Assembly: GCA_026706895.1 (NCBI GenBank)
Contig: JAPOXW010000006.1
Coordinates: 1 to 64,000, forward strand
Reading direction: 5' to 3'
Length of the DNA stretch: 64,000 nt
Origin: Gammaproteobacteria bacterium
GTDB taxonomy: Bacteria; Pseudomonadota; Gammaproteobacteria; Poriferisulfidales; Poriferisulfidaceae
Shown: positions 1 to 64,000 of the stretch, in pieces
Position numbering within the stretch: position 1 is the stretch's first letter
How the letters are laid out: each line of letters begins with the position of its first letter
Position numbers and translations under genes: made by a program
Notes under the pieces: model-generated
Seen by the model: only the letters and a program-made list of their open reading frames with translations
Databases searched by the model: none
What the model was told of the DNA's origin: nothing

Positions 1-17
1 GGGGTGGTGAGCTTCAT
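1..17 (-). CDS. 5' end of a gene running off the left edge (possibly an Rrf2/IscR-type regulator)
   Basis: Only the first five codons are inside the window, reading M-K-L-T-T. They follow a good ribosome binding site (GGAGGATG) four bases before the ATG. Rrf2-family regulators often begin M-(K/R)-L-(T/S), so a regulator is possible, but five residues cannot prove it. The RBS lies in a perfect 7-bp inverted repeat (ATCATCC, 3-nt loop TCC, GGATGAT at 19-35), which could fold over the start region of the mRNA. Confidence 0.35.
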
Positions 18-44
18 AATCATCCTCCGGATGATCCCACACCG

Positions 45-102
45 CTTCAGGCTCATCTCTCGTTGGAAACCGCTCCCCCTTCAGGCTCATCTCTCGTTGG
101 AA
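45..102. repeat. Pair of 24-bp direct repeats upstream of the left-edge gene
   Basis: Two identical 24-bp copies (45-68 and 79-102), each containing CAGGCTCATCTCTCGTTGG, are separated by 10 bp. They lie between the tRNA-Ser gene and the start of the left-edge minus-strand gene, so they fall in that gene's leader or promoter. Two copies with a 10-bp spacer are too few to call a CRISPR array. A regulator binding site or an intergenic repeat family is possible. Confidence 0.6.
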
Positions 103-144
103 GAGACTTGAAGACCCACTTTGGCTGATGGTACGCTATGCAGC

Positions 145-234
145 GGAGAGTTGCCGGAGTGGTCGAACGGGGCGGTCTCGAAAACCGTTGTGCGACTTGT
201 CGTACCGAGGGTTCGAATCCCTCACTCTCCGCCA
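145..234 (+). tRNA. tRNA-Ser (anticodon CGA)
   Basis: A complete class II tRNA. The acceptor arm pairs GGAGAGT (145-151) with ACTCTCC (224-230), followed by discriminator G and an encoded CCA. The anticodon loop reads CTCGAAA, giving anticodon CGA, which decodes UCG. A long variable arm follows the anticodon stem, as expected for serine. The T-arm has the usual GGTTCGAATCC. The reverse strand gives a familiar false ORF over this gene. Confidence 0.97.
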
Positions 235-367
235 CCTCCATCCTGCGTGTTTGGCGTCTTCTCTTCAGAGGCGCCCCAAAGTCGAATCCTTAAACGGGGA
301 AGGCCTGCCCAAGTAATGGGCAAGCCCCCCATAGCCAGCTTCCTCGGGCGTGCGGTCGGCTGACCGT

Positions 368-1285
368 TTACAGCCCGAATCCGTAACTCGCACTCATCCC
401 GAGGCGAGTCTCGTCATCGATGTCCTCGTCGGAATCGACCAGATACACCGCGAAGTCCAGATCGTTGATCGTGGTGGCATAGCCGACTTCAACGTAGTCG
501 CCTTCCGGCTCTCCCTTGTCCTCGTCGTCCTCGCTGATGCCGTAGGTTCCGAACGTCACGTAGGCACCCTTGTAGTCCAAGGTCAGCATGGCGATATCGT
601 AGTCGTTATCTTCACTGTCACAGGCATGGCCGTTTTCATGCTCGCCGATGGCATAGTCCAGACTGGCCGAAAAATCGCCCTGGGCGTAGCCCACGCCGAT
701 GTTGATTTCATCATAGTCCTGGTCGAATCCGCCACCAACACACTCTTCACTCGTCTCCGTGACTTTCGACAGGTCCGCGAAAGCCGGAGCACTGGTGACT
801 CCTTCCGGCAGAGTTACATCGGTCAAATTCATGCCGCTGACATTATCTGGAGTGAGATGGTACTCATTCCCATCTTTATCCGCATAAACGACCAATCGCC
901 TCACGGTGCCATCACCGCCCACTGTTTCGACCATTTTGTCCGTGGTGGTCACCTCTAAAGTCCCATCATCGTCTTCCGTGTAACGATAGGCGGTATAGCC
1001 AACATAGGCCGAGAACCCGTTCTCGAACTCCCAAGCCAAGCCTCCGTAGACGTCGATCTCCGCTCCGCTGCCGGAATCAAGATCGGCCAACCAGGTGCCC
1101 AGGTAGAACGGGCCTGCCGCCAGGTCGATTCCACCGTTGGCCGTGGCATCGCTCTGATGGAAGCCGCGATAGATGTAGTCGGACATGATGCCGAAATTAG
1201 CCGAAAGATCGAGTTCGGCGTGGGCTGGCATGGCTGTCCCGGTTAAAGCTGCCGCAAAAGCGGCAATTAATTTCCGGTTTTTCAT
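368..1285 (-). CDS. TorF/Gcw_chp-family putative outer-membrane porin
   Basis: 305 aa. A signal peptide is clear (residues 1-23, cleavage after A-H-A), followed by the family hallmark region LDLSANFGIMSDYIYRGF and alternating amphipathic strands ending in ASYGFGL. This fits the Gcw_chp (TIGR02001) outer-membrane protein family, whose members are predicted beta-barrels of unknown substrate. It is longer than most members because of a charged insert around residues 105-190 that contains a Cys. The start has a good RBS (AGGGGAAA). In other proteobacteria this family is often found next to glnK-amtB; here the ammonium locus is about 17 kb away. Function beyond outer-membrane location is unknown. 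Confidence 0.8.
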   Translation of the reverse strand: MKNRKLIAAFAAALTGTAMPAHAELDLSANFGIMSDYIYRGFHQSDATANGGIDLAAGPFYLGTWLADLDSGSGAEIDVYGGLAWEFENGFSAYVGYTAYRYTEDDDGTLEVTTTDKMVETVGGDGTVRRLVVYADKDGNEYHLTPDNVSGMNLTDVTLPEGVTSAPAFADLSKVTETSEECVGGGFDQDYDEINIGVGYAQGDFSASLDYAIGEHENGHACDSEDNDYDIAMLTLDYKGAYVTFGTYGISEDDEDKGEPEGDYVEVGYATTINDLDFAVYLVDSDEDIDDETRLGMSASYGFGL

Positions 1286-1384
1286 GTTTTCCCCTATTGG
1301 TTGAAATTCAAATTAGCGTCCCGCCAGAGGCAGCCAAGGCAGAAAGCCCTGACGGCAAGCTTTGGCCAGACGATCGGATTTGGG

Positions 1385-1427
1385 AAAAAATCCTGAAGAC
1401 CTTCCAGGATGACCCGGAAGGCTTCAG
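1385..1427 (-). terminator. Rho-independent terminator after rpsI
   Basis: Read on the minus strand, CTGAAG pairs with CTTCAG, with an inner CTTCC/GGAAG helix, and the hairpin is followed by G, A and six T. It lies just past the rpsI stop codon and so should end the rplM-rpsI transcript before the porin gene. Confidence 0.75.
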
Positions 1428-1436
1428 CCGCTTAAA

Positions 1437-1829
1437 TCAGCGTTTGGAGTACTGAATATCCTTTCGGGCTTTCCGCAGCCCAACTTTCTTTCGTTCGACT
1501 ATTCTTGCATCACGGGTCAAGAACCCGCCTTGTCGCAGTTGCGCGCGGTTTTCTTCATTGTAGGAAAGCAGCGCCCGGGCGATGCCGAGCCTGATGGCTC
1601 CAGCCTGGCCGCTGATGCCGCCGCCGGAAACCTTGGCATCCAGATCGAACTTGCCGAGCATGTTGCATACGGCCAGAGGCTGGCAAACCTGAATGCGGGC
1701 AGTCTCACGGACGAAATAGTCCTTGAGGTCGCAATTGTTGACCCGCATCTTGCCGGTCCCCTCACGCAACCGCACGCGGGCGGTCGAATCCTTGCGACGT
1801 CCGGTGCCGAGAAAATCCGACGCAGCCAT
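1437..1829 (-). CDS. rpsI: 30S ribosomal protein S9
   Basis: 130 aa, the normal length for S9. The N-terminal [14 protein letters not shown] and the C-terminal basic tail ending Q-Y-S-K-R (which reaches the ribosomal P site in known structures) are both present, as is the [19 protein letters not shown] core. It begins two bases after the rplM stop, the classic rplM-rpsI operon. Nothing is unusual. Confidence 0.98.
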
Positions 1830-1831
1830 GC

Positions 1832-2275
1832 TTATAGCTCCAGCGCAGCAGGCTGCTGGGCGGCATGCTGATGCTCGCCCCCCGCGTAGACATGCAACCG
1901 GCGCAGCATGCGGCTGCCCAGCCGGCTCTTGGGAAGCATCCCGCGAACCGCCAGTTCGATAACCTTCCGGGGGGCACGCTCCTGCAAGTCTTCGAAAGAC
2001 TCGCTGCGCAGATTCCCGATGTAACCGGTGTGGTGGTGGTACATCTTGCCGGCTCGCTTGTTGCCGGTCACCCGCACCGAAGAGGCGTTGAGCACGATGA
2101 CATGGTCGCCCGCGTCCACATGCGGCGTCCAGTCGGGCCGATGCTTGCCGCGCAGGCAGTGCGCCACCCGGGTCGCCAGGCGTCCCAGGACCTGATCGGC
2201 GGCATCCACCACGTACCAGTTGCCAGCACCGGGTTTGGCGCTGACCGTACTGCGAGTCAGTGTCTTGCTCTTCAT
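1832..2275 (-). CDS. rplM: 50S ribosomal protein L13
   Basis: L13, an early-assembly protein of the large subunit. Conserved stretches [43 protein letters not shown] and [12 protein letters not shown] are all in place, and the length (147 aa) is normal. An in-frame GTG lies four codons upstream, but the ATG gives the length and N-terminus usual for the family. It is the first gene of the rplM-rpsI pair. Confidence 0.97.
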
Positions 2276-2315
2276 CGTGAATCTCACGGGCGAGAGTCTA
2301 TATTATCACGATTGG

Positions 2316-2681
2316 CTACTTTTCCAGTGGAATCATGCCCGGCGCCGGCACCACCCGGTCCTCTCGCTGCTCCAGGCCTTCCGCGCTGATTCGGACATAG
2401 TCGCGGCTATCGCCGAACACCACGAATTGCGCCGGGCCCCCTTCCTCCGTCACCTCCCAGCGACCGTACACCTTCTGGTCTTCGTCTTCCAGGATGAACT
2501 GGCTGGCGTAAACCTCCGATGCGTACACCCGAACCGGGCCCAGCAATCCGATTTCCCAGGTACCCTGGTACAGGATCAGTGATCCGATCAGGATCAGGCC
2601 GATACGCAGGCGACCGGTCAGTTTCTCCAATTCCGCGATGCGGACTTCCGGGGCCTTCCCGGGTTCTTCTATTCTTTCCAT
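2316..2681 (-). CDS. Small single-pass membrane protein, unknown function
   Basis: 121 aa with a good RBS (AAGGAG). The N-terminal 25 residues are charged and cytoplasmic-looking, a hydrophobic segment (about 26-45, RIGLILIGSLILYQGTW) is probably a membrane anchor, and the remaining 75 residues are soluble and acidic with beta-type spacing. It follows purC by 12 bp on the same strand and is probably co-transcribed with it. I do not recognise the family. The position between purC and rplM offers no functional clue. Confidence 0.7.
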   Translation of the reverse strand: MERIEEPGKAPEVRIAELEKLTGRLRIGLILIGSLILYQGTWEIGLLGPVRVYASEVYASQFILEDEDQKVYGRWEVTEEGGPAQFVVFGDSRDYVRISAEGLEQREDRVVPAPGMIPLEK

Positions 2682-2693
2682 AAGTCCTCTCCT

Positions 2694-3590
2694 TCAGTCG
2701 AGGATCGACTCGCCGCACAGGCGGCGGTCGATCTGTCGGTAACGTTCCGTGGTACGCGCCACGATTTCAATCGGGATTTCCGGTCCGGGTGGCCGCTTGT
2801 CCCATTCCAGGGTTTCCAGCCAATCGCGCACGAACTGCTTGTCGAAACTGTACGGATTCTCGCCTGCACGCCAATCGCCCGCATCCCAGAAGCGGGAGGA
2901 GTCCGGCGTCAGCACTTCGTCGATCAGCACCAGCGTCCCCGCCTCGTCCAGACCAAATTCGAACTTGGTGTCCGCGATTATGACACCGCATTCGCGAGCA
3001 TGGGCACTCGCCTCGGCGTACAGCCGCAGGCTCACGTCCCGCACTTCTTCCGCGCGCTCCCTTCCGATCAGGTCTATCACTCTTTCGAAACTGATGTTCT
3101 CGTCGTGCTCTCCCCGCCGGGCCTTGGTCGCGGGCGTGAACAACGGTTCCGGCAGGCGCTCGGCCAGAGCCAGGCCGGGCGGCAGGTCGATTCCGCAGAC
3201 CCGGCCTTCGCGCTGGTAGTCCTTCCAGCCTGATCCGATCAGGTAGCCGCGGACCACGGCCTCGACCGGCAACGGCTCAAGCTTCCGCACCCGCAGGCTT
3301 CGGCCCGCCAGCATGGTTCGTTCTTCGGGCTCCAGCGGCAAATCCTCCAGTCCCAGCGGGCAACAGTGGTTCGGCACGACCGGCTCCAGGCGGTCGAACC
3401 AGAATCCGGAGACGGCAGTCAGGATTCGCCCTTTTTCCGGGATCGGGGTCGGCAATACCACGTCAAAAGCCGACAACCGGTCGGTCGCCACCATCAGCAT
3501 CTGCTGCGAGTCGATTTCATACAGATCGCGCACCTTGCCCTCGGCGATACGCGGCAAATGGGCGAGATCAGTGCGAAATACGGGGGACAC
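2694..3590 (-). CDS. purC: Phosphoribosylaminoimidazole-succinocarboxamide synthase
   Basis: SAICAR synthase joins CAIR and aspartate using ATP in de novo purine synthesis. The N-terminal [11 protein letters not shown] nucleotide-binding strand-loop, [25 protein letters not shown] and the aspartate-site stretch [14 protein letters not shown] are all present. I place the start at a GTG, giving 298 aa, typical of the longer bacterial form; the open frame runs 51 codons further upstream, but that part has no family similarity and overlaps purE. It is divergent from purE-purK, so CAIR-forming and CAIR-using enzymes share one 85-bp control region. Confidence 0.95.
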
Positions 3591-3636
3591 GGCCGTCGGA
3601 ACCCTGGCAAAGCGCACATTATGGACTACCGAGGAG

Positions 3637-3642
3637 TATAAT
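3637..3642 (+). promoter_or_regulatory. Candidate -10 box for purE-purK
   Basis: A perfect TATAAT lies 33 bp before the purE ATG in the purC/purE divergent region. No convincing -35 hexamer is visible at 16-18 bp, so the element may need an activator or may be coincidental. No PurR-type palindrome is evident. Confidence 0.4.
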
Positions 3643-3675
3643 TCGTCGTTTCCACAAGCCGTTACCGAGTCGCTC

Positions 3676-4173
3676 ATGACCAACCCGGCCCCGGCCCCGC
3701 CCGTCGCCATCGTGATGGGAAGCCGCAGCGATTGGGACACCATGAAGGCTGCGGCCGAACACCTGGACGCGCTGGAGGTTCCTTACTTCGCGCAGGTGGT
3801 CTCCGCGCATCGCACGCCCGACCTGATGGCGGAGTTCGCCCGCACTGCCCGTGACCGCGGGATCCGCTGCCTGATCGCCGGCGCCGGCGGAGCCGCGCAC
3901 CTGCCCGGCATGCTGGCGGCCATGACCCCGTTACCCGTACTCGGCGTTCCCATCAACGCCACTGCGCTGCAAGGCTGGGATTCCCTGCTGTCGATCGCAC
4001 AGATGCCGAAGGGCATTCCTGTCGCCACTTTCGCCGTCGGCGCACCCGGAGCCGCAAATGCCGCGCTGTTCGCGGCGGCGATGCTGGCCGGTGAAGACCC
4101 GGATCTGGCGGAACGCCTGGATGCCTTTCGGGACGCCCAGACCCGCTCCGTCCTTGAGCAGCAACTCGACTGA
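3676..4173 (+). CDS. purE: 5-(carboxyamino)imidazole ribonucleotide mutase
   Basis: 165 aa, the class I PurE length. It converts N5-CAIR (made by PurK) to CAIR. Signature segments are [10 protein letters not shown] for phosphate binding, VSAHRTPD with the catalytic His, and [13 protein letters not shown]. An open frame continues well upstream, but homology begins at this ATG. The last 20 bp overlap purK, so the two are probably translationally coupled. Confidence 0.97.
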
Positions 4174-5305
4174 ACCCCTCGCGCCCGGCGCCCGTCTCGG
4201 CATGCTCGGCGGCGGCCAGTTGGGCCGCATGTTCACCGAGGCCGCACAACGCCTGGGCTACCGGGTCGTCGTGCTGGAACCGAACCGACCCTGCCCGGCC
4301 GGGCTCCTTGCCGATGAACACCTGGTCGCCGGATACGACCAAACGGATGCGCTGGACCGGCTCGGCGAGATGTGCGAAGCCGCCAGTTACGAATTCGAGG
4401 CCGTTCCCGCCCAGGCAGTGGAATACCTGCGCAACCGGATCACGGTCCGACCCGATGCCCAACCCCTCTCCGTCGCACAAAGCCGGCTCGCCGAAAAGCG
4501 TTTCGCCTCGGAGCACACGCCCGCCACGCCTCCGGTTCCCTACCAGCTCATTGCAGACGCGGCACAAATCCCGGCCGCACTGGAACAAGTCGGGACTCCC
4601 TGCATTTTGAAAACCGACCGCCTGGGCTACGACGGCAAGGGCCAGGCAGTCGTTGAGACTCTTGAGGAAGCGGAAGCGGCATTCGCCCGGTTCGACGGCG
4701 TTTCCTGCGTTCTGGAACGCCAGCTCGACCTGCAACAGGAAGTCTCCGTCATCGCGGCCCGCGACTGCGAGCAATGCGTCGTCTACCCGGTCGCGGAAAA
4801 CGAGCACCGCAACGGAATCCTGCATTGTTCCCGCGCGCCTGCAAATATCCCCGAGACGGTGAAGGCGCAGGTTCAGGACAGCGCGCGCAAAATCGCCGAC
4901 GCACTGGATTACCATGGGGTGCTTGCAGTCGAATACTTCATGACGCCCGACGGCATCTTCTTCAATGAAATGGCGCCCCGTCCCCACAACAGCGGCCACT
5001 ACACGCTGGATGCCTGTGCCGCATCCCAATTCGAGCAGCAGGCGCGGATCCTTTGCGGGCTTCCGCTCGGCGATCCCGCGCAACACACGCCCGCAGTGAT
5101 GATCAACTTGCTGGGAGACCTCTGGAACGGCCGCGAACCCGACTGGACGCCACTTGAAGGCGATCCGGCCGTGCGGCTGCACCTGTACGGCAAGGAGGAG
5201 GCACGCCCCGGGCGCAAGATGGGGCATCTCTGCGTCCTGGATTCCGACCCGGACGCCGCCTACGCACGCGCCTGCGAACTGTACCGGGGCCTGAGCCATG
5301 AGTGA
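4154..5305 (+). CDS. purK: 5-(carboxyamino)imidazole ribonucleotide synthase
   Basis: ATP-grasp enzyme that carboxylates AIR to N5-CAIR. The N-terminal [14 protein letters not shown] nucleotide-binding motif, [13 protein letters not shown], and the metal-site stretch [13 protein letters not shown] are present. The best start is a TTG inside the end of purE, giving 383 aa; the first in-frame ATG (at GMLGGG) would cut into the fold. The stop overlaps the next gene by 8 bp. Confidence 0.95.
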
Positions 5306-6293
5306 TTCCTACCGCGCATTGCGCCTCTGGGCCGAGAAAGAACCCCACTGCGAACTCGTGCAGGTTTCGGTGGAGGAACTGAGCCCCGGTGACGTGGTGA
5401 TCGCGCCGGAATTCTCCGCGATCAACTACAAGGACGCGATGGCCGCGACCGGTACGGCTCCGATCCTGCGCGTGCCAACCCTGATCGGGGGGATCGACGC
5501 GGCCGGCACCGTGGTCTCCAGCGAGAATGAGAAATTCGCGGCCGGGCAAGCGGTCCTGGTGACCGGCTGCGGGCTGTCCGAAGTCCGGGACGGCGGATTC
5601 GCCGAGCGCCTGCGCGTACCCGGCGACGTTCTCATCGATATCCCGTCTCCCTTCACCCCACGTTCGGCAGCCATCCTAGGCACCGCCGGGTTGACCGCGA
5701 TGCTGGCCATCGAACGCCTGCAGGAAACCCACGTCATGCCGGGCGCAGGGCCCGTCCTGGTGACCGGTGCGAGCGGCGGCGTCGGCAGCCTGGCCGTCCT
5801 GCTGCTCAGCCGTCTGGGCTACTCGACGATCGCCATGACCGGCAAGCCGGAGGCGCATGACGCCTTGCGCGCGCTTGGCGCGAGCGAGATCCGGGAACCC
5901 TTTGATCTGTCCGGAAACCCAGACGGCTTGGCGAAGGCCGAAATTGCCGGTGCCATCGACAACCTGGGCGGCAACGCGCTACCCTTGCTGGTCCGCATGA
6001 CCCAGCCCTGGGGCAGCGTGGTCAGTATCGGGCGCGCCACCGGCAACGAGTTCCGAGGCTCCGTCATCCCGTTCATCATTCGCGGAGTCAGCATCCTGGG
6101 CGTGAGCTCGGCCAACTGCCCGATGGAGCGGCGTCATCGCGCCTGGAGCCGGTTATTCGGGATCCTTCAGCCGGAAGACCTGGAACCGCTGGTAGAAGAT
6201 ACGATTGACCTGGAGGATTTGCCCGGCCGGTTCCCGCAATATCTTGAAGGCCGCGGTCGCGGTCGCACTCTGGTCCGACTGAGGCTTAGCTAA
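5298..6293 (+). CDS. acuI: MDR-family acryloyl-CoA reductase / quinone oxidoreductase (YhdH/AcuI type)
   Basis: 331 aa zinc-free medium-chain reductase. The YhdH/AcuI hallmarks are the N-terminal INYKDAMAATG, the GIDAAGTV strand, GFAERLRVP and the NADPH-binding VLVTGASGGVGSLAV. AcuI reduces toxic acryloyl-CoA to propionyl-CoA, an activity linked to DMSP and 3-hydroxypropionate metabolism; many homologues are annotated only as oxidoreductases. It overlaps the end of purK by 8 bp, but no metabolic link to purines is known, so this looks like a transcriptional neighbour only. Confidence 0.85.
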   Translation: MSDSYRALRLWAEKEPHCELVQVSVEELSPGDVVIAPEFSAINYKDAMAATGTAPILRVPTLIGGIDAAGTVVSSENEKFAAGQAVLVTGCGLSEVRDGGFAERLRVPGDVLIDIPSPFTPRSAAILGTAGLTAMLAIERLQETHVMPGAGPVLVTGASGGVGSLAVLLLSRLGYSTIAMTGKPEAHDALRALGASEIREPFDLSGNPDGLAKAEIAGAIDNLGGNALPLLVRMTQPWGSVVSIGRATGNEFRGSVIPFIIRGVSILGVSSANCPMERRHRAWSRLFGILQPEDLEPLVEDTIDLEDLPGRFPQYLEGRGRGRTLVRLRLS

Positions 6294-6320
6294 AACATAT
6301 TGCTGAACGGAGGTAAGAAA

Positions 6321-6479
6321 ATGGCTAATGACAGAGAAATTTTGTCTCGAGAATTTCAAAGTGTCCCCCTCAGGAAGGTGGGGGTGATACATGTAGAGAA
6401 GTGGATTAAGACGCCAGACGGGCTAGAAGAAACAAAAAGAATGGTAACAAGTAACGCATTAGCTACGTTTTCCCAATAA
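6321..6479 (+). CDS. 52-aa small protein, unknown
   Basis: A short ORF starting MANDREILSREFQ and ending SNALATFSQ, preceded by one of the strongest RBS sequences in the window (GGAGGT, 7 bases before ATG). Composition is mixed, hydrophilic, with no membrane segment. The stretch 6294-6640 is clearly lower in GC than its surroundings. It may be a small accessory gene or the surviving 5' end of a longer one. A 63-codon ORF on the opposite strand overlaps it but lacks an RBS. I do not recognise either. Confidence 0.45.
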   Translation: MANDREILSREFQSVPLRKVGVIHVEKWIKTPDGLEETKRMVTSNALATFSQ

Positions 6480-6563
6480 CCAAGATGCATACAGGGCATA
6501 CCAAATACTCTATGGAAGTGAGGAAAACCACCACGCACAAAAATCAAGAAAACTCTCCTATTA

Positions 6564-6589
6564 TGCTAGAATATCATTGACATCAATGA
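6564..6589 (+). promoter_or_regulatory. Candidate FitAB promoter and operator
   Basis: An extended -10 (TG-C-TAGAAT, 6564-6572) is followed by an inverted repeat TCATTG-ACAT-CAATGA (6574-6589) that would cover the transcription start. FitA-type RHH antitoxins repress their own operon by binding inverted repeats near the start site, so this dyad is the natural operator candidate. The dyad also contains a perfect TTGACA, but no good -10 follows it. Confidence 0.45.
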
Positions 6590-6640
6590 CTGCAATGAAA
6601 TCAATTTTTGTTTCTTGCAGAGTATAAACAACGGGAACAC

Positions 6641-6886
6641 ATGGCAAGCATCACCATTCGGAATCTTGATGACGGGATAAAACAGAACCTACGGATTCGC
6701 GCTGCTGAAAACAGTCGCTCTATGGAAGAGGAAGTGCGTGAAATTTTACGCCGCACACTCGGTGGAGACCCGTTGCCGGACAAAAATTTAGGCACGGCAA
6801 TCCATCAGTTGTTCAAAGATGCCGGTGGCATTGAGCTCGACATTCCTCCGCGGCAACCCATGCGCGAATTGCCGGACTTCGACTAA
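6641..6886 (+). CDS. fitA: FitA-like ribbon-helix-helix antitoxin
   Basis: 81 aa. The N-terminal MASITIRNLDDGIKQNLRIRAAEN is a typical ribbon-helix-helix start: a beta-strand that binds DNA, then helices that dimerise. The acidic, proline-containing C-terminus (DIPPRQPMRELPDF) is the part expected to wrap the toxin. The gene stops 12 bp before a PIN-domain toxin gene, the standard antitoxin-first order. Family: FitA/VapB. It should neutralise FitB and repress the operon. Confidence 0.88.
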   Translation: MASITIRNLDDGIKQNLRIRAAENSRSMEEEVREILRRTLGGDPLPDKNLGTAIHQLFKDAGGIELDIPPRQPMRELPDFD

Positions 6887-6898
6887 GCAAGTGCTCCA

Positions 6899-7318
6899 AT
6901 GATTATTCTTGACACCAATGTCATATCGGAATTGATGCGGGACAGCCCTCATCCGATCATGCTGACTTGGCTGAATGAACAACCCTCTCGTGCCTTGTTT
7001 TCCACGGCTGTAAATGAGGCAGAAATCCTTTCCGGAATTGCGGTGTTACCCGAGGGGAAACGGCGAAATCGACTTGCAGTTGCAGCCTCACATGTCTTCG
7101 AGAAATTGTTTGTCAACCGCATTCTGCCGTTTGACAGCAGTGCTGCCATCGCCTATGCGGAAATTGCCTCGGAACGACGTGCTTCTGGTCATCCAATTAG
7201 TCACTTTGATGCTCAAGTCTCTGCGATTGCCCGCTCAAGAAATGCCGCTATTGCAACCCGCAACACCAAAGATTTCGAAAACACTGGACTTCACGTGATC
7301 AATCCGTGGATTTTATAA
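6899..7318 (+). CDS. fitB: FitB-like PIN-domain toxin (VapC family)
   Basis: 139 aa PIN-domain ribonuclease. The first acidic metal ligand is in MIILDTNVISEL, further acidic residues lie at AVNEAEI and in SHFDAQVSAIARS, and the C-terminal ATRNTKDF matches VapC/FitB proteins. Such toxins cut tRNA or rRNA when the antitoxin is degraded. The reading frame is intact and all expected catalytic acids appear present. It converges on uvrB with only 14 bp between the stop codons. Confidence 0.9.
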   Translation: MIILDTNVISELMRDSPHPIMLTWLNEQPSRALFSTAVNEAEILSGIAVLPEGKRRNRLAVAASHVFEKLFVNRILPFDSSAAIAYAEIASERRASGHPISHFDAQVSAIARSRNAAIATRNTKDFENTGLHVINPWIL

Positions 7319-7332
7319 ATTCGTATCTCCAC

Positions 7333-9354
7333 TCAACCCGCTGCCTTCAACTCGGCACCGAAAGTCCTCTCGTGGATGGCGCGGGCCTCGTCCCGCAACC
7401 GCGCCGCCTCCTCGAATTCCAGTTCCCGCGCATGGTGGTACATCTGATGCTCCAGTTCCCGGATCTTCCGCAGCGCTTCCTCCGGACTCAACACCTCGAC
7501 CGGTTCGGCCGGCGCCAACCGGACCCGTTTCGCATGTTTCCCTGGCGAACGTCCGGCGGCGCCTTCCATGATGTCGGCGACCCGCTTCTCGATGCCCTTC
7601 GGCGTAATGCCGTGTTCACGGTTGAATTCCTGCTGCCTGGCACGGCGTCGATCGGTTTCGTCGATGGCACGGCGCATCGAGTCGGTCACCTCGTCGGCGT
7701 ACAGCAACGTGCGCCCCTTGACATGCCGCGCCGCCCGCCCGATGGTCTGGATCAGCGAACGCTCCGAGCGCAGGAACCCTTCCTTGTCCGCATCCAGAAT
7801 CGCCACCAGCGAGACTTCAGGGATGTCCAGCCCTTCGCGCAAGAGGTTGATCCCGACCAGCACGTCGAATTCGCCCAGCCGCAGGTCGCGGATGATCTCG
7901 ACCCGCTCCACGGTGTCAATGTCGGAATGCAGGTAGCGGACCCGGACGTCGTGTTCGCGCAGGTATTCGGTCAAGTCCTCGGCCATGCGCTTGGTCAGCG
8001 TGGTCACCAATACCCGGTCGCCGGCCTCGGCGGTCTTGCGAATCTCGGATAGCAAGTCATCGACTTGGCTGGAGACGGGGCGGACTTCGACGCTGGGATC
8101 GACCAGCCCGGTCGGGCGCACCACCTGCTCGACGACCTGCCCCGACAGCTTGATCTCGTACGGCCCGGGCGTGGCGGACACGTAGACGGTTTGCGGCGCC
8201 AGCGCCTCGAATTCCTCGAACTTGAGGGGTCGGTTGTCCAGTGCAGACGGCAGTCGGAACCCGTAATCGACCAGGTTCTTTTTGCGTGAATAGTCGCCTC
8301 GGTACATGCCTCCGAACTGCGGAATCGTGGCGTGGCTTTCGTCGACGAACAGCAGGGCATTGTCCGGCAAATAGTCCAGCAGGCAAGGTGGCGGTTCGCC
8401 GGCGGCTCGCCCGGACAGGTAGCGCGAGTAATTTTCAATGCCGGCGCAGTAGCCGAGCTCTTCGATCATCTCAAGGTCGTAACGAGTGCGCTGCTCGAGG
8501 CGCTGCGCCTCCACCAGCCGTTCTTCCGACACCAGGAGGGCGAGGTGTTCTTCGAGTTCCTCGCGGATCTGCTCCACCGCGCGCTCCAGCACCACCTTCG
8601 GGGTCACGTAATGGGTCTTCGGATAGATGGTCAAACGGGGCACGTCGCGCCGGACCTCTCCGGTCAATGGGTCGAACAGGCGCAGGCGCTCGACTTCATC
8701 GTCGAACAGTTCGATGCGAACCGCCTCGCGGTCCGAATCCGCCGGATGCACGTCGATGACGTCGCCGCGCACCCGGAACGTACCGCGGCGCAGATCGACT
8801 TCGTTGCGCTTGTACTGCAACTCCGCGAGACGCCGCAGGATCCCTCGCTGTCCGGTGCGGTCGCCACGGTTCAGGTGCAACACCATCCGGTGGTAGGACT
8901 TGGGATCGCCAAGCCCGTAGATGGAGGAAACCGTGCCGACGATGATCGTGTCGGGCCGCTCGAACAGCGCCTTGGTCGCGGACAGGCGCATCTGTTCGAT
9001 GTGGTCGTTGATCGACGCGTCCTTTTCGATATAGGTGTCCGAGGCCGGGACGTATGCCTCCGGCTGGTAGTAGTCGTAGTACGACACGAAGTATTCGACC
9101 GCGTTGTCCGGAAAGAATTCCTTCATCTCCCCGTACAGTTGCGCAGCGAGGGTCTTGTTGTGCACCAGCACGATGGTCGGCCGCTGCACCTGGTGGACGA
9201 CGCAGGCCATGGTGTAGGTCTTGCCGGAACCGGTCACGCCGAGCAGGCTCTGGTGGCTGAGGCCGTCCTCCAGACCCGCCACCAGCGACGCGATGGCCTC
9301 CGGCTGGTCGCCCGCCGGCGCGAAGGAGGCTTTAAGGTCGAATGCGGACGACAT
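7333..9354 (-). CDS. uvrB: UvrABC excinuclease subunit B
   Basis: Starting at the ATG the protein is 673 aa, the same length as the E. coli protein. It has Walker A GVTGSGKT (about 39-46), the beta-hairpin region [21 protein letters not shown] that locks on the damaged strand, a DESH box, the [14 protein letters not shown] and QTIGRAARH helicase motifs, and a C-terminal UVR domain ([13 protein letters not shown]) that contacts UvrC. An in-frame GTG three codons upstream is an alternative start. It stands alone; uvrA and uvrC are not in the window. Confidence 0.98.
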
Positions 9355-9429
9355 TCCGGTCACTTTTCGGGGAAATTTATCCAGTATAGCGAGTCGGGGT
9401 GCGGTAAACTACGTGCACCGGACTTTCCC

Positions 9430-10611
9430 ATGGAACGCGCCCTTTCGAAACGGGTCGGACGTTGCGAGCCTTCCGCAACGCTGGCCGTCTCCGCGACTGC
9501 GCGCCGCCTGCGCGCGGCGGGGCAGGAAATCATTGATTGGAGTGCCGGAGAACCGGACTTCGACACCCCGGAAAACATCTGCGACGCGGCGATCCAGGCC
9601 ATCCGCGACGGCCAGACCCGCTACACCTCGGTGGGTGGGACGCCAGCCCTGCGCGCCGCCATCGCGCACAAGTTCCACCGCGACAACAAGCTGCACTTCG
9701 AGGCCGACCAGATCCTGGTGAGCGCCGGCGCGAAGCAGGCCCTGTACAACTGCCTGCAGGCAGTGATCGATCCCGGCGACGAAGTCGTCATTCCCGCCCC
9801 CTACTGGGCCTCTTACCCCGACATGGTGCGGCTCGCGGGCGGCGAGCCGGTGTTCCTGCCGACCACTCTGAAGCAGAATTTCCGCCCCACAGCCGAGCAG
9901 TTGGATCAAGCGATCAGCCCGCGCACGAAACTGCTGATCCTCAACAGCCCGTCCAACCCCTGCGGCGCCATGCTGCACCGGGAGGATCTTGAGGGTTTTG
10001 CCCGCGTGCTGCGCGCACATCCCCATGTCCGCGTGGCGTCCGACGACATCTACGAACTGATCCGGTTCGACGGCGTGCCGTTTTGCAACCTGGTCCAGGT
10101 CGCGCCCGACCTGAGCGACCGTGTCCTCCTCATCAACGGCGTCTCCAAGGCCTATGCCATGACCGGCTGGCGAATCGGCTATGCGGCCGGACCCAAAGAC
10201 ATCATCGACGCCATGCTGATCGTCCAGTCGCAGAGCACCTCCAACCCCAGCTCGATCGCCCAAGCCGCCGCCTGTGCCGCTTTGCTGGAAGACCAGTCCT
10301 CGGTGCCCGACATGGTGGCCGCATTCGAACAGCGCCGCAACTACATCGTGGCGGCACTCAACGAACTGCCCGGCATTACCTGCCTGAAGCCCGATGGCGC
10401 GTTCTACTGCCTGCCGGACGTCGGCGAAGCGATGCGCCGGCTGGAATGCCCTTCCGACATCGAGTTCGCCACCCTGCTGCTCGACCAGTTGCGCCTTGCC
10501 GTCGTGCCCGGTCTCCCGTTCGGCTCGGCCGAGCACATCCGGGTCTCGTTCGCCACCGACATGCCGACCCTTGAGGAAGGCATCTCGCGCCTGCGCGATC
10601 TTCTTGACTGA
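9430..10611 (+). CDS. Class I/II pyridoxal-phosphate aminotransferase (aspartate aminotransferase type)
   Basis: 393 aa fold-type I aminotransferase. Motifs: SAGEPDFDTPENI, the NSPSNPCG substrate/PLP loop (172-179), SDDIYE, and the PLP lysine K240 in NGVSKAYAMTGWRIGY. This pattern matches the I-gamma aspartate aminotransferases of many bacteria. The open frame extends over 1 kb upstream antisense to uvrB, but homology starts at this ATG. Its last 8 bp overlap the TTG start of a dioxygenase gene, making it the likely first gene of a four-gene operon that ends with a Cas6-like protein. Confidence 0.92.
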   Translation: MERALSKRVGRCEPSATLAVSATARRLRAAGQEIIDWSAGEPDFDTPENICDAAIQAIRDGQTRYTSVGGTPALRAAIAHKFHRDNKLHFEADQILVSAGAKQALYNCLQAVIDPGDEVVIPAPYWASYPDMVRLAGGEPVFLPTTLKQNFRPTAEQLDQAISPRTKLLILNSPSNPCGAMLHREDLEGFARVLRAHPHVRVASDDIYELIRFDGVPFCNLVQVAPDLSDRVLLINGVSKAYAMTGWRIGYAAGPKDIIDAMLIVQSQSTSNPSSIAQAAACAALLEDQSSVPDMVAAFEQRRNYIVAALNELPGITCLKPDGAFYCLPDVGEAMRRLECPSDIEFATLLLDQLRLAVVPGLPFGSAEHIRVSFATDMPTLEEGISRLRDLLD

Positions 10612-11482
10612 AATTCCCCTTTCCCCGCCTGCCGCGTGGTGGGACCTTTCACGCACGGATGCCTATCGGGCATGGCGGGAACAGGTGCTCGGCGAAAGCG
10701 GGGTGGATTTCACGCCGGTCGAGATCCGAAATCCCGCCAAGCTGGATGCGCCAGAGATCGGCGCCCTGACCTCGCGTCTGCATGCCGGCGGGACTGTCTG
10801 CTACGTCACGGACCGGATCCCCGAACCCCGCGACCTACTGGCCTTCGGCGAGCAACTGGGGCTTGAACACCTCGACCATCACCAGTGCGCCGAACCGGAC
10901 GGGGTGGCGAAGCTGACGGCACGGGAAGATACGGCCGGGCGATTCATCCCGTACACCCGCCACCGGCTGCGCTGGCACACCGACGGATACTACCAGCCGG
11001 AGACGCAGAAAATCCGCAGTTTCATCCTGCACTGCATTCAGCCGGCGCTCGAAGGCGGCATCAACCGACTGCTTGACCCGCGCCTGCTGTACATCGCCTT
11101 GCGTGATGAAGACCCGGACCTGATCTGGGCGCTGGCCCATCCCGAGGCCTTCACGGTCCCCGCCCACGCCGAAGACGGCCAGGAGCGCCGGGCCGAATTC
11201 AGCGGACCGGTCTTTTCGGTCGACGGCGAACACCTGTACATGCGTTATACCGAACGTGCCATCCACATCCGTTGGCACTCCGAAACCGAGGCCGCGCGAA
11301 TTCGAATTCAGGAACTGCTGGAAACCCTGCCGCAGGCGAAACGCCCCCTGCGCCTGGAGGCGGGATGCGGGTTGATCGCGCATAATGTATTGCACTGCCG
11401 GAGTGCCTACACCGACTCTGCCGATCACCCCCGCCTGCTGTACCGGACCCGCTACACGGATCGCGCCCGCCTCCCATGCTGA
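10604..11482 (+). CDS. TauD/TfdA-family Fe(II)/2-oxoglutarate-dependent dioxygenase
   Basis: 292 aa from a TTG start inside the preceding stop region. The facial triad is visible: H125 and D127 in RWHTDGYY, and H264 in NVLHCRSAY; R281 or R283 in LLYRTRY would bind 2-oxoglutarate. RFIPYTRHRLRWHTDGYY is similar in style to gamma-butyrobetaine hydroxylase and TauD proteins. The substrate is unknown. It overlaps the next gene by 7 bp. Position between an aminotransferase and a Cas6-like RNA-binding protein leaves open both amino-acid and RNA-related substrates; I see nothing that decides between them. Confidence 0.85.
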   Translation: MTEIPLSPPAAWWDLSRTDAYRAWREQVLGESGVDFTPVEIRNPAKLDAPEIGALTSRLHAGGTVCYVTDRIPEPRDLLAFGEQLGLEHLDHHQCAEPDGVAKLTAREDTAGRFIPYTRHRLRWHTDGYYQPETQKIRSFILHCIQPALEGGINRLLDPRLLYIALRDEDPDLIWALAHPEAFTVPAHAEDGQERRAEFSGPVFSVDGEHLYMRYTERAIHIRWHSETEAARIRIQELLETLPQAKRPLRLEAGCGLIAHNVLHCRSAYTDSADHPRLLYRTRYTDRARLPC

Positions 11483-11667
11483 CCCTGAGCGAACTCCTGA
11501 TCGCCCACTATGACCTGGATTCCTTCGAGGGCCTCAAGGACCTGATTGCGGCGCGCATCGATGCGGGAGAACGGTTCCTCAGCCTGGACGTCCGGCCTCC
11601 CTTTTCCGATACCCCGGAAGATTGGGAGGAGCAGCTGGAAAGCTTCTTCACGGCTCGCCGTCCCTGA
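11476..11667 (+). CDS. 63-aa acidic protein, unknown
   Basis: A small protein with a predicted helical N-terminus (LTLSELLIAHYDLDSFEGLKDLIAARIDAG) and an acidic second half with several aromatics (DTPEDWEEQLESFF). It overlaps the dioxygenase by 7 bp and ends 2 bp before the Cas6-like gene, so it is translationally packed between them and probably expressed with both. There is no membrane segment, Cys or known motif. It may be a binding partner of one neighbour; that is inference from spacing only. Confidence 0.75.
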   Translation: MLTLSELLIAHYDLDSFEGLKDLIAARIDAGERFLSLDVRPPFSDTPEDWEEQLESFFTARRP

Positions 11668-11669
11668 CC

Positions 11670-12347
11670 GTGCACTGGCAGGAATCGGACACGCCTCCTC
11701 CCGCCGTCGCGCCGGACGTGGTGGACGTCCGCTACCGAATCCGCTGCAAGGCCTTGCCGGTCGACCATGCCCGCGACTTGCGCTCGGCGCTTCTCGCGGC
11801 CTGGCCCTGGCTTGCGGATGAACCGCTCGCCGGCGTCCACACGATTCACGGGGCCGAATCCGGGAACGGCTGGATTCGACCGGAAGACCCGACGACCTAC
11901 CTGCCGCTGTCGAAGCGCACCCGGCTGGCCCTGCGGCTGCCCTACCACCGGCTTGAGGAAGCGCGAGCGTTGTCCGGAGTCACCTTGCAGATCGGCCCGG
12001 ACCCGATGGTCATCGAGGACAACCGCCTGCATCCGCTGCAGGCACAAGGCACGGTTTTTGCCCGTTACATCGCGATCGAGAACGAGGACGAGGAAGAATT
12101 CCTGGGTCTGTGTGCCGAACAACTGAAGGGAATCGGCATTGAAGCCCCGCGCATGATGGCGGGCCGCACCCATCTCGTCGCCGGGGGCGAGGGAGCCCTG
12201 CACTGCCGCAGCCTGATGCTGGACGGCCTTGATCCCGAGCAATCCGTGAACCTCCAGCGCCAAGGTCTCGGCCCCGAGCAGTTACTGGGCTGCGGCCTGT
12301 TCCTGCCCCACAAGAGCATCGCGCCCGTCGCGACACCGTCGAAGTAA
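11670..12347 (+). CDS. Cas6/Cmx6-like (type I-MYXAN) RAMP protein outside a CRISPR locus
   Basis: 225 aa from a GTG two bases after the previous stop. The N-terminal DHARDLRSALLAAWPWL followed by G-V-H-T-I-H-G, the central RLALRLPYHRLEEARAL with a later QAQGTVFARYI, and the C-terminal glycine-rich loop GLGPEQLLGCGLF (199-211, pattern GhGx5GhGhh) match my memory of the Cmx6 (TIGR02807/PF09559) Cas6 family, RNA-binding RAMP proteins that process CRISPR RNA. Candidate catalytic histidines are H93, H168 and H214. No repeat array or other cas gene is visible in the window. Whether it still cuts RNA is unknown. Confidence 0.72.
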   Translation: MHWQESDTPPPAVAPDVVDVRYRIRCKALPVDHARDLRSALLAAWPWLADEPLAGVHTIHGAESGNGWIRPEDPTTYLPLSKRTRLALRLPYHRLEEARALSGVTLQIGPDPMVIEDNRLHPLQAQGTVFARYIAIENEDEEEFLGLCAEQLKGIGIEAPRMMAGRTHLVAGGEGALHCRSLMLDGLDPEQSVNLQRQGLGPEQLLGCGLFLPHKSIAPVATPSK

Positions 12348-12378
12348 AGGAGACTGCAACTGTCTCGGGACACTGGCC

Positions 12379-13014
12379 GTGAAAAAGGTAAAAACTGTTC
12401 ACGATCTCTTGTGCAAGGCGTATACCGATCTATCTGTAGCGGATACACGCATCGACAAAGAACGGGCAGGCAAAAAACTTAAAAATCCGGTAGGTTATAG
12501 GGAGAGTACGTTCGGTGAATATTTCCGAGGGGAACGCAAACCGGCCCCTCTCATGAAAGAAGAGCGGGAAAAGATGCGGAAAGGACAAATGTGCCACTAC
12601 TGCGAGAAGCCATTTCCTTCCGGCAAGGGATTAACGGCGGAGCACATACTGCCGACCGATCGCGGCGGACCGGACAGGCCAGGAAACATAATATGGGCTT
12701 GTCAGTCATGTAATAGCTCAAAATTGAATAAAGACTTCATCGCATGGGCGTTGGGGTCGGACATGGGGTTTCCGCCAATAGGGCTGATTCGGCATTATCT
12801 GAAGCTGGTGTGGGAGTTTTGTGGGCAGAATGGTTTGATGGAGAAAGATTTGGCCGAGGTGGAAAAATTGCCAGCCGATGAAATCCCTTTTGACTGGGAC
12901 AGCCTGAAACTGGGCAGCAGCGCGTGTCCATATCCAGCCAATGTACACCGACGTCAATGGGTCAATAAACAGTTGACCAGTAACACCCAAGCTGCTGATG
13001 CGTCTGCATGCTAA
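12379..13014 (+). CDS. HNH endonuclease domain protein
   Basis: 211 aa from a GTG. The zinc-framed HNH fold is complete: C72-x2-C75 (MCHYCEKPF), catalytic-type H89 in AEHILPTDRGG, N103 in PGNIIWACQSCN, and C108-x2-C111. The N-terminal 65 residues are basic and the C-terminal 90 unassigned. GC content drops sharply from the preceding operon, and a toxin-antitoxin pair follows, so this looks like acquired DNA. Possible roles include phage defence, homing or repair; no partner gene indicates which. Confidence 0.8.
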   Translation: MKKVKTVHDLLCKAYTDLSVADTRIDKERAGKKLKNPVGYRESTFGEYFRGERKPAPLMKEEREKMRKGQMCHYCEKPFPSGKGLTAEHILPTDRGGPDRPGNIIWACQSCNSSKLNKDFIAWALGSDMGFPPIGLIRHYLKLVWEFCGQNGLMEKDLAEVEKLPADEIPFDWDSLKLGSSACPYPANVHRRQWVNKQLTSNTQAADASAC

Positions 13015-13065
13015 TGCTGGGTGATTGGTCAGACCCCAATTATTTTCTGTGGTAACATTAAATAA

Positions 13066-13335
13066 ATGTCGATTGAATTCGACGAAGAAAAACGTGCAGC
13101 CACTCTTAAAGCGAGAGGGCTGGATATGGCTCGGGCCGGAGAGGTATTCGAAGGTACCACTCTGACTGATGAAGATGACCGGAGAAACTATGGCGAAGAC
13201 CGTTTCATCACGATCGGATTTCTTGATGAAAGAATGGTGGTTCTGGTCTGGACTCCAAGAAATGATGCATATCGCATCATCAGCATGAGGCAAGCAAATG
13301 AGCGGGAAAAAGCATTCTACGCTCCAAGATTTTGA
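13066..13335 (+). CDS. brnT: BrnT-family toxin
   Basis: 89 aa with the BrnT pattern: N-terminal IEFDEEKRAATLKARGLDMARAGEVF, then R-x-x-Y-G-E-D-R-F (RRNYGEDRFITIGF), then MVVLVWTPRNDAYRIISMRQANEREKAFY. BrnT is a RelE-like ribonuclease that blocks translation. The gene precedes and overlaps its antitoxin by 38 bp, the toxin-first order normal for brnTA. No good RBS is visible before the ATG. Confidence 0.92.
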   Translation: MSIEFDEEKRAATLKARGLDMARAGEVFEGTTLTDEDDRRNYGEDRFITIGFLDERMVVLVWTPRNDAYRIISMRQANEREKAFYAPRF

Positions 13336-13555
13336 CCCGGATGATGCTCCGGATCTTTCTCAGGGCGATTGGCCGGAAAAATTTGCCAAGGTGCCTGTTC
13401 GCCGAGGTCGGCCTCCTCTTGAAAAGCCGAAGGTGTCCACCACCATTCGTTTGTCGCCAGACGTGATCGATCACTTCAAGGCCGGGGGCCGGGGGTGGCA
13501 GACTCGGATCGACCTAGCTCTTCGTGAATGGATCGGGAAACATGATGCCGCGTGA
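13298..13555 (+). CDS. brnA: BrnA-family antitoxin
   Basis: 85 aa. The acidic N-terminus carries DFDPDDAPDLSQGDWPEKF, the BrnT-binding part, then the RGRPP motif, then a C-terminal ribbon-helix-helix (VSTTIRLSPDVIDHFKAGGRGWQTRIDLALREWI) that would repress the brnTA promoter. It overlaps the end of brnT, so the two are coupled. It lies just before the conserved rpsF operon, at the edge of the low-GC accessory patch. Confidence 0.92.
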   Translation: MSGKKHSTLQDFDPDDAPDLSQGDWPEKFAKVPVRRGRPPLEKPKVSTTIRLSPDVIDHFKAGGRGWQTRIDLALREWIGKHDAA

Positions 13556-13593
13556 GCATTACCCCACATGACAACCAACATAGGCGCGACTTC

Positions 13594-13675
13594 TGCTAGA
13601 ATGCGCCTCCGGAAATAATTCCGACTCCTTGCCCCACCGCAGCGACGGGGGGCTGGCAACCCGAAAGGAGCACAC
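13594..13675 (+). promoter_or_regulatory. rpsF operon promoter and candidate S6:S18-binding leader
   Basis: An extended -10 (TG-C-TAGAAT, 13594-13602) is followed by a leader of about 65 nt. Within it, TTGCC (13629-13633) pairs with GGCAA (13655-13659) and encloses CCACCG paired with CGGGG. A hairpin presenting CACCG/CCG before rpsF resembles the known S6:S18 autoregulatory mRNA element. A strong RBS (AAAGGAG) then precedes rpsF. The fold was traced by eye. Confidence 0.45.
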
Positions 13676-14260
13676 ATGCGACATTACGAAATCGTGTTTC
13701 TGGTCTATCCGGACCAGAGCGACCAGGTACCGCAAATGATCGAGCGGTACTCGAAAATGGTGACCGACCGCGGCGGCGCAGTACATCGCCTCGAAGACTG
13801 GGGGCGCCGTCAGTTGGCCTACTCCATCGACAAGCTGCACAAGGCCCACTACGTGCTGATGAACGTGGAGTGCGATTCGCAAGCGCTGGGCGAAATCCAG
13901 CATGCATTCCGGTTCAACGATGCCGTGCTGCGCAACCTGATCGTCCGCCAGGACCAGGCCGTCACCGATCCTTCGCCGCTGGCGAAGTCGGCCGAAGAGG
14001 AAAGCGAGGAAGAGAGCGAATGGGGTGACAACCCGAAAGCTCCCGCAAAGGCTAGCGAAGACAAGCCTGAAGATAAAAACGGGGCAGGAACGGAAGCCTC
14101 CCCGCCAGCCGCCGAGGCTGAAGAAGCCGCGTCGGAGGGCGACGAACGCCCGCAGGCCGAAGCCGAGGCCGAAGCAGATTCCAACGCCGGCACCGAGGCG
14201 GAAGAAACACCGGACACGGTTGAAGAACCCGCCGCCGAACCCTCCAAAACCGAGGAGTAG
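13676..14260 (+). CDS. rpsF: 30S ribosomal protein S6 with long acidic C-terminal tail
   Basis: The first 105 residues are ordinary S6 ([64 protein letters not shown]). The remaining 85-90 residues are a low-complexity tail rich in Glu, Ala, Asp and Pro. Bacterial S6 is usually 95-135 aa, so this 194-aa form is unusually long. In E. coli, RimK adds glutamates to the S6 tail; here a long acidic tail is encoded directly. It heads the rpsF-rpsR-rplI operon and forms the S6:S18 pair. Confidence 0.96.
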
Positions 14261-14262
14261 CC

Positions 14263-14487
14263 ATGGCCAGCAACCCCAAACGCGAGAGTGCGCGCCGCTT
14301 TTCGAACAGCAGCCCATCTGAAATCGACTACAAGGACCTGGACCTGCTGCGCGATTACATCACCGAGACCGGCAAGATCATGCCGGCCCGGGTCAGCGGC
14401 ACTCCGGCGCGGTTTCAGCGCCGGCTCGCCACCGCCATCAAACGCGCCCGTTACCTGAGCCTGCTGCCCTACTGCGACAACCACTGA
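14263..14487 (+). CDS. rpsR: 30S ribosomal protein S18
   Basis: 74 aa. The core [50 protein letters not shown] is nearly canonical, and the length is normal. It begins 2 bp after rpsF and its TGA stop shares a base with the next start. S18 binds S6 on the small-subunit platform. The zinc-type cysteines seen in some S18 proteins are absent, as in most gammaproteobacteria. Confidence 0.98.
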
Positions 14488-15395
14488 TGCTCGTTGCGCT
14501 CGGGCGGATCCTGCAGGGCCCGCCGATCCCGATCATCGGCGGCCTGACCCTGTTGCAGCTGCTGGCCATGCATGTGCCGCTGCTGCTGTTCGGCACCCTG
14601 TTCGCCGGCATCGTCGCCGCTTTCCTGATGCTGGTGCGGCCTCCGCGGGAAGCCGCCCTGATCCTGATCTTGTCCGGCATCGCCTGCGCCGCGATTTCCT
14701 ATCTGATTGCGGCCCACCCCATGGCATTTCTGTCCCCGCTGATCTTCCTTGGGACCCCGGCCCTGCTGGCCACGATCCTGCGCCTGAGCGATTCCCTGTC
14801 CCTGGCCATCCTGTGCGGCTTCGTCGGTGCCTGGATCGGCGCTCAACTTCTGGGATTGCTGTCGTTGGATCTTGACGCGGCCTGGATCGCGGCACTGGAA
14901 ACCTTCCGCCAAGCGGCCCTTGAGGCGGAACGTGCCGAGCCTTTCGGGGGAGTGTCTGCGGAATGGCTGAGCCAGATCGGTGCCGAAGTAGTCATGGCCA
15001 GCCTGGCCCTCCTGTCCTCTCTGCTGCTGCTGCTTGCCAGAAAATGGCAGAGCACACTGGCGGAAACACCCTTTTTCGGGCTTGAATTCCGGGCGACGCG
15101 CTACGGCCGCGTCGCAGACATCCTCTTCCTGGCGACGGTTATCGCGGCCTGGTGGATCCCGAGCCCGTTCATACTGGGCCTGTCGCTGACGCTGATCACG
15201 GCGTTCCTGTTCCCGGGCATCGCCACCATGCACCGCCTAGGCGACCGGATACGTTATCCGCTGGCCGTGCTGATTCCCTTTTACCTCCTGCTGCTGAGTC
15301 TGCCGGAAGTTCTGCTGGTCACCGCCACGCTCGGGGCGGCCGAAGACCTGCTAGGATGGGGCCGGCGCTCAGCAGGAACCAATGATATTTCCTGA
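14487..15395 (+). CDS. Polytopic membrane protein (DUF2232/YybS-like) of the S18-L9 operon
   Basis: 302 aa, very hydrophobic, with about eight predicted membrane segments separated by short loops. A membrane protein at this exact place, between rpsR and rplI, is common in gammaproteobacteria and is usually assigned to DUF2232 (YybS-like). The central amphipathic segment (about 125-165) is soluble. It starts on the last base of rpsR, so coupling is likely. Function is unknown; the family is sometimes compared with substrate-binding membrane components of transporters. Confidence 0.75.
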   Translation: MLVALGRILQGPPIPIIGGLTLLQLLAMHVPLLLFGTLFAGIVAAFLMLVRPPREAALILILSGIACAAISYLIAAHPMAFLSPLIFLGTPALLATILRLSDSLSLAILCGFVGAWIGAQLLGLLSLDLDAAWIAALETFRQAALEAERAEPFGGVSAEWLSQIGAEVVMASLALLSSLLLLLARKWQSTLAETPFFGLEFRATRYGRVADILFLATVIAAWWIPSPFILGLSLTLITAFLFPGIATMHRLGDRIRYPLAVLIPFYLLLLSLPEVLLVTATLGAAEDLLGWGRRSAGTNDIS

Positions 15396-15410
15396 AACCG
15401 GAGAAACAAC

Positions 15411-15968
15411 ATGGAAGTCATTCTGCTCGAAAAAATCGAACGGCTTGGAACGCTGGGCGACGTCGTCCGCGTACGGCCCGGCTACGCGCGCAACTACCTG
15501 ATCCCGGCCGGCAAGGCCAAGTACGCGACCGAGGCCAACCTGGCGGAAGTCCAGGCGCATCGTGAAGAATTGGAACGCAAGGCGTTGGAAGCCCTGTCCG
15601 GGGCGGAGCAGCGCAAAGCGAAGCTGGACGGCTTCAAGGTCACCATCATGACGGAGACCCATCAGGAGGGCAAGCTGTTCGGTTCGGTCGGCGCCGGGGA
15701 GATCGCGCGGGGCGTCACCGAGGCAGGAGGTGAACTGGAACGCCACGAGATACGGCTGCCCGACGGACCGCTGCGCAACCTGGGCGAGCACCCGGTCACG
15801 GTGCACCTGCATTCGGACGTCGAGGCCACTGTACTGGTCACCGTGGAATCCAGCGGCGAGATCGAGACTCCGGTCGAACTGGAAGAAGAAATGGAAGCCG
15901 ACCCGGATGCGGACGAAGCGCAGGCCGCACCGGAAGAAGCCCCGGCGGCGGAGGAACCGGCTTCCTGA
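15411..15968 (+). CDS. rplI: 50S ribosomal protein L9 with acidic C-terminal tail
   Basis: L9 core is residues 1-150: MEVILLEKIERLGTLGDVVRVRPGYARNYLIP at the rRNA-binding N-terminal domain, a long connecting helix, then the C-terminal domain ending near VTVESSGE. A further 35 residues (ELEEEMEADPDADEAQAAPEEAP and on) form an acidic tail not found in typical 148-150 aa L9. S6 in the same operon carries a similar but longer tail. A good RBS (CGGAGA) precedes the ATG. Confidence 0.96.
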   Translation: MEVILLEKIERLGTLGDVVRVRPGYARNYLIPAGKAKYATEANLAEVQAHREELERKALEALSGAEQRKAKLDGFKVTIMTETHQEGKLFGSVGAGEIARGVTEAGGELERHEIRLPDGPLRNLGEHPVTVHLHSDVEATVLVTVESSGEIETPVELEEEMEADPDADEAQAAPEEAPAAEEPAS

Positions 15969-16161
15969 AACCGCCCCTTCCGGGGACCTGCCCACAAGTT
16001 GTGCACGGGACGGCCTGAAGTTCTCCACAGGTTATAGGCCGGTTCCTATACCGGTTTTCCTATTGACAGGATGCCGGGCTTCCCCGACAGTATAGAGTGC
16101 CGAACCACAGCAGGCCCGCGCCTGCCGCCGGAACCGCTGGACCCTTGGAACCCGACACAGG

Positions 16162-17592
16162 ATGGCTGACGAAACCCTGACCCTTTCCGCGGTCGAACCT
16201 CTTGACGCCGAGCGCGCAGTGCTCGGCGCACTGATTAATGACGAAGGCGCCTGGGACAAGATCGGCGCCCTCCAAGCGAGCGACTTCATCGAAGCCGGCC
16301 ACCGCATGATTTTCGAGGCGATCCATACTCTCGAACATGACGGCAAACCGGTCGATCTCGTCACCGCCTCGGACCAGTTGCGGCGTCACGCGGACTACCA
16401 CGAGCATCCGGACATCCTGGACTACGCCCGCTACATCGCGGACGAGAACTTTACCTCCGAGCGCATCGAGCACTACATTCGCATCGTCCTGAGCTGCTCG
16501 ATGCAACGCCAGCTGCGCCGGGCCTGCAGCGACATCATCGCGCTGATCAACGACCCCCAAGGGCTGGACTCCGATGCGATCGTGAGCGAGGCGGAACGCC
16601 TGATCCTGGAAGTCTCCGATGCCGAGAAGCGCGGCAGCAACGATTTCGTGAAAATCGGGAAAGCATCCAGCAACTCTGTCGGAGAAATCGAACAACGTCA
16701 GGAATGGGTGCGCAAGAACCCCGGCAAGCAACTGCTGACCGGCACACCAACCGGGTTCAGCGACTTCGATCGCGAGACATCCGGCCTGCAACCCGGTGAG
16801 CTGGTCATCCTGGCCGCCAGCCCCGGAATGGGCAAGACCAGCTTGGCCATGAACATCGCGTTCAACGTTGCCGGCGGCGGCATTCCGGGCCATGAAAAAG
16901 ACGTGGTCGCGGTCTTCAGCATGGAGATGTCGGCCCGGCAACTCGCCGACCGCATGCTGGCCATGGTGGCTCAGGTCGACCAGACCAAGCTGCGCAGCGG
17001 GCGGCTCGACGACGCCAACTGGAGAAACATCGAATCGGCACTCGGCCTTCTGACCAAGCCGAATCTGTATGTGTACGAGGTGTCTTCCCCGACCCCGGCG
17101 CTGATCCGCCGCATGGCGCGACGCCTGCGCGCAAGCCACGACAACAGGCTCGACCTGATCGTCATCGACTATCTGCAGCTGATCCCCGGCGACAGCCGCC
17201 ACGAAAGCAACCGCAATGCCGAACTGGCCGTCATCACCCGGGAACTGAAGGCGCTCGCCAACGAACTGCAAACGCCGGTGCTGTGCCTGTCGCAGCTCAA
17301 CCGCCAGGGATCCAAGCGCGAAGCGGGCGACGCGCCCAAATTGCAGGAACTGCGCGACTCCGGTGCCATCGAGCAGGATGCCGACATCGTGATGTTCCTG
17401 TACAACGCCACCGAAGAAGAAAACATGCCGAATTCTGCGATCGCCAACGCCGAGCTGAAGGTGGCGAAAAACCGAAACGGCCGCTGTTTCTCCATGAGCC
17501 TGAACTTCACCAAGAAGCACTTCCAGTTCGAGCAGCGCAGCCCGGACGACTACCAGGGCGAAACCCCGCAAGATTTCGGCTACTCCTCATGA
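16162..17592 (+). CDS. dnaB: Replicative DNA helicase DnaB
   Basis: 476 aa hexameric helicase that unwinds the fork 5' to 3'. The N-terminal domain (LDAERAVLGALI) is followed by a linker and a RecA-like domain with Walker A ASPGMGKTS (about 219-227), FSMEMSARQL, the Walker B LIVIDYLQLI, and LSQLNRQ plus RDSGAIEQDADIV. There is no intein or insertion. It belongs to the usual rplI-dnaB-alr order. A 190-bp spacer separates it from rplI, so it may have its own promoter. The stop overlaps alr by 4 bp (ATGA). Confidence 0.98.
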   Translation: MADETLTLSAVEPLDAERAVLGALINDEGAWDKIGALQASDFIEAGHRMIFEAIHTLEHDGKPVDLVTASDQLRRHADYHEHPDILDYARYIADENFTSERIEHYIRIVLSCSMQRQLRRACSDIIALINDPQGLDSDAIVSEAERLILEVSDAEKRGSNDFVKIGKASSNSVGEIEQRQEWVRKNPGKQLLTGTPTGFSDFDRETSGLQPGELVILAASPGMGKTSLAMNIAFNVAGGGIPGHEKDVVAVFSMEMSARQLADRMLAMVAQVDQTKLRSGRLDDANWRNIESALGLLTKPNLYVYEVSSPTPALIRRMARRLRASHDNRLDLIVIDYLQLIPGDSRHESNRNAELAVITRELKALANELQTPVLCLSQLNRQGSKREAGDAPKLQELRDSGAIEQDADIVMFLYNATEEENMPNSAIANAELKVAKNRNGRCFSMSLNFTKKHFQFEQRSPDDYQGETPQDFGYSS

Positions 17593-18653
17593 ACCGGCCC
17601 GCCCGGGTCCGAATCTCCCTCTCCAATCTGGTTCACAACTGCAGGCAGGCGCGAGCGCAGGCCCCCCACAGTTCATTGATGGCCGTCATCAAGGCCGATG
17701 CCTATGGCCACGGGGCTCTCGCCTGCGCCCAGGCGCTTCGAGGGGAGGCGGACGCTTTCGCAGTCGCGACTCTGGACGAAGCCCTCGAACTGCGCGACGG
17801 CGGCATCCAGGATCCGGTCGTCGTGATGCATGGAGCCCGAGGGCCAGGGGAACTGGAGTCGGCAATCGAGCAAAACCTGTGCCTGGTCGTCCACGACAAT
17901 GAACAGATCGCCCTGCTGGAGCAGGCCCGAGTCTCCGGCACGGGACCCCAGCTCTGGCTGAAGGCCAACACCGGCATGAATCGGCTTGGCGTCAACCCGG
18001 AACAGGCGGAATCCTGCCTGGCACGGCTGCAGGCGCTGCCATGGCATCCGGGCCCGGTCGGCCTGATGACGCACCTGGCCTGCGCCGGCGAACCCAACGA
18101 CGATACCACCCGCATACAACTCGAACGGTTCGCGAAAATCCCCAGCGCTGGCGAAAGGTCGGCCGCCAATTCCGCCGCCGTGCTGCGTTACCCCGAAAGT
18201 CACCTGGACTGGACACGGCCGGGATTGATGCTGTACGGCGTCACGCCCGATCACTGCCCCCCGGTCGACCTGCGGCCGGTGATGACCCTGGAGACGCCCC
18301 TGCTGACGATCCGAGACTGCCGGGCCGGCGAGCGACTCGGCTACGGGGCGACCTATACCTGCGCCTCGGACATGCGGGTCGGGCTGGTCGAGGCCGGCTA
18401 CGCCGACGGCTACCCGCACGCCTCGAACGGACAGACGGAAGTCGCCATCGGAGCCCGGCGTTTTCCGACTCTGGGCCGGGTGTCGATGGACCTGATCGCG
18501 ATCGACCTCACAAACGGCGATGTCGCCGCCGGGGACCGGGTGGAATTGTGGGGTCCTCAGGTCTCGGTCAGCGAGGTCGCAGAGGAAAGCAATACGATAG
18601 CCTACGAATTGCTGGGCCGGGTTTCTCATTTGCGCCACGAATACGGCAACTGA
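17589..18653 (+). CDS. alr: Alanine racemase
   Basis: 354 aa fold-type III PLP enzyme making D-alanine for peptidoglycan. The PLP lysine is K35 in AVIKADAYGHG. The second catalytic residue, a tyrosine, lies in RLGYGATYTC, and NTGMNRLGV, RPGLMLYG, AGYADGYP and GRVSMDLIAID are all conserved. The ATG overlaps the dnaB stop (ATGA), so the frame that runs further upstream inside dnaB is not used. It ends 8 bp before the P-II remnant. Confidence 0.97.
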   Translation: MNRPARVRISLSNLVHNCRQARAQAPHSSLMAVIKADAYGHGALACAQALRGEADAFAVATLDEALELRDGGIQDPVVVMHGARGPGELESAIEQNLCLVVHDNEQIALLEQARVSGTGPQLWLKANTGMNRLGVNPEQAESCLARLQALPWHPGPVGLMTHLACAGEPNDDTTRIQLERFAKIPSAGERSAANSAAVLRYPESHLDWTRPGLMLYGVTPDHCPPVDLRPVMTLETPLLTIRDCRAGERLGYGATYTCASDMRVGLVEAGYADGYPHASNGQTEVAIGARRFPTLGRVSMDLIAIDLTNGDVAAGDRVELWGPQVSVSEVAEESNTIAYELLGRVSHLRHEYGN

Positions 18654-18661
18654 CAGGGGGC

Positions 18662-18772
18662 CTCCCCGAGATCGCCAACACCAACCAGATTGGCAACGGG
18701 AGGATTTTCGTGTACAACCCGGATCAGGTAGTGCGCATACGGACGGGGGAGACCGGCAATGACGCAATCTGA
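18662..18772 (+). pseudogene. Truncated P-II (GlnB/GlnK) gene: C-terminal 36 codons only
   Basis: Between alr and the first amtB, one frame encodes LPEIANTNQIGNGRIFVYN followed by [17 protein letters not shown] and a stop. This matches the end of the intact GlnK in this window ([19 protein letters not shown], then [14 protein letters not shown]) at most positions. Everything before, including the T-loop and its uridylylation tyrosine, is missing. The stop overlaps the amtB start exactly as in the intact pair. A GTG in frame with a good RBS (GGGAGG at 18698-18703) could still allow translation of the last 20 codons and so keep coupling to amtB. Confidence 0.88.
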
Positions 18773-20075
18773 CTTCCTGGCCCGGCTGGGCCTGTTTGCG
18801 ATCATCGGCGCGCTGTCTCTCGCCGTCGCGCCCGGAGCGGCACTGGCGGAAACCGTGTTGGATACCGGCGACACCGCTTGGATGCTGACGTCCATCGTCC
18901 TGGTGTTGTTCATGACGCTGCCGGGACTGTCGCTGTTTTACGCGGGTCTGACCCGAGCGAGCAGCGTCCTTTCCGTGTTGATGCAGGCCTTCGCCATCGC
19001 TTGCCTGGCCTCCCTGCTGTGGTTCATCTACGGCTACAGCCTGGCATTCGGCGATGGCGGCGACCTCAACGACTGGATCGGCGGATTTGGAAACCTGTTC
19101 CTTTCGGAACTGGGCCGGAACAGCCTTTCGGGCACGATCCCGGAATCGGTATTCGTCATGTTCCAGATGGCCTTCGCCATCATCGCGCCGGTGCTGGTAA
19201 TCGGCAGCTTCATTCAGCGAATGCGCTTCCCGGCTCTGCTGTGGTTCGCCGCGCTTTGGCTGACCCTCGTCTATTTCCCGGTCGCGCACTGGGTCTGGGG
19301 CGGCGGCTGGCTCGGCGAGATGGGCGTGCTGGAATTTGCCGGCGGCCTGGTGGTGCACATGACGGCCGGCGTGGCGGGCCTGGTGACGGCTGTCCTGATC
19401 GGGCCTCGCACCGGGTTCCCGTCGCGGCAGGCCCGCCCGCACAATCTGACGCTCACCGTGATCGGCGCCAGCATCCTGTGGGTCGGCTGGTTCGGCTTCA
19501 ATGCGGGCAGCGCGGTCGCGGCAGGAACGGACGCCGGCATGGCCATGCTGGTGACGCAGATCGCGACAGCAGCCGCGGCATTGACCTGGATGGTGGCCGA
19601 CTGGATCCGTTACGGGACGCCGAAGGTCCTCGGGATCGTCACGGGAGCCGTGGCCGGACTGGTCGCCATCACCCCCGCCTCCGGGTTCGTTGGCCCGGCC
19701 GGCGCCGCGCTGATCGGTCTGGCCGCGGGCTTCACCTGTTTCACCGTCACGAACATCGTCAAGCAGAACTTCAGGCTTGACGACTCGCTGGACGTGTTCG
19801 CGGTGCACGGCGTCGGGGGGGCGCTCGGCACGATCCTGACCGGTGTGTTCGCGGCGGAAGCCTTCGGCGGAGCCGGGTTGCATGCCGATGGCATTGGTGG
19901 GCAGTTAGCCATCCAAGGTACTGGCGTAATCGCCGTGTTCGTGTGGACCGCCGTCGTCACCGCCGTGATTCTCAAGCTGGTTGGATTGTGGACCAAGGTG
20001 CGCGCCTCGGAAGAAGAGGAACGCATGGGCCTTGATCTCGCCCAGCACGAGGAAAGCGGCTATCACGTCGAGTAA
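18759..20075 (+). CDS. amtB: Ammonium transporter (first copy)
   Basis: 438 aa Amt/Rh channel. A cleavable signal peptide (about 1-28, ending A-L-A-E) precedes eleven membrane helices. Family segments: FMTLPGLSLFYAGL, VAHWVWGGGWLGEMGVLEFAGGLVVHMTAG with the first pore His, VGWFGFNAGSA, and DDSLDVFAVHGVGGALGT with the second. The start has a strong RBS and overlaps the end of the P-II remnant. Because its own GlnK is destroyed, gating would have to rely on the intact GlnK encoded 290 bp downstream. Confidence 0.96.
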   Translation: MTQSDFLARLGLFAIIGALSLAVAPGAALAETVLDTGDTAWMLTSIVLVLFMTLPGLSLFYAGLTRASSVLSVLMQAFAIACLASLLWFIYGYSLAFGDGGDLNDWIGGFGNLFLSELGRNSLSGTIPESVFVMFQMAFAIIAPVLVIGSFIQRMRFPALLWFAALWLTLVYFPVAHWVWGGGWLGEMGVLEFAGGLVVHMTAGVAGLVTAVLIGPRTGFPSRQARPHNLTLTVIGASILWVGWFGFNAGSAVAAGTDAGMAMLVTQIATAAAALTWMVADWIRYGTPKVLGIVTGAVAGLVAITPASGFVGPAGAALIGLAAGFTCFTVTNIVKQNFRLDDSLDVFAVHGVGGALGTILTGVFAAEAFGGAGLHADGIGGQLAIQGTGVIAVFVWTAVVTAVILKLVGLWTKVRASEEEERMGLDLAQHEESGYHVE

Positions 20076-20100
20076 CCCGGAACCCGGGTTGCCTGGGAAG

Positions 20101-20121
20101 GGGCGCCTGCGGCGTCCTTTT
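20101..20121 (+). terminator. Rho-independent terminator after the first amtB
   Basis: GGGCGCC pairs with GGCGTCC (one G-T pair) across a TGC loop, followed by TTTT. It sits 26 bp after the amtB stop. The rest of the 290-bp gap to glnK holds short CCGCATGCGG-type palindromes but no sigma-54 promoter I could recognise. Confidence 0.65.
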
Positions 20122-20308
20122 CGATACGGTCCGAAATGTTCCGCAGGCGAGGCCCAGAGCCTCGCGCCTCTACCCTGCAACCGCGAACCATTCGTCATGC
20201 CCGCATTATTTGCGAACCCGCATGCGGCATGCTCGTCAGGCGAGGCGACTCCGGAACGTTCTGGCCCCGCATGGAAACCAGGGCCCGGTTCCTCTTGCGA
20301 TATGATAG

Positions 20309-21986
<1,678 letters not shown>

Positions 21987-22007
21987 TCCTGACTTTCGGC
22001 AACTATC

Positions 22008-22036
22008 GGACAGGCGCCTTCGGGCGCCTGTCCTTT
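22008..22036. terminator. Strong UUCG-loop terminator after glnK-amtB
   Basis: An 11-bp perfect stem (GGACAGGCGCC with GGCGCCTGTCC) closed by a TTCG tetraloop, then TTT. UUCG loops are exceptionally stable. It lies between convergent genes and may stop transcription from both sides. Confidence 0.9.
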
Positions 22037-22064
22037 ATGTAGAGGCACCGAACCAGGTTTCCCG

Positions 22065-22286
22065 TTATTCCTCGACCTGCTCCCAAGCGGAAAGATCCGC
22101 CGGGGCCTCGCTTTCATCGTTGTCCCAGACGGAATAGCCGGACTGCTTGTCGGCCACCGCCTGAGCCGCTTCCTCCGGAGAGGCGAACGTCAGGGTCGGG
22201 GTGTCGTCCACCCACAGGTCCCACATGCCAAGCGGCTCTTGGCGCAATTCGAATACGGCGATGGCCGTCTTAAGTCGGTATACCAT
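22065..22286 (-). CDS. 73-aa acidic protein, unknown
   Basis: A small soluble protein beginning MVYRLKTAIAVFELRQEPLGMWDLWVDD. The second half is acidic and alanine-rich (SPEEAAQAVADKQSG), ending WEQVEE. The start has only a weak RBS. It is divergent from the next gene with 25 bp between the two ATG codons, leaving space only for a shared control region. I do not recognise the family. The downstream end faces the strong terminator after amtB. Confidence 0.65.
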   Translation of the reverse strand: MVYRLKTAIAVFELRQEPLGMWDLWVDDTPTLTFASPEEAAQAVADKQSGYSVWDNDESEAPADLSAWEQVEE

Positions 22287-22311
22287 ATGCTTATATTACC
22301 CTTTCCCTGCC

Positions 22312-22656
22312 ATGTCTTCCGCTCTGTTCACGTTCCACGGCCTGTTCCCGGACGAGGTCCGCCAGGAAGGCCAGACCCTGGTGTCGAAGGTGTTGTTTGA
22401 CGTCGAATACCAGGGCAGGCTGCATGCCCACCACATGGCGCACGTCATCCAGGTCGACGGCGAAGATCAGCCGCAGGTGACGTCCGACTTCACCCTGCCC
22501 TGCGTGGGCCTGGCGGATGCGGTGTTCGCCTATCTGGACTACGTGTACGGCCCGCAAAGCCACAGCGTCTCGCATGGCGGTCCCAAGGGGCCGAACCTGA
22601 AAGAAAACGCGCTGCACGTGGAATGGCAGACCCGGCTGGAAATCCCGGAATCCTAG
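22312..22656 (+). CDS. 114-aa protein, unknown
   Basis: Starts MSSALFTFHGLFPDEVRQEGQTLVSKVLFDVEYQGRLHAHHMAHV. It is probably a cytoplasmic beta-rich protein, with several histidines in the middle (LHAHHMAH) and no signal or membrane segment. The open frame continues upstream over the divergent gene, but the ATG used here avoids that overlap. No clear RBS is visible; a TATATT 15 bp upstream would give a very short leader. Family unknown. Confidence 0.65.
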   Translation: MSSALFTFHGLFPDEVRQEGQTLVSKVLFDVEYQGRLHAHHMAHVIQVDGEDQPQVTSDFTLPCVGLADAVFAYLDYVYGPQSHSVSHGGPKGPNLKENALHVEWQTRLEIPES

Positions 22657-22666
22657 GCGCGCTGCA

Positions 22667-23479
22667 CTATTCGGAGACCGCGTACTTCAGTCTTCGCACC
22701 TGGTGCAGCAGTTCGTGCAGGTTGGCCACGACCGCATGCGGGCGATACGGATAGCTCACGGTGCCGGGAAAAATCCGATCGATCCAGTCCTGCTTCCAGT
22801 TCGCCCCGTTGTAGAACACCGCTGCGATTTCTGCCTTGCAGGCGGCCGCCACGTCGGTCGTGCTGTCGCCGACGTACCAGCAGTGAAGACCGGCCTGTTC
22901 GCCGAGGCGGCTGAGCGCGGCCTGGATCTGGTCCGGGTGCGGCTTGCGTCTCGGCACGTCATCGCCGCAGACCATCGTATCGAAACTCTCCCGCCAGCCG
23001 TTTTCCCCAAGCGCTTCGATTTCCTGCTCCACGAACTCCCGGTTGCGGTTGCTCAGAAGGCCCAGGCGAATCTCCATTTCCCGCAGGCGCTCCATCGTCT
23101 TCAGGACATCCGGCTCCAGCGGCGTCACCTCTCCGCAATGGGTCCGGTAGGCGGCGTCAAAGGCGCGGTGCGCCATGTCCTTGGCTTCCTGATCGTGTCC
23201 GAACAGGACTTCGAAGATGTCGCTCCTCGAGACTTTCCGGGCTTTTCGGACCTTGGGATGCAACTGCCCGTGCTGGCGCACATACTGAACCAGCTTGGCA
23301 TCCTCGAGGGTTCGGCTCTGCTTGACCGGGATCATCCGTTCGTACAACCCCAGGTCCCGAAGCCTGGGCAGGATTTCATCGATCGCGTGGTACATCGCGT
23401 CGTGCGTGTCCACCAGCGTGGCGTGCCAGTCGAACAGGATGACCCGGGGAACCGCGTGCGGAAGGTTAAGCAGGCTCAT
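22667..23479 (-). CDS. HAD-superfamily hydrolase with atypical DWHATL motif I
   Basis: 270 aa HAD protein. Motif I is LFDWHATLVDT: the nucleophile D17 is present, but the acid/base Asp two residues later is His (H19). Motif II appears as GLLSNRN, motif III lysine in PRRKPHPDQI, and motif IV as YVGDSTTDVAAA. HAD phosphatases need D-x-D; phosphonoacetaldehyde hydrolases have D-W-A-G-T, so loss of the second Asp suggests a non-phosphatase or altered chemistry. Its start overlaps the chorismatase-like gene by 14 bp, implying co-translation and perhaps a shared pathway. Confidence 0.85.
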   Translation of the reverse strand: MSLLNLPHAVPRVILFDWHATLVDTHDAMYHAIDEILPRLRDLGLYERMIPVKQSRTLEDAKLVQYVRQHGQLHPKVRKARKVSRSDIFEVLFGHDQEAKDMAHRAFDAAYRTHCGEVTPLEPDVLKTMERLREMEIRLGLLSNRNREFVEQEIEALGENGWRESFDTMVCGDDVPRRKPHPDQIQAALSRLGEQAGLHCWYVGDSTTDVAAACKAEIAAVFYNGANWKQDWIDRIFPGTVSYPYRPHAVVANLHELLHQVRRLKYAVSE

Positions 23480-24494
23480 CGAGGACAGTGCTTTCCATCT
23501 CCAAAAGAAGATCGTTCCGGCACAAGCAGCTGTGCAGGAAATAGCACGGCGTGTCCGGACCGATGACGGTCCTCACTTCATCCCGTACCTGCGGCAGATT
23601 CTCCGGATTCGCCAGATAGATCTTCTCGAACGGGAGGTCGTGGAGCCGCTTGGGGCGCGACGCGCCCTCGATGCGGGCCTGTTCGATCACGGCGGCATGG
23701 TTGTGCAGAACTTCCCGGGCCTGTGCCGCCGCGTCCCCGTGGTGTTGTGTTTCGTGCCCCGTGATGCTGGCGGTCCCGGACAGGTACAGGGCGACCTGCC
23801 CGTCAGCCGCATGCGAGACGCCGCGGCAAAATGAAGGGCCATGGGGTCCCAGATGCTCGGGGTAGTCCGAGGGGGCCGTCTGCCGGGGGTTTTCCAGCGA
23901 CCGGCCGGGTTCCTTTCCCGACAGAAAATACACGGCGAATCCTGGTGCGAAGCTGCCCGAGGTGGTCACCGCGGGCAGCGACTGGCCAGCCCCCCGCTCA
24001 TCTTCCATCAAAGCCCGACGGCGGCCTTCGCAGAATGACTGGTAGCGGTTGAGGTTCCCGGCCGGCCCCACAATATCGGGAAAATAGTTCCATACGCGCA
24101 ATATCCAGGGATATCCCTGTTCCCGTGCAAGCCGAAGCAGGTCGCGATAAACCTGCTGCGTGAGAGCCTCAAGATCCGGGGAATCCTCCTTGAACACCGC
24201 GTACGCGAACATTCGCGAGCCAAAGCAGACGAACCGGAATCCCAGGCTTTCCCCGCGCCGTTCGATGCAGTCGCTGGTCCAGTGCTCGCACAGGGCCGGG
24301 ACACCCAGCGGCGGCAACCCCAATTCCAGCCCGGATTCGCTCGCCTCCGTGCGCGCACCGTATAAGATACGCAGAATGGTTTGTTCGGAGTGCTGTGGAA
24401 AAACCGGATCCGGAAAATACTCGATTTGGAAGCCTGACAACCTCGAAGACATGAACAAAAACGCCGGAACCAACGGCCTCTCAGAAGAATTCAT
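23466..24494 (-). CDS. Chorismatase-family protein (FkbO/Hyg5/XanB2 type)
   Basis: 342 aa. NYFPDIVGPAGNLNRYQSFCEGRRRAL, SGFAVYFLSG-type strands, and LSGTASITGHETQHHGDAAAQ match the chorismatase family, whose members hydrolyse chorismate to 3,4-dihydroxycyclohexadiene carboxylate or to hydroxybenzoates (XanB2 feeds ubiquinone and xanthomonadin). The catalytic Glu would be in the GTASITGHETQHHGD region or nearby. An internal ATG 14 codons in (MSSRLSGF) is an alternative start; neither has a clear RBS. Which product it makes cannot be read from sequence alone. Confidence 0.8.
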   Translation of the reverse strand: MNSSERPLVPAFLFMSSRLSGFQIEYFPDPVFPQHSEQTILRILYGARTEASESGLELGLPPLGVPALCEHWTSDCIERRGESLGFRFVCFGSRMFAYAVFKEDSPDLEALTQQVYRDLLRLAREQGYPWILRVWNYFPDIVGPAGNLNRYQSFCEGRRRALMEDERGAGQSLPAVTTSGSFAPGFAVYFLSGKEPGRSLENPRQTAPSDYPEHLGPHGPSFCRGVSHAADGQVALYLSGTASITGHETQHHGDAAAQAREVLHNHAAVIEQARIEGASRPKRLHDLPFEKIYLANPENLPQVRDEVRTVIGPDTPCYFLHSCLCRNDLLLEMESTVLDEPA

Positions 24495-24522
24495 ATTTTA
24501 ACATCGGGTCGGGTGCAAGCAG

Positions 24523-26481
24523 ATGATGCGCATCGGCATTGACACCGGCGGCACGTTCACGGACTTCACCGTGCTGGATGGCAAAACGTGGCGAGTCCAC
24601 AAGGTGCCGTCCGACCCTGATTCCCCGGCGCGGGCGATCCTGCACGGCCTTCGGGAGCTGGGCATCGACCTGCAGCAGGCTTTTCACCTGGTTCACGGAA
24701 CGACCGTCGCCACCAATGCCGTGTTGGAGCGCAAGGGTGCCCGCTGCGCCTACATCACCAACCGCGGATTCGCCGACATTTTGAGCCTGGGACGCCAAGC
24801 CCGCTCCGAGCTCTATAACCTGACGCCCTTCCTCGAAGAGCCGCCCGTTCCGGCAGACCTCTGTCTCGAAACCGGTGGGCGCCTGACGTTCGACGGGGAG
24901 GAACTGGAGTCGCTGACCGAGGCGGACCTGGATGAGCTGTGCCGCAAGATCGAAGCCCTGAAACCCGAGGCGGTGGCCATCAACCTCCTGTTCTCGTTCC
25001 TGGACGACCGCCACGAGCGGCGGATCGAGGAGGCCCTGCCGGAAGGCCTGTTCGTCTCCCGGTCTTCCGAGGTCCTGCCGGAAATCCGCGAATACGAGCG
25101 CGGCATGGCGACCTGGCTGAACAGCTACGTCGGCCCGCGGGTCGGCCGATATATCGATGAACTGCACCAGTCCCTGCCGAAAGCCCGGCTGGACACCATG
25201 CAAAGCCATGGGGCCACCTTGCCGGGCCAGTTGGCCGCCCGCCATGCGGTGCGGCTTTTGCTGTCGGGTCCGGCAGGCGGACTGGCTGCAGCCCTCCAAA
25301 TCGGGCGCCAAGCCGGATGCGAGCGGATCCTGAGCCTGGACATGGGCGGGACTTCCACCGACGTGGCGCTGATCGACGGCGACATCAGGATGACTTACAA
25401 GGGGAAGATCGGCGGCTGGCCGATCTCGGTACCGATGGCGGATATGCATACCATTGGCGCGGGTGGAGGATCGTTGGCGTATCGCGACAGCGGTCATCTG
25501 CTCCGGGTGGGTCCGCGTTCTGCCGGGAGTCGACCCGGCCCCGCTTGCTACGCGCGAGGGGGCACGGAGCCGACTGTGACCGATGCAAATGTCGTGCTGG
25601 GGTGGCTGCCGGCGCAAACCCGCCTGGCGGGAGACCTTCCCCCGGATGTTGAAGCCGCAAAGTCGGCGGTCGGCCGACTGGCACAGGAATTAGAGCTGGA
25701 TTCGTACGAGACCGCGCAAGGCATCGTCCACCTGGTGAATGAAAACATGGCACAGGCGCTTCGCGTCGTCTCGGTGCGTCAAGGGCATAACCCGAAGGAT
25801 TTCGTGCTGATGGCATTCGGGGGAGCCGGTGGCTTGCACTTGTGCGAACTGGCGGACGCTCTGTCGATGACGCAGGCGATGGTCCCGGTGCATGCCGGAA
25901 TCTTCTCTGCCTTGGGCCTGCTGCTGGCGCCGCAAGGTCGGGAACTTTCCCAGACTGTGCCGGGTCGCTTGCGGGACATGGACGAAACCGAGATCGGGCG
26001 CCGTTTCGACACGCTCGCCGAGCGAATACACGAAGAGACCGAAGGTGGGGTCTCACAGACCTGGCAGCAAACGCGAGACCTGGACCTGCGTTACGAAGGG
26101 CAATCCGAAGTCCTGCGCCTGCCCTGGGTCTCGATCGCCCGGACGGAAGCGGACTTTCATGCGCATCACCGGGAATGCTATGGCTACACGCTCGACATGC
26201 CGGTCGAACTGGTCAACCTCCGGCTCAACCTGAAGGATCCGACTCCCCCGCCAACCCTGCCTCCCTGGACGGTGCAGGAACCGGCAGACCCCTTCGACCA
26301 CGTGGCGGTGTACGGCCTTGACGATCCGGTTCCCGTCTATTCGCGCGCTGAACTGGCGATCGGGCAGACAGTGAAGGGACCGGCCATCATCCTGGAGGAT
26401 ACCGCCACGATCCGGGTCTCCCTCAACTGGCGCGTCGAAGTGGACGCGTATGGTAATATCCGGCTGCAACGCGAGCCCTGA
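24523..26481 (+). CDS. Hydantoinase/oxoprolinase HyuA-like ATPase subunit
   Basis: 652 aa actin-fold ATPase of the HyuA/oxoprolinase A/acetone carboxylase beta family. The N-terminal MRIGIDTGGTFTDFTVLD phosphate loop, HGTTVATNAVLERKGA, the second phosphate loop LSLDMGGTSTDVALIDG and TIGAGGGSLAYRD are conserved. These enzymes normally work with a HyuB partner that supplies the second active site. No hyuB-like gene lies nearby; the downstream gene is a desaturase. It may act alone, with a distant partner, or on another substrate. A second ATG immediately follows the first. Confidence 0.88.
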   Translation: MMRIGIDTGGTFTDFTVLDGKTWRVHKVPSDPDSPARAILHGLRELGIDLQQAFHLVHGTTVATNAVLERKGARCAYITNRGFADILSLGRQARSELYNLTPFLEEPPVPADLCLETGGRLTFDGEELESLTEADLDELCRKIEALKPEAVAINLLFSFLDDRHERRIEEALPEGLFVSRSSEVLPEIREYERGMATWLNSYVGPRVGRYIDELHQSLPKARLDTMQSHGATLPGQLAARHAVRLLLSGPAGGLAAALQIGRQAGCERILSLDMGGTSTDVALIDGDIRMTYKGKIGGWPISVPMADMHTIGAGGGSLAYRDSGHLLRVGPRSAGSRPGPACYARGGTEPTVTDANVVLGWLPAQTRLAGDLPPDVEAAKSAVGRLAQELELDSYETAQGIVHLVNENMAQALRVVSVRQGHNPKDFVLMAFGGAGGLHLCELADALSMTQAMVPVHAGIFSALGLLLAPQGRELSQTVPGRLRDMDETEIGRRFDTLAERIHEETEGGVSQTWQQTRDLDLRYEGQSEVLRLPWVSIARTEADFHAHHRECYGYTLDMPVELVNLRLNLKDPTPPPTLPPWTVQEPADPFDHVAVYGLDDPVPVYSRAELAIGQTVKGPAIILEDTATIRVSLNWRVEVDAYGNIRLQREP

Positions 26482-26502
26482 TTCCCTGACCCGCACATTG
26501 TC

Positions 26503-27699
26503 TTGACAAGTGAACTGATTGCCTTCTGGCACGGCCTGTTCTTGTTGCCGGTGTGGGGCTATTTCCTCCTGGTTTTGGGGCTGACCCACATCACCATCGT
26601 GGCGGTGACGCTTTTCCTGCACCGCGAGCAGGCCCACCGCGGATTGCGCCTGAATCCGCTGGTTCAGCACTTCTTCCGGTTCTGGCTCTGGCTGACCACT
26701 GGCATGGCGACCCGGGAGTGGGTCGCGGTGCACCGCAAGCACCATGCGACCTGCGAGACCTGTGACGACCCGCACAGCCCGGCCGTCTCCGGGATTCGCG
26801 CCGTACTGTGGGACGGCGTCGACCTGTACCAGAAGGAAGCTGCAAAAGAAGACACTCTGCGCCGTTACGGCAGCGGCACGCCAGACGATTTCCTGGAACG
26901 GCACCTGTATTTCCGCCGTCGAAACATCGGCATCATTCTGCTGCTGTTCGTGCAACTAATCCTGTTCGGACTGCCGGGGGTTGCCATGTGGGCGATCCAG
27001 ATGATGTGGATCCCGTTTTTCGCCGCAGGCGTGATCAACGGCATCGGCCACTGGTTCGGCTATCGATCCTTCGCCACGGACGACCTCTCCACCAACATCG
27101 TCAACATCGGCATCCTGATCGGCGGCGAGGAAATGCACAACAATCATCACGCTTATCCGTCCTCGGCCCGGTTTTCAATGCGCTGGTGGGAGTTCGACAT
27201 CGGCTGGATGTACATCCGCCTGCTGCGCATGCTACGGATGGCCAAGGTATTGCATCAGGCACCCCGCTTGAAACTGCGCCATGCGAAAACCCAGATCGAC
27301 CAGGAAACGATGCAGGCCCTGATCAGCAGTCGGATCATAGTCATGGGCCAATACGCCCGGAAAGTGCTGCTTCCCACGTTGCGCGCCGAGATGCGCAGCG
27401 CGACCGGACACTACCGCCGCCGACTCAAACGGCTGATCAAGATGCTGCCGACCTTGGAACACCGGCTGACGCCATTCGATCACGACCAGTTTCAGCAGAT
27501 CTTGTCGCAATGCCCCCGGTTGCAAGAAGTCGTCCGCTACCAACAGCGGCTGCAGGAAATCATCCGCGCCCGCAACGAAGGCTACCGGATCATGCGGACC
27601 CGGCTGGACGAGTGGTGCTCGGAAGCTGAACAAACCGGTATCGCCGGGCTTCAGCAGTTTGCGCGACGGCTGTGCCGCTATTCGCTGCGCCCGGCCTGA
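26503..27699 (+). CDS. Membrane acyl-CoA/fatty-acid desaturase (DesA/Stearoyl-desaturase type)
   Basis: 398 aa from a TTG start. The three histidine boxes for the di-iron centre are present: H-R-E-Q-A-H-R near residue 41, H-R-K-H-H near 77, and H-N-N-H-H near 212. Four or so hydrophobic segments flank them. The last 160 residues are soluble, basic and helical, longer than in minimal bacterial desaturases but like DesA proteins of pseudomonads. It would introduce a cis double bond into acyl chains to adjust membrane fluidity. No electron donor gene is adjacent. Confidence 0.9.
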   Translation: MTSELIAFWHGLFLLPVWGYFLLVLGLTHITIVAVTLFLHREQAHRGLRLNPLVQHFFRFWLWLTTGMATREWVAVHRKHHATCETCDDPHSPAVSGIRAVLWDGVDLYQKEAAKEDTLRRYGSGTPDDFLERHLYFRRRNIGIILLLFVQLILFGLPGVAMWAIQMMWIPFFAAGVINGIGHWFGYRSFATDDLSTNIVNIGILIGGEEMHNNHHAYPSSARFSMRWWEFDIGWMYIRLLRMLRMAKVLHQAPRLKLRHAKTQIDQETMQALISSRIIVMGQYARKVLLPTLRAEMRSATGHYRRRLKRLIKMLPTLEHRLTPFDHDQFQQILSQCPRLQEVVRYQQRLQEIIRARNEGYRIMRTRLDEWCSEAEQTGIAGLQQFARRLCRYSLRPA

Positions 27700-27737
27700 T
27701 TCCATAATTCAATTAATATTTCAGCTTTCTATCACCC

Positions 27738-28046
27738 ATGAAAAGATACTTCTGGATCCTGGCCCTCTTTTTTCCCCTCGCCCTGGCGGGCTGCGAAACC
27801 ATGGGCAACGTCACCTCCTGGTTCGACGACGAGGATGCGCAAACCGAAACCGCGGCGGACGAGGAGCCCGACCTCAAGTACGTCACTGTTGTCGTGAAGG
27901 ACCGGTACGGGTTCAAAATCAAGGACCCCATGGGTCAAAGGACTACCGGCGGCAGTTGCGGCGTCTGGAAGGATCAGGCCCAAGAAACTCAAGGTGCATG
28001 TTGCTGGAACAACCGCGGCGAATGCGCCTGCCCCTGTCCGGAGTAG
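27738..28046 (+). CDS. Cysteine-rich lipoprotein, unknown
   Basis: 102 aa. A lipoprotein signal ends in LALAGC (lipid attachment at the Cys near residue 19). An acidic linker follows (DDEDAQTETAADEEPD), then a beta-like stretch (KYVTVVVKDRYGFKIKDP), and a C-terminal segment with six cysteines in 32 residues (GGSC, ACCW, GECACPCPE). The spacing does not match a ferredoxin or heme motif I know. Disulfides or metal binding in the periplasm are possible. Confidence 0.75.
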   Translation: MKRYFWILALFFPLALAGCETMGNVTSWFDDEDAQTETAADEEPDLKYVTVVVKDRYGFKIKDPMGQRTTGGSCGVWKDQAQETQGACCWNNRGECACPCPE

Positions 28047-28063
28047 CTCGCGCTTTTGACGGG

Positions 28064-28086
28064 AAAGTCGGGCGGAGTTGCCCGGC
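28064..28086 (-). terminator. Probable terminator after rpmG
   Basis: On the minus strand GCCGGGC pairs with GCCCGAC (one G-T) across AACTCC, followed by TTTCC. It sits right after the rpmG stop and could end the rpmB-rpmG transcript. The T run is short. Confidence 0.45.
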
Positions 28087-28088
28087 TC

Positions 28089-28256
28089 TTACTTGATCTT
28101 CGATTCCTTGTAGAGGACGTGCTTGCGTACGACCGGATCATACTTCTTGATTTCCAGCTTACCGGTCGCGGTGCGTTTGTTCTTGGTCGTCGTGTAGTAG
28201 TGACCCGTGCCGGCACTTGAAACCAGCTTGACCTTTTCGCGAACTGCCTTGGCCAT
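28089..28256 (-). CDS. rpmG: 50S ribosomal protein L33
   Basis: 55 aa, reading [20 protein letters not shown], then [20 protein letters not shown] and [15 protein letters not shown]. This is the cysteine-free (zinc-independent) type of L33. It is 5 bp after rpmB, the universal rpmB-rpmG pair. It is too short for most ORF filters but unmistakable. Confidence 0.97.
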
Positions 28257-28261
28257 GATCG

Positions 28262-28498
28262 TCAAACCCGCTCGCCACGGCTGCGAATTTTGCTCAGAAC
28301 CACTTCAATGCCTTTCTTGTCAATGATTCGCATCCCCTTCCGGGAGACCCGCAACTTGACCCAGCGGTTCTCGCTTTCCACCCAAAAACGCTGGGTGTGG
28401 AGGTTTGGCAGGAAACGTCGACGCGTCTTGTTGTGCGCGTGCGAAACATTGTTGCCCGACATCGGGCGCTTGCCGGTAACCTGGCAGATCCGTGACAT
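28262..28498 (-). CDS. rpmB: 50S ribosomal protein L28
   Basis: 78 aa, the standard length. [41 protein letters not shown] is close to the E. coli protein. It is the first gene of the rpmB-rpmG pair and is divergent from thiC with 82 bp between start codons. Confidence 0.98.
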
Positions 28499-28532
28499 GG
28501 GGAAAGCCTCAAACTTGAGCGGCGAACTTTAG

Positions 28533-30473
<1,941 letters not shown>

Positions 30474-30571
30474 GTTTACGCGAAAAGCAACGCGAAAAAC
30501 AGCAAGCGGACAGTGCCGCGACCTTGTAAAATGGCGTGTCGCAAACGTGCGCAAGCCCTCCCACCCGTCAC

Positions 30572-31210
30572 ATGGAAACCGAAACAGCCCGCCGCAACAT
30601 GGTGGAGCAGCAATTGCGCGGAAGTTCCGTCCTCGACACACGCGTGTTGAATGCCTTTTTAGAAGTTAACCGGGAAAATTTCGTCCCTCCCGACTATGCC
30701 TGGCAGGCTTTCGCGGATACGGCCATCCCCCTGCCCTGCGGACAGCACATGATGTCCCCTCGTAACCAGGGGCTTCTGCTGCAGGCTCTCGACCTGCAGC
30801 CGGGGGAACGCGTACTGGAGGTCGGCACCGGCTCGGGCTTCCTGACCGCCTGCATGCGGCACCTTCACGTTCGGGTCGATAGCCTTGAAATCCATCCCGA
30901 ACTCGCGACGGCCGCGGAGGATGCGTTGGCTGCCCGGGTAGACCCCGATGTTTCTGTCCGTGCCATAAACGCTTGGTCCTTTCAGACGCACATCCGCTAC
31001 GATGCAGTTGTGATTACTGCTTCGATGCCAGACTACGACCCCCATTTCGAGCAATGGCTGAAATCTTCCGGCCGCCTGTTCGTCGTGGTTGGCCACCCTC
31101 CGGTGATGGAGGCTTGCCTGATTCGCCGGTACGGATCCGATAAAACTTCCTGCAACCGGCTGTTCGAACTGGAACTGGATCCCATTGCCCGGCCAAGCGC
31201 CTCCGCCTGA
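30572..31210 (+). CDS. Protein-L-isoaspartate O-methyltransferase family protein
   Basis: 212 aa. The PCMT-family start METETARRNMVEQQLRGSSVLD and the SAM-binding motif VLEVGTGSGFLTACM are clear; the region after that (ISAHP-like, VRAINAW) is more divergent. Members of this subgroup sit before rhodanese and tolC in many gammaproteobacteria and are probably not true isoaspartate repair enzymes. Three bp separate it from the rhodanese gene. The upstream GTG extends the frame by 12 residues lacking similarity. Confidence 0.88.
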   Translation: METETARRNMVEQQLRGSSVLDTRVLNAFLEVNRENFVPPDYAWQAFADTAIPLPCGQHMMSPRNQGLLLQALDLQPGERVLEVGTGSGFLTACMRHLHVRVDSLEIHPELATAAEDALAARVDPDVSVRAINAWSFQTHIRYDAVVITASMPDYDPHFEQWLKSSGRLFVVVGHPPVMEACLIRRYGSDKTSCNRLFELELDPIARPSASA

Positions 31211-31212
31211 CC

Positions 31213-31536
31213 ATGCGCAATATTTCTCCGGTCGAACTCAAGCAACGCCTGGACTCGGACGCTCCGCTTCCATTGCTCCTGGATGTCCGCGAACCCTGGG
31301 AAATCGAACGCGCCTGCCTGCCGCACAGTCATTGCATTCCCATGAAAGAGTTGGCCACCCGGCTGCAGGAACTGGACCCGGACCGGGAAACCGTGGTGCT
31401 CTGCCACCACGGCATTCGCAGCCGCTCGGTTTGCCTGTTCCTCGAACAGCATATGCAGTTCTCGAATGTTCTGAACTTGGATGGTGGTATCGACGCCTGG
31501 GCACGACAGGTCGACCCTGGCGTCCCCACATACTAG
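31213..31536 (+). CDS. Rhodanese-like sulfurtransferase domain protein
   Basis: 107 aa single-domain rhodanese. The active-site loop is CHHGIRS with the catalytic Cys, preceded by LLLDVREPWEIERACLPHS and followed by NLDGGIDAWARQVDP. Such proteins carry persulfide sulfur to acceptors; the physiological acceptor is unknown. Conserved placement between the PCMT-like gene and tolC suggests co-transcription of unclear purpose. Confidence 0.92.
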   Translation: MRNISPVELKQRLDSDAPLPLLLDVREPWEIERACLPHSHCIPMKELATRLQELDPDRETVVLCHHGIRSRSVCLFLEQHMQFSNVLNLDGGIDAWARQVDPGVPTY

Positions 31537-31567
31537 TGCAACCTATGGCAGACACCCCGAACTGGCT

Positions 31568-32893
31568 ATGACTTTGTTGAAGCACCTCGCAACCCTGCTC
31601 GCGTGCAGCCTGGTCGGCATAGCGCACGCCGGTGACAGCCTGCTCGACATCTATCTGCTGGCCCAGCAGAACGACGCCGAGTTGCAGGTGGCCGAGGCCC
31701 GCTATCAGGCTACCGCCCAAGGGGACGCTATCGCCCGGTCGAACTGGCTGCCACACGTCGCATTCGAATACAACCTTTCCGAAACCCGCCAGTCGGTCGC
31801 CGGAGAGAGCTTCGGCAGAAGCGGTCGCGACCGATTCACCACCCGGAACGATCGGCTGACCCTCACGCAGACCCTGTACCACCACGACCTGTACGTTGAA
31901 CTGGACCGCGCCGGCGCCAGTACCGCCCGGGCGCTGGCACAGCGTGACGCGGCTCGCCAGAAGCTGGTCGTGCGAACAGCCGAAGCCTATTTCGACGTCC
32001 TGGCCGCCCAAGACGGCACCCTGTTTTCGCACAAGGAGAAGGACGCCATTGCCCTGCAACTGGAGCAGGCCGAGGCGCGCTTCCAAGTCGGGCTGACCGC
32101 CATCGTCGAAGTCAAGGAGACCCAGGCCTCCTACGATCTGGCGGTGGCAAGGGAGATCGAGGCTCAAAATCTCCTGGAAAACCAGTTGGAAGCCCTGGCC
32201 GTAATCACCGGTCATCCGCACCAGAGCCTGTCTCCCCTGTCGGATCGACTTCGGCCGGTCCCGCCGAAGCCGGCCAATATCCAGGAATGGACCGAGGCGG
32301 CGCTGGAGCACAACCTGGACTATCTGATCCAGAAGCATACGCTGGATGTGGCCCGCCACACCGTGCGGTTCGAACGGGCCAAGCACTGGCCGACCCTGGA
32401 TCTGCACGCCAGCCTGAATGATGCCGAGGATACCGGCGGCGTGTTCAGTCCCGCCGGAAGCAAGACGCACGCGGATCGCGTCTCGATCCAGTTGAAAGTC
32501 CCGCTGCTGGCCGGAGGCGAAACGTATTACCGCACCCGTCAGGCCATATTCGAGCGGGAAGCCGCCCAAGCGGAACTATTGGCCACGCAGCGCAAGGTCG
32601 AACAGGATGTCCGCTCCGCCTACCGCGATGTCACGGCCGGAACTTCGCGGGTTCGCGCCTTCGAACGGGCCTTGGAGTCCGCCCGGGTAGACCTCGAAGC
32701 CCATCAGGCGGGCCTTGAGGCCGGCACTCGCGACACGGTTGACGTGGTTCAGGCGACCAGTCGGCTTTATGCCGCCGAACGCGACTATTCACAGGCCCGC
32801 TACGATTACATTGTTGACACCTTGCGCCTGCGCCAAGCCACAGGCCAGCTCAGTTTGGAAGACATCGAGTGGGCGAACAGCCTGCTTGACTGA
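31568..32893 (+). CDS. tolC: TolC-family outer-membrane channel protein
   Basis: 441 aa. A signal peptide (MTLLKHLATLLACSLVGIAHA) is followed by two repeats of the outer-membrane efflux protein fold, with long heptad-rich helices (for example RDAARQKLVVRTAEAYFDVLAAQDGTLF and the matching second-half EQDVRSAYRDVTAGTSRVRAFERALE). TolC trimers form the exit duct for type I secretion and RND/MFS efflux. No inner-membrane pump gene is adjacent, so it is likely shared by several systems. The frame extends upstream over the rhodanese but homology starts here. Confidence 0.94.
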   Translation: MTLLKHLATLLACSLVGIAHAGDSLLDIYLLAQQNDAELQVAEARYQATAQGDAIARSNWLPHVAFEYNLSETRQSVAGESFGRSGRDRFTTRNDRLTLTQTLYHHDLYVELDRAGASTARALAQRDAARQKLVVRTAEAYFDVLAAQDGTLFSHKEKDAIALQLEQAEARFQVGLTAIVEVKETQASYDLAVAREIEAQNLLENQLEALAVITGHPHQSLSPLSDRLRPVPPKPANIQEWTEAALEHNLDYLIQKHTLDVARHTVRFERAKHWPTLDLHASLNDAEDTGGVFSPAGSKTHADRVSIQLKVPLLAGGETYYRTRQAIFEREAAQAELLATQRKVEQDVRSAYRDVTAGTSRVRAFERALESARVDLEAHQAGLEAGTRDTVDVVQATSRLYAAERDYSQARYDYIVDTLRLRQATGQLSLEDIEWANSLLD

Positions 32894-32898
32894 ATATT

Positions 32899-34149
32899 TT
32901 GAAACCGGATCTGGAAAACCGCGCCCCCCTGACCTATCGCGCGCTTGCATTCACGGCCGCTATTCCCGCGTTTTTGTACACCGCGTCGCGCGCTCTGCGC
33001 GACGGCGGCAGACGTTACCTGCGCCAGCGTTATGCCAGCGGATTGCCTGCAGACCTGAAAGACCGAGTCTGTCTGCACTGCTGTTCGGTTGGTGAAGTCC
33101 GTGCGGCCCTGCCACTGGCACGGGAACTGCTTGAAAACGGGCACAATCTTTTCATCAGTGTCGGGACTCCGACTGGGCGGCATATGGCACGCACGTTGCT
33201 GCCGGAAATCCCCTGCATCTATTTCCCTTTGGATCATGTCTCGGTGGTTCGCCGCTGGCTGAAACGGCTGAATCCTAAAACCATCCTGATCGTAGAGACC
33301 GAGTTATGGCCGAATTTCTTTCACGCGGCTCGTCGGCTGGGCATTCCGATGGCGTTGGTGAACGCCCGCCTCTCGCAGCGGACGCAGAATCCCCCCTTCC
33401 CGTTGCGCCCCGCACTGCGCCAAGCGGCACAGCAACTGCACTGCATCCTGACACGCAGCGAAAAGGATGCCGAACGCTTCGCCGCACTGGGAGCACTTCC
33501 CGACCGGATCGAGAACCTGGGCAACATCAAATACGCGGCTGCCATCGACGACATCCCCGACGACGCCCCGATTCAGCGCCCTTACATCCTGGCCGTATCC
33601 ACGCATAAGGACGAGGAGAAGTTGATCGCAAAGCTATGGAAGACGCTCGATCCCCGGGGCAAACTGCTGGTATTGATGCCACGCTATCCGGATCGCGCTC
33701 CGGAAATCCTGAGGCACTTGGAAGCGCTCGGCCTGCGAGCCGGCCTGCACTCCCGCGACCACCAACCCCGACCGGACGATCAGACCTATCTGGCGGACAC
33801 TTTGGGCGAAGCGCTGTGGTGGATGCGGCATGCCGCCTTTGTGTTCGTGGGAGGGTCCCTGGTCCCGCGCGGGGGACACAACGTGATGGAGCCCGCAATG
33901 CTCGGCAAGGCCTGTGTGGTCGGGCCTCACACCGATCATTTCGAGGCAGAGGTCCAAGCTCTTCTGGACTGTGACGGGCTGCGACAGGTGCAAGATGTCG
34001 ACGAACTTGGACGGGTTTTTTCCCAATGGCTTGACCACCCGCAAGAAGCCCGACAGACGGGGATGCGGGCGCAGGGGCAGGGGCGTGACCGCAACATGTT
34101 GATTAAACGCTATATTGAAGCCCTGTCCCGCTATTCTGTTCTGAACTGA
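32899..34149 (+). CDS. waaA: 3-deoxy-D-manno-octulosonic acid transferase
   Basis: 416 aa GT30 enzyme that adds Kdo from CMP-Kdo to lipid A precursor at the inner membrane. A short N-terminal hydrophobic anchor, HCCSVGEVRAALPL, VETELWPNFF (catalytic Glu region), and the C-terminal GGSLVPRGGHNVMEPAMLGK nucleotide-binding loop are present. The start is a TTG 5 bp after tolC. The Kdo kinase gene lies on the opposite strand 1.1 kb away, which may mean a single phosphorylated Kdo, but WaaA mono- or bifunctionality cannot be read here. Confidence 0.95.
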   Translation: MKPDLENRAPLTYRALAFTAAIPAFLYTASRALRDGGRRYLRQRYASGLPADLKDRVCLHCCSVGEVRAALPLARELLENGHNLFISVGTPTGRHMARTLLPEIPCIYFPLDHVSVVRRWLKRLNPKTILIVETELWPNFFHAARRLGIPMALVNARLSQRTQNPPFPLRPALRQAAQQLHCILTRSEKDAERFAALGALPDRIENLGNIKYAAAIDDIPDDAPIQRPYILAVSTHKDEEKLIAKLWKTLDPRGKLLVLMPRYPDRAPEILRHLEALGLRAGLHSRDHQPRPDDQTYLADTLGEALWWMRHAAFVFVGGSLVPRGGHNVMEPAMLGKACVVGPHTDHFEAEVQALLDCDGLRQVQDVDELGRVFSQWLDHPQEARQTGMRAQGQGRDRNMLIKRYIEALSRYSVLN

Positions 34150-34154
34150 AAGGC

Positions 34155-35240
34155 TTACGCTCCCGCCGCGGTCCTCGCGGTCAGGTAGGCTTTTTCGGAA
34201 ATGGCTGTCCAGTTCCGCACCTGGGCGTAGAACGCTTGGTAGCTGTCGTTCACCTTCCGGACGAAAGGGTCGCTTTCAGCTACTTCTTCGATTACCGTTT
34301 CGGTGTGCTGTCGCAGGACGCGCAACATTTCCTGCGGGAACTGCCGAAGTTCGACCCCGTATTCCTCGACCAACGCTTTCAATGCATCGTTGTTGTGCGC
34401 GGTGAAATCGGCCATCATGTTTCCGTTGGCCGCGATGGCGGCATGCCGCACGATAGCCTGAAGGTCACCCGGCAGCATCTCAAACGCCGGGCGGTTGACC
34501 AGGCATTCCAGTGTCGTGCCGGGGTCATGCCAGCCGGGGTAGTAGTAGTACTTGGCCGCACGGTGCAGGCCGAACGCCAAGTCGTTCCATGGGCCCGTCC
34601 ATTCGGTGGCGTCGATAACCCCGGTCTGCAGCGCAACCAGCAATTCCTTCCCGCTGAGCACCACGGGCGTGACGCCGACCCGGCGCAGTACTTCGCCTCC
34701 CAGCCCCGGGATGCGCATGCGCAGACCCTGCAGGTCCTCGAGTCGATGGATTTCCCGCTTGAACCATCCGCCCATCTGGACCATGGAATTGCCTGCGACC
34801 AGAGGAACGATGCCGAACGGGGCGTAAGCCTCTTCCCACAACTCCATGCCCCCTCCCTTGTACAGCCAACTGTTCATCTCATTGGCCGTCATGCCGAACG
34901 GCAGGGCGGAGAAAAAGTGAAACGCCGGGTTCTTGCCTTGCCAGTAGTAGGAGACGCTGTGTCCCATCTGTGCCGCCCCCTGGCTGACCGCATCGAACAC
35001 CTCAAACGCCGGCACCAGTTCGCCGGCGCCGTACACTTGCACCTGCAGGCGCCCACCGGACATCTCGCCGATCGTCCGCGCCAGAAACTCCGCACCCGTG
35101 CCAATCCCGGGAAAGTTCTTCGGCCAGGCGGTCACCATCTTCCAGCGCAGCGGTTCTTCAGCGTCCGACCGCCGGACCCGTCCCAGCCCGGCCGCTGCGA
35201 CAACCCCACCTGCACCCAAAAATTCGCGCCGTCGCATCAC
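34155..35240 (-). CDS. TRAP transporter substrate-binding protein (DctP family), Tat-exported
   Basis: 361 aa. The N-terminus M-M-R-R-R-E-F-L-G-A-G-G is a Tat signal, unusual for DctP proteins but known in a subgroup. The ligand-binding fold shows WKMVTAWPKNFPGIGTGAEFLA, LQGLRMRIPGLGGEVLRRVGVTPV and GVIDATEWTGPWNDL, close to the mannitol/2-oxoacid-binding subgroup. DctQ and DctM membrane subunits are absent from the window. Its start overlaps the kdkA stop by 4 bp, so the two are co-expressed. Confidence 0.9.
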   Translation of the reverse strand: MMRRREFLGAGGVVAAAGLGRVRRSDAEEPLRWKMVTAWPKNFPGIGTGAEFLARTIGEMSGGRLQVQVYGAGELVPAFEVFDAVSQGAAQMGHSVSYYWQGKNPAFHFFSALPFGMTANEMNSWLYKGGGMELWEEAYAPFGIVPLVAGNSMVQMGGWFKREIHRLEDLQGLRMRIPGLGGEVLRRVGVTPVVLSGKELLVALQTGVIDATEWTGPWNDLAFGLHRAAKYYYYPGWHDPGTTLECLVNRPAFEMLPGDLQAIVRHAAIAANGNMMADFTAHNNDALKALVEEYGVELRQFPQEMLRVLRQHTETVIEEVAESDPFVRKVNDSYQAFYAQVRNWTAISEKAYLTARTAAGA

Positions 35241-35968
35241 GAGCCGGTCGCGGACGCCCCGCGGGCATACCCCTGCAACAAGGCCTCAAAGTCCTGCTCC
35301 CTGAAATAAAACTCCGGATTCTTCGCCTGTTCCTTGAGGCAGGATCGGTGAAGACGCTTGAGGTTTCGCCGCTTCCAGAGTCCTCCGGAACGAATTCGGC
35401 ACCGGTCGAAGTCGATTAGGAAGAAATCACCCGGAGCACGCAACAGGATATTGCTCAGGTTGAGATCGGCGTGCCAGACCTGAAAGTCGTGGAATCGGCG
35501 CAACAACATCCCAAGACCTTCCCACTCGGCCGCCTCCAAGACTCGCTCGCGCAGGATCTGAGTGAGGGGGCGGGCGCGGGAAATCCGGGTCACGATCAGG
35601 TCCGCGCGGTACATCAGGCCACTGCGAATCACCCTCCAGGCCACTGGACTTGGCACGGGCAGTCCCTGCCCGGCCAGCTGGCTCAAGATTCTGACTTCCC
35701 GTGCCGGGCGCGACCGGTTCAAACCCACCCACAGGTAGCGGTCCCCGAGGAGTCGGGCCACCTTGCCTCCCCGATGGTAGTGCCGCAACGCAAATTCTTT
35801 CCCTTCATGCCGGAACAACCAGACCGTCCCCCGCCCGCTGCCGAAACTGGACAGCATTCCCTGCACGCTCAGGTGGTGGGGGTCGAAAAATTCCGGCGTC
35901 GCCTCCGAAAGCCACTCGGGGTCGAACACGATGTGACCCTGCCCTTCGTCTGGCATACGCTGCTTCAT
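35237..35968 (-). CDS. kdkA: 3-deoxy-D-manno-octulosonic acid kinase
   Basis: 243 aa from ATG; a longer open frame upstream has no similarity. It is a small protein-kinase-like fold that phosphorylates lipid A-linked Kdo at O-4. The catalytic loop WHADLNLSNILL has the kinase D and N, and FFLIDFDRCR carries the metal-binding Asp. RHYHRGG near the N-terminus is the glycine-containing nucleotide loop region. KdkA is typical of Haemophilus-type LPS with one phosphorylated Kdo. It ends within the TRAP gene's start (ATGA-like overlap). Confidence 0.9.
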   Translation of the reverse strand: MKQRMPDEGQGHIVFDPEWLSEATPEFFDPHHLSVQGMLSSFGSGRGTVWLFRHEGKEFALRHYHRGGKVARLLGDRYLWVGLNRSRPAREVRILSQLAGQGLPVPSPVAWRVIRSGLMYRADLIVTRISRARPLTQILRERVLEAAEWEGLGMLLRRFHDFQVWHADLNLSNILLRAPGDFFLIDFDRCRIRSGGLWKRRNLKRLHRSCLKEQAKNPEFYFREQDFEALLQGYARGASATGS

Positions 35969-36080
35969 CAGTGAACTCCCGCACCCATCATAGCCGCCAA
36001 AGATTCTGTGCTTTATCGGATCAAATCTGCGACGGGTCAGCGCCCATCCGAAGCCATGCAGTCGAAATTCCTGTTCAGTC

Positions 36081-36398
36081 TTAACCGGCAGATTTTCCGC
36101 CTGCGGAGTTATGCGATTTTCTCTCCACCGCTTGTGTCTGATGAAGCCGGTAATTGGCTTCAATCCCTAGCCAGATGCTGGCATCCAAACCCAGAATTTT
36201 TTCGAACTGAAGTGCCATCTTGGGCTCAAGCGGAGCCTTGCCTGAAATGATGTCGCTAACCAGTTTCGGCGAGCATCCAGACCGGTGTGCAAATTCAGCG
36301 TGCGAGATACCCCGCGCCTCCAAATGCTCCTCCAAGATCCATCCCGGTGGTACCGAGTAATCTGGATCGAATCGGTTTGGCGGAACTTCCAAAATCAT
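36081..36398 (-). CDS. HigA-like XRE antitoxin, without adjacent toxin
   Basis: 105 aa. FDPDYSVPPGWILEEHLEARGISHAEFAHRSGCSPKLVSDIISGKAPLEPKMALQFEKILGLDASIWLGIEANYRL is the HigA/VapI-type HTH followed by its short C-terminal extension. The tail (VERKSHNSAGGKSAG) looks unstructured. HigB-type toxins precede HigA; none is found in the 72 bp upstream or in the 112 bp downstream. In one HigA subgroup an IrrE-type peptidase domain follows; it is also absent. It could be a solitary regulator or the relic of a module. Confidence 0.85.
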   Translation of the reverse strand: MILEVPPNRFDPDYSVPPGWILEEHLEARGISHAEFAHRSGCSPKLVSDIISGKAPLEPKMALQFEKILGLDASIWLGIEANYRLHQTQAVERKSHNSAGGKSAG

Positions 36399-36470
36399 CC
36401 TCCATCAACAGTCCGGCTTGGTGGCCCTAAGATTTCAATCGCAACGACTGACGAGAGAAGGAAGGGGCGC

Positions 36471-36860
36471 TCAATACTCGGCGTAGGACTTTTCTTCCTT
36501 GATCCTGGAGCCAAGCAGCACGTTGATCTGTTTCTTGGCCGCAGCACGCTGATCGTTCTGAACATAGACGGAACGCGCCAAATTTATGAACTCCTGGTCG
36601 AACTCCTGCTTCGATTCCTTGACACGAATCTGGTCTTCAATATCCCATAGGGTCTGATTGATCCCTTTCAGTGTCTCCTTCAGGGGCAGGACCGCTTCAG
36701 CATCCGCAGAGGCCGCCTCCCAAACCTGAACCAGCAACTCCAATTCCGTTTTCACATTCTTCAGCTTCTCTTCGTCCGTTATCCGTTCCGCCTTGATTTC
36801 CAAGATGGTGATCTTGTCCACCAACTCCCCGGGCGAGACGGGCACGCTGATCTGTTCCAT
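36471..36860 (-). CDS. DUF6165 family protein
   Basis: 129 aa, highly charged and alpha-helical: VSPGELVDKITILEIKAERITDEEKLKNVKTELELL, then DIEDQIRVKESKQEFDQEFINLARSVYVQND and ending KEEKSYAEY. This is the DUF6165 pattern, small proteins frequently encoded beside LPS glycosyltransferases. It follows a GT9 gene by 20 bp on the same strand. Function is unknown; the context suggests a role in LPS or polysaccharide assembly. Confidence 0.8.
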   Translation of the reverse strand: MEQISVPVSPGELVDKITILEIKAERITDEEKLKNVKTELELLVQVWEAASADAEAVLPLKETLKGINQTLWDIEDQIRVKESKQEFDQEFINLARSVYVQNDQRAAAKKQINVLLGSRIKEEKSYAEY

Positions 36861-36880
36861 GGCTTGAATCCTGATACCCG

Positions 36881-37921
36881 TTATTGAATTCCGGCAAGAG
36901 CGTCCAGACGAGAGGTGACTTCATCGATTTCGATCAAGTCCATGACGCCCTCATATTCCAGTTTCGTGCCCCATTTTAATTCATCCTCGGACTGATTCCT
37001 GAAAGTTTGCGCGGCCATTCCGTATTTGTTCACGCACCATTGCCGGCTGAGATAGGGCCCGCTACGATGCGGATTGCTCGCGGCATACAGGCCGATGACG
37101 GGCGTGTCGACCCCGGCAGCCATGTGCGCGGGGCCCGAGTCCGGCGAAATGAGGACATCCGCACCTTGCAGCAGGGCCAGGAATTTCTTCAGGGTGTCCT
37201 TGCCAATCAGGTTCAGGGATTTTGATTGCATGTGCTTCTCTATCTCTTGGCCCATCTGGCGCTCTTGGGCCGACGGCCCGCCACAAAGAATGACTCGGGC
37301 ATCCAGTATGCGAGCCGCATGGTCGGCGACGGCCGCATAACGCGGTGCGCTCCAGTTCCGCAACGGATGGCTGGAACACGGGCTAATGAGCACGTTGAAA
37401 CGATCATCTGCCAAATGTTGCCCGGCAAACTCGCGAGCCTCGTCCGGAATGTGGTAGTCCCAGCGTAGGTCGCGTTCGCGTAAGCCCAAATGTTCAATAA
37501 AGCTGAAAAAACCGTCCAGCACATGCTGGCGCGATGCCGGTGCGACATGCCGGCGGAGGAACAAGGCGTGCAGGTCCTTGGCGCGCGCCCGATCGTAACC
37601 CAGTTTCAGGTCGGCACGAACAAGCGTGCTGGCCAGATTCGCCCTCAACGAGACTTGGGGGCACAGCAGAACATCGAATCGCCGACCCCCAAGTTTCCGG
37701 GCAAGAGATCGATAGCCGGACGAAGTGCCCGCTTTGTCGAATTCGATGAATTCGATGCCTAGAATGCCATGAACCAGTCGGGCCTCGCCCTTCCCGATGA
37801 TCCAGCTCAGCTCGGTGGCGGGCCAGTACTTCTGGATCGTGCGCGCGACCGGCACCATGTGCGCGACGTCGCCAATTGCGGAAAGCCGTAAAAGGCAAAT
37901 TGATTTTGGCGGATGGTCCAT
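36881..37921 (-). CDS. GT9-family glycosyltransferase (heptosyltransferase-like)
   Basis: 346 aa from ATG; the open frame extends 74 codons more without similarity. It has two Rossmann-like domains of GT-B type. N-terminal ICLLRLSAIGDVAHMVPVARTIQKYWP, the SPCSSHPLRNWSAPRYAAVADH strand-loop and the nucleotide-site SPDSGPAHMAAGVDTPVIGLYAASNP define the heptosyltransferase family (WaaC/WaaF/WaaQ-like). It very probably extends the inner core of LPS. It is divergent from the GDP-mannose gene, and is similar to the second GT9 at 40.5-41.7 kb. Confidence 0.9.
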   Translation of the reverse strand: MDHPPKSICLLRLSAIGDVAHMVPVARTIQKYWPATELSWIIGKGEARLVHGILGIEFIEFDKAGTSSGYRSLARKLGGRRFDVLLCPQVSLRANLASTLVRADLKLGYDRARAKDLHALFLRRHVAPASRQHVLDGFFSFIEHLGLRERDLRWDYHIPDEAREFAGQHLADDRFNVLISPCSSHPLRNWSAPRYAAVADHAARILDARVILCGGPSAQERQMGQEIEKHMQSKSLNLIGKDTLKKFLALLQGADVLISPDSGPAHMAAGVDTPVIGLYAASNPHRSGPYLSRQWCVNKYGMAAQTFRNQSEDELKWGTKLEYEGVMDLIEIDEVTSRLDALAGIQ

Positions 37922-38146
37922 AGCGCCCGTATTGAAAAACCCAAAGTTAGGGGGGTCGAAAGGCCGGCAGCCGCCCATGCCGCGAAATCTGAGATCGCAT
38001 GCCAGCCGAACCCGAATCACTTTTCCAGGCTGTACGAATTCCCGGCCCAGCAATCGGCGTATCTTCCAGAAGCGCATATTAGCAGTCCCGAAGGGTTTAT
38101 CTGATACACTCCCGCATTCCTGCGCCGAAGACAGGCATGTCACACT

Positions 38147-39610
38147 GTGGGCCGCCCCGTATTTCCCGTAATTCTCTCTGGTGGCTCGGGCAGTAGGCTC
38201 TGGCCGCTATCCCGAGAAACCTATCCGAAGCAGCTCATCGCCCTCGTGGACGAGCACACTTTGCTTCAGGCCACCGCCCTGAGACTCACGGCACTTGAAG
38301 ATCTTCGTTCGCCAATCGTGGTCTGCAATGAAGCACATCGGTTCATGGTGGCGGAGCAACTTCAAGCCATCGGGATGACACCCGATGCCATCCTGCTGGA
38401 ACCCGTGGCACGGAACACGGCCCCCGCCATCGCCACAGCGGCACTGGCGGCCTTGGGCTTGTGCGATGAAAACGATGAGCCCATTCTCCTGGTCATGCCG
38501 ACGGATCATGTTGTCCGCGACAACGAGAAATTCGCCTGCGCGGTCCAAGAGGCCGTGCAGGAGGCCGCCTCCGGGAAACTGGTCGCGTTCGGCGCCACTC
38601 CAGAGCATGCCGAGACGGGTTACGGGTACATCAAGGCCGGATCCGCGACCGATGCCGGCAAAAGTGCCCGGGTCGTAGAAGCCTTCGTGGAAAAACCGAG
38701 TCACGAGGAGGCCGTCGCGCTGATTGAGGCCGGCAATTGCTACTGGAACAGCGGCATATTCGTATTCGGCGCCCGTCAGTACCTCGAAGAGCTCAGCCGC
38801 CATGCGGCTCCGATCCGAGAATCCGCACAAAAAGCCCACGAGAATGCAAAGCAGGACCTCAATTTCCTGCGCCTGGACGCGGACTATTTCTCTGAAGCGC
38901 CCAATCTGTCAGTGGATTACGCCGTCATGGAGCACACTTCGAATGCCGTCATGGTGCCGTTCACCGCGGGCTGGTCCGACATCGGCTCTTGGGCAACCCT
39001 GGTGGAATTGTCCGCATCGGCCGGGAAAGACGAAGCCGGAAATGTCGTGCAGGGCGACGCCGTGCTGCAGGATACCTGCGATACATACGTTCGCGCGGAA
39101 AGCCGGATCGTCGCGGCGCTGGGCGTGACGAATCTTGTCATCGTCGATACCCCCGATGCATTGCTCGTGGCAGACCGGAACGCCACTCAGGACACCCGAA
39201 AGGTAGTGGAACGGCTCAAGCAGGCTGGTCGAAGCGAACACCGTTACCATAGGAAGATCTATCGCCCGTGGGGCCACTACGAGCAAGTAGACAGCGGTGA
39301 AGGTTTCCAGGTCAAACGCCTCACCATCCGCCCCGGGGGACAATTGTCACTTCAGATGCACCGACACCGTGCAGAACACTGGGTGGTAGTGCGCGGCACC
39401 GCCAAGGTGACACGCGGAGAGGAAACCTTCATGCTTTCGGAAAATCAGTCAACCTATATTCCGCAGGGCACCCGACACCGGCTGGAGAACCCTACAGAAG
39501 AAATGCTGGACCTGATCGAGGTGCAGTCGGGCGATTACCTTGGCGAGGATGACATTGTCCGTTTCGAGGACATCTACGGACGTGCCAGCCCGGAATCTTC
39601 GCAAAAGTGA
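38147..39610 (+). CDS. Mannose-1-phosphate guanylyltransferase / mannose-6-phosphate isomerase
   Basis: 487 aa bifunctional type II PMI-GMP, from a GTG. The N-terminal nucleotidyltransferase has PVILSGGSGSRLWPLSRETYPKQ and EPVARNTAPAIA, the FVEKP motif, and GWSDIGSW. The C-terminal cupin (residues about 370-487) has QMHRHRAEHWVVVRGTAKV, the zinc-binding isomerase site. The product GDP-mannose feeds LPS or capsule sugars. The following glycosyltransferase frame overlaps its end. manC, algA, xanB and cpsB are all names used for this family. Confidence 0.95.
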   Translation: MGRPVFPVILSGGSGSRLWPLSRETYPKQLIALVDEHTLLQATALRLTALEDLRSPIVVCNEAHRFMVAEQLQAIGMTPDAILLEPVARNTAPAIATAALAALGLCDENDEPILLVMPTDHVVRDNEKFACAVQEAVQEAASGKLVAFGATPEHAETGYGYIKAGSATDAGKSARVVEAFVEKPSHEEAVALIEAGNCYWNSGIFVFGARQYLEELSRHAAPIRESAQKAHENAKQDLNFLRLDADYFSEAPNLSVDYAVMEHTSNAVMVPFTAGWSDIGSWATLVELSASAGKDEAGNVVQGDAVLQDTCDTYVRAESRIVAALGVTNLVIVDTPDALLVADRNATQDTRKVVERLKQAGRSEHRYHRKIYRPWGHYEQVDSGEGFQVKRLTIRPGGQLSLQMHRHRAEHWVVVRGTAKVTRGEETFMLSENQSTYIPQGTRHRLENPTEEMLDLIEVQSGDYLGEDDIVRFEDIYGRASPESSQK

Positions 39611-40490
39611 CCAGCATGAATCCCCCCCCCCCCTTCTCTCTTCCGGCGGAGGCCCTGATGGCAGCCTGCCAGTCAGTGTCGTCGTCATCTCGGCGAATTC
39701 TGCCCAAACCATCCGGCGCTGCCTTGAATCGCTCACGATCTTCGACGAGATCATCGTGTACCTGAACCGCTGCACGGACCGCACGGGCGAACTGTGCGCC
39801 GAGTTCGAAAATGTCCGGGTAATCGAAGGAGAGTTCATCGGGTTCGGGCCGACGCGGAACATGGCTACCAGCTACGCCCGGCATCCGTGGGTCCTGTCCA
39901 TCGACACGGACGAGTGGCTTGGCGACGATCTCCAGCGCGCCATCCAAAAGATCGATTTCACTGATTCCAACCGGGCTTATTCCGTACGGCGGCGACACAT
40001 GGTTCTCGGAAAACCGGTAACCGTCGGCGGAGTGGGGCGACGGAAACACGTCCGGCTGTACCACCGGGACACCGGAAAATACGACTCCAAGCCCGTCCAT
40101 GAAAAAGTCGTGTTGAAGGCCGGAATACGACCGACGCTGCTGTCCGAACGCCTCTGGCATGACCAGGGAGACCGGGACCGGGAGCATTTTTCCATCGACT
40201 CTCCCGCATACGGGGTCTCCTATGCGGAACAGCACCCTGGAAAGAAAGCGATCCATCCCGGCATGGCCCTGCTACGCGCATGGGCCACATTCTTCAAGCG
40301 CTTCGTCCTGCAGGCGGGATTCCTGGCCGGATGGAGAGGCATCTTGATTGCGCACCATGCAGCCCATTCAGTCTTCGTAAAGCATACCGCCCACTATGTG
40401 CAGACCAGGGCGGATGGTCGCGCCGACCATCGGGCAGAGACGGCGGACCTGAAGGATTCGGAGCCGAACGTGACCGTCGGGCACGAGTAA
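39549..40490 (+). CDS. Family 2 glycosyltransferase (WaaE/KdtX-like), possibly phase-variable
   Basis: The GT2 domain begins at VSVVVISANSAQTIRRCLESL and carries FDEIIVYLNRCTDRT, the D-x-D motif in LSIDTDEWL and GEFIGFGPTRNMA, typical of LPS inner-core glucosyltransferases WaaE/KdtX. In the assembled sequence the domain's frame is open upstream only through manC: ATG 39549 (chosen here) or GTG 39582, neither with an RBS. An ATG at 39616 that directly follows the manC stop is out of frame because of a 12-base C run; 10 or 13 C would join it to the domain (MNPPPPLLSSGGG). Confidence 0.8.
   Translation: MTLSVSRTSTDVPARNLRKSDQHESPPPLLSSGGGPDGSLPVSVVVISANSAQTIRRCLESLTIFDEIIVYLNRCTDRTGELCAEFENVRVIEGEFIGFGPTRNMATSYARHPWVLSIDTDEWLGDDLQRAIQKIDFTDSNRAYSVRRRHMVLGKPVTVGGVGRRKHVRLYHRDTGKYDSKPVHEKVVLKAGIRPTLLSERLWHDQGDRDREHFSIDSPAYGVSYAEQHPGKKAIHPGMALLRAWATFFKRFVLQAGFLAGWRGILIAHHAAHSVFVKHTAHYVQTRADGRADHRAETADLKDSEPNVTVGHE
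39622..39633 (+). repeat. Homopolymer of 12 C near the start of the glycosyltransferase gene
   Basis: Twelve consecutive C follow A-T-G-A-A-T. Long poly-C/G tracts at the 5' end of LPS glycosyltransferase genes are classic slipped-strand phase-variation sites in Haemophilus, Neisseria and Campylobacter. Tract length here sets whether the natural ATG reads into the GT2 domain. Sequencing error in the run is possible. Confidence 0.85.
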
Positions 40491-40547
40491 CGCCGGGTCT
40501 GGGCGAACCGGCGGCGACCGTGACTTTCTCTCCCGGAACCCTGTCGC

Positions 40548-41657
40548 GTGGCTGATTCCCCGCACCCGTCATATCCCCCGAAGACCCTTTGCCTGCTGTG
40601 CATGTCGGCGATCGGCGACGTCTCGCACATGCTGCCGGTGGTGCACACCCTGCGCCACTGCTGGCCGGACACACGGTTGACCTGGATCATCGGCGAGACC
40701 GAAGCGGCGCTGGTGGAACGGCTTGAAGGGGTTGAGTTCATCGTTTTTAGGAAGAACCGCGGATTGCGCGCCTACCGGGACCTGACCCGGATCTTGGAGA
40801 ACCGCCAGTTCGACGGCCTGTTCCTGATGCAGGTGGCGTTGCGCGCGGGCTTGGCCAGCCTGTGCGTGCGCGCTTCGGTCCGGCTCGGCTTCGACCGCGA
40901 CCGGGCCCGGGACGGTCACGGGCTGTTCATCAATTGCCGGATCGCCCCCGATACCCGGCCACACGTCATCGACGGCTTGCTGGGGTTCCTGAAGACCAGC
41001 GGCATCGAGCCTGATCGGTTCCAGTACCGCTGGGATATCCCGGAGGATCCCCTGGCACGCGCTTGGGCGGAAGAACAACTGCCGGACGGCTCGCCGATTG
41101 CGGTCATCAGTTCCTGTGCCGGACACCCGGAACGCAATTGGCGCATCGCTCGCTATGCGCGGGTCGGGGACCATCTGGCCGAGGCACACGGCATGCGGGT
41201 GGTGTTCACGTGTTCCCGGGAACTTTGGCAGGTGAAATTCACGAACGAGGTTTGCGGCCGAATGCGGCATCCGCCGATCAACATGGCGGGACGCACCGAC
41301 CTGCAGCAACTGATGGCGATTTTGCGCCGGGCACGATTCATGATCAGCCCGGATTCCGGTCCGATTCACATGGCCGCGATTGCCGGCATCCCGGCCCTTG
41401 GTCTGTACGCCAACTCCAACCTGCGTCGCACCGGCCCCTACCGCAGTCTCGATTGGTGCGTGGACCGCTACGACGACGCAGCAGTCTACCGGTTCGGGAA
41501 AAAGGCTTCAGACCTGCGCTGGGGCTTCAAAATCCATGATCCGGACGTGATGGGGCTGATTACCGTGGAAGAGGTGATTCAGAGGGCAGAGAAACTTCTC
41601 GCAAGCCTGGATGGAAAGGGGAACGGATCTGTATATCCCGATTTGGCCAGTTCCTGA
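40548..41657 (+). CDS. GT9-family glycosyltransferase (second heptosyltransferase-like)
   Basis: 369 aa from a GTG. It is a GT-B fold enzyme like the first GT9: LCLLCMSAIGDVSHMLPVVHTLRHCWP, SSCAGHPERNWRIARYARVGDH and SPDSGPIHMAAIAGIPALGLYANSN. Some residues differ, including the Cys in place of R in the first strand (LLCMSAIGDV). Similarity to the 36.9-37.9 kb copy along the whole length suggests paralogues that add different heptose-type residues to the core. A strong terminator follows. Confidence 0.9.
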   Translation: MADSPHPSYPPKTLCLLCMSAIGDVSHMLPVVHTLRHCWPDTRLTWIIGETEAALVERLEGVEFIVFRKNRGLRAYRDLTRILENRQFDGLFLMQVALRAGLASLCVRASVRLGFDRDRARDGHGLFINCRIAPDTRPHVIDGLLGFLKTSGIEPDRFQYRWDIPEDPLARAWAEEQLPDGSPIAVISSCAGHPERNWRIARYARVGDHLAEAHGMRVVFTCSRELWQVKFTNEVCGRMRHPPINMAGRTDLQQLMAILRRARFMISPDSGPIHMAAIAGIPALGLYANSNLRRTGPYRSLDWCVDRYDDAAVYRFGKKASDLRWGFKIHDPDVMGLITVEEVIQRAEKLLASLDGKGNGSVYPDLASS

Positions 41658-41724
41658 TCCACTGGCGACCGGGCCGGAAACCCGTCGGACGAGTGGAAAT
41701 TTCGGGGTGGTCCTGCAATAACAG

Positions 41725-41748
41725 AAAAGGGGGCCAAAGCCCCCTTTT
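41725..41748. terminator. Bidirectional terminator
   Basis: AAAAGGGGGC pairs perfectly with GCCCCCTTTT across a CAAA loop. The A and T runs make it work in both directions, between the GT9 gene and the convergent DUF3365 gene. Confidence 0.92.
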
Positions 41749-41769
41749 CCGGTTCCGCCAATCTACCGT

Positions 41770-42288
41770 TTACTGGATCAGCGGCACGGTATACATCAGC
41801 GATCCGATGGCTCCGTCGTTCCCCGCGAAATTGCCATGGCACATCACGCATCTTTCCAGGACGACAGGCACGGCCGTTGCCTTGCGCAGGTAGCGCTTGC
41901 CATCGACGGTGACCACCTCTTCGTGAGTCGCCTCGCCCGCGAGAATCTTCTCCTTGGCCGCTTTCTCGAAAGCATCCTGCGGTGCATTGATGCCCGGGTT
42001 GACCATCACGTCGGTCAGCCCGACCAGGCGGACCTCGTGGTAGCCGCTCTCCTTCATGGCATCAAACATCATCTTCGCCGCACTTGCGCCTGAAAACTTG
42101 GAGGGATCCGTCACGTACTTGTCCGTGATTAGGACGATGGCGGTCTTGTAGAGCGTATCCAGCATCTCGACATGCTGGCGGGTTCGCTCGACCGCCGCAT
42201 CCTCGTCCGAAATGGTAACTTCGTGCGCCAAGACAAGAGACAGTCCAACTACGACCAAACCCACTGGAAGGTAATTTCGTTTTCTCAT
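41770..42288 (-). CDS. DUF3365 (Tll0287-like) c-type heme-binding protein
   Basis: 172 aa with strong RBS (GGAGAAAG). A signal peptide (about 1-21, ending V-L-A) leads to a periplasmic domain with EVRLVGLTDVMVNPGINAPQDAFEKAA and AVPVVLERCVMCHGNF. C147-x2-C150-H151 is a covalent heme motif, and the second axial ligand may be a Cys or His of the domain, as in Tll0287. These proteins act as redox or gas sensors or electron carriers, some fused to kinases; this one is a stand-alone periplasmic form with no obvious signalling partner. Confidence 0.88.
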   Translation of the reverse strand: MRKRNYLPVGLVVVGLSLVLAHEVTISDEDAAVERTRQHVEMLDTLYKTAIVLITDKYVTDPSKFSGASAAKMMFDAMKESGYHEVRLVGLTDVMVNPGINAPQDAFEKAAKEKILAGEATHEEVVTVDGKRYLRKATAVPVVLERCVMCHGNFAGNDGAIGSLMYTVPLIQ

Positions 42289-42407
42289 TTTCTTTCTCCT
42301 GCAACATCCCCTGTCAATGTCCAAATCTGTCAGGCTTACACCATACCATAAACATCACAACCGAAAGAAATACCGGGACTTACATGGAACGTTTTGCAAG
42401 CGGAGGT

Positions 42408-42581
42408 TCAGACTTCCTCAATTCGCCCTTTTTCCTTTCGGTCGATCCGCATCCGAAACTTGCGCTTCAAATCCTCTTTCGTATATTTCTCTCGCCGGTG
42501 GGGAACCTCGCCCATGCCTAACAAGGCGCGCACCGCCCTGTCCAGTTCCGCTTGCGTCTTTTCGTCTAGTTTCTTGCTCAT
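42408..42581 (-). CDS. 57-aa charged protein, unknown
   Basis: MSKKLDEKTQAELDRAVRAL begins the protein and RMRIDRKEKGRIEEV ends it; the middle carries KYTKEDLKRKFRM. It is helical and basic, with an RBS-like GGGGAT 8 bases upstream of the ATG. It follows the next membrane-protein gene by 21 bp on the same strand and could be the second gene of a two-gene operon. Family unknown. Confidence 0.55.
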   Translation of the reverse strand: MSKKLDEKTQAELDRAVRALLGMGEVPHRREKYTKEDLKRKFRMRIDRKEKGRIEEV

Positions 42582-42602
42582 AGCCCAATCCCCTCTCGCC
42601 TT

Positions 42603-42899
42603 CTACGCGAAGGCCAGAAGCAAGCCGACCCAGATGACGATGCTGGCCGCCCAGCCCCACGATACGAGCCACGGCAGCGCGAGAGTGGAAAGCACCACCA
42701 TGCCGAGCAGCAACCCCGTGTCGATGCTGGCCAGCCATACGCCCAGCGCGACAATAGCAATAATGCCGGTCGGCACCCGCCAGCCGTAGGAAGCATCATT
42801 GACGGATTGGCTTTCGGTCGGCGGTTGCCCGCCATCGTCGCCATCCTTGTAGTCGGTATCCGGCGGGTCGTTCTCTACGATTTTCAGGTTCGGTTTCAT
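42603..42899 (-). CDS. 98-aa membrane protein, unknown
   Basis: Residues 1-40 are polar (MKPNLKIVENDPPDTDYKDGDDGG and on) and residues 42-98 form two or three hydrophobic helices (VPTGIIAIVALGVWLASI, GLLLGMVVLSTLALPWLV, ASIVIWVGLLLAFA). The hydrophilic head with a membrane tail suggests a small inner-membrane protein. It is followed by a 57-aa basic ORF. I do not recognise it. The 184 bp between it and htpG shows only a short CCGAGG/CCTCGG dyad at 42994-43013. Confidence 0.6.
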   Translation of the reverse strand: MKPNLKIVENDPPDTDYKDGDDGGQPPTESQSVNDASYGWRVPTGIIAIVALGVWLASIDTGLLLGMVVLSTLALPWLVSWGWAASIVIWVGLLLAFA

Positions 42900-43083
42900 A
42901 GTGCCAATTCATCCTGATTTTTCGGTACGGGTTTATGGTCTTCTATCGCCTTTAGGCAAATTTGTCTTAGGAACATAATATTAGGATACTCCACCGAGGT
43001 TTTCGTGCCTCGGCCCGACGCCAGCCACTAATGCTGCCGTTTTTATTTATAAGGGCACAAGTATGTGAACCCATACCTTGCCA

Positions 43084-45000
43084 TTATCGCCTCGGGTCCG
43101 ACGAAGCCGCCAGCAATGCGTTTATCCGGCTAACAAAACCACCAGGGTCCTCAAGCACGCCACCATCCGCTAAGACCGCCTGATCCAAAAGCCAACGCGC
43201 CCATTCCGAGAAGCGCGCCTCGTCGGCCTGCATCCGTTGCAACAGCGCGTGGTCCGGGTTGATCTCCAAAACCAGTTTTGGTTTCGGCAGAGGCTGTCCC
43301 TGTCGGCGCATCAGTTCCCACATCGCCGGCGAGAAGTCGTGTTCTCCCCGAACCAGGCAGGACGGCGAATCGGTCAGACGTGAAGAACGACGCACCGCCT
43401 CCACCTCGTCACCTAGAGCCTCTTGAATCTGTGCGCACAACGGATCCTCATCGGTTTCTTCCTCTGGCTCTTCTTCCGCATCCGCTCCCGGCAGGTCCAA
43501 CTCCCCTTTGGCGACCGACTGGAACGACTTGCCCTCATATTCCCGAACCCAATCCATCACCCATTCATCGACCGGATCCGTCATCAGCAGCACCTCGATG
43601 CCCCGTTGCCTGAAGACTTCCAGATGAGGGCTGCGGCGGGCAGCCGCCAGACTGTCGATCGTAAGGTAGTAGATCTTCTCCTGCCCGTCCTGCATGCGCC
43701 CGATGTAGTCGTCCAGAGTGACCTTCAGCGCGTCCCCATCGTCCTGCGTCGAATGGAAGCGCAGCAATTTGAGAATCCGGGCCTGATTGCCGATGTCTTC
43801 AATCGTGCCTTCTTTCAGCACGTGCCCGAATTCCGCCCAGAATTTCCCGTAGGTTTCTTCCTGATTGGTGCTCAGATCCTCCAGCAGGTCCAGCACTCGC
43901 CGCACGCAGGCACTGCGGATGGTGTCCAAGGTGCGATTGTTCTGCAGCAACTCCCGGGAAATGTTCAGCGGCAGGTCGTTCGAATCGACAATGCCGCGTA
44001 CGAAGCGCAGGTAGCGCGGCATGAGCTTGTCCGGTTCATCCAGGATGAATACCCGCTGCACGTACAGCTTGACGCCGTGCTGCGGATTCGGATCCGCCAA
44101 GTCAAACGGGGCCTTGCTCGGCAGGTACAGCAGCAGGCTGTACTCGTTGCGTCCTTCCACTCGATGGTGGATCCAGGCCAGAGGCGGGTTCGGGTCATGC
44201 GCGACATGCGGGTAGAACTCTTGGTAGTCTTCGTCGTTCAGTTCCTTCTTCGGGCGTGCCCAGAGCGCCTTCGCCTGGTTGACCGTGTCCCAGTCGTCCG
44301 TGGGCCGCCCCTTGTCATCGTGCGACCGCAGGCGGATCGGGAATGGCGTGTGGTCCGAGTAGCGCTTGATGATCTCGCGCAGGCGGTAGTCTTCCAGGAA
44401 CTCCGACTCATCCTCCTTCAGGTGCAGGGTGACCGAGGTGCCGCGTGAAGTCGAATTCACCCGGGACAGGTCGTAACCACCGCGCCCGTCGGATTCCCAG
44501 CACGTGCCCTGCTTGCCGCCGGCGCGACGGGTGACCAGGGTCACCCGGTCGGCAACGATGAATGCCGAGTAGAAACCGACCCCGAATTGGCCGATCTGGC
44601 TGACCTCGCCCTGCTTCTCTTCGCCAAGTGATTTCAGGAACGCGCGCGTGCCAGAGCGGGCGATGGTGCCGATATTGCTGGTCACCTCCGAGCGGCTCAT
44701 GCCGATCCCGTTGTCGGAGATGGTCAGAGTCCGGTCCTGTTCATCCACCTCGATGCGGATGCCCAGTTCGCTGTCTCCTTCGTACAGGCCGTCGTCCGAC
44801 AATGCTTCGAAACGGAGCCGGTCCAACGCGTCCGCCGCGTTGGAGATCAGTTCGCGTAGAAAGATTTCCTTGTGGGAGTACAGGGAATGGGCGACCAGGT
44901 GCAGCAACTGGTCGACTTCCGCCTCGAAGGCGTGGTGTTGTTTCTTCGGTTCGGACACAGAATTTCGTTCAAAGCTTCGACACGGCTTAAATTGCGGCAC
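43084..45000 (-). CDS. htpG: Molecular chaperone HtpG (Hsp90)
   Basis: Cytosolic Hsp90. The N-terminal GHKL ATPase has KEIFLRELISNAADALDRLR, ISDNGIGMSRSE and QIGQFGVGFYSAFIVAD; the middle domain and the dimerisation domain follow at normal length. The start chosen is a GTG with an AAGG ribosome site, adding 14 residues (MPQFKPCRSFERNS) before the usual S-E-P-K-K-Q start; a second GTG at 44958 gives the conventional N-terminus but has no RBS. No sigma-32 consensus is obvious upstream. Confidence 0.96.
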   Translation of the reverse strand: MPQFKPCRSFERNSVSEPKKQHHAFEAEVDQLLHLVAHSLYSHKEIFLRELISNAADALDRLRFEALSDDGLYEGDSELGIRIEVDEQDRTLTISDNGIGMSRSEVTSNIGTIARSGTRAFLKSLGEEKQGEVSQIGQFGVGFYSAFIVADRVTLVTRRAGGKQGTCWESDGRGGYDLSRVNSTSRGTSVTLHLKEDESEFLEDYRLREIIKRYSDHTPFPIRLRSHDDKGRPTDDWDTVNQAKALWARPKKELNDEDYQEFYPHVAHDPNPPLAWIHHRVEGRNEYSLLLYLPSKAPFDLADPNPQHGVKLYVQRVFILDEPDKLMPRYLRFVRGIVDSNDLPLNISRELLQNNRTLDTIRSACVRRVLDLLEDLSTNQEETYGKFWAEFGHVLKEGTIEDIGNQARILKLLRFHSTQDDGDALKVTLDDYIGRMQDGQEKIYYLTIDSLAAARRSPHLEVFRQRGIEVLLMTDPVDEWVMDWVREYEGKSFQSVAKGELDLPGADAEEEPEEETDEDPLCAQIQEALGDEVEAVRRSSRLTDSPSCLVRGEHDFSPAMWELMRRQGQPLPKPKLVLEINPDHALLQRMQADEARFSEWARWLLDQAVLADGGVLEDPGGFVSRINALLAASSDPRR

Positions 45001-45059
45001 CAGAAGCCTTTTTCAAGTCATTGGCCAGCGATAGTCCGGCCACCAGACCCCGCCCCGCT

Positions 45060-45305
45060 TTACCGCTTATCTTCGGTAGACAGGGCATGAAACTGTAAAG
45101 CCTCGAGCCCCTTATCAAGGGCCGATAACGATCCGTCGTCGCCATACACCGCATCCAGACGCTCGGTCACCCGTTCTCCATAGCGCTGCGAGACGAATTC
45201 GGCAACGGCTCGCGCATAAAGCTCGCTTCGGGAAATACCCAAAGATTCTGCCGTACGCTCTGCAGCCTCGGAAATATCGTCGCAAATGGAAATGGTGATC
45301 TTCAT
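45060..45305 (-). CDS. Ribbon-helix-helix antitoxin-like protein (MazE-type), no adjacent toxin
   Basis: 81 aa from the ATG at M-K-I-T-I-S-I; a longer frame upstream is less likely. The N-terminal ITISICDDISEAAERTAESLGISRSELYARAVAEFVSQR is an RHH fold, and the C-terminal half (AVYGDDGSLSALDKGLEALQFHALS) resembles MazE-type toxin-binding tails. No mazF or other toxin lies on either side: htpG follows 59 bp downstream and nadA is divergent. It may be a solitary regulator or relic. Confidence 0.75.
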   Translation of the reverse strand: MKITISICDDISEAAERTAESLGISRSELYARAVAEFVSQRYGERVTERLDAVYGDDGSLSALDKGLEALQFHALSTEDKR

Positions 45306-45352
45306 ACTTCCAGCATGGCCAGAGTTATCCCACGTGGCCAAATATGCCGCCC

Positions 45353-45358
45353 TATAAT
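45353..45358 (+). promoter_or_regulatory. Candidate -10 box for nadA
   Basis: A perfect TATAAT lies 30 bp before the nadA ATG, in the 83-bp gap shared with the divergent RHH gene. A leader of about 23 nt would follow. No good -35 is visible and no NrtR/NadR-type palindrome was recognised. Confidence 0.45.
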
Positions 45359-45388
45359 AGTGGAAAGGCCCGATAATGGATTCTTTTT

Positions 45389-46432
45389 ATGACAGGAATT
45401 TCCGCACCGGCTGTCGATTTCGACTACCCTGAGACTCGCGTCATCGAGGCGGGGCTGGGTGGATATACCCGCGCCGAGCGATCCCGGCTGATGGAGCAGG
45501 CGCAAGAGCTCCTGGCACGTGAAGACGCAATCCTGGTCGCCCACTACTACACTCATCCGGACCTGCAGGAACTGGCGGACAGCAGTGGCGGTCTGGTCGC
45601 CGACTCGTTGGAGATGGCCCGCTTCGGATCGACCCAGCACGCCGGAACCCTGGTCGTGGCCGGCGTCCGCTTCATGGGCGAGACCGCGAAGATCCTGAAC
45701 CCCGAGAAACGCATCCTGATGCCTTCGCTGGAGGCTGAATGTTCGCTGGATCTCGGATGTCCAATCGAACCGTTCTCCGCATTCTGCGACGAACACCCGG
45801 ACCGGACCGTCGTGGTCTATGCCAACACCTCCGCAGCCGTCAAGGCACGCGCCGACTGGGTGGTCACTTCAAGTTGCGCGGTACGGATCATCTCGCACCT
45901 GATGGATCAGGAAGAAAAGATCCTGTGGGCGCCCGACCGGCACCTCGGCCATTACCTGCAACGCGTCACCGGGGCCGACATGGCGCTGTGGCAAGGCCAC
46001 TGCGTGGTGCACGACGAATTCAAGTCGCGCAAGCTCGGCGAACTGGTTTCAGAGCACCCGGAAGCGGCCGTATTGGTGCACCCGGAATCTCCCGAGGACG
46101 TCATCGACATGGCCGACGTGGTCGGCTCCACGACGGCCCTGATCCAGGCCTGCCAGGAACTGCCTCACCCGACCTTCATCGTCGCCACCGACCGCCAGAT
46201 CTTCCACAAGATGCAGCAGGCCGCCCCCGGCCGGAACTTCATCGAGGCGCCGACCGGCGGCGAGGGCGCCACCTGCAAAAGCTGCGCACATTGCCCCTGG
46301 ATGGCCATGAACGATCTCACCCGGCTCATTGAAACCCTGAAGACTGGAAGCAACGAAATTCACGTCGACGAGGATGTCCGCCGCCGAGCGTTGCGCTCAA
46401 CCCGGCGGATGATCGAATTCACGGCGCACTGA
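45389..46432 (+). CDS. nadA: Quinolinate synthase A
   Basis: 347 aa [4Fe-4S] enzyme that condenses iminoaspartate and DHAP to quinolinate in NAD synthesis. [45 protein letters not shown] (C118), TSSCAVRI and [13 protein letters not shown] are conserved and provide the three cluster cysteines among them. nadB and nadC are not in the window. It converges with priA, with 0 bp between stop codons. Confidence 0.97.
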
Positions 46433-48598
46433 TCAGGCGATATCCAGCGGATCCACGTCCAGCGTCCAGTTCACCCGGCCCTTTTTGCCCGGGTCCTGAA
46501 GCCAATTTCCCAGGCAACGTTCCAGCGTCTTTCGGGAAACTGCCTGCAGCAGGAGTTGCGCACGCCAGACACCGGCGCGCTTCGGCATCATGGCCGGGGC
46601 CGGCCCCCGTACGAGCACACCCGCAGCGTCCTTGACCCGGCGGCGAACATCCACCAAAAAAGCTTCCGCTTTCCGGTAGTCCTTGTGCTGCGCCCGCAGC
46701 ACTGCCCAGTGACTGTAGGGCGGCAATCCCAATTCGTATCGCCTGGCCGACAGACGCTCCAGCCAGTCTTCATAACTCTCGTTCAGCAGCTGCTGCAGCA
46801 TTGGATGGCGCGGCAGGCAGGTCTGAAGCAGGACCTTTCCGGGTTTGATCCGGCGACCCGCCCGACCTGAAACCTGAACCAGCATTTGCGCCATCCGCTC
46901 CGGTGCCCGCAAGCGGGGACTGAACAGCTGGGAGTCAATGTTGATGACCCCGACCAGCGTGACTTCGGGGAAATCGTGCCCCTTGCACAGCATCTGGGTG
47001 CCGATCACGATCCGATAATCGCCACGCCGGGTTTTCTCAAGGCTTCGCTCCAGTTCCCCACGCCCGCGGATATGGTCCCGGTCCAGACGCAGGATCGGGC
47101 AGTCCGGGAATTCGGCGCGCAGCCGATCCTCGACCCGCTGCGTTCCTTCCCCCAGAAGGATCGCTCCTTGCTCGACTTCCCGTTCGCCCGACTGGCGGAA
47201 TCCGCAGTGATGGCAAATCAGTTGCTGGCGTGGCTGGTGATACGTCAGGCAAACCTGGCAGTCGGGGCAAATCACCGGCTCACCGGTTTGGGGCGAGAAC
47301 AGAACCGGGGCGAAACCCCGCCGGTTCAGGAACAACAGGGCCTGATCCCCGCCATCCAACGTCTCACGCAGGGCCTCCAGGAGCGGCTCCGACAAGCCGT
47401 CCGTCATCGGGTACTGGTTGAGGTCGATCAGTTCCGTGTTCGGCAAGACGGCCGGGCCGGCACGCGTCGGCAGGCGCAGGTGCCGGTATTTTTCCGCCTG
47501 TATGTTGCGCCAGGTTTCGATCGATGGCGTGGCCGTGCCGAGGACGACCGGGATTCCGGCTTGGTGCGCCCGGTAGACCGCGACATCGCGGGCGTGGTAG
47601 CGGAATCCCTCCTGCTGCTTCAGCGAAGGATCATGCTCTTCGTCGACCACGATCAACTGCAGGTCCCGGAACGGCAGGAAGACCGCCGAACGGGTCCCCA
47701 CCACGATGTCAGCCTGCCCGCTTTGCGCGAGAAGCCAGGCCAGGTATTGTTCACGTGCCGTACATTCGGAATGGTAGACCGCCACGCAGGTTCGTTCATC
47801 ACGCGCCAGCCGGTCGCGCAATTGGGGGGCAAGGCCAATCTCCGGAGCAATCACCAGAACCTGTCCGCCACGTTCCAGCACCGAGCAGATCACGGCGCGG
47901 TACACCTCGGTCTTGCCGCTCCCGGTGACTCCGTGCAGCAGCGTGCAACTGTACGCGCCCAGACACTCCTGCAGGGCCTGCACGGCTTCACGCTGATGGG
48001 GATTGTGCGGCACATCTCTCGGAACCACCGGGGACGATGGAGCCGGCAACCTGAATTCGGCTTCGACCAGCCCCTGCCCGATCAGTGCCTTGAGCGGGGC
48101 GGCGGGACTGCGGCATAGTTTTCGCAACTGTTCCCTGGTCAGGCCTTCCTCGCAGTCTTGGAAGGCTCGCAGCAATGCTTGACGGACCGGCGCACGACGA
48201 TGCTCCTCGGGGTTGGCTGCCCGCCCGTCTTCCGTCGCCCGCCACACGGTCGTCCCGGCAAGTTCGGCCGACTCGCCCTTTCGCAGGCGGACCGGCAACG
48301 CCGCATTGATAACCTGTCCGATCGGGTGCTGGTAGTATCGAGCCGCCCAAGTCATCAACTCCAGCACACCGGGTTCGATGACCGGGGCCTCGTCCAGCAC
48401 GGCCCCCACCCGTTTGAGTTCCGGCACCCCGGCAGGTCGCGGCCGAGTCTCCAGGACCACGCCGACCTGTTTGCGGGGACCGAACGGCACCCGCACCCGC
48501 ACACCCGGTGGCGGCACCGTACCCCGAGCCGGCGGCAGATAGTCGTATCCGTGGCGGATCGGGGCGTTGACGGCCACATGCAGGCAGAGTTCAGTCAT
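46433..48598 (-). CDS. priA: Primosomal replication protein N' (PriA helicase), reduced zinc region
   Basis: 721 aa. The N-terminal 3'-DNA-binding domain (MTELCLHVAVNAPIRHGYDY), Walker [16 protein letters not shown], Walker B LIVVDEEHDPSLKQQEG and the motifs GTATPSIETW and QVSGRAGR are normal. PriA restarts stalled forks. Usual PriA has four C-x2-C pairs binding two zincs. Here only pairs 2 and 3 remain (C444/C447 and C462/C465, plus a lone C450); the places of pairs 1 and 4 read FSPQTGE and GEREVEQG. An extra 16 codons upstream are a poor start. Confidence 0.95.
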   Translation of the reverse strand: MTELCLHVAVNAPIRHGYDYLPPARGTVPPPGVRVRVPFGPRKQVGVVLETRPRPAGVPELKRVGAVLDEAPVIEPGVLELMTWAARYYQHPIGQVINAALPVRLRKGESAELAGTTVWRATEDGRAANPEEHRRAPVRQALLRAFQDCEEGLTREQLRKLCRSPAAPLKALIGQGLVEAEFRLPAPSSPVVPRDVPHNPHQREAVQALQECLGAYSCTLLHGVTGSGKTEVYRAVICSVLERGGQVLVIAPEIGLAPQLRDRLARDERTCVAVYHSECTAREQYLAWLLAQSGQADIVVGTRSAVFLPFRDLQLIVVDEEHDPSLKQQEGFRYHARDVAVYRAHQAGIPVVLGTATPSIETWRNIQAEKYRHLRLPTRAGPAVLPNTELIDLNQYPMTDGLSEPLLEALRETLDGGDQALLFLNRRGFAPVLFSPQTGEPVICPDCQVCLTYHQPRQQLICHHCGFRQSGEREVEQGAILLGEGTQRVEDRLRAEFPDCPILRLDRDHIRGRGELERSLEKTRRGDYRIVIGTQMLCKGHDFPEVTLVGVINIDSQLFSPRLRAPERMAQMLVQVSGRAGRRIKPGKVLLQTCLPRHPMLQQLLNESYEDWLERLSARRYELGLPPYSHWAVLRAQHKDYRKAEAFLVDVRRRVKDAAGVLVRGPAPAMMPKRAGVWRAQLLLQAVSRKTLERCLGNWLQDPGKKGRVNWTLDVDPLDIA

Positions 48599-49625
48599 GC
48601 GGCATTTCCGAGGCATCCGGATTGTGGATAACTTTGGGGATAACATTGGGTAGAAAACCGGAAAAGCCTGTAAATAAAGGGTTTTCTGGAAATTACCCCC
48701 ACGCTATGCAAGGATTCAGTAATATTTTTGTTTTTCATATACTTAGGATATTTCCGCAGTAAATCTCCTTTGCTTCGGCAGAAATATACGGACAGGCACA
48801 TAATTTTCATAATTAAATGTTGGCAATTGTGGACTTATCAGGCACATTCTGGCGTATTCCCGAATCCAATTTAACAAGCACTCCTGCCCTGCGATACGGA
48901 GATTATCCATGAATCAGCACGGACATGCGATAGAACCGATATCCGGTTCCGCTATCAAGCGACACCAATATTATGGCGACAAAATGCTGAACTCGTCGAG
49001 TTGACAAGGATCCAATGATGGGCAGGTCTTGCCAGCCAACGGCGTGGGCCCGCGTTCCGCTCCTGAATCCCGGCGCAAGAATCAGAAATCAGATAAAGAG
49101 CAGCCAAAGAATAACGACGAAACAGGCCATGTCGAATTCTTCAGATTCTTGTTCTTTGCGAACACAAGCAGGACACAAGCCGTGATAATTCAATCCACTT
49201 GGGCGGCTCCAGTCGGAGCCGGTACCCGATCTGCTACATTTTCTGCATTCCATCTCCATCCCCCAATCCCCGCTCTTGCCTTGTCAGGACAATATTCAAG
49301 ACTTGTCGATGGGCTTTCCCATCATACAAAAATTCGTGTGGCGGGAATCAATGATTCATCCTGAGAGGTCCAAGCAGGGCCACCGAACAGGCATGTCCTG
49401 GAGTCGCGTCTTGATCCGCATGAAATGAGCGAGAGAAAATAGCCTGCCAAGCCAGAATCCTGGCATGTTTTTCGCGTCACAGCCTGTTGATATTTCAGGG
49501 TTAAAAAATGGTCTAAAAATTCCGACCATTTTTCCTTGACTTTCGCCGCTCCGCTCCGGCATCATCCCGCCTGGATCAGCAACCCGCTCGCGGGCAACTT
49601 TTCACATTTCGACAGGGAGTCAATC
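48599..49625. other. 1-kb low-GC spacer without a convincing gene
   Basis: GC drops well below the flanks. I see a dyad at 48929-48956 (GATA-GAACCG ... CGGTTC-CGC-TATC) lying inside a 31-codon ORF at 48909-49004 (MNQHGHAIEPISGSAI and on) that has an RBS-like ACGGAGA. A TTG-initiated 111-codon frame at 49029-49364 has low-complexity, unconvincing composition. Near the right end is a 10-bp hairpin listed separately. The region may be decayed accessory DNA. Confidence 0.5.
49504..49533. terminator. AT-rich hairpin, terminator or operator
   Basis: AAAAATGGTC pairs perfectly with GACCATTTTT across a 10-nt AT-rich loop. The T run after the stem gives terminator character on both strands. It lies 93 bp before the next gene; a TTGACT overlapping the end of the hairpin could be a -35, with a weak CATCAT -10 18 bp later. 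Confidence 0.5.
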
Positions 49626-50003
49626 ATGGAACAACCTTTCCAGAAATCAGGCGAGCGCGAGCAGGCCGCACCGCCTCCGCACAAGTTTGATAAACTCCGG
49701 GCTGTCAGGAATCTGATAGACGAAAAAATCCCGGAGAAACAGGCCATGGCCGTTGTTGAGACCATTGCGGACGCGCGCGACGGACTCGCCACGCAAGCGG
49801 GCATGGAGAAGATGGAAACCTCTCTGCGGGGCGACATGCACAACGAGATAGAGAAATCGGAACTCCGCATACGTGCGGACATGGAGAGAATACGCGCCGA
49901 CATGGAAAAAATTCGCGCCGACATCCAAGCCGAATTCAAGAGGTTCTACTGGTACATTCCGGTCGTCATGGGTGCCGTCATCGGCATCCTGAAATTTACT
50001 TAG
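49626..50003 (+). CDS. Coiled-coil protein with C-terminal membrane anchor (DUF1640/CCDC90-like)
   Basis: 125 aa with RBS GGGAG. After a polar N-terminus, KFDKLRAVRNLIDEKIPEKQAMAVVETIADARDGLATQAGMEKMETSLRGDMHNEIEKSELRIR begins a long coiled coil with near repeats of M-E-x-I-R-A-D-M/I. A hydrophobic C-terminus (WYIPVVMGAVIGILKF) is a single membrane anchor. The architecture resembles the DUF1640/CCDC90 group. Function unknown. A second, differently ordered coiled-coil membrane protein lies at 59.8 kb. Confidence 0.75.
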   Translation: MEQPFQKSGEREQAAPPPHKFDKLRAVRNLIDEKIPEKQAMAVVETIADARDGLATQAGMEKMETSLRGDMHNEIEKSELRIRADMERIRADMEKIRADIQAEFKRFYWYIPVVMGAVIGILKFT

Positions 50004-50148
50004 CCTGCACAAAGGCTCCTGACTTGCTTTCGGGAGCCACTCCGCATCGTCGCAGAAACATTGTGCCCAAAAGGTGGCCTCCCCTGCCACATCCGGTTGT
50101 AAATTCATGTAAATCAGTATAAAGTGGCGCGCAAAATGGGGTGCAACC

Positions 50149-50736
50149 ATGTTGGATGTCCTGACGCAGCAAATCCTCCGGACCGATATCTCCGGAATGC
50201 CGCTGGAGTGGATCGGTTATCAGGATGCGGTTCGCCTGCACTATGCGGGTCAGGTCGCTTACGTCAGCGGCCAGGATATCCTGCGCGTGCGCGGCGGATA
50301 CAACGCCATCACCGGACGGCGCACCATCCTCGCCCTCAACTCCATCGTCTCGACCTACGGCCGCAACCGCCTGCTGCATGAGACCTACACGCCGCCCCTG
50401 AACAACCCGACCTTGTTCAAGCGCGACGCCTGGCTATGCCTCTACTGCGGCGATTCGTTCGAGCGCCGCGAATTGTCTCGCGATCATATCCGCCCCCTGA
50501 GCCTGGGCGGAATGGACGAGTGGAACAACGTGGTCACCGCCTGCAAGCGATGCAACAACCAGAAGGCCGGCCGAACCCCAGAGGAAGCCGGCATGCAGTT
50601 GCTTGCGGTTCCGTTCGTGCCGACCCACGCCGAGTACATCTATCTTCAGGGCCGCCGGGTGCTGGCAGACCAGATGGAATTCCTGCGCGCCCACTTCCCC
50701 CGCACCAGCCCATTGCGCGAGCGGATCGCGAAGTGA
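50149..50736 (+). CDS. HNH endonuclease family protein
   Basis: 195 aa. C97-x2-C100 (CLYCGDSF), the H113 in RDHIRPLSLGG, N126/N127 in DEWNNVVTACKRCN, and C132-x2-C135 form an intact HNH zinc fold. The N-terminal half (MPLEWIGYQDAVRLHYAGQVAY and VSTYGRNRLLHET) is typical of a widely conserved chromosomal HNH subgroup rather than a mobile endonuclease. Its stop overlaps the GTG start of hemH by 4 bp. Biochemical role unknown. Confidence 0.88.
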   Translation: MLDVLTQQILRTDISGMPLEWIGYQDAVRLHYAGQVAYVSGQDILRVRGGYNAITGRRTILALNSIVSTYGRNRLLHETYTPPLNNPTLFKRDAWLCLYCGDSFERRELSRDHIRPLSLGGMDEWNNVVTACKRCNNQKAGRTPEEAGMQLLAVPFVPTHAEYIYLQGRRVLADQMEFLRAHFPRTSPLRERIAK

Positions 50737-51713
50737 CGGAATCGCCGGGATCCCGTACCGGGGTCCTGATCTCCAACCTCGGAACTCCAGACGAACCCAC
50801 TCCGCGGGCAGTTCGCCGCTATCTGGCGGAGTTCCTGTCGGACCGGCGCGTGATTGCGCTGTCTCCACTGCTCTGGAAACCGATCCTGCACGGCATCATC
50901 CTGCGCATCCGCCCCCGGCGCAGCGCCCGGCTGTACCGGAAGATCTGGACGGAGGAGGGCTCGCCGCTGCTGGTCTACAGCCAGCGCCAACGCGACGCAT
51001 TGCAGAAAGAATTGAATCAGCGCGGGCACGCAGTGCCGGTCGCCCTGGGAATGCGCTATGGCCGCCCTTCCATCGCACAGGCTCTCGACGAGCTGAAAGC
51101 GGTTGACACCCTGATCGTCCTGCCTCTCTACCCGCAATTCTCGGTCACGACCACGGCTTCCACCCGCGATGCGCTGACCCGCGCCCTGAATCACCGGGGC
51201 AATACTCCCGAGATTCGTTTCATCGAGCACCATGCGCACGACCTCGCCTACCTCAATGCCTGCGCCGCGCAAATTCACAACTTCCGGGTGCAGCGCGACG
51301 CTGGAGAAAAGCTCGTCCTCTCCTTCCACGGCCTGCCCAAGGAATCCATCGGGCAAGGCGACCCCTACGCCCGGCAGTGTCGCGAAAGCGCGAACGAAAT
51401 CGCCCGGATTCTGGGCTTGCGGTGGGATCAGTGGTGCATCACGTTCCAGTCGCGGTTCGGGCCCAAGGAATGGTTGACCCCCTATACCGACGAGACGCTG
51501 CGAAAACTGTCCGAGACCGGCATTCGCTCCGTCGATGTGTTCTGCCCCGGCTTCTCTGCCGACTGCCTGGAGACCCTGGAAGAGATCGAACAGGAAAACC
51601 AGGCCGTATTCCGCGCGGCAGGCGGAGAGACTTTCCGGTATATTCCCGCTCTCAACGACAATGTCGACTACGTGCACGCCCTGGCGGGCCTAATCGAAGC
51701 TCACATGCCCTGA
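50733..51713 (+). CDS. hemH: Ferrochelatase
   Basis: 326 aa enzyme inserting Fe(II) into protoporphyrin IX at the inner membrane. ISNLGTPDEPTPRAVRRYLAEFLSDRRVI, LPLYPQFSVTTTAST, LSFHGLPKESIGQGDPYARQC (catalytic His) and FQSRFGPKEWLTPYTDET, plus CPGFSADCLETLEEI, are conserved. The start is a GTG overlapping the HNH gene stop; the frame extends upstream without homology. fxsA follows after 3 bp. Confidence 0.96.
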   Translation: MTESPGSRTGVLISNLGTPDEPTPRAVRRYLAEFLSDRRVIALSPLLWKPILHGIILRIRPRRSARLYRKIWTEEGSPLLVYSQRQRDALQKELNQRGHAVPVALGMRYGRPSIAQALDELKAVDTLIVLPLYPQFSVTTTASTRDALTRALNHRGNTPEIRFIEHHAHDLAYLNACAAQIHNFRVQRDAGEKLVLSFHGLPKESIGQGDPYARQCRESANEIARILGLRWDQWCITFQSRFGPKEWLTPYTDETLRKLSETGIRSVDVFCPGFSADCLETLEEIEQENQAVFRAAGGETFRYIPALNDNVDYVHALAGLIEAHMP

Positions 51714-51716
51714 CTT

Positions 51717-52187
51717 ATGCCGATTTTCGCGTTCCTCGTCCTGTTCTTCTTCCTGGAACTGTTCCTGATGGTGATGACCGCCGTCGAACACGGCTGGGGC
51801 TGGGGGGTGTTCTGGTTCGAGGTCGCGACCGCGATTCTCGGAGTCGCGCTGATCCGGCACCACCGGGAAGTGACGATGCACTCGCTGTTCCAGCAGGCGA
51901 CCGGGCGCGTACGTCCCGACTTCAGCCTGGCCCTGTTTCGAAGCGCCCGCGTCACGGTCGGGGGAATTCTGCTGATCCTGCCGGGATTCATCACCGACGG
52001 TTTTGGCGCCGCCTTGCTGATCCTGCCCGGGCTTCATTCGTTTCTGCTCAGGCTGCTGAAAGCCCCCGCCCCGCCACGCCAACCTCCCGACCCCCCCGAA
52101 TCATCCGAACCATCCAATTCCAGCCGATCCGGGCGCATCGTCGAGGGGGAAATCGAACCCCCGCGGAATGATTCCGAAAACCGATAA
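51717..52187 (+). CDS. fxsA: FxsA cytoplasmic membrane protein
   Basis: 156 aa. Two hydrophobic regions (FAFLVLFFFLELFLMVM and the helix pair near WFEVATAILGVALI), then GGILLILPGFITDGFGAALLILPG, match FxsA. E. coli FxsA relieves F-plasmid exclusion of phage T7 when overproduced; its normal role is unknown. The C-terminal 45 residues are polar and proline-rich, as in the family. It starts 3 bp after hemH. Confidence 0.93.
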   Translation: MPIFAFLVLFFFLELFLMVMTAVEHGWGWGVFWFEVATAILGVALIRHHREVTMHSLFQQATGRVRPDFSLALFRSARVTVGGILLILPGFITDGFGAALLILPGLHSFLLRLLKAPAPPRQPPDPPESSEPSNSSRSGRIVEGEIEPPRNDSENR

Positions 52188-52233
52188 ATCGGAAATGTTA
52201 ATCGTAAGATAAAGCCCTGCGAGGATTTCTTCC

Positions 52234-55200
52234 ATGAACGATCGGTTCTCCGGCATGCCAGCGGGTTTTCTTGCCCTCGGTTTTATTTTGCTCGCCGTAC
52301 CGGGGGCTCAGGCGGAAGAGGAAGAAGATCCGGAGAAAATAGAGACTTTCACGGTCACCGGCTCGCGCATCCAATCCCCCAGCCCGGTCTCCCCCAACCC
52401 CGTCACCGAAGTCGGGGCGGAAGAGGTCCTGCTCCAGGGCACGGCCCGGGTGGAAGACATGTTGCGCTCGTACCCACAGGTCTACGTCTCCCAGGGAGCG
52501 GGAGATTCGAACGGCGCCACCGGCACTGCGATGGTGGAGCTGCGCGCCTTGGGCCCTCGGCGCACCCTGGTGCTGCTCAACGGCCGTCGCATGCCGAGCG
52601 GGACCCCGACGGCCGCTGCCATACCGGACATCAACCAGATTCCCGGCCCGCTGATCGAACGGGTGGACATCTATACGGGAGGGGGGGCCGCCGTCTACGG
52701 CTCCGATGCGGTCGCGGGCGTGGTCAACTTCCTGCTGATGGACGATTTCGAGGGCCTGCGCGCGGATTTCCAGTACAGCGAATACCAGCATCACAACGAC
52801 GGCGACCACTGGCGGGAACTCGTCACCGCATCCGGCTACCCGGTGGCCGAAGGCTACAAGAGCGACGGGGACATTGCCCGGGCGTCCCTGATCGCCGGAT
52901 TCAACTTCGACGAGGACCGCGGCAATCTCACCGCCTACGCCACCTACCGCGACATCGAACCGGTCCTGCAAGGCTCACGCGACTACAGTTCCTGCACGCT
53001 TGACACCGATTTGACTCGATGTCTCGGGTCCTCCACCATTCCGGAGGGGCGTTTCACCGACTTCGGGGTGGCGGGGCTGGCGGCCAGTTTCAACCCGGTC
53101 TGGGGCACCAATTTTGTCGGCGGACCTTCTTTCGACTACCTCGTCGAGGGACATGAATTCGTGCCCCGGGAGGGCAAGACCTACAACTATGGCCCGGCCA
53201 ACTACTTCCAGCGCCAGGACGAGCGCTACACCTTCGGCGCCTTCATCCGCTACGACCTCAACGACCATGCGGAAGCCTATGCCGAGTTCATGTACAAGCG
53301 AGACCGGACCACCTCGCAGATCGCCCCCTCCGGGAGCTTCTTCAGGACCAGCAGTATCCTGAGGTGCGATCACCCATTCCTGTCGCAGCAGCAACGCGGG
53401 CAGATTTCCTGCCTGGACGACAACGGCGACGTGATCGAAAACGGAGAGCAAGCGGTCTACCTGGGTCGCCGGAACGTGGAAGGCGGGCCGCGGCGGGACA
53501 AAATCATCCACGCCAGCTACCGGGGGGTGGCCGGCCTGCGCGGCGCCCTCAACGAGGCCTGGGACTACGATGCGTTCGTCCAGTACGCGAAAGTGGAAAT
53601 GCGGGAGGCCTACCTGAATGATCTGTCGGTGGGCCGGATCCGTCGAGCCCTGGACGTGGTGATGCACAACGGTCAAGCCGTCTGCCGGTCCACCCTGCCG
53701 GATGCCGACGGAGCCGTGGAAGACGCGAACTGCGTGCCCTGGAACGTCTTCGAAGAGGGGGCCGTGACTTCGGAGGCGGTCGATTACCTGAAGATTCCCC
53801 TGTATTCCCGGGGAACGACCGACCAGTTCGTGCTGTCCGCCGCGTTCTCCGCAGACCTCGCGGATTACGGTATCAAATTGCCCCTGGCTGCCCACAGCCC
53901 CGGCATCGTGCTCGGCAGTGAATTCCGCAAGGAGAGCCTGGACCTGAACCCGGACGAGAACTACCAATCCGGCGAGGGGGCCGGTCAGGGCGGCGAGTTC
54001 GTGGCGATCAGCGGCGACTACCACGTGACCGAACTGTTCGCAGAAGCCCGCATCCCCCTGGTCGAAGGCGCGCCGTATGCAGAGGAACTGATCCTCGACG
54101 CGGCGTACCGCTATTCAGACTATGACTACGGCGAATACATCGACACCTGGGCCTTCGGCCTGAACTGGGCGATCAATCCGGAAATCCGGCTGCGCGGCAG
54201 CGTCCAGCGTGCGGTCCGGGCCCCCACCGTGCATGATCTGTTCCTGCCGCAGAGGTTCAGGCTGTTCAGCATGGCTGCAGATCCCTGCGCCGGCGAAATC
54301 AAGGACGGAAAAACCGCCCTGGGCTACACGTTCGAAGAATGTCGGCGTACCGGCGTGACGGAGGCGCAATGGGGGAAGATCCAGAATTCGCCGGCCGGGC
54401 AATACAACGCGAAAGTGGGCGGCGACCCTGAACTGGACCCGGAAGAAGCCAAGACCTGGACCGCCGGCATCGTCTTGACTCCGGAATTTGCCGACGGGCT
54501 GAGCCTGACGGTCGACTACTACAAGATCGAGATCGAGGGCGGCATCGGCTACGTCGGCGCCCACTACACGCTCGCCCAGTGCCTCGAAAACGGAATCCTG
54601 TGCGACAAGGTGATCCGGGGGATCGCCGGCGACCTGTGGGTCGGCTCCAACAGCCAGGGAGTCGCCTGCACCGGTCGGCAAGACGAGGAAAGCACGGAAT
54701 TGGGCCTGTCCGACTGTCTAAGCGGGCACTTGCAGCTGACACGGGACAATCTGGCCATCGAGAAGAGCAATGGCGTGGATGTCGGCCTGGATTTCGCCCT
54801 CGATCTCGGCATGCAGGGAGAGTTGCGATTCAACAACGTCCTGACGCACATCAACGCCCTGGACTTCCAGGCCGTGGACGGGGCTCCGGTCGCCCGCTGC
54901 GCGGGCCGGCGTTACTGCGGGCCGGTGCCGGACCTGCAAAACCGGCTGCGCGTCACCTGGGACACCCCATGGGACGTCACCGCCAGCGCCATGTGGCGCC
55001 ACACCAGTGCGGTCAGGGGCTCGGGACGGTTCAGCGTGGACATCCCGAAACTGAACTATCTTGATCTGGCTGCGGTCTGGCAGGTCACGGACAAGGCGAA
55101 GATCTATGCCGGCATCAATAATCTGACGGACCGGGAGCCCCCGATCGTCGGCAATTCCACCGGCACCAACGGCAACACCTTCCCCGGCCTGTACGACGCA

Positions 55201-55242
55201 CTCGGCCGATACCTGTTCATGGGCGCCAGCATGGAATTCTGA
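52234..55242 (+). CDS. TonB-dependent outer-membrane receptor (first of tandem pair)
   Basis: 1002 aa. A signal peptide ends near A-Q-A-E (about residue 28). ETFTVTGSRIQSP is the TonB box region, followed by the plug (RVEDMLRSYPQVYV, NGRRMPSGTP, YGSDAVAGVVNFLL). The remainder is a 22-strand barrel ending in the aromatic C-terminus RYLFMGASMEF. It belongs to the VTGSRI-type receptors common in marine gammaproteobacteria and sphingomonads. The ligand is unknown; extracellular loops have several Cys pairs. The next gene is a close paralogue. Confidence 0.93.
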   Translation: MNDRFSGMPAGFLALGFILLAVPGAQAEEEEDPEKIETFTVTGSRIQSPSPVSPNPVTEVGAEEVLLQGTARVEDMLRSYPQVYVSQGAGDSNGATGTAMVELRALGPRRTLVLLNGRRMPSGTPTAAAIPDINQIPGPLIERVDIYTGGGAAVYGSDAVAGVVNFLLMDDFEGLRADFQYSEYQHHNDGDHWRELVTASGYPVAEGYKSDGDIARASLIAGFNFDEDRGNLTAYATYRDIEPVLQGSRDYSSCTLDTDLTRCLGSSTIPEGRFTDFGVAGLAASFNPVWGTNFVGGPSFDYLVEGHEFVPREGKTYNYGPANYFQRQDERYTFGAFIRYDLNDHAEAYAEFMYKRDRTTSQIAPSGSFFRTSSILRCDHPFLSQQQRGQISCLDDNGDVIENGEQAVYLGRRNVEGGPRRDKIIHASYRGVAGLRGALNEAWDYDAFVQYAKVEMREAYLNDLSVGRIRRALDVVMHNGQAVCRSTLPDADGAVEDANCVPWNVFEEGAVTSEAVDYLKIPLYSRGTTDQFVLSAAFSADLADYGIKLPLAAHSPGIVLGSEFRKESLDLNPDENYQSGEGAGQGGEFVAISGDYHVTELFAEARIPLVEGAPYAEELILDAAYRYSDYDYGEYIDTWAFGLNWAINPEIRLRGSVQRAVRAPTVHDLFLPQRFRLFSMAADPCAGEIKDGKTALGYTFEECRRTGVTEAQWGKIQNSPAGQYNAKVGGDPELDPEEAKTWTAGIVLTPEFADGLSLTVDYYKIEIEGGIGYVGAHYTLAQCLENGILCDKVIRGIAGDLWVGSNSQGVACTGRQDEESTELGLSDCLSGHLQLTRDNLAIEKSNGVDVGLDFALDLGMQGELRFNNVLTHINALDFQAVDGAPVARCAGRRYCGPVPDLQNRLRVTWDTPWDVTASAMWRHTSAVRGSGRFSVDIPKLNYLDLAAVWQVTDKAKIYAGINNLTDREPPIVGNSTGTNGNTFPGLYDALGRYLFMGASMEF

Positions 55243-55257
55243 GCCTTCCGGGCACTG

Positions 55258-58176
55258 ATGAAAAAACCCCAGCCTCGCCTGTTCCTGGCGGTCGCAGCAT
55301 TCGGATTCGCCGCAACGGCGGTGCCCGGCATTCAGGCACAGGACGATGCCGAGGGCATCGAGGAAATCATGGTTACCGGCTCGCGAATCCAGAGAGACGA
55401 CCTGATCGGCTCCAGCCCCATCACCCAGATTCAGGCGGAAGAGATCGAATTCCAGGGCGCGGTCCGCGTCGAGGACATGCTGCGCTCATACCCTCAAGTG
55501 TTCGCATCCCAGAGCGCGGGGCAATCGAACGGTTCCACCGGCACTGCGACCGTGGATCTGCGCAGCCTGGGCACCGAGCGTACGCTGGTGCTGGTCAACG
55601 GCCGCCGCCTGCCGGCCGGCTCGCCCCTGCTGGGAGGCATCGCGCCGGACATCAACCAGATTCCCGGCGCGCTGATCAAGCAGGTGGAAATCCTGACCGG
55701 AGGGGCCTCCGCCACATACGGCTCCGATGCCGTCGCCGGCGTCGTCAATTTCCTGTTGACGGACGATTTCGAGGGCGTGCGCCTGGATGTCCAGTACAGT
55801 CAGTACAACCACGACAACGATGATCGCCGGTGGCAGGAGATCGTCACCGAGGCCGGCTATCCGGTCGCCAGCGGTTACGAGACGGACGGAGAAATCTCCG
55901 AGTTCTCCCTGGTTGCCGGCTTCGGCACCCCCAACGGCCGCGGCCACCTCACCACCTACGCGACCTACCGCGAAATCGATCCGGTCTTTCAGGGGGCGCG
56001 CGATTACAGTTCCTGCGCATTCAACGACGACCTGAGCGCGTGCCTGGGATCCTCCACCATCCCACAGGGAAGATTCACCGATTTCCAGGAAACGGACAAA
56101 CCTTTCGACTATATCGTGCAAGGCGATCAATTCGTGGACCGCCAGGGCGTCACCTACAACTACGGCCCTGCCAATTTTTTCCAGCGACCCGACGAACGGT
56201 ACACTTTCGGCGCCTTCGCTCACTACGATGTCAACGAGCAAGCAGAGGCTTATGCCGAATTCATGTACATGAACGACCGTTCCACGGCACAAATCGCACC
56301 TTCCGGAAACTTCTTCCACACCAATGAACTGAACTGCGGCCACCCGTTCCTGTCGGAGCAGCAGTTCGAGGCCATTTGCGGCTCCCAGGGCCTGGCCCCG
56401 GATGATACGCAGGTCGTCTATATCGGCCGCCGCAACGTGGAAGGCGGCAACCGGATGCATGAGTTGCGCCATGCCAGCTACCGAGGCGTTCTCGGCCTGC
56501 GCGGGGACCTCAGCGATTTATGGCGCTACGACGCGTTCGTCCAGTACGCGAAAGTGGAAATGCGGAATATCTACCGCAACGACCTCTCCATTACCCGGAT
56601 CAGGCGCGCACTTGACGCCGTGCGCAAGAATCCGGACGATCCGAGCAGCGAGATCGTGTGCCGGGCCTCCTTGGCGGATGCCGACGGGGCGGTGGAGGAT
56701 CCGGGCTGCGTGCCTTGGAACATCTTCGAAACCGGGGCGGTGACCCCGGAGATGGTCAAGTACCTGGCCAAGCCCCTGCAAGCCCGCGGCACGACCGAAC
56801 AGATCGTGGCGTCCGCTTTTATCGCCGGCGATCTGGACAAGCACGGCATCCGGTTCCCGCTCGCCGACAACGCCGTCGGCATCGTGCTGGGCGGTGAATA
56901 TCGAAAGGAGATCCTGGATTTCAATCCCGACGAAGGGTTCCGGACCGGCGACGGCTCCGGCCAGGGCGGAGCCACCCAACCCGTCAGCGGCAGCTACGAC
57001 GTGGCCGAGTTCTTCGCGGAGGCCAGCATCCCCCTGATCGAAGGGGAAACCTACGCCGAGGAACTGCTGCTCGACGCGGCCTACCGTTACTCCGACTACG
57101 ACTACGACGAGACGACGCACACTTACGCGTTCCGCCTCGGCTGGCAGGTCGATTCGAACGTCAGAGTCCGCAGCAGCTATCAGCGGGCGGTCCGCGGCCC
57201 GAACGTGCAGGAATTTTTCCTGCCGGAAAGGTTTACCCTGTTCGAGATCGGGGGAGACCCTTGTGCGGGAGAAATCACGGACGGCAAAACCGAATTGGGT
57301 TACACCTTCGAGCAATGCAAGTTATCGGGTGTGACCGAGGCTCAATGGGGCAAGATCGAACATTCGCCTGCCGCGCAGTACAACGCACTGCAGGGCGGCA
57401 ACCCCGATTTGTCACCGGAAGTCGCGAAAACCTGGTCGATCGGCATCGTGTTCACGCCCGAAGCCGTTGACGGTCTGTCCCTTATGGCGGACTACTACAA
57501 CATCCAGATCGAGCAGGGTATCCGCTTCCCGGATCCCGAAGAGGTGATCAAGCAGTGTCTCGCCGGCAACCAGCCCCTGTGCGAGCGGATCAATCGGGGC
57601 AGGAACGGCGATTTGTGGATCGGTTCCGACATCGAAACCAGCGGTCATGTCGTCTCGCACAAGTCCAACCTGCCGGGTGAGGAAGTGGAAGGCTTGGATG
57701 TCGTGGTCGACTACGCCGTCGATATCGGGGTATGGGGCGACCTGTCGTTCAACAATGTCCTGTCGTACATCGATTCCTGGGATTTGCAGGAACTTGAGGG
57801 TGCACCGACGAAGAGTTGCGCCGGGAACTGGACCTGCGGCCCCCCGATCCCGGATCTGCAGAACCGGCTGCGTGCAACCTGGAATTCTCCATGGGACGTC
57901 ACGGCAAGCCTCATGTGGCGTCACATCAATCGGGTCGACGGCGATGGGGGAAGCTTGGTCGACTTGCGGAAAATGAACTATCTGGATCTGGCTGTCACCT
58001 GGCAGGTCACGGACGGCGCGAAGATTCGGTTCGGAGCCAACAACCTGCTGGACAAGTCCCCGCCCGTCGCGGGCAACCCGGCGGGTCCGTCCCGGCTCGG
58101 GAACGGCAATGTCTTCCCCGGCACCTACGATGCCCTGGGGCGCTACCTGTTCATGGGCGCGAGCATGGAATTCTGA
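55258..58176 (+). CDS. TonB-dependent outer-membrane receptor (second of tandem pair)
   Basis: 972 aa paralogue of the preceding receptor, starting 16 bp after its stop. A signal peptide (ending about IQAQ), EEIMVTGSRIQRDD TonB box region, plug motifs LRSYPQVFASQ and TYGSDAVAGVVNFLLTD, and the same last residues RYLFMGASMEF are seen. Both share barrel segments such as KVEMR and LLDAAYRYSDYDY. Divergence concentrates in predicted loops, as expected after duplication and change of ligand. A terminator overlaps its stop. Confidence 0.93.
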   Translation: MKKPQPRLFLAVAAFGFAATAVPGIQAQDDAEGIEEIMVTGSRIQRDDLIGSSPITQIQAEEIEFQGAVRVEDMLRSYPQVFASQSAGQSNGSTGTATVDLRSLGTERTLVLVNGRRLPAGSPLLGGIAPDINQIPGALIKQVEILTGGASATYGSDAVAGVVNFLLTDDFEGVRLDVQYSQYNHDNDDRRWQEIVTEAGYPVASGYETDGEISEFSLVAGFGTPNGRGHLTTYATYREIDPVFQGARDYSSCAFNDDLSACLGSSTIPQGRFTDFQETDKPFDYIVQGDQFVDRQGVTYNYGPANFFQRPDERYTFGAFAHYDVNEQAEAYAEFMYMNDRSTAQIAPSGNFFHTNELNCGHPFLSEQQFEAICGSQGLAPDDTQVVYIGRRNVEGGNRMHELRHASYRGVLGLRGDLSDLWRYDAFVQYAKVEMRNIYRNDLSITRIRRALDAVRKNPDDPSSEIVCRASLADADGAVEDPGCVPWNIFETGAVTPEMVKYLAKPLQARGTTEQIVASAFIAGDLDKHGIRFPLADNAVGIVLGGEYRKEILDFNPDEGFRTGDGSGQGGATQPVSGSYDVAEFFAEASIPLIEGETYAEELLLDAAYRYSDYDYDETTHTYAFRLGWQVDSNVRVRSSYQRAVRGPNVQEFFLPERFTLFEIGGDPCAGEITDGKTELGYTFEQCKLSGVTEAQWGKIEHSPAAQYNALQGGNPDLSPEVAKTWSIGIVFTPEAVDGLSLMADYYNIQIEQGIRFPDPEEVIKQCLAGNQPLCERINRGRNGDLWIGSDIETSGHVVSHKSNLPGEEVEGLDVVVDYAVDIGVWGDLSFNNVLSYIDSWDLQELEGAPTKSCAGNWTCGPPIPDLQNRLRATWNSPWDVTASLMWRHINRVDGDGGSLVDLRKMNYLDLAVTWQVTDGAKIRFGANNLLDKSPPVAGNPAGPSRLGNGNVFPGTYDALGRYLFMGASMEF

Positions 58177-58195
58177 GAGCCGTGTGGCTCTCTTT
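58175..58195 (+). terminator. Terminator overlapping the stop of the second receptor
   Basis: GAGAGCC pairs with GGCTCTC around a GTGT loop and is followed by TTT. The stem begins inside the TGA stop codon. It separates the receptors from the convergent hipA. Confidence 0.65.
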
Positions 58196-59436
58196 CACGG
58201 TGCCCGCAGATGGCTTTCCAGTTTTTTGCCAATAAGATCGATCCTTTCCCGTGTGACCCCATGCTCCGCGGCAAGTTTTCTCCACTGGCCCAGCGAAGTT
58301 TTTACCTGTTCGATCGTCCTGTCGATGCGAGAGCGAGACAGTTCCGTCTCCGCGCCCAGCCGAACCAAGTGTTCGGTGCTTGGATTTTTCCCCTCGCCCA
58401 TGACCAGGGTGCTCTGTTCTCCACCCGGGCCGGATGCGAAAGTCAGGTCATAGGCCGGGGCCAACATCCAATCCCCCTGTTCATCCATCAGAAAACTGAA
58501 ATTCTTGGAATGATCGTCCCGATTGTGGGCCAGTACGTTGAATACGGCTAGGCGGAATACTTTTTCCGCCTCCCGCACATCGCGGGTCAATGCCATGGTC
58601 AGGGCCACCAGGTCCCTGTAGTCCAACGCAGGGACCCTGAAGTCGGAGTGCAGCAGGCCACAGGCACTGTGCAAGTGGAGGCGGCCGCCCCCGTTGCGGT
58701 CGAAGCGCCGCGTGGCAAAGTAGCCTGCACCTGCCCGGGCCGGGAGAAGTTGAACCTCAGACAGGTCCAGCCCGGCCTCTTTCGCCATCAGGGCATAGAC
58801 ATACTCGACGGCCCCGGCATCCAACCCGTCGTCTTGGCCGGAAAACTTCACCATCCAGGATTCAAACCCTTCGCGCAGCGGATGCATCCCATAAACCGCA
58901 GTCCGGCGACCCGCATCCAGTCCGACCATTGCCTTGGGCCGGGCTCCTGCCGAAGAGCCGTTCAGGATTAACAACTCCTGCAGGGCGTCCGCCGCCTCTC
59001 CGTCCAGCACTCCCTGCACCCGTACGGAAATCTCATCGAGGTCCACCTCTTGGTCGGGCGCAACACCACCAAGATCAGGCTCATAAGCCAAGGCACCCAT
59101 TCCGGATCGCCCCGCATACGCCAACCGGATCAAGGGATCTGGCTCTCCGGACGACAACCCCTGCGACTTCATCATGCGGTCGAACAAAAGGCGGCCCCAA
59201 CCGTCCGGCAGACTGTCGTTTAACACGCCGGGCAACCCCTCGAATACATGGCGGTCAAACGACTGGACGCCGGGGCACAGCGGCAAGTTGAACGGCGAAA
59301 TATCCAATTTTCGATCCAGAAAGGCAGAGTCGTATTCGAAATAAATGCGGTTTTCGCGAGATGCGAGTTTTCCCACCGGCAAGATTTCTTCCGAAAACTT
59401 GATGCCGACCTTGAGCAGGTTGAGAGAAGGGCTCAT
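58195..59436 (-). CDS. hipA: HipA-family toxin kinase
   Basis: 413 aa Ser/Thr kinase. The N-terminal domain (FEGLPGVLNDSLPDGWGRLLFDRMM, GALAYEP) is that of HipA; the G-rich nucleotide region LNGSSAGARPKAMV, KFSGQDDG, NVLAHNRDDHSKNFSF with catalytic Asp and Asn, and the D of PAYDLTFA are complete. HipA phosphorylates GltX and induces persistence. The ATG overlaps the hipB stop by 4 bp (ATGA), so the chosen start differs from a GTG-like extension three codons upstream. Confidence 0.93.
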   Translation of the reverse strand: MSPSLNLLKVGIKFSEEILPVGKLASRENRIYFEYDSAFLDRKLDISPFNLPLCPGVQSFDRHVFEGLPGVLNDSLPDGWGRLLFDRMMKSQGLSSGEPDPLIRLAYAGRSGMGALAYEPDLGGVAPDQEVDLDEISVRVQGVLDGEAADALQELLILNGSSAGARPKAMVGLDAGRRTAVYGMHPLREGFESWMVKFSGQDDGLDAGAVEYVYALMAKEAGLDLSEVQLLPARAGAGYFATRRFDRNGGGRLHLHSACGLLHSDFRVPALDYRDLVALTMALTRDVREAEKVFRLAVFNVLAHNRDDHSKNFSFLMDEQGDWMLAPAYDLTFASGPGGEQSTLVMGEGKNPSTEHLVRLGAETELSRSRIDRTIEQVKTSLGQWRKLAAEHGVTRERIDLIGKKLESHLRAP

Positions 59437-59741
59437 GTGCGCCAACCTCTCTTGGCGGGAGTTTTCCGGCCCTCATCCAACACCTCCTCGATGGAGGAGA
59501 AAGGCATCGAGTCCGGTTCCACGGCTTCCACCACGCGCTCCAGCCCGCCGAGAGCCACCAGAAGTTTGAGGAAAGACTCCAGCGAGATTGATCCTTTCTG
59601 CTCGAACTTGCGCAACGTCGCCAGTTTCACCCCGGACCGGTAGGCCAAGCCCTGTTGCGTCAAGCCCAGATTCAAACGCCGTGCCCGAGCATGTTCAGCC
59701 AGTTTCTTCTTCGCCGCAAACGGGGTCATAAGATTTTGCAT
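59433..59741 (-). CDS. hipB: HipB-family XRE antitoxin
   Basis: 102 aa. HTH region RARRLNLGLTQQGLAYRSGVKLATLRKFEQKGSISLESFLKLLVALG is a Cro/C1-type fold, followed by a C-terminal extension that should contact HipA. It has a good RBS (AAGGAG) and precedes hipA with ATGA overlap, the standard order. HipB also represses the operon via palindromes; one is present upstream. Confidence 0.92.
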   Translation of the reverse strand: MQNLMTPFAAKKKLAEHARARRLNLGLTQQGLAYRSGVKLATLRKFEQKGSISLESFLKLLVALGGLERVVEAVEPDSMPFSSIEEVLDEGRKTPAKRGWRT

Positions 59742-59782
59742 AGGGGTACTCGCTCCTTGAAAAAGCCATCAAGTATTATTAT

Positions 59783-59798
59783 AATGGTAATTACCGTT
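59783..59798. promoter_or_regulatory. Palindromic operator candidate of hipBA
   Basis: GGTAATTACC (59786-59795) is a perfect 10-bp palindrome, extended to 16 bp with one mismatch. On the minus strand it lies just upstream of TATAAT, so HipB bound here would block the hipBA promoter. The same palindrome is 30 bp before the ATG of the divergent coiled-coil gene and could control both. Confidence 0.55.
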
Positions 59799-59825
59799 GA
59801 CTACTATCATTTTTTCTACTTTTCT

Positions 59826-60356
59826 ATGTCCGCCTCCGCCGAACCTCCTGCTATACTGAGTCAGATGGACAGGAGCGAAAAGATCGCAATCGGTGTCAGC
59901 ACGTTCTTCAGCATCGTGTTCTCCGCGGCTGCAGCCACCGCCTCCGTGACCTGGGTGATGCAAGACACCTTTGCCTCTCAGACCGACCTTGCCAAGATGG
60001 AAGATGGGCTGAGGGCTGAAATTGTCAGGATGGACAACGACTGGAAAGCCATCTTCGCCAGAATGGAGAGCGAACGGAGGGCTGACCTCGCCAAGGTGGA
60101 CAAGGACTGGAGGGCCGCCTTCGCCAGGATGGAACGCGAGCGGAAAACAGATCTTGCCAAGATAGACCAGAAATTTGACCGGGTCGACGAAAAACTCGTC
60201 GATATCAACAACGCAATTATCAGGCTGGAGCGATCCGTCAGCGACGACATCAAGGGACTCAATCGGGCGATCGGCAAAATCGAAGGAAGACTCGACGTCA
60301 TCGAGCGCCACCTGATGCCTGGAATGGAGTCGGCGGAAAACCAGCCTTCCGGTTAA
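59826..60356 (+). CDS. Membrane-anchored coiled-coil protein next to hipBA
   Basis: 176 aa. The N-terminal third contains one hydrophobic helix (IAIGVSTFFSIVFSAAAATASV). The rest is an almost unbroken coiled coil of repeats like LAKMEDGLRAEIVRMDNDWKAIFARMESERRADLAKVDKDWRAAFARMERERK, then LVDINNAIIRLERSVSDDIKGLNR. Start is uncertain (ATG at 59784, 59826 or 59865; none with an RBS). It is divergent from hipBA and may share its operator. The family resembles DUF1640-like coiled coils; function unknown. Confidence 0.65.
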   Translation: MSASAEPPAILSQMDRSEKIAIGVSTFFSIVFSAAAATASVTWVMQDTFASQTDLAKMEDGLRAEIVRMDNDWKAIFARMESERRADLAKVDKDWRAAFARMERERKTDLAKIDQKFDRVDEKLVDINNAIIRLERSVSDDIKGLNRAIGKIEGRLDVIERHLMPGMESAENQPSG

Positions 60357-60401
60357 CCCTAGACGAACTACGACAATTTCAGGATTCTTGGGTCAGCCGT
60401 A

Positions 60402-61427
60402 TTACACCATTCGGCCAAGCTCGCCGAACTCCGGAACCGTCATCCGCTCCATGAGATAGCACAGGCAGTCCTGCTCCACGATCTTCTCCCGCGTAGTCAG
60501 CATCGACAGGAAAAACGGTTGCCGAACTATTAATTGACGATCCCGATTCTCAAAATACATGTCGAAGACATCTTTCCCTTCTTCATCCTGAACTTTCAGG
60601 CGCGGATCGACTCCATCTCCCCACATCCCGAAAGCCGTCCCTCCGGGCAACTCCCGGAAATTTTGCTCCACCAGTTCCTCCGGCATGTAGAAATCGGCAT
60701 CCTGATGCTGAAAACTGAATGACAGGCCTTCGGGAATCCGCACCCGGGCCCGGGTGTGGAACAGTTCCAACTCGTCTGCGGCCGGCAGATGGCCCGGAAT
60801 GGACTCTTCGAACAACCGCTGCTCCAGGTACGCCTTGGCATGGACGATGCCCTCCGGGCTCTCCGGCAGACCGCATTCGATGGTGATGGACGGGCACAAT
60901 TCGCTGAACGCCATCGACTGCATCCCGAGCAGCGCCCGGAAATACACCGCGGTCCTGGAGAATCGCTGCGCTAGGTACAGCGAGCGCCCGTCCAGCCAAT
61001 TGACGCAGGCGTAGTGCGGGTTCGGGCCGGTCGTGTTGTGCACGTCGATGCTGGCGACCGGACTGCGGCGGCGCATCTCCTCCATCACCTGGCGTGCCAT
61101 GCGGTGTTCCGGACTGTCACCACCATCCCAGACCCGGTTGTAATCCTGCTGGTCGTCGAGACGACGCAGGCCGAGACGGGCCGCCTTGACGTTGCCGATC
61201 AGGACGGACAGCGAACGCGGCAGACGTGCTTCGGAGAAATCCCTGAGGATCCCGCGCACCGCCTCCCAGCCTGCAACCTCGTTGCCGTGGAGCAAGACCG
61301 AGAGAAACAGCGGGTCAGGACGCTCCCCGGGCAGATGCAGCAGGGTTGGCCCGCCAAGGGCCTCTTCCAGGCCTTCGGCCGGGCAGTCCGCCAGTCCCGG
61401 CGGCAGGCGATCCAGGATTTTCAGCAT
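60402..61427 (-). CDS. M14-type succinylglutamate desuccinylase/aspartoacylase family protein
   Basis: 341 aa from the internal ATG (MLKILDRLPPG). The zinc site is visible: H-G-N-E in LFLSVLLHGNEVAGWEA and the later H of SIDVHNTTGPNPHYACV; ITIECGLPES may carry the catalytic Glu. Family members remove acyl groups from N-acylated amino acids (aspartoacylase, succinylglutamate desuccinylase). It ends a three-gene set with a GCS2-type ligase and ArgA, all acting on amino acids or their N-acyl forms. The substrate is not proven. Confidence 0.85.
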   Translation of the reverse strand: MLKILDRLPPGLADCPAEGLEEALGGPTLLHLPGERPDPLFLSVLLHGNEVAGWEAVRGILRDFSEARLPRSLSVLIGNVKAARLGLRRLDDQQDYNRVWDGGDSPEHRMARQVMEEMRRRSPVASIDVHNTTGPNPHYACVNWLDGRSLYLAQRFSRTAVYFRALLGMQSMAFSELCPSITIECGLPESPEGIVHAKAYLEQRLFEESIPGHLPAADELELFHTRARVRIPEGLSFSFQHQDADFYMPEELVEQNFRELPGGTAFGMWGDGVDPRLKVQDEEGKDVFDMYFENRDRQLIVRQPFFLSMLTTREKIVEQDCLCYLMERMTVPEFGELGRMV

Positions 61428-61434
61428 GACTCGC

Positions 61435-62865
61435 TCACAGCGGCCACTCGTGCACCGGCACTCCACTCTGCTGGCGCGTCAGGTAGGCACCGACCAGAGC
61501 CTGCATGTTTCCATCGTGAGAATAGCGCCAGGCACGCATCCAGCGTGCACCGGTCCGCCTCTTCTCCACGCGCGCTTCGATGATGTCGAGGTAGCGGTCC
61601 GATTCCGATTCGTCGAGGCCGCTGGCCCTCAACCCCCGGCGCGCCATCGGCAGCAAAGTCTCCAGGATCAACTCCGAAATCGGGTGCTCGGCACCGTCGC
61701 TCCAAACGATCTTGGTATCCAGGCCGGTGCAGGCAGCCCGGTAGAAGTTCTCCCGCGCCGTCGCGAACGGGATATCCAAGGCGGCTCCTTCTCCCCCTTC
61801 CAGAACCGCCATCATCGCACCTACCCAGAATGCGACGTTCGCGATCATGTCGATGCCGGTCGGCCCCGAAGGCATGACCCGGTGTTCGATGCGCAGGTGC
61901 GGCACACCGTCCTCGCTTCCGATCAACGGGCGGTTCCAGCGCCAGATCGTGCCGTTGTGCAGCTTCAGGTGCATGAATTGTTCATCCTTCGACTGGAAGG
62001 GCTGCGGCAGGATCACCGGGAAAACATTCAGGTTTTCCTCGAAGAACTCGAACAGCGACTCGCGCGCAGAGCCACTGCCGCAACCGACCCGTCCGATGCG
62101 CTGCTGAGCCTGACCGGCAAAAGTGGACAAACTGACCGACTGCTCGAACAGCGGCACCCGCGTCTCGTCCCACAGGTCCCTCCCGAACAGGAACGGCGCG
62201 TTGCAGGACATGGCAACCGTGGCCGCGGACAGGGCCATCGAGGCATTGTAGGCCGCGACCGTGCGCGACTGGGGAACCTGGAGGTGAACCTGGAACGAAG
62301 TGCAGGCGGATTCCAGCATCACATCCTCGTGCAGGCTGAACAGGTGATCCCGCCCGCGGATGTCGATCTGCAGCGGACGGTTCTTGCGCAGGTCCATGAC
62401 GCGTTCGTTGAGTGCCCGGTAGCGTTTCAACTGGCTCATGCTGTCGACCGTCAGGTCGCTCTCCTGCACGGTCGGGAGAATGCCGATCATGCCGAGCCGC
62501 ATGTCCATGGATTCCGCCACTTCCGTCGCCTGCTGCCAAGACTCGTCCAGCTGCTGGTGGAGGAGGGACAGCATGCCGGAACCCACCTGAGTGTGCGGCG
62601 TATTGAATTCGATGTTGAATCGCGACAATTCCGGCAGGCAAAGCGGATTGTTGTACCGCTCGAGGTAGGCGTCGTTATGCGGCAGCGGATGGCAGTCCAG
62701 GTCGATCAGCCAGGTTTCCAGTTCGAAGCCGACCTGATATGTCTGGTTATCGAAGCGCTGATCCCGGAACCAGCGGCCGAGCAGCTCGGTTTCGCGCTCC
62801 AGCGCCTGCCGGAAACGTTTCGTGTCGGATTCGCTGAACTGATCCGTCCGGATCTCGTCACCCAT
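61435..62865 (-). CDS. Glutamate-cysteine ligase family protein (GCS2/carboxylate-amine ligase type)
   Basis: 476 aa from ATG (MGDEIRTDQF). VGFELETWLIDLDCHPLPHND has the E-x-E metal-binding start of the glutamine-synthetase-like fold, ELSRFNIEFNTPHT continues it, and PHLRIEHRVMPSGPTGIDMIAN is a conserved GCS2 stretch. It forms an ATP-dependent gamma-glutamyl or related amide bond; the subfamily next to argA is also found in pseudomonads and may be a gshA substitute. Its first 8 bp overlap argA. No gshB is in the window. Confidence 0.85.
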   Translation of the reverse strand: MGDEIRTDQFSESDTKRFRQALERETELLGRWFRDQRFDNQTYQVGFELETWLIDLDCHPLPHNDAYLERYNNPLCLPELSRFNIEFNTPHTQVGSGMLSLLHQQLDESWQQATEVAESMDMRLGMIGILPTVQESDLTVDSMSQLKRYRALNERVMDLRKNRPLQIDIRGRDHLFSLHEDVMLESACTSFQVHLQVPQSRTVAAYNASMALSAATVAMSCNAPFLFGRDLWDETRVPLFEQSVSLSTFAGQAQQRIGRVGCGSGSARESLFEFFEENLNVFPVILPQPFQSKDEQFMHLKLHNGTIWRWNRPLIGSEDGVPHLRIEHRVMPSGPTGIDMIANVAFWVGAMMAVLEGGEGAALDIPFATARENFYRAACTGLDTKIVWSDGAEHPISELILETLLPMARRGLRASGLDESESDRYLDIIEARVEKRRTGARWMRAWRYSHDGNMQALVGAYLTRQQSGVPVHEWPL

Positions 62866-64000
62866 GCCGGTTCTCCAAGACCTTGGCCAGCACCCTGGCA
62901 TTGCGCTGGTTGTTGTAGAACTTCCGTCGTGCCACCGGCAGGGAACGCGGCGATGAAGTCCGGAACCCCTGCTCCCGGAACCAGTGCATGGCTCGCGTGG
63001 TCAGGACATAGATCTGCCGGAAGCCGTTCTCGAATGCACGGGCCTCCGCGTCATCCAGCAAGGCATGCCCGAACCCTTGGCCCTGGTATTCCGGGTGAAC
63101 CGCAAGGCAGATTAGTTCCGCATGGGTTTCGCTGAGCGGATGCAGGCAGGCGCAGGCCGCAATCAGCCCATCCAGTTCGATCACACGGAAATTATGGATG
63201 CGTAACTCTAGTTCCTCCTGAGTCCGCTCTGCCAAGACACCCTGTCCGACCAGCGGGTTCAGCAAGACCACGATGCCGCCGATGTCCGCGATCTCCGCCT
63301 GCCGGGGCGCATAGGCCTCGGTACGAGTAACCATGACTCCGGCACCGGTCCGGGTGAACAGCTCCTGCAACAGTACGCCGTCACGGCGCGCATCCAGCAG
63401 GTGGATTCGGCCCACCGAAGACAGGCTGGCGTCAACGGCGCCCTGGAGCATCTGGCGCTGGACGAGACTGAGCTTGCGCCTGCGAATCAGTGCAAGCGTT
63501 TCGCCTGAGGTCATTTGCCGGATCAGGCCTCGGCGGGTCCGCAGGGCCGGCTCCGCATGCAGGTAGATCAACTTGTCCGCAGAAATGGACTGGGCCACCG
63601 TGCAGGCCAGTGCCGCCGCATTGAGATTGAACGTCTCGCCAGTCGCCGAATAGCCGAGAGGAGGAATCAGGACGATGGCGTCCTGTTGCAACAAGCTCTC
63701 GATAGCGTTTGCAGCCACCCGTCGCACTTCGCCCGTGTACTCGAAGTCCACCCCGTCATGAACCCCGCGAGGCCGGGCGGCTACCAGGTTGCCGGTCAGG
63801 ACGCGCAGCCGCATGCCGGCCATCGGCGTATTCATCAATCCCTGCGACAGGCGCGCTTGGATTTCGGACTGCAACGCTCCAACAGCCTCCAGCACCGCAG
63901 GCATATCCGGGACCCGGGTAATTCGGCAACCGTCATGAAAGTCGGAGTTTGGAAGCTGCCGATCAATTCGGCAACGTGCGCCGAACACCAGCACCAACCG
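62858..64000 (-). CDS. argA: Amino-acid N-acetyltransferase (N-acetylglutamate synthase), N-terminus missing
   Basis: At least 380 codons; the gene runs off the right edge and probably lacks about 50 N-terminal residues. The amino-acid kinase-like domain (VLVFGARCRIDRQL, GNLVAARPRGVHDGVDFEYTGEVRR, IVLIPPLGYSATGETFNLN) is followed by a GNAT domain with acetyl-CoA loop ICLAVHPEYQGQGFGHALLDDAE. It makes N-acetylglutamate, the first step of arginine synthesis, and is feedback-inhibited by arginine in the kinase-like domain in known cases. Confidence 0.96.
   Translation of the reverse strand, partial: RLVLVFGARCRIDRQLPNSDFHDGCRITRVPDMPAVLEAVGALQSEIQARLSQGLMNTPMAGMRLRVLTGNLVAARPRGVHDGVDFEYTGEVRRVAANAIESLLQQDAIVLIPPLGYSATGETFNLNAAALACTVAQSISADKLIYLHAEPALRTRRGLIRQMTSGETLALIRRRKLSLVQRQMLQGAVDASLSSVGRIHLLDARRDGVLLQELFTRTGAGVMVTRTEAYAPRQAEIADIGGIVVLLNPLVGQGVLAERTQEELELRIHNFRVIELDGLIAACACLHPLSETHAELICLAVHPEYQGQGFGHALLDDAEARAFENGFRQIYVLTTRAMHWFREQGFRTSSPRSLPVARRKFYNNQRNARVLAKVLENRHG

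Follow-up and report, generated by a model that had tools for sequence, protein, structure and literature searches.

The window analysed here, a stretch of 64,000 nucleotides from a bacterium related to the sponge symbiont 'Ca. Porisulfidus', encodes a 225-residue protein resembling Cas6. Members of this family ordinarily cut CRISPR RNA, and to our knowledge Cas6 has been regarded as a CRISPR-only enzyme. In Cas6, the catalytic histidine and the glycine loop serve RNA cleavage and binding.

Gene arrangement

The Cas6-like gene (positions 11670 to 12347, start codon GTG) is preceded on the same, forward strand by a gene for a TauD/TfdA-family Fe(II)/2-oxoglutarate dioxygenase (10604 to 11482, TTG) and by one for an acidic protein of 63 residues (11476 to 11667, ATG). 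The first two of these open reading frames overlap by 7 nt and the last two are separated by 2 nt, so that the tight coupling described in the first-pass annotation was confirmed in coordinates and frames. Further upstream, a class I/II aminotransferase gene (9430 to 10611, forward strand; PF00155, 264.7 bits), which that annotation had left out, overlaps the start of the dioxygenase gene by 8 nt, and because of this overlap it is probably co-transcribed with the trio in this genome. Its linkage to the trio is a local arrangement and not a conserved one.

A true Cas6-family protein

The 225-residue product scored 179.6 bits against PF09559 (cut-off 26.7), far beyond chance, and 105.6 bits against TIGR02807 (cut-off 98.85), and both NCBI and PADLOC models label it Cas6/Cmx6. 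Its AlphaFold model (pLDDT 89) returned Cas6 proteins as the top Foldseek matches. The best solved relative was the Cas6 of type I-B CRISPR-associated transposons (CAST; PDB 8fcj and 8fcu), with a structural E-value of about 1e-14, a TM score of 0.76-0.80 and a sequence E-value of 4e-9. The family assignment made from the letters alone and the comparison with Cas6 proposed alongside it were thus both borne out, and the product is a true member of the Cas6/Cmx6 family. The glycine-rich loop region GLGPEQLLGCGLFLP (residues 199-213, positions 12264 to 12308, forward strand), a Cas6 hallmark, had likewise been read correctly, with G199, G201, G207, G209 and F211 invariant in an alignment of 15 sequences with CRISPR-linked Cmx6. 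In the same alignment the candidate catalytic histidine, His33 (codon at 11766 to 11768, forward strand), was invariant in 15/15, and it is present in 98% of the dsr-linked clade described below; the residue aligned to it in 8fcj is Asn. His33 is a candidate for catalysis, and sequence-specific RNA cleavage by the protein is putative.

Arg89, His33, the glycine loop, the family scores and the Cas6 fold are what the protein has in common with Cas6/Cmx6 of type I-MYXAN (I-B-like). It differs from type I-MYXAN Cmx6 in being acidic rather than basic, in having motifs of its own, in its tie to dsr and in that no cas genes or array were found with it. The dsr-linked clade has a pI of 6.1 and a net charge of -5, in contrast to a pI of 9.3-9.6 for its CRISPR-linked relatives, with which it shares only 24-28% identity. 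It formed a separate, monophyletic group (support 0.94) in a tree that included six CRISPR-linked sequences, a thin sampling of these members. Its specific motifs are WxE, GAESGNGWxRP and PHKxI, and its conserved residues are mostly basic or histidine (R70, R83, R89, R132, K161, K215, H33 and H57).

The claim that this Cas6-like gene lies outside CRISPR also stood. Neither a CRISPR-like repeat array nor an Rfam CRISPR element was present within the 64-kb window; beyond it, the presence of CRISPR in the genome was judged through Cas1 and Cas3 only, and no Cas1 was found, the search for cas3_core returning only helicases below threshold. Type I-MYXAN membership, which is defined by an array with cas1, cas3 and effector genes in the genome, was not supported by the window's repeats or by the genome's Cas1 and Cas3 searches. 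While the Cas6 of type I-B CAST is a Cascade subunit carrying crRNA, the window protein comes without a Cascade gene. Across 368 gammaproteobacterial genomes, no association was seen between the Cas6-like gene and Cas1 (both, 50; Cas6-like only, 67; Cas1 only, 85; neither, 166; p=0.11). Since Cas1 and an above-cut-off Cas3 are absent and the gene is independent of Cas1, a CRISPR role, whether in its own system or in trans, was rejected. The two outcomes that had been set beforehand as counting against the original proposal did not occur: the Cmx6 match was significant, and neither Cas1 nor cas3_core above cut-off was detected. Carriage by phages or plasmids was also rejected, as no relatives were found in phage records or viral contigs and the only plasmid matches were cyanobacterial, CRISPR-linked Cmx6.

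Partner proteins

The dioxygenase (PF02668, 62.6 bits) is the equivalent of DsrQ, the product of a TauD-like gene that lies divergently beside dsr and that PMC7596348 cites from Lenk et al. 2012; the text on DsrQ in PMC7596348 names neither the 63-residue protein nor the Cas6-like protein. Its HxD...H...R residues are intact, with H123, D125, H262 and R275 conserved in the alignment, and it thus has the 2-His-1-Asp plus Arg motif of the TauD family. The second mark of DsrQ, a position divergent upstream of dsrA, was found in most relatives, whereas in the window's genome the trio lies away from dsr. DsrQ resembles small-molecule trimethylammonium dioxygenases. The 63-residue protein (38 sequences aligned, 60% mean column identity) is conserved in most gammaproteobacterial and two alphaproteobacterial rDsr loci. 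It gave no family match, and structure comparison assigned no fold, its AlphaFold model (pLDDT 88) being without a match in the PDB.

Association with dsrA

The gene dsrA stands for reverse dissimilatory sulfite reductase (rDsr), which acts in sulfur oxidation. The presence of dsrA elsewhere in the genome, and the way in which the Cas6-like gene travels with the rDsr locus, had not featured in the first-pass annotation. In the census of 368 gammaproteobacterial genomes, 117 carried one Cas6-like gene and 118 carried dsrA; the two occurred together in 110, with 7 genomes having the Cas6-like gene only, 8 dsrA only and 243 neither (Fisher p=2e-74, uncorrected for phylogeny). Contig breaks account for most of the exceptions. 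Where both lay on one contig, 81 of 83 pairs were within 12 kb, and dsrA was divergent and upstream in 81/81. Co-occurrence with dsrA, independent of CRISPR, is what would be expected of an rDsr accessory, and the window's own genome also has dsrA.

The conserved order is DsrQ dioxygenase, 63-residue protein, Cas6-like protein and then usually a DsrC-like protein. Of the named genomes, 50 offered over 5 kb of upstream sequence; divergent dsrA was found in 45 of these, the dioxygenase in 45 and the 63-residue protein in 47. Many families of Gammaproteobacteria keep the order of the trio, and this conservation indicates a chromosomal function, as had been suggested. In the window's genome the trio lies on contig C5 but dsrA on contig C9, and the three genes have therefore shifted as one block away from the dsr locus. 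Synteny has been lost with all parts retained in several lineages (G109, G324, G226, G032, G057 and G125), and the Cas6-like gene is retained even in genomes of about 1 Mb. The trio is nevertheless not inseparable, since G061 and G014 have the Cas6-like gene and dsrA with no dioxygenase or 63-residue protein detected. The strongest correlation between distance matrices was that of the dioxygenase with the Cas6-like protein (r 0.81).

Outside the Gammaproteobacteria, the Cas6-like gene was absent from 45 dsrA-carrying genomes drawn by phylum, in which two of the 12 loci read were canonical rDsr loci with the dioxygenase, and rDsr is therefore able to run without it. No Cas6-like gene was found in alphaproteobacterial dsr loci.

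RNA and DNA elements at dsr loci

The original suggestion of RNA processing or RNA oxidation found no support, the protein being acidic and the dsr operon showing no conserved RNA target. The spacer between dsrA and dsrB spans roughly 100 nt (median 106 across 84 loci), and many loci show strong hairpins in it. In the window's genome, however, this spacer is 31 nt and the hairpin is absent, as it is in compact relatives that keep the Cas6-like protein, and a universal hairpin target in the dsr spacers was rejected on this ground. In eight related genomes, RNAalifold predicted no structure for the dsr spacers, and for the DsrQ-dsrA region its value was only -4.8 kcal/mol; no conserved hairpin was found in the dsr spacers of compact Cas6-like carriers. 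A palindrome upstream of dsrA, of which the window has no significant match, was likewise rejected as an RNA hairpin target; because its sequence is conserved at a fixed spacing to a second element, a DNA operator is favoured.

Discussion

As the Cas6-like protein is a near-constant companion of dsr with or without CRISPR, it very probably has a role in sulfur oxidation, and its link to rDsr function is highly likely. What the genomes show is the family and the fold of the protein, its joint occurrence with dsrA, the divergent position, the conserved order and the independence from Cas1; an effect on sulfur oxidation itself is predicted from this association. In the explanation that we favour, the protein, outside CRISPR, would serve as an accessory of rDsr sulfur oxidation in Gammaproteobacteria. 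It would retain an RNA-binding and possibly cleaving site, operate together with DsrQ and the 63-residue protein, and act on a trans-encoded RNA or transcript, with the outcome that rDsr expression or assembly would be tuned to the supply of oxygen or 2-oxoglutarate. On this reading it would probably be an RNA-binding partner of DsrQ. The full statement, mechanism included, of a domesticated Cas6 that has become a Gammaproteobacteria-specific rDsr accessory and RNA-binding regulator with DsrQ is offered tentatively, at slightly less than an even chance, and the specific RNA-binding-regulator mechanism is possible rather than likely. A bolder form, in which a Cas6 ribonuclease from CRISPR turned into an RNA-guided or RNA-binding regulator in one complex with DsrQ and the 63-residue protein, as an RNA-level switch responding to oxygen or 2-oxoglutarate and thereby setting rDsr activity in gammaproteobacterial sulfur oxidizers, is speculative and unlikely. 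Besides the co-occurrence, the position beside dsrA and the independence from Cas1, the favoured explanation draws on the lineages that kept all parts after losing synteny, on the distance correlation with the dioxygenase, on the site shared with CRISPR-linked Cmx6 (His33, Arg89 and the glycine loop) and on the mostly basic or histidine character of the clade's conserved residues. The acidic pI, the lack of a conserved RNA hairpin, the non-gammaproteobacterial dsrA genomes without the gene, and G061 and G014 were counted against the favoured explanation.

A rival reading is a protein that has lost RNA binding and in which the Cas6 double-ferredoxin fold is a structural partner of DsrQ and the 63-residue protein. 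An acidic pI unlike that of CRISPR-linked Cas6, the top distance correlation being with the dioxygenase, the absence of a conserved cis RNA element, and clade-specific motifs that suggest a new interface all speak for such a scaffold; yet His33 and the glycine loop are still conserved and G061 and G014 retain the gene without the dioxygenase. We consider this reading rather unlikely. Cis processing of the dsr polycistronic mRNA, whereby a cut in the G+C-rich dsrA-dsrB hairpin would set the ratio of DsrAB to the rest of the operon, draws on the spacer hairpins, as 35/80 spacers fold with z below -2. About half, however, are no more structured than shuffles, and with the hairpin missing from the window's dsr locus and from compact carriers, such processing is improbable.

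There is similarly a small chance that the Cas6-like protein makes RNA, perhaps tRNA, available to the oxygenase DsrQ or to adjoining TusE/DsrC-type sulfur carriers. Its conserved neighbours are indeed a 2-oxoglutarate oxygenase and a DsrC/TusE-family protein, but the latter lacks the C-terminal cysteine in 92/93, making the usual sulfur carriage impossible, and DsrQ is akin to dioxygenases of small molecules. The idea of a remnant of CRISPR, or of a protein that processes crRNA in trans for arrays elsewhere, has the NCBI and PADLOC names in its favour; against the absence of Cas1 and above-cut-off cas3_core, the independence from Cas1 in 368 genomes with nearly one-to-one pairing with dsrA, and the low identity and separate clade, it is hardly credible. 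Equally remote is a neutral neighbour passed down vertically with dsr: vertical inheritance is likely and the Fisher test is blind to phylogeny, but the gene has been kept in genomes of about 1 Mb and in synteny-broken lineages, and its motifs are invariant across distant families.

DsrQ beside dsr has been reported already. For the rDsr operon (dsrABEFHCMK...) we are not aware of any description of a Cas6-like component, and the papers searched did not contain the Cas6 link, those naming both concerning ordinary CRISPR. The Cas6-like gene would be a component of sulfur oxidation that has so far gone unrecognised. This process is of global importance at vents, in sediments and oxygen-minimum zones and in symbioses, and the gene offers a case, open to direct testing, in which a CRISPR protein has been put to use in host physiology. 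In gammaproteobacterial reverse Dsr genomes, this Cas6 clade is a pathway marker about as good as dsrA. The name of the NCBI equivalog model, 'type I-MYXAN CRISPR-associated protein', leads to false CRISPR calls in sulfur oxidizers, a systematic database error by which dsr-linked Cas6 proteins are mislabelled as CRISPR.

The trio and the family of the Cas6-like protein

In the window, the gene for a TauD-type dioxygenase (10604-11482, + strand, TTG start) is followed by those for a 63-aa acidic protein (11476-11667, + strand) and a 225-aa Cas6-like protein (11670-12347, + strand, GTG start). Because the dioxygenase gene starts within the last 8 nt of an aminotransferase gene (9430-10611, PF00155), this trio is probably co-transcribed with the aminotransferase gene in the window's genome. 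Adjoining the trio (12379-13555) are genes for an HNH endonuclease and for a BrnT/BrnA toxin-antitoxin pair, and a PIN-domain toxin-like gene lies further upstream (6899-7318).

The first-pass annotation had assigned the third protein to the Cas6/Cmx6 family, and this assignment was upheld. Profile searches placed it above the cut-offs of both PF09559 (179.6 bits) and the NCBI equivalog TIGR02807 'cas6_cmx6' (105.6 bits), and PADLOC also names it Cas6. Its AlphaFold model, generated with 57 relatives as input (pLDDT 89, pTM 0.84), best matched Cas6 of type I-B CRISPR-associated transposons (TM 0.76-0.80), followed by other Cas6 structures. Since the family scores exceed the cut-offs and the modelled fold is that of Cas6, the observation is real.

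The same annotation had found no CRISPR array in the 64 kb, and we likewise detected no CRISPR-like array within the window. The window's genome (1.69 Mb in 33 contigs, ~99% complete) carries a single PF09559 gene and no Cas1, and its helicase matches to cas3_core were all sub-threshold. Among 368 gammaproteobacterial genomes, 50 encoded both the Cas6-like protein and Cas1, 67 the former only, 85 Cas1 only and 166 neither (p=0.11); the Cas6-like gene is distributed independently of Cas1 in these genomes.

Association with the reverse Dsr locus

The same 368 genomes were searched for dsrA (E < 1e-30), a gene of the reverse dissimilatory sulfite reductase (rDsr) locus of sulfur oxidation. There were 118 dsrA carriers and 117 Cas6-like carriers, with 110 genomes having both, 7 the Cas6-like gene only, 8 dsrA only and 243 neither (Fisher p 2e-74, in a test that ignores phylogeny). 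Where the two genes shared a contig, they lay <=12 kb apart in 81 of 83 pairs, with dsrA divergent in 81/81, and the 16-kb neighbourhoods read place the trio upstream of and divergent from dsrABEFHCMK in most lineages. An independent GTDB genome scan returned >560 relatives, and the 80 kept included Thioalkalivibrio, Thiothrix, Thiohalobacter, Thiogranum and Sedimenticola, with a 'Ca. Porisulfidus' genome the closest among them. The neighbourhood of dioxygenase, small acidic protein and Cas6-like gene recurred as the first-pass annotation had envisaged: among the 50 kept relatives with >5 kb upstream, the dioxygenase was found in 45, the 63-aa protein in 47 and a divergent dsrA in 45.

Most of the seven genomes with the Cas6-like gene only (G298 apart) have a contig that stops where dsrA is expected, and one (G317, locus L083) has a dsrA fragment at a contig edge. 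As for the eight with dsrA only, the contig ends ~150 bp beyond dsrA in G207; it begins within the module in G123, where the dioxygenase and 63-aa genes are present; dsrA lies at or near contig ends in G110, G070, G079 and G211; G238 is a fragment from a genome 55% complete; and G354 shows ~1.7 kb upstream of dsrA, from which the module is absent. Owing to these contig ends, fragments and short flanks, none of the eight is a positive case of a complete rDsr genome devoid of the Cas6-like gene. In six genomes (G109, G324, G226, G032, G057 and G125) the parts are dispersed, with dsrA and all three genes of the trio kept; in G061 and G014 dsrA and the Cas6-like gene are kept, and the dioxygenase and 63-aa genes were not detected. 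The window's genome itself has the trio on contig C5 and dsrA on contig C9, where a DsrC-like gene still adjoins dsrA and an AbiEii/AbiEi toxin-antitoxin pair lies between the two (8564-10073 of its dsr locus, L077), at the position held by the trio in relatives.

Among 219 genomes drawn at phylum level, dsrA was present in 46 and the Cas6-like gene only in the window's own genome. Two of the 12 non-gammaproteobacterial loci read were canonical rDsr loci, in which the dioxygenase and 63-aa genes lie next to dsrEFHCMK, and both lacked the Cas6-like gene. Thus, the dioxygenase/63-aa pair is older or broader, the Cas6-like protein was added in the gammaproteobacterial lineage, and it is dispensable for rDsr as such.

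Possible function of the Cas6-like protein

Family, fold, linkage to dsr and independence from CRISPR are established, and it is very probable that the Cas6-like protein has a role in rDsr. It may retain an RNA-binding site and, together with DsrQ (the dioxygenase) and the 63-aa protein, could tune rDsr expression or assembly, a mechanism that we advance tentatively. The leading alternative, that the protein serves DsrQ purely as a scaffold, we consider somewhat less likely. The distance matrices of dioxygenase and Cas6-like protein gave the strongest correlation (r 0.81; permutation maximum 0.34), which fits a physical partnership but is no proof of one. When compared with six cyanobacterial CRISPR-linked Cmx6 proteins, most of them adjoining cas3, the dsr-linked protein was 24-28% identical and had His33, Arg89 and the glycine loop in common with them, whereas an N-terminal WxE, GAESGNGWxRP and a C-terminal PHKxI are nearly invariant features of the dsr clade's own. 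The dsr-linked proteins form a single clade (support 0.94, in a tree with a thin outgroup). Their median pI of 6.06 and net charge of -5 make them acidic, in contrast to the strongly basic CRISPR-linked Cmx6 (pI 9.3-9.6, +6 to +10); despite this acidity, the residues conserved in the clade are mostly Arg, Lys and His.

With regard to an RNA target in cis for the RNA-binding mechanism, no structure was found in the dsr spacers of eight compact relatives. Of the dsrA-dsrB spacers (loci L057-L141; ~100 nt), about half contain a strong G+C-rich hairpin (z < -2 in 35/80); its sequence differs between loci, and it is missing in the window's genome and compact relatives.

Previous descriptions and annotation

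As reported in PMC7596348, Lenk et al. 2012 named the TauD-like gene beside dsr dsrQ, with a speculative role in sulfite release from sulfonates; the text on dsrQ in that article mentions neither a Cas6-like nor a small protein. The literature searched yielded ordinary CRISPR only and no link between Cas6 and dsr, while the figures of Lenk et al. 2012 could show the genes unnamed. All three dsr-linked proteins tested passed the TIGR02807 cut-off and, as this is an equivalog model, such proteins would be named type I-MYXAN CRISPR proteins by NCBI, a label that likely inflates CRISPR counts in sulfur oxidizers.

Other elements of gammaproteobacterial dsr loci

Between the 63-aa and cas6-like genes, loci in several families carry an additional gene for a 235-270-aa product (L064:8593-9297 and L057:7198-8013, among others), which had no Pfam or NCBIfam matches. 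Approximately 130-350 bp upstream of dsrA, most gammaproteobacterial rDsr loci have a palindrome, TATCCC-N4-GGGATA (contig C9, 10168-10183, locus L077, in the window's genome), followed at fixed spacing by CACCCCAtGGgTAGG. With <=1 mismatch, the palindrome occurred in 42/79 loci as against 2/1580 shuffles, and it was absent from the non-gammaproteobacterial loci checked; together with CACCCCAtGGgTAGG it looks like a shared, putative dsr operator. Downstream of the cas6-like gene, a DsrC/TusE-family protein ending RRKGGY is encoded (for example L065:7623-7961; L077:8027-8362 in the window's genome). The C-terminal cysteine, present in 55/55 DsrC, is missing in 92 of 93 of these proteins, which presumably resemble RspA, the regulatory DsrC homologues.
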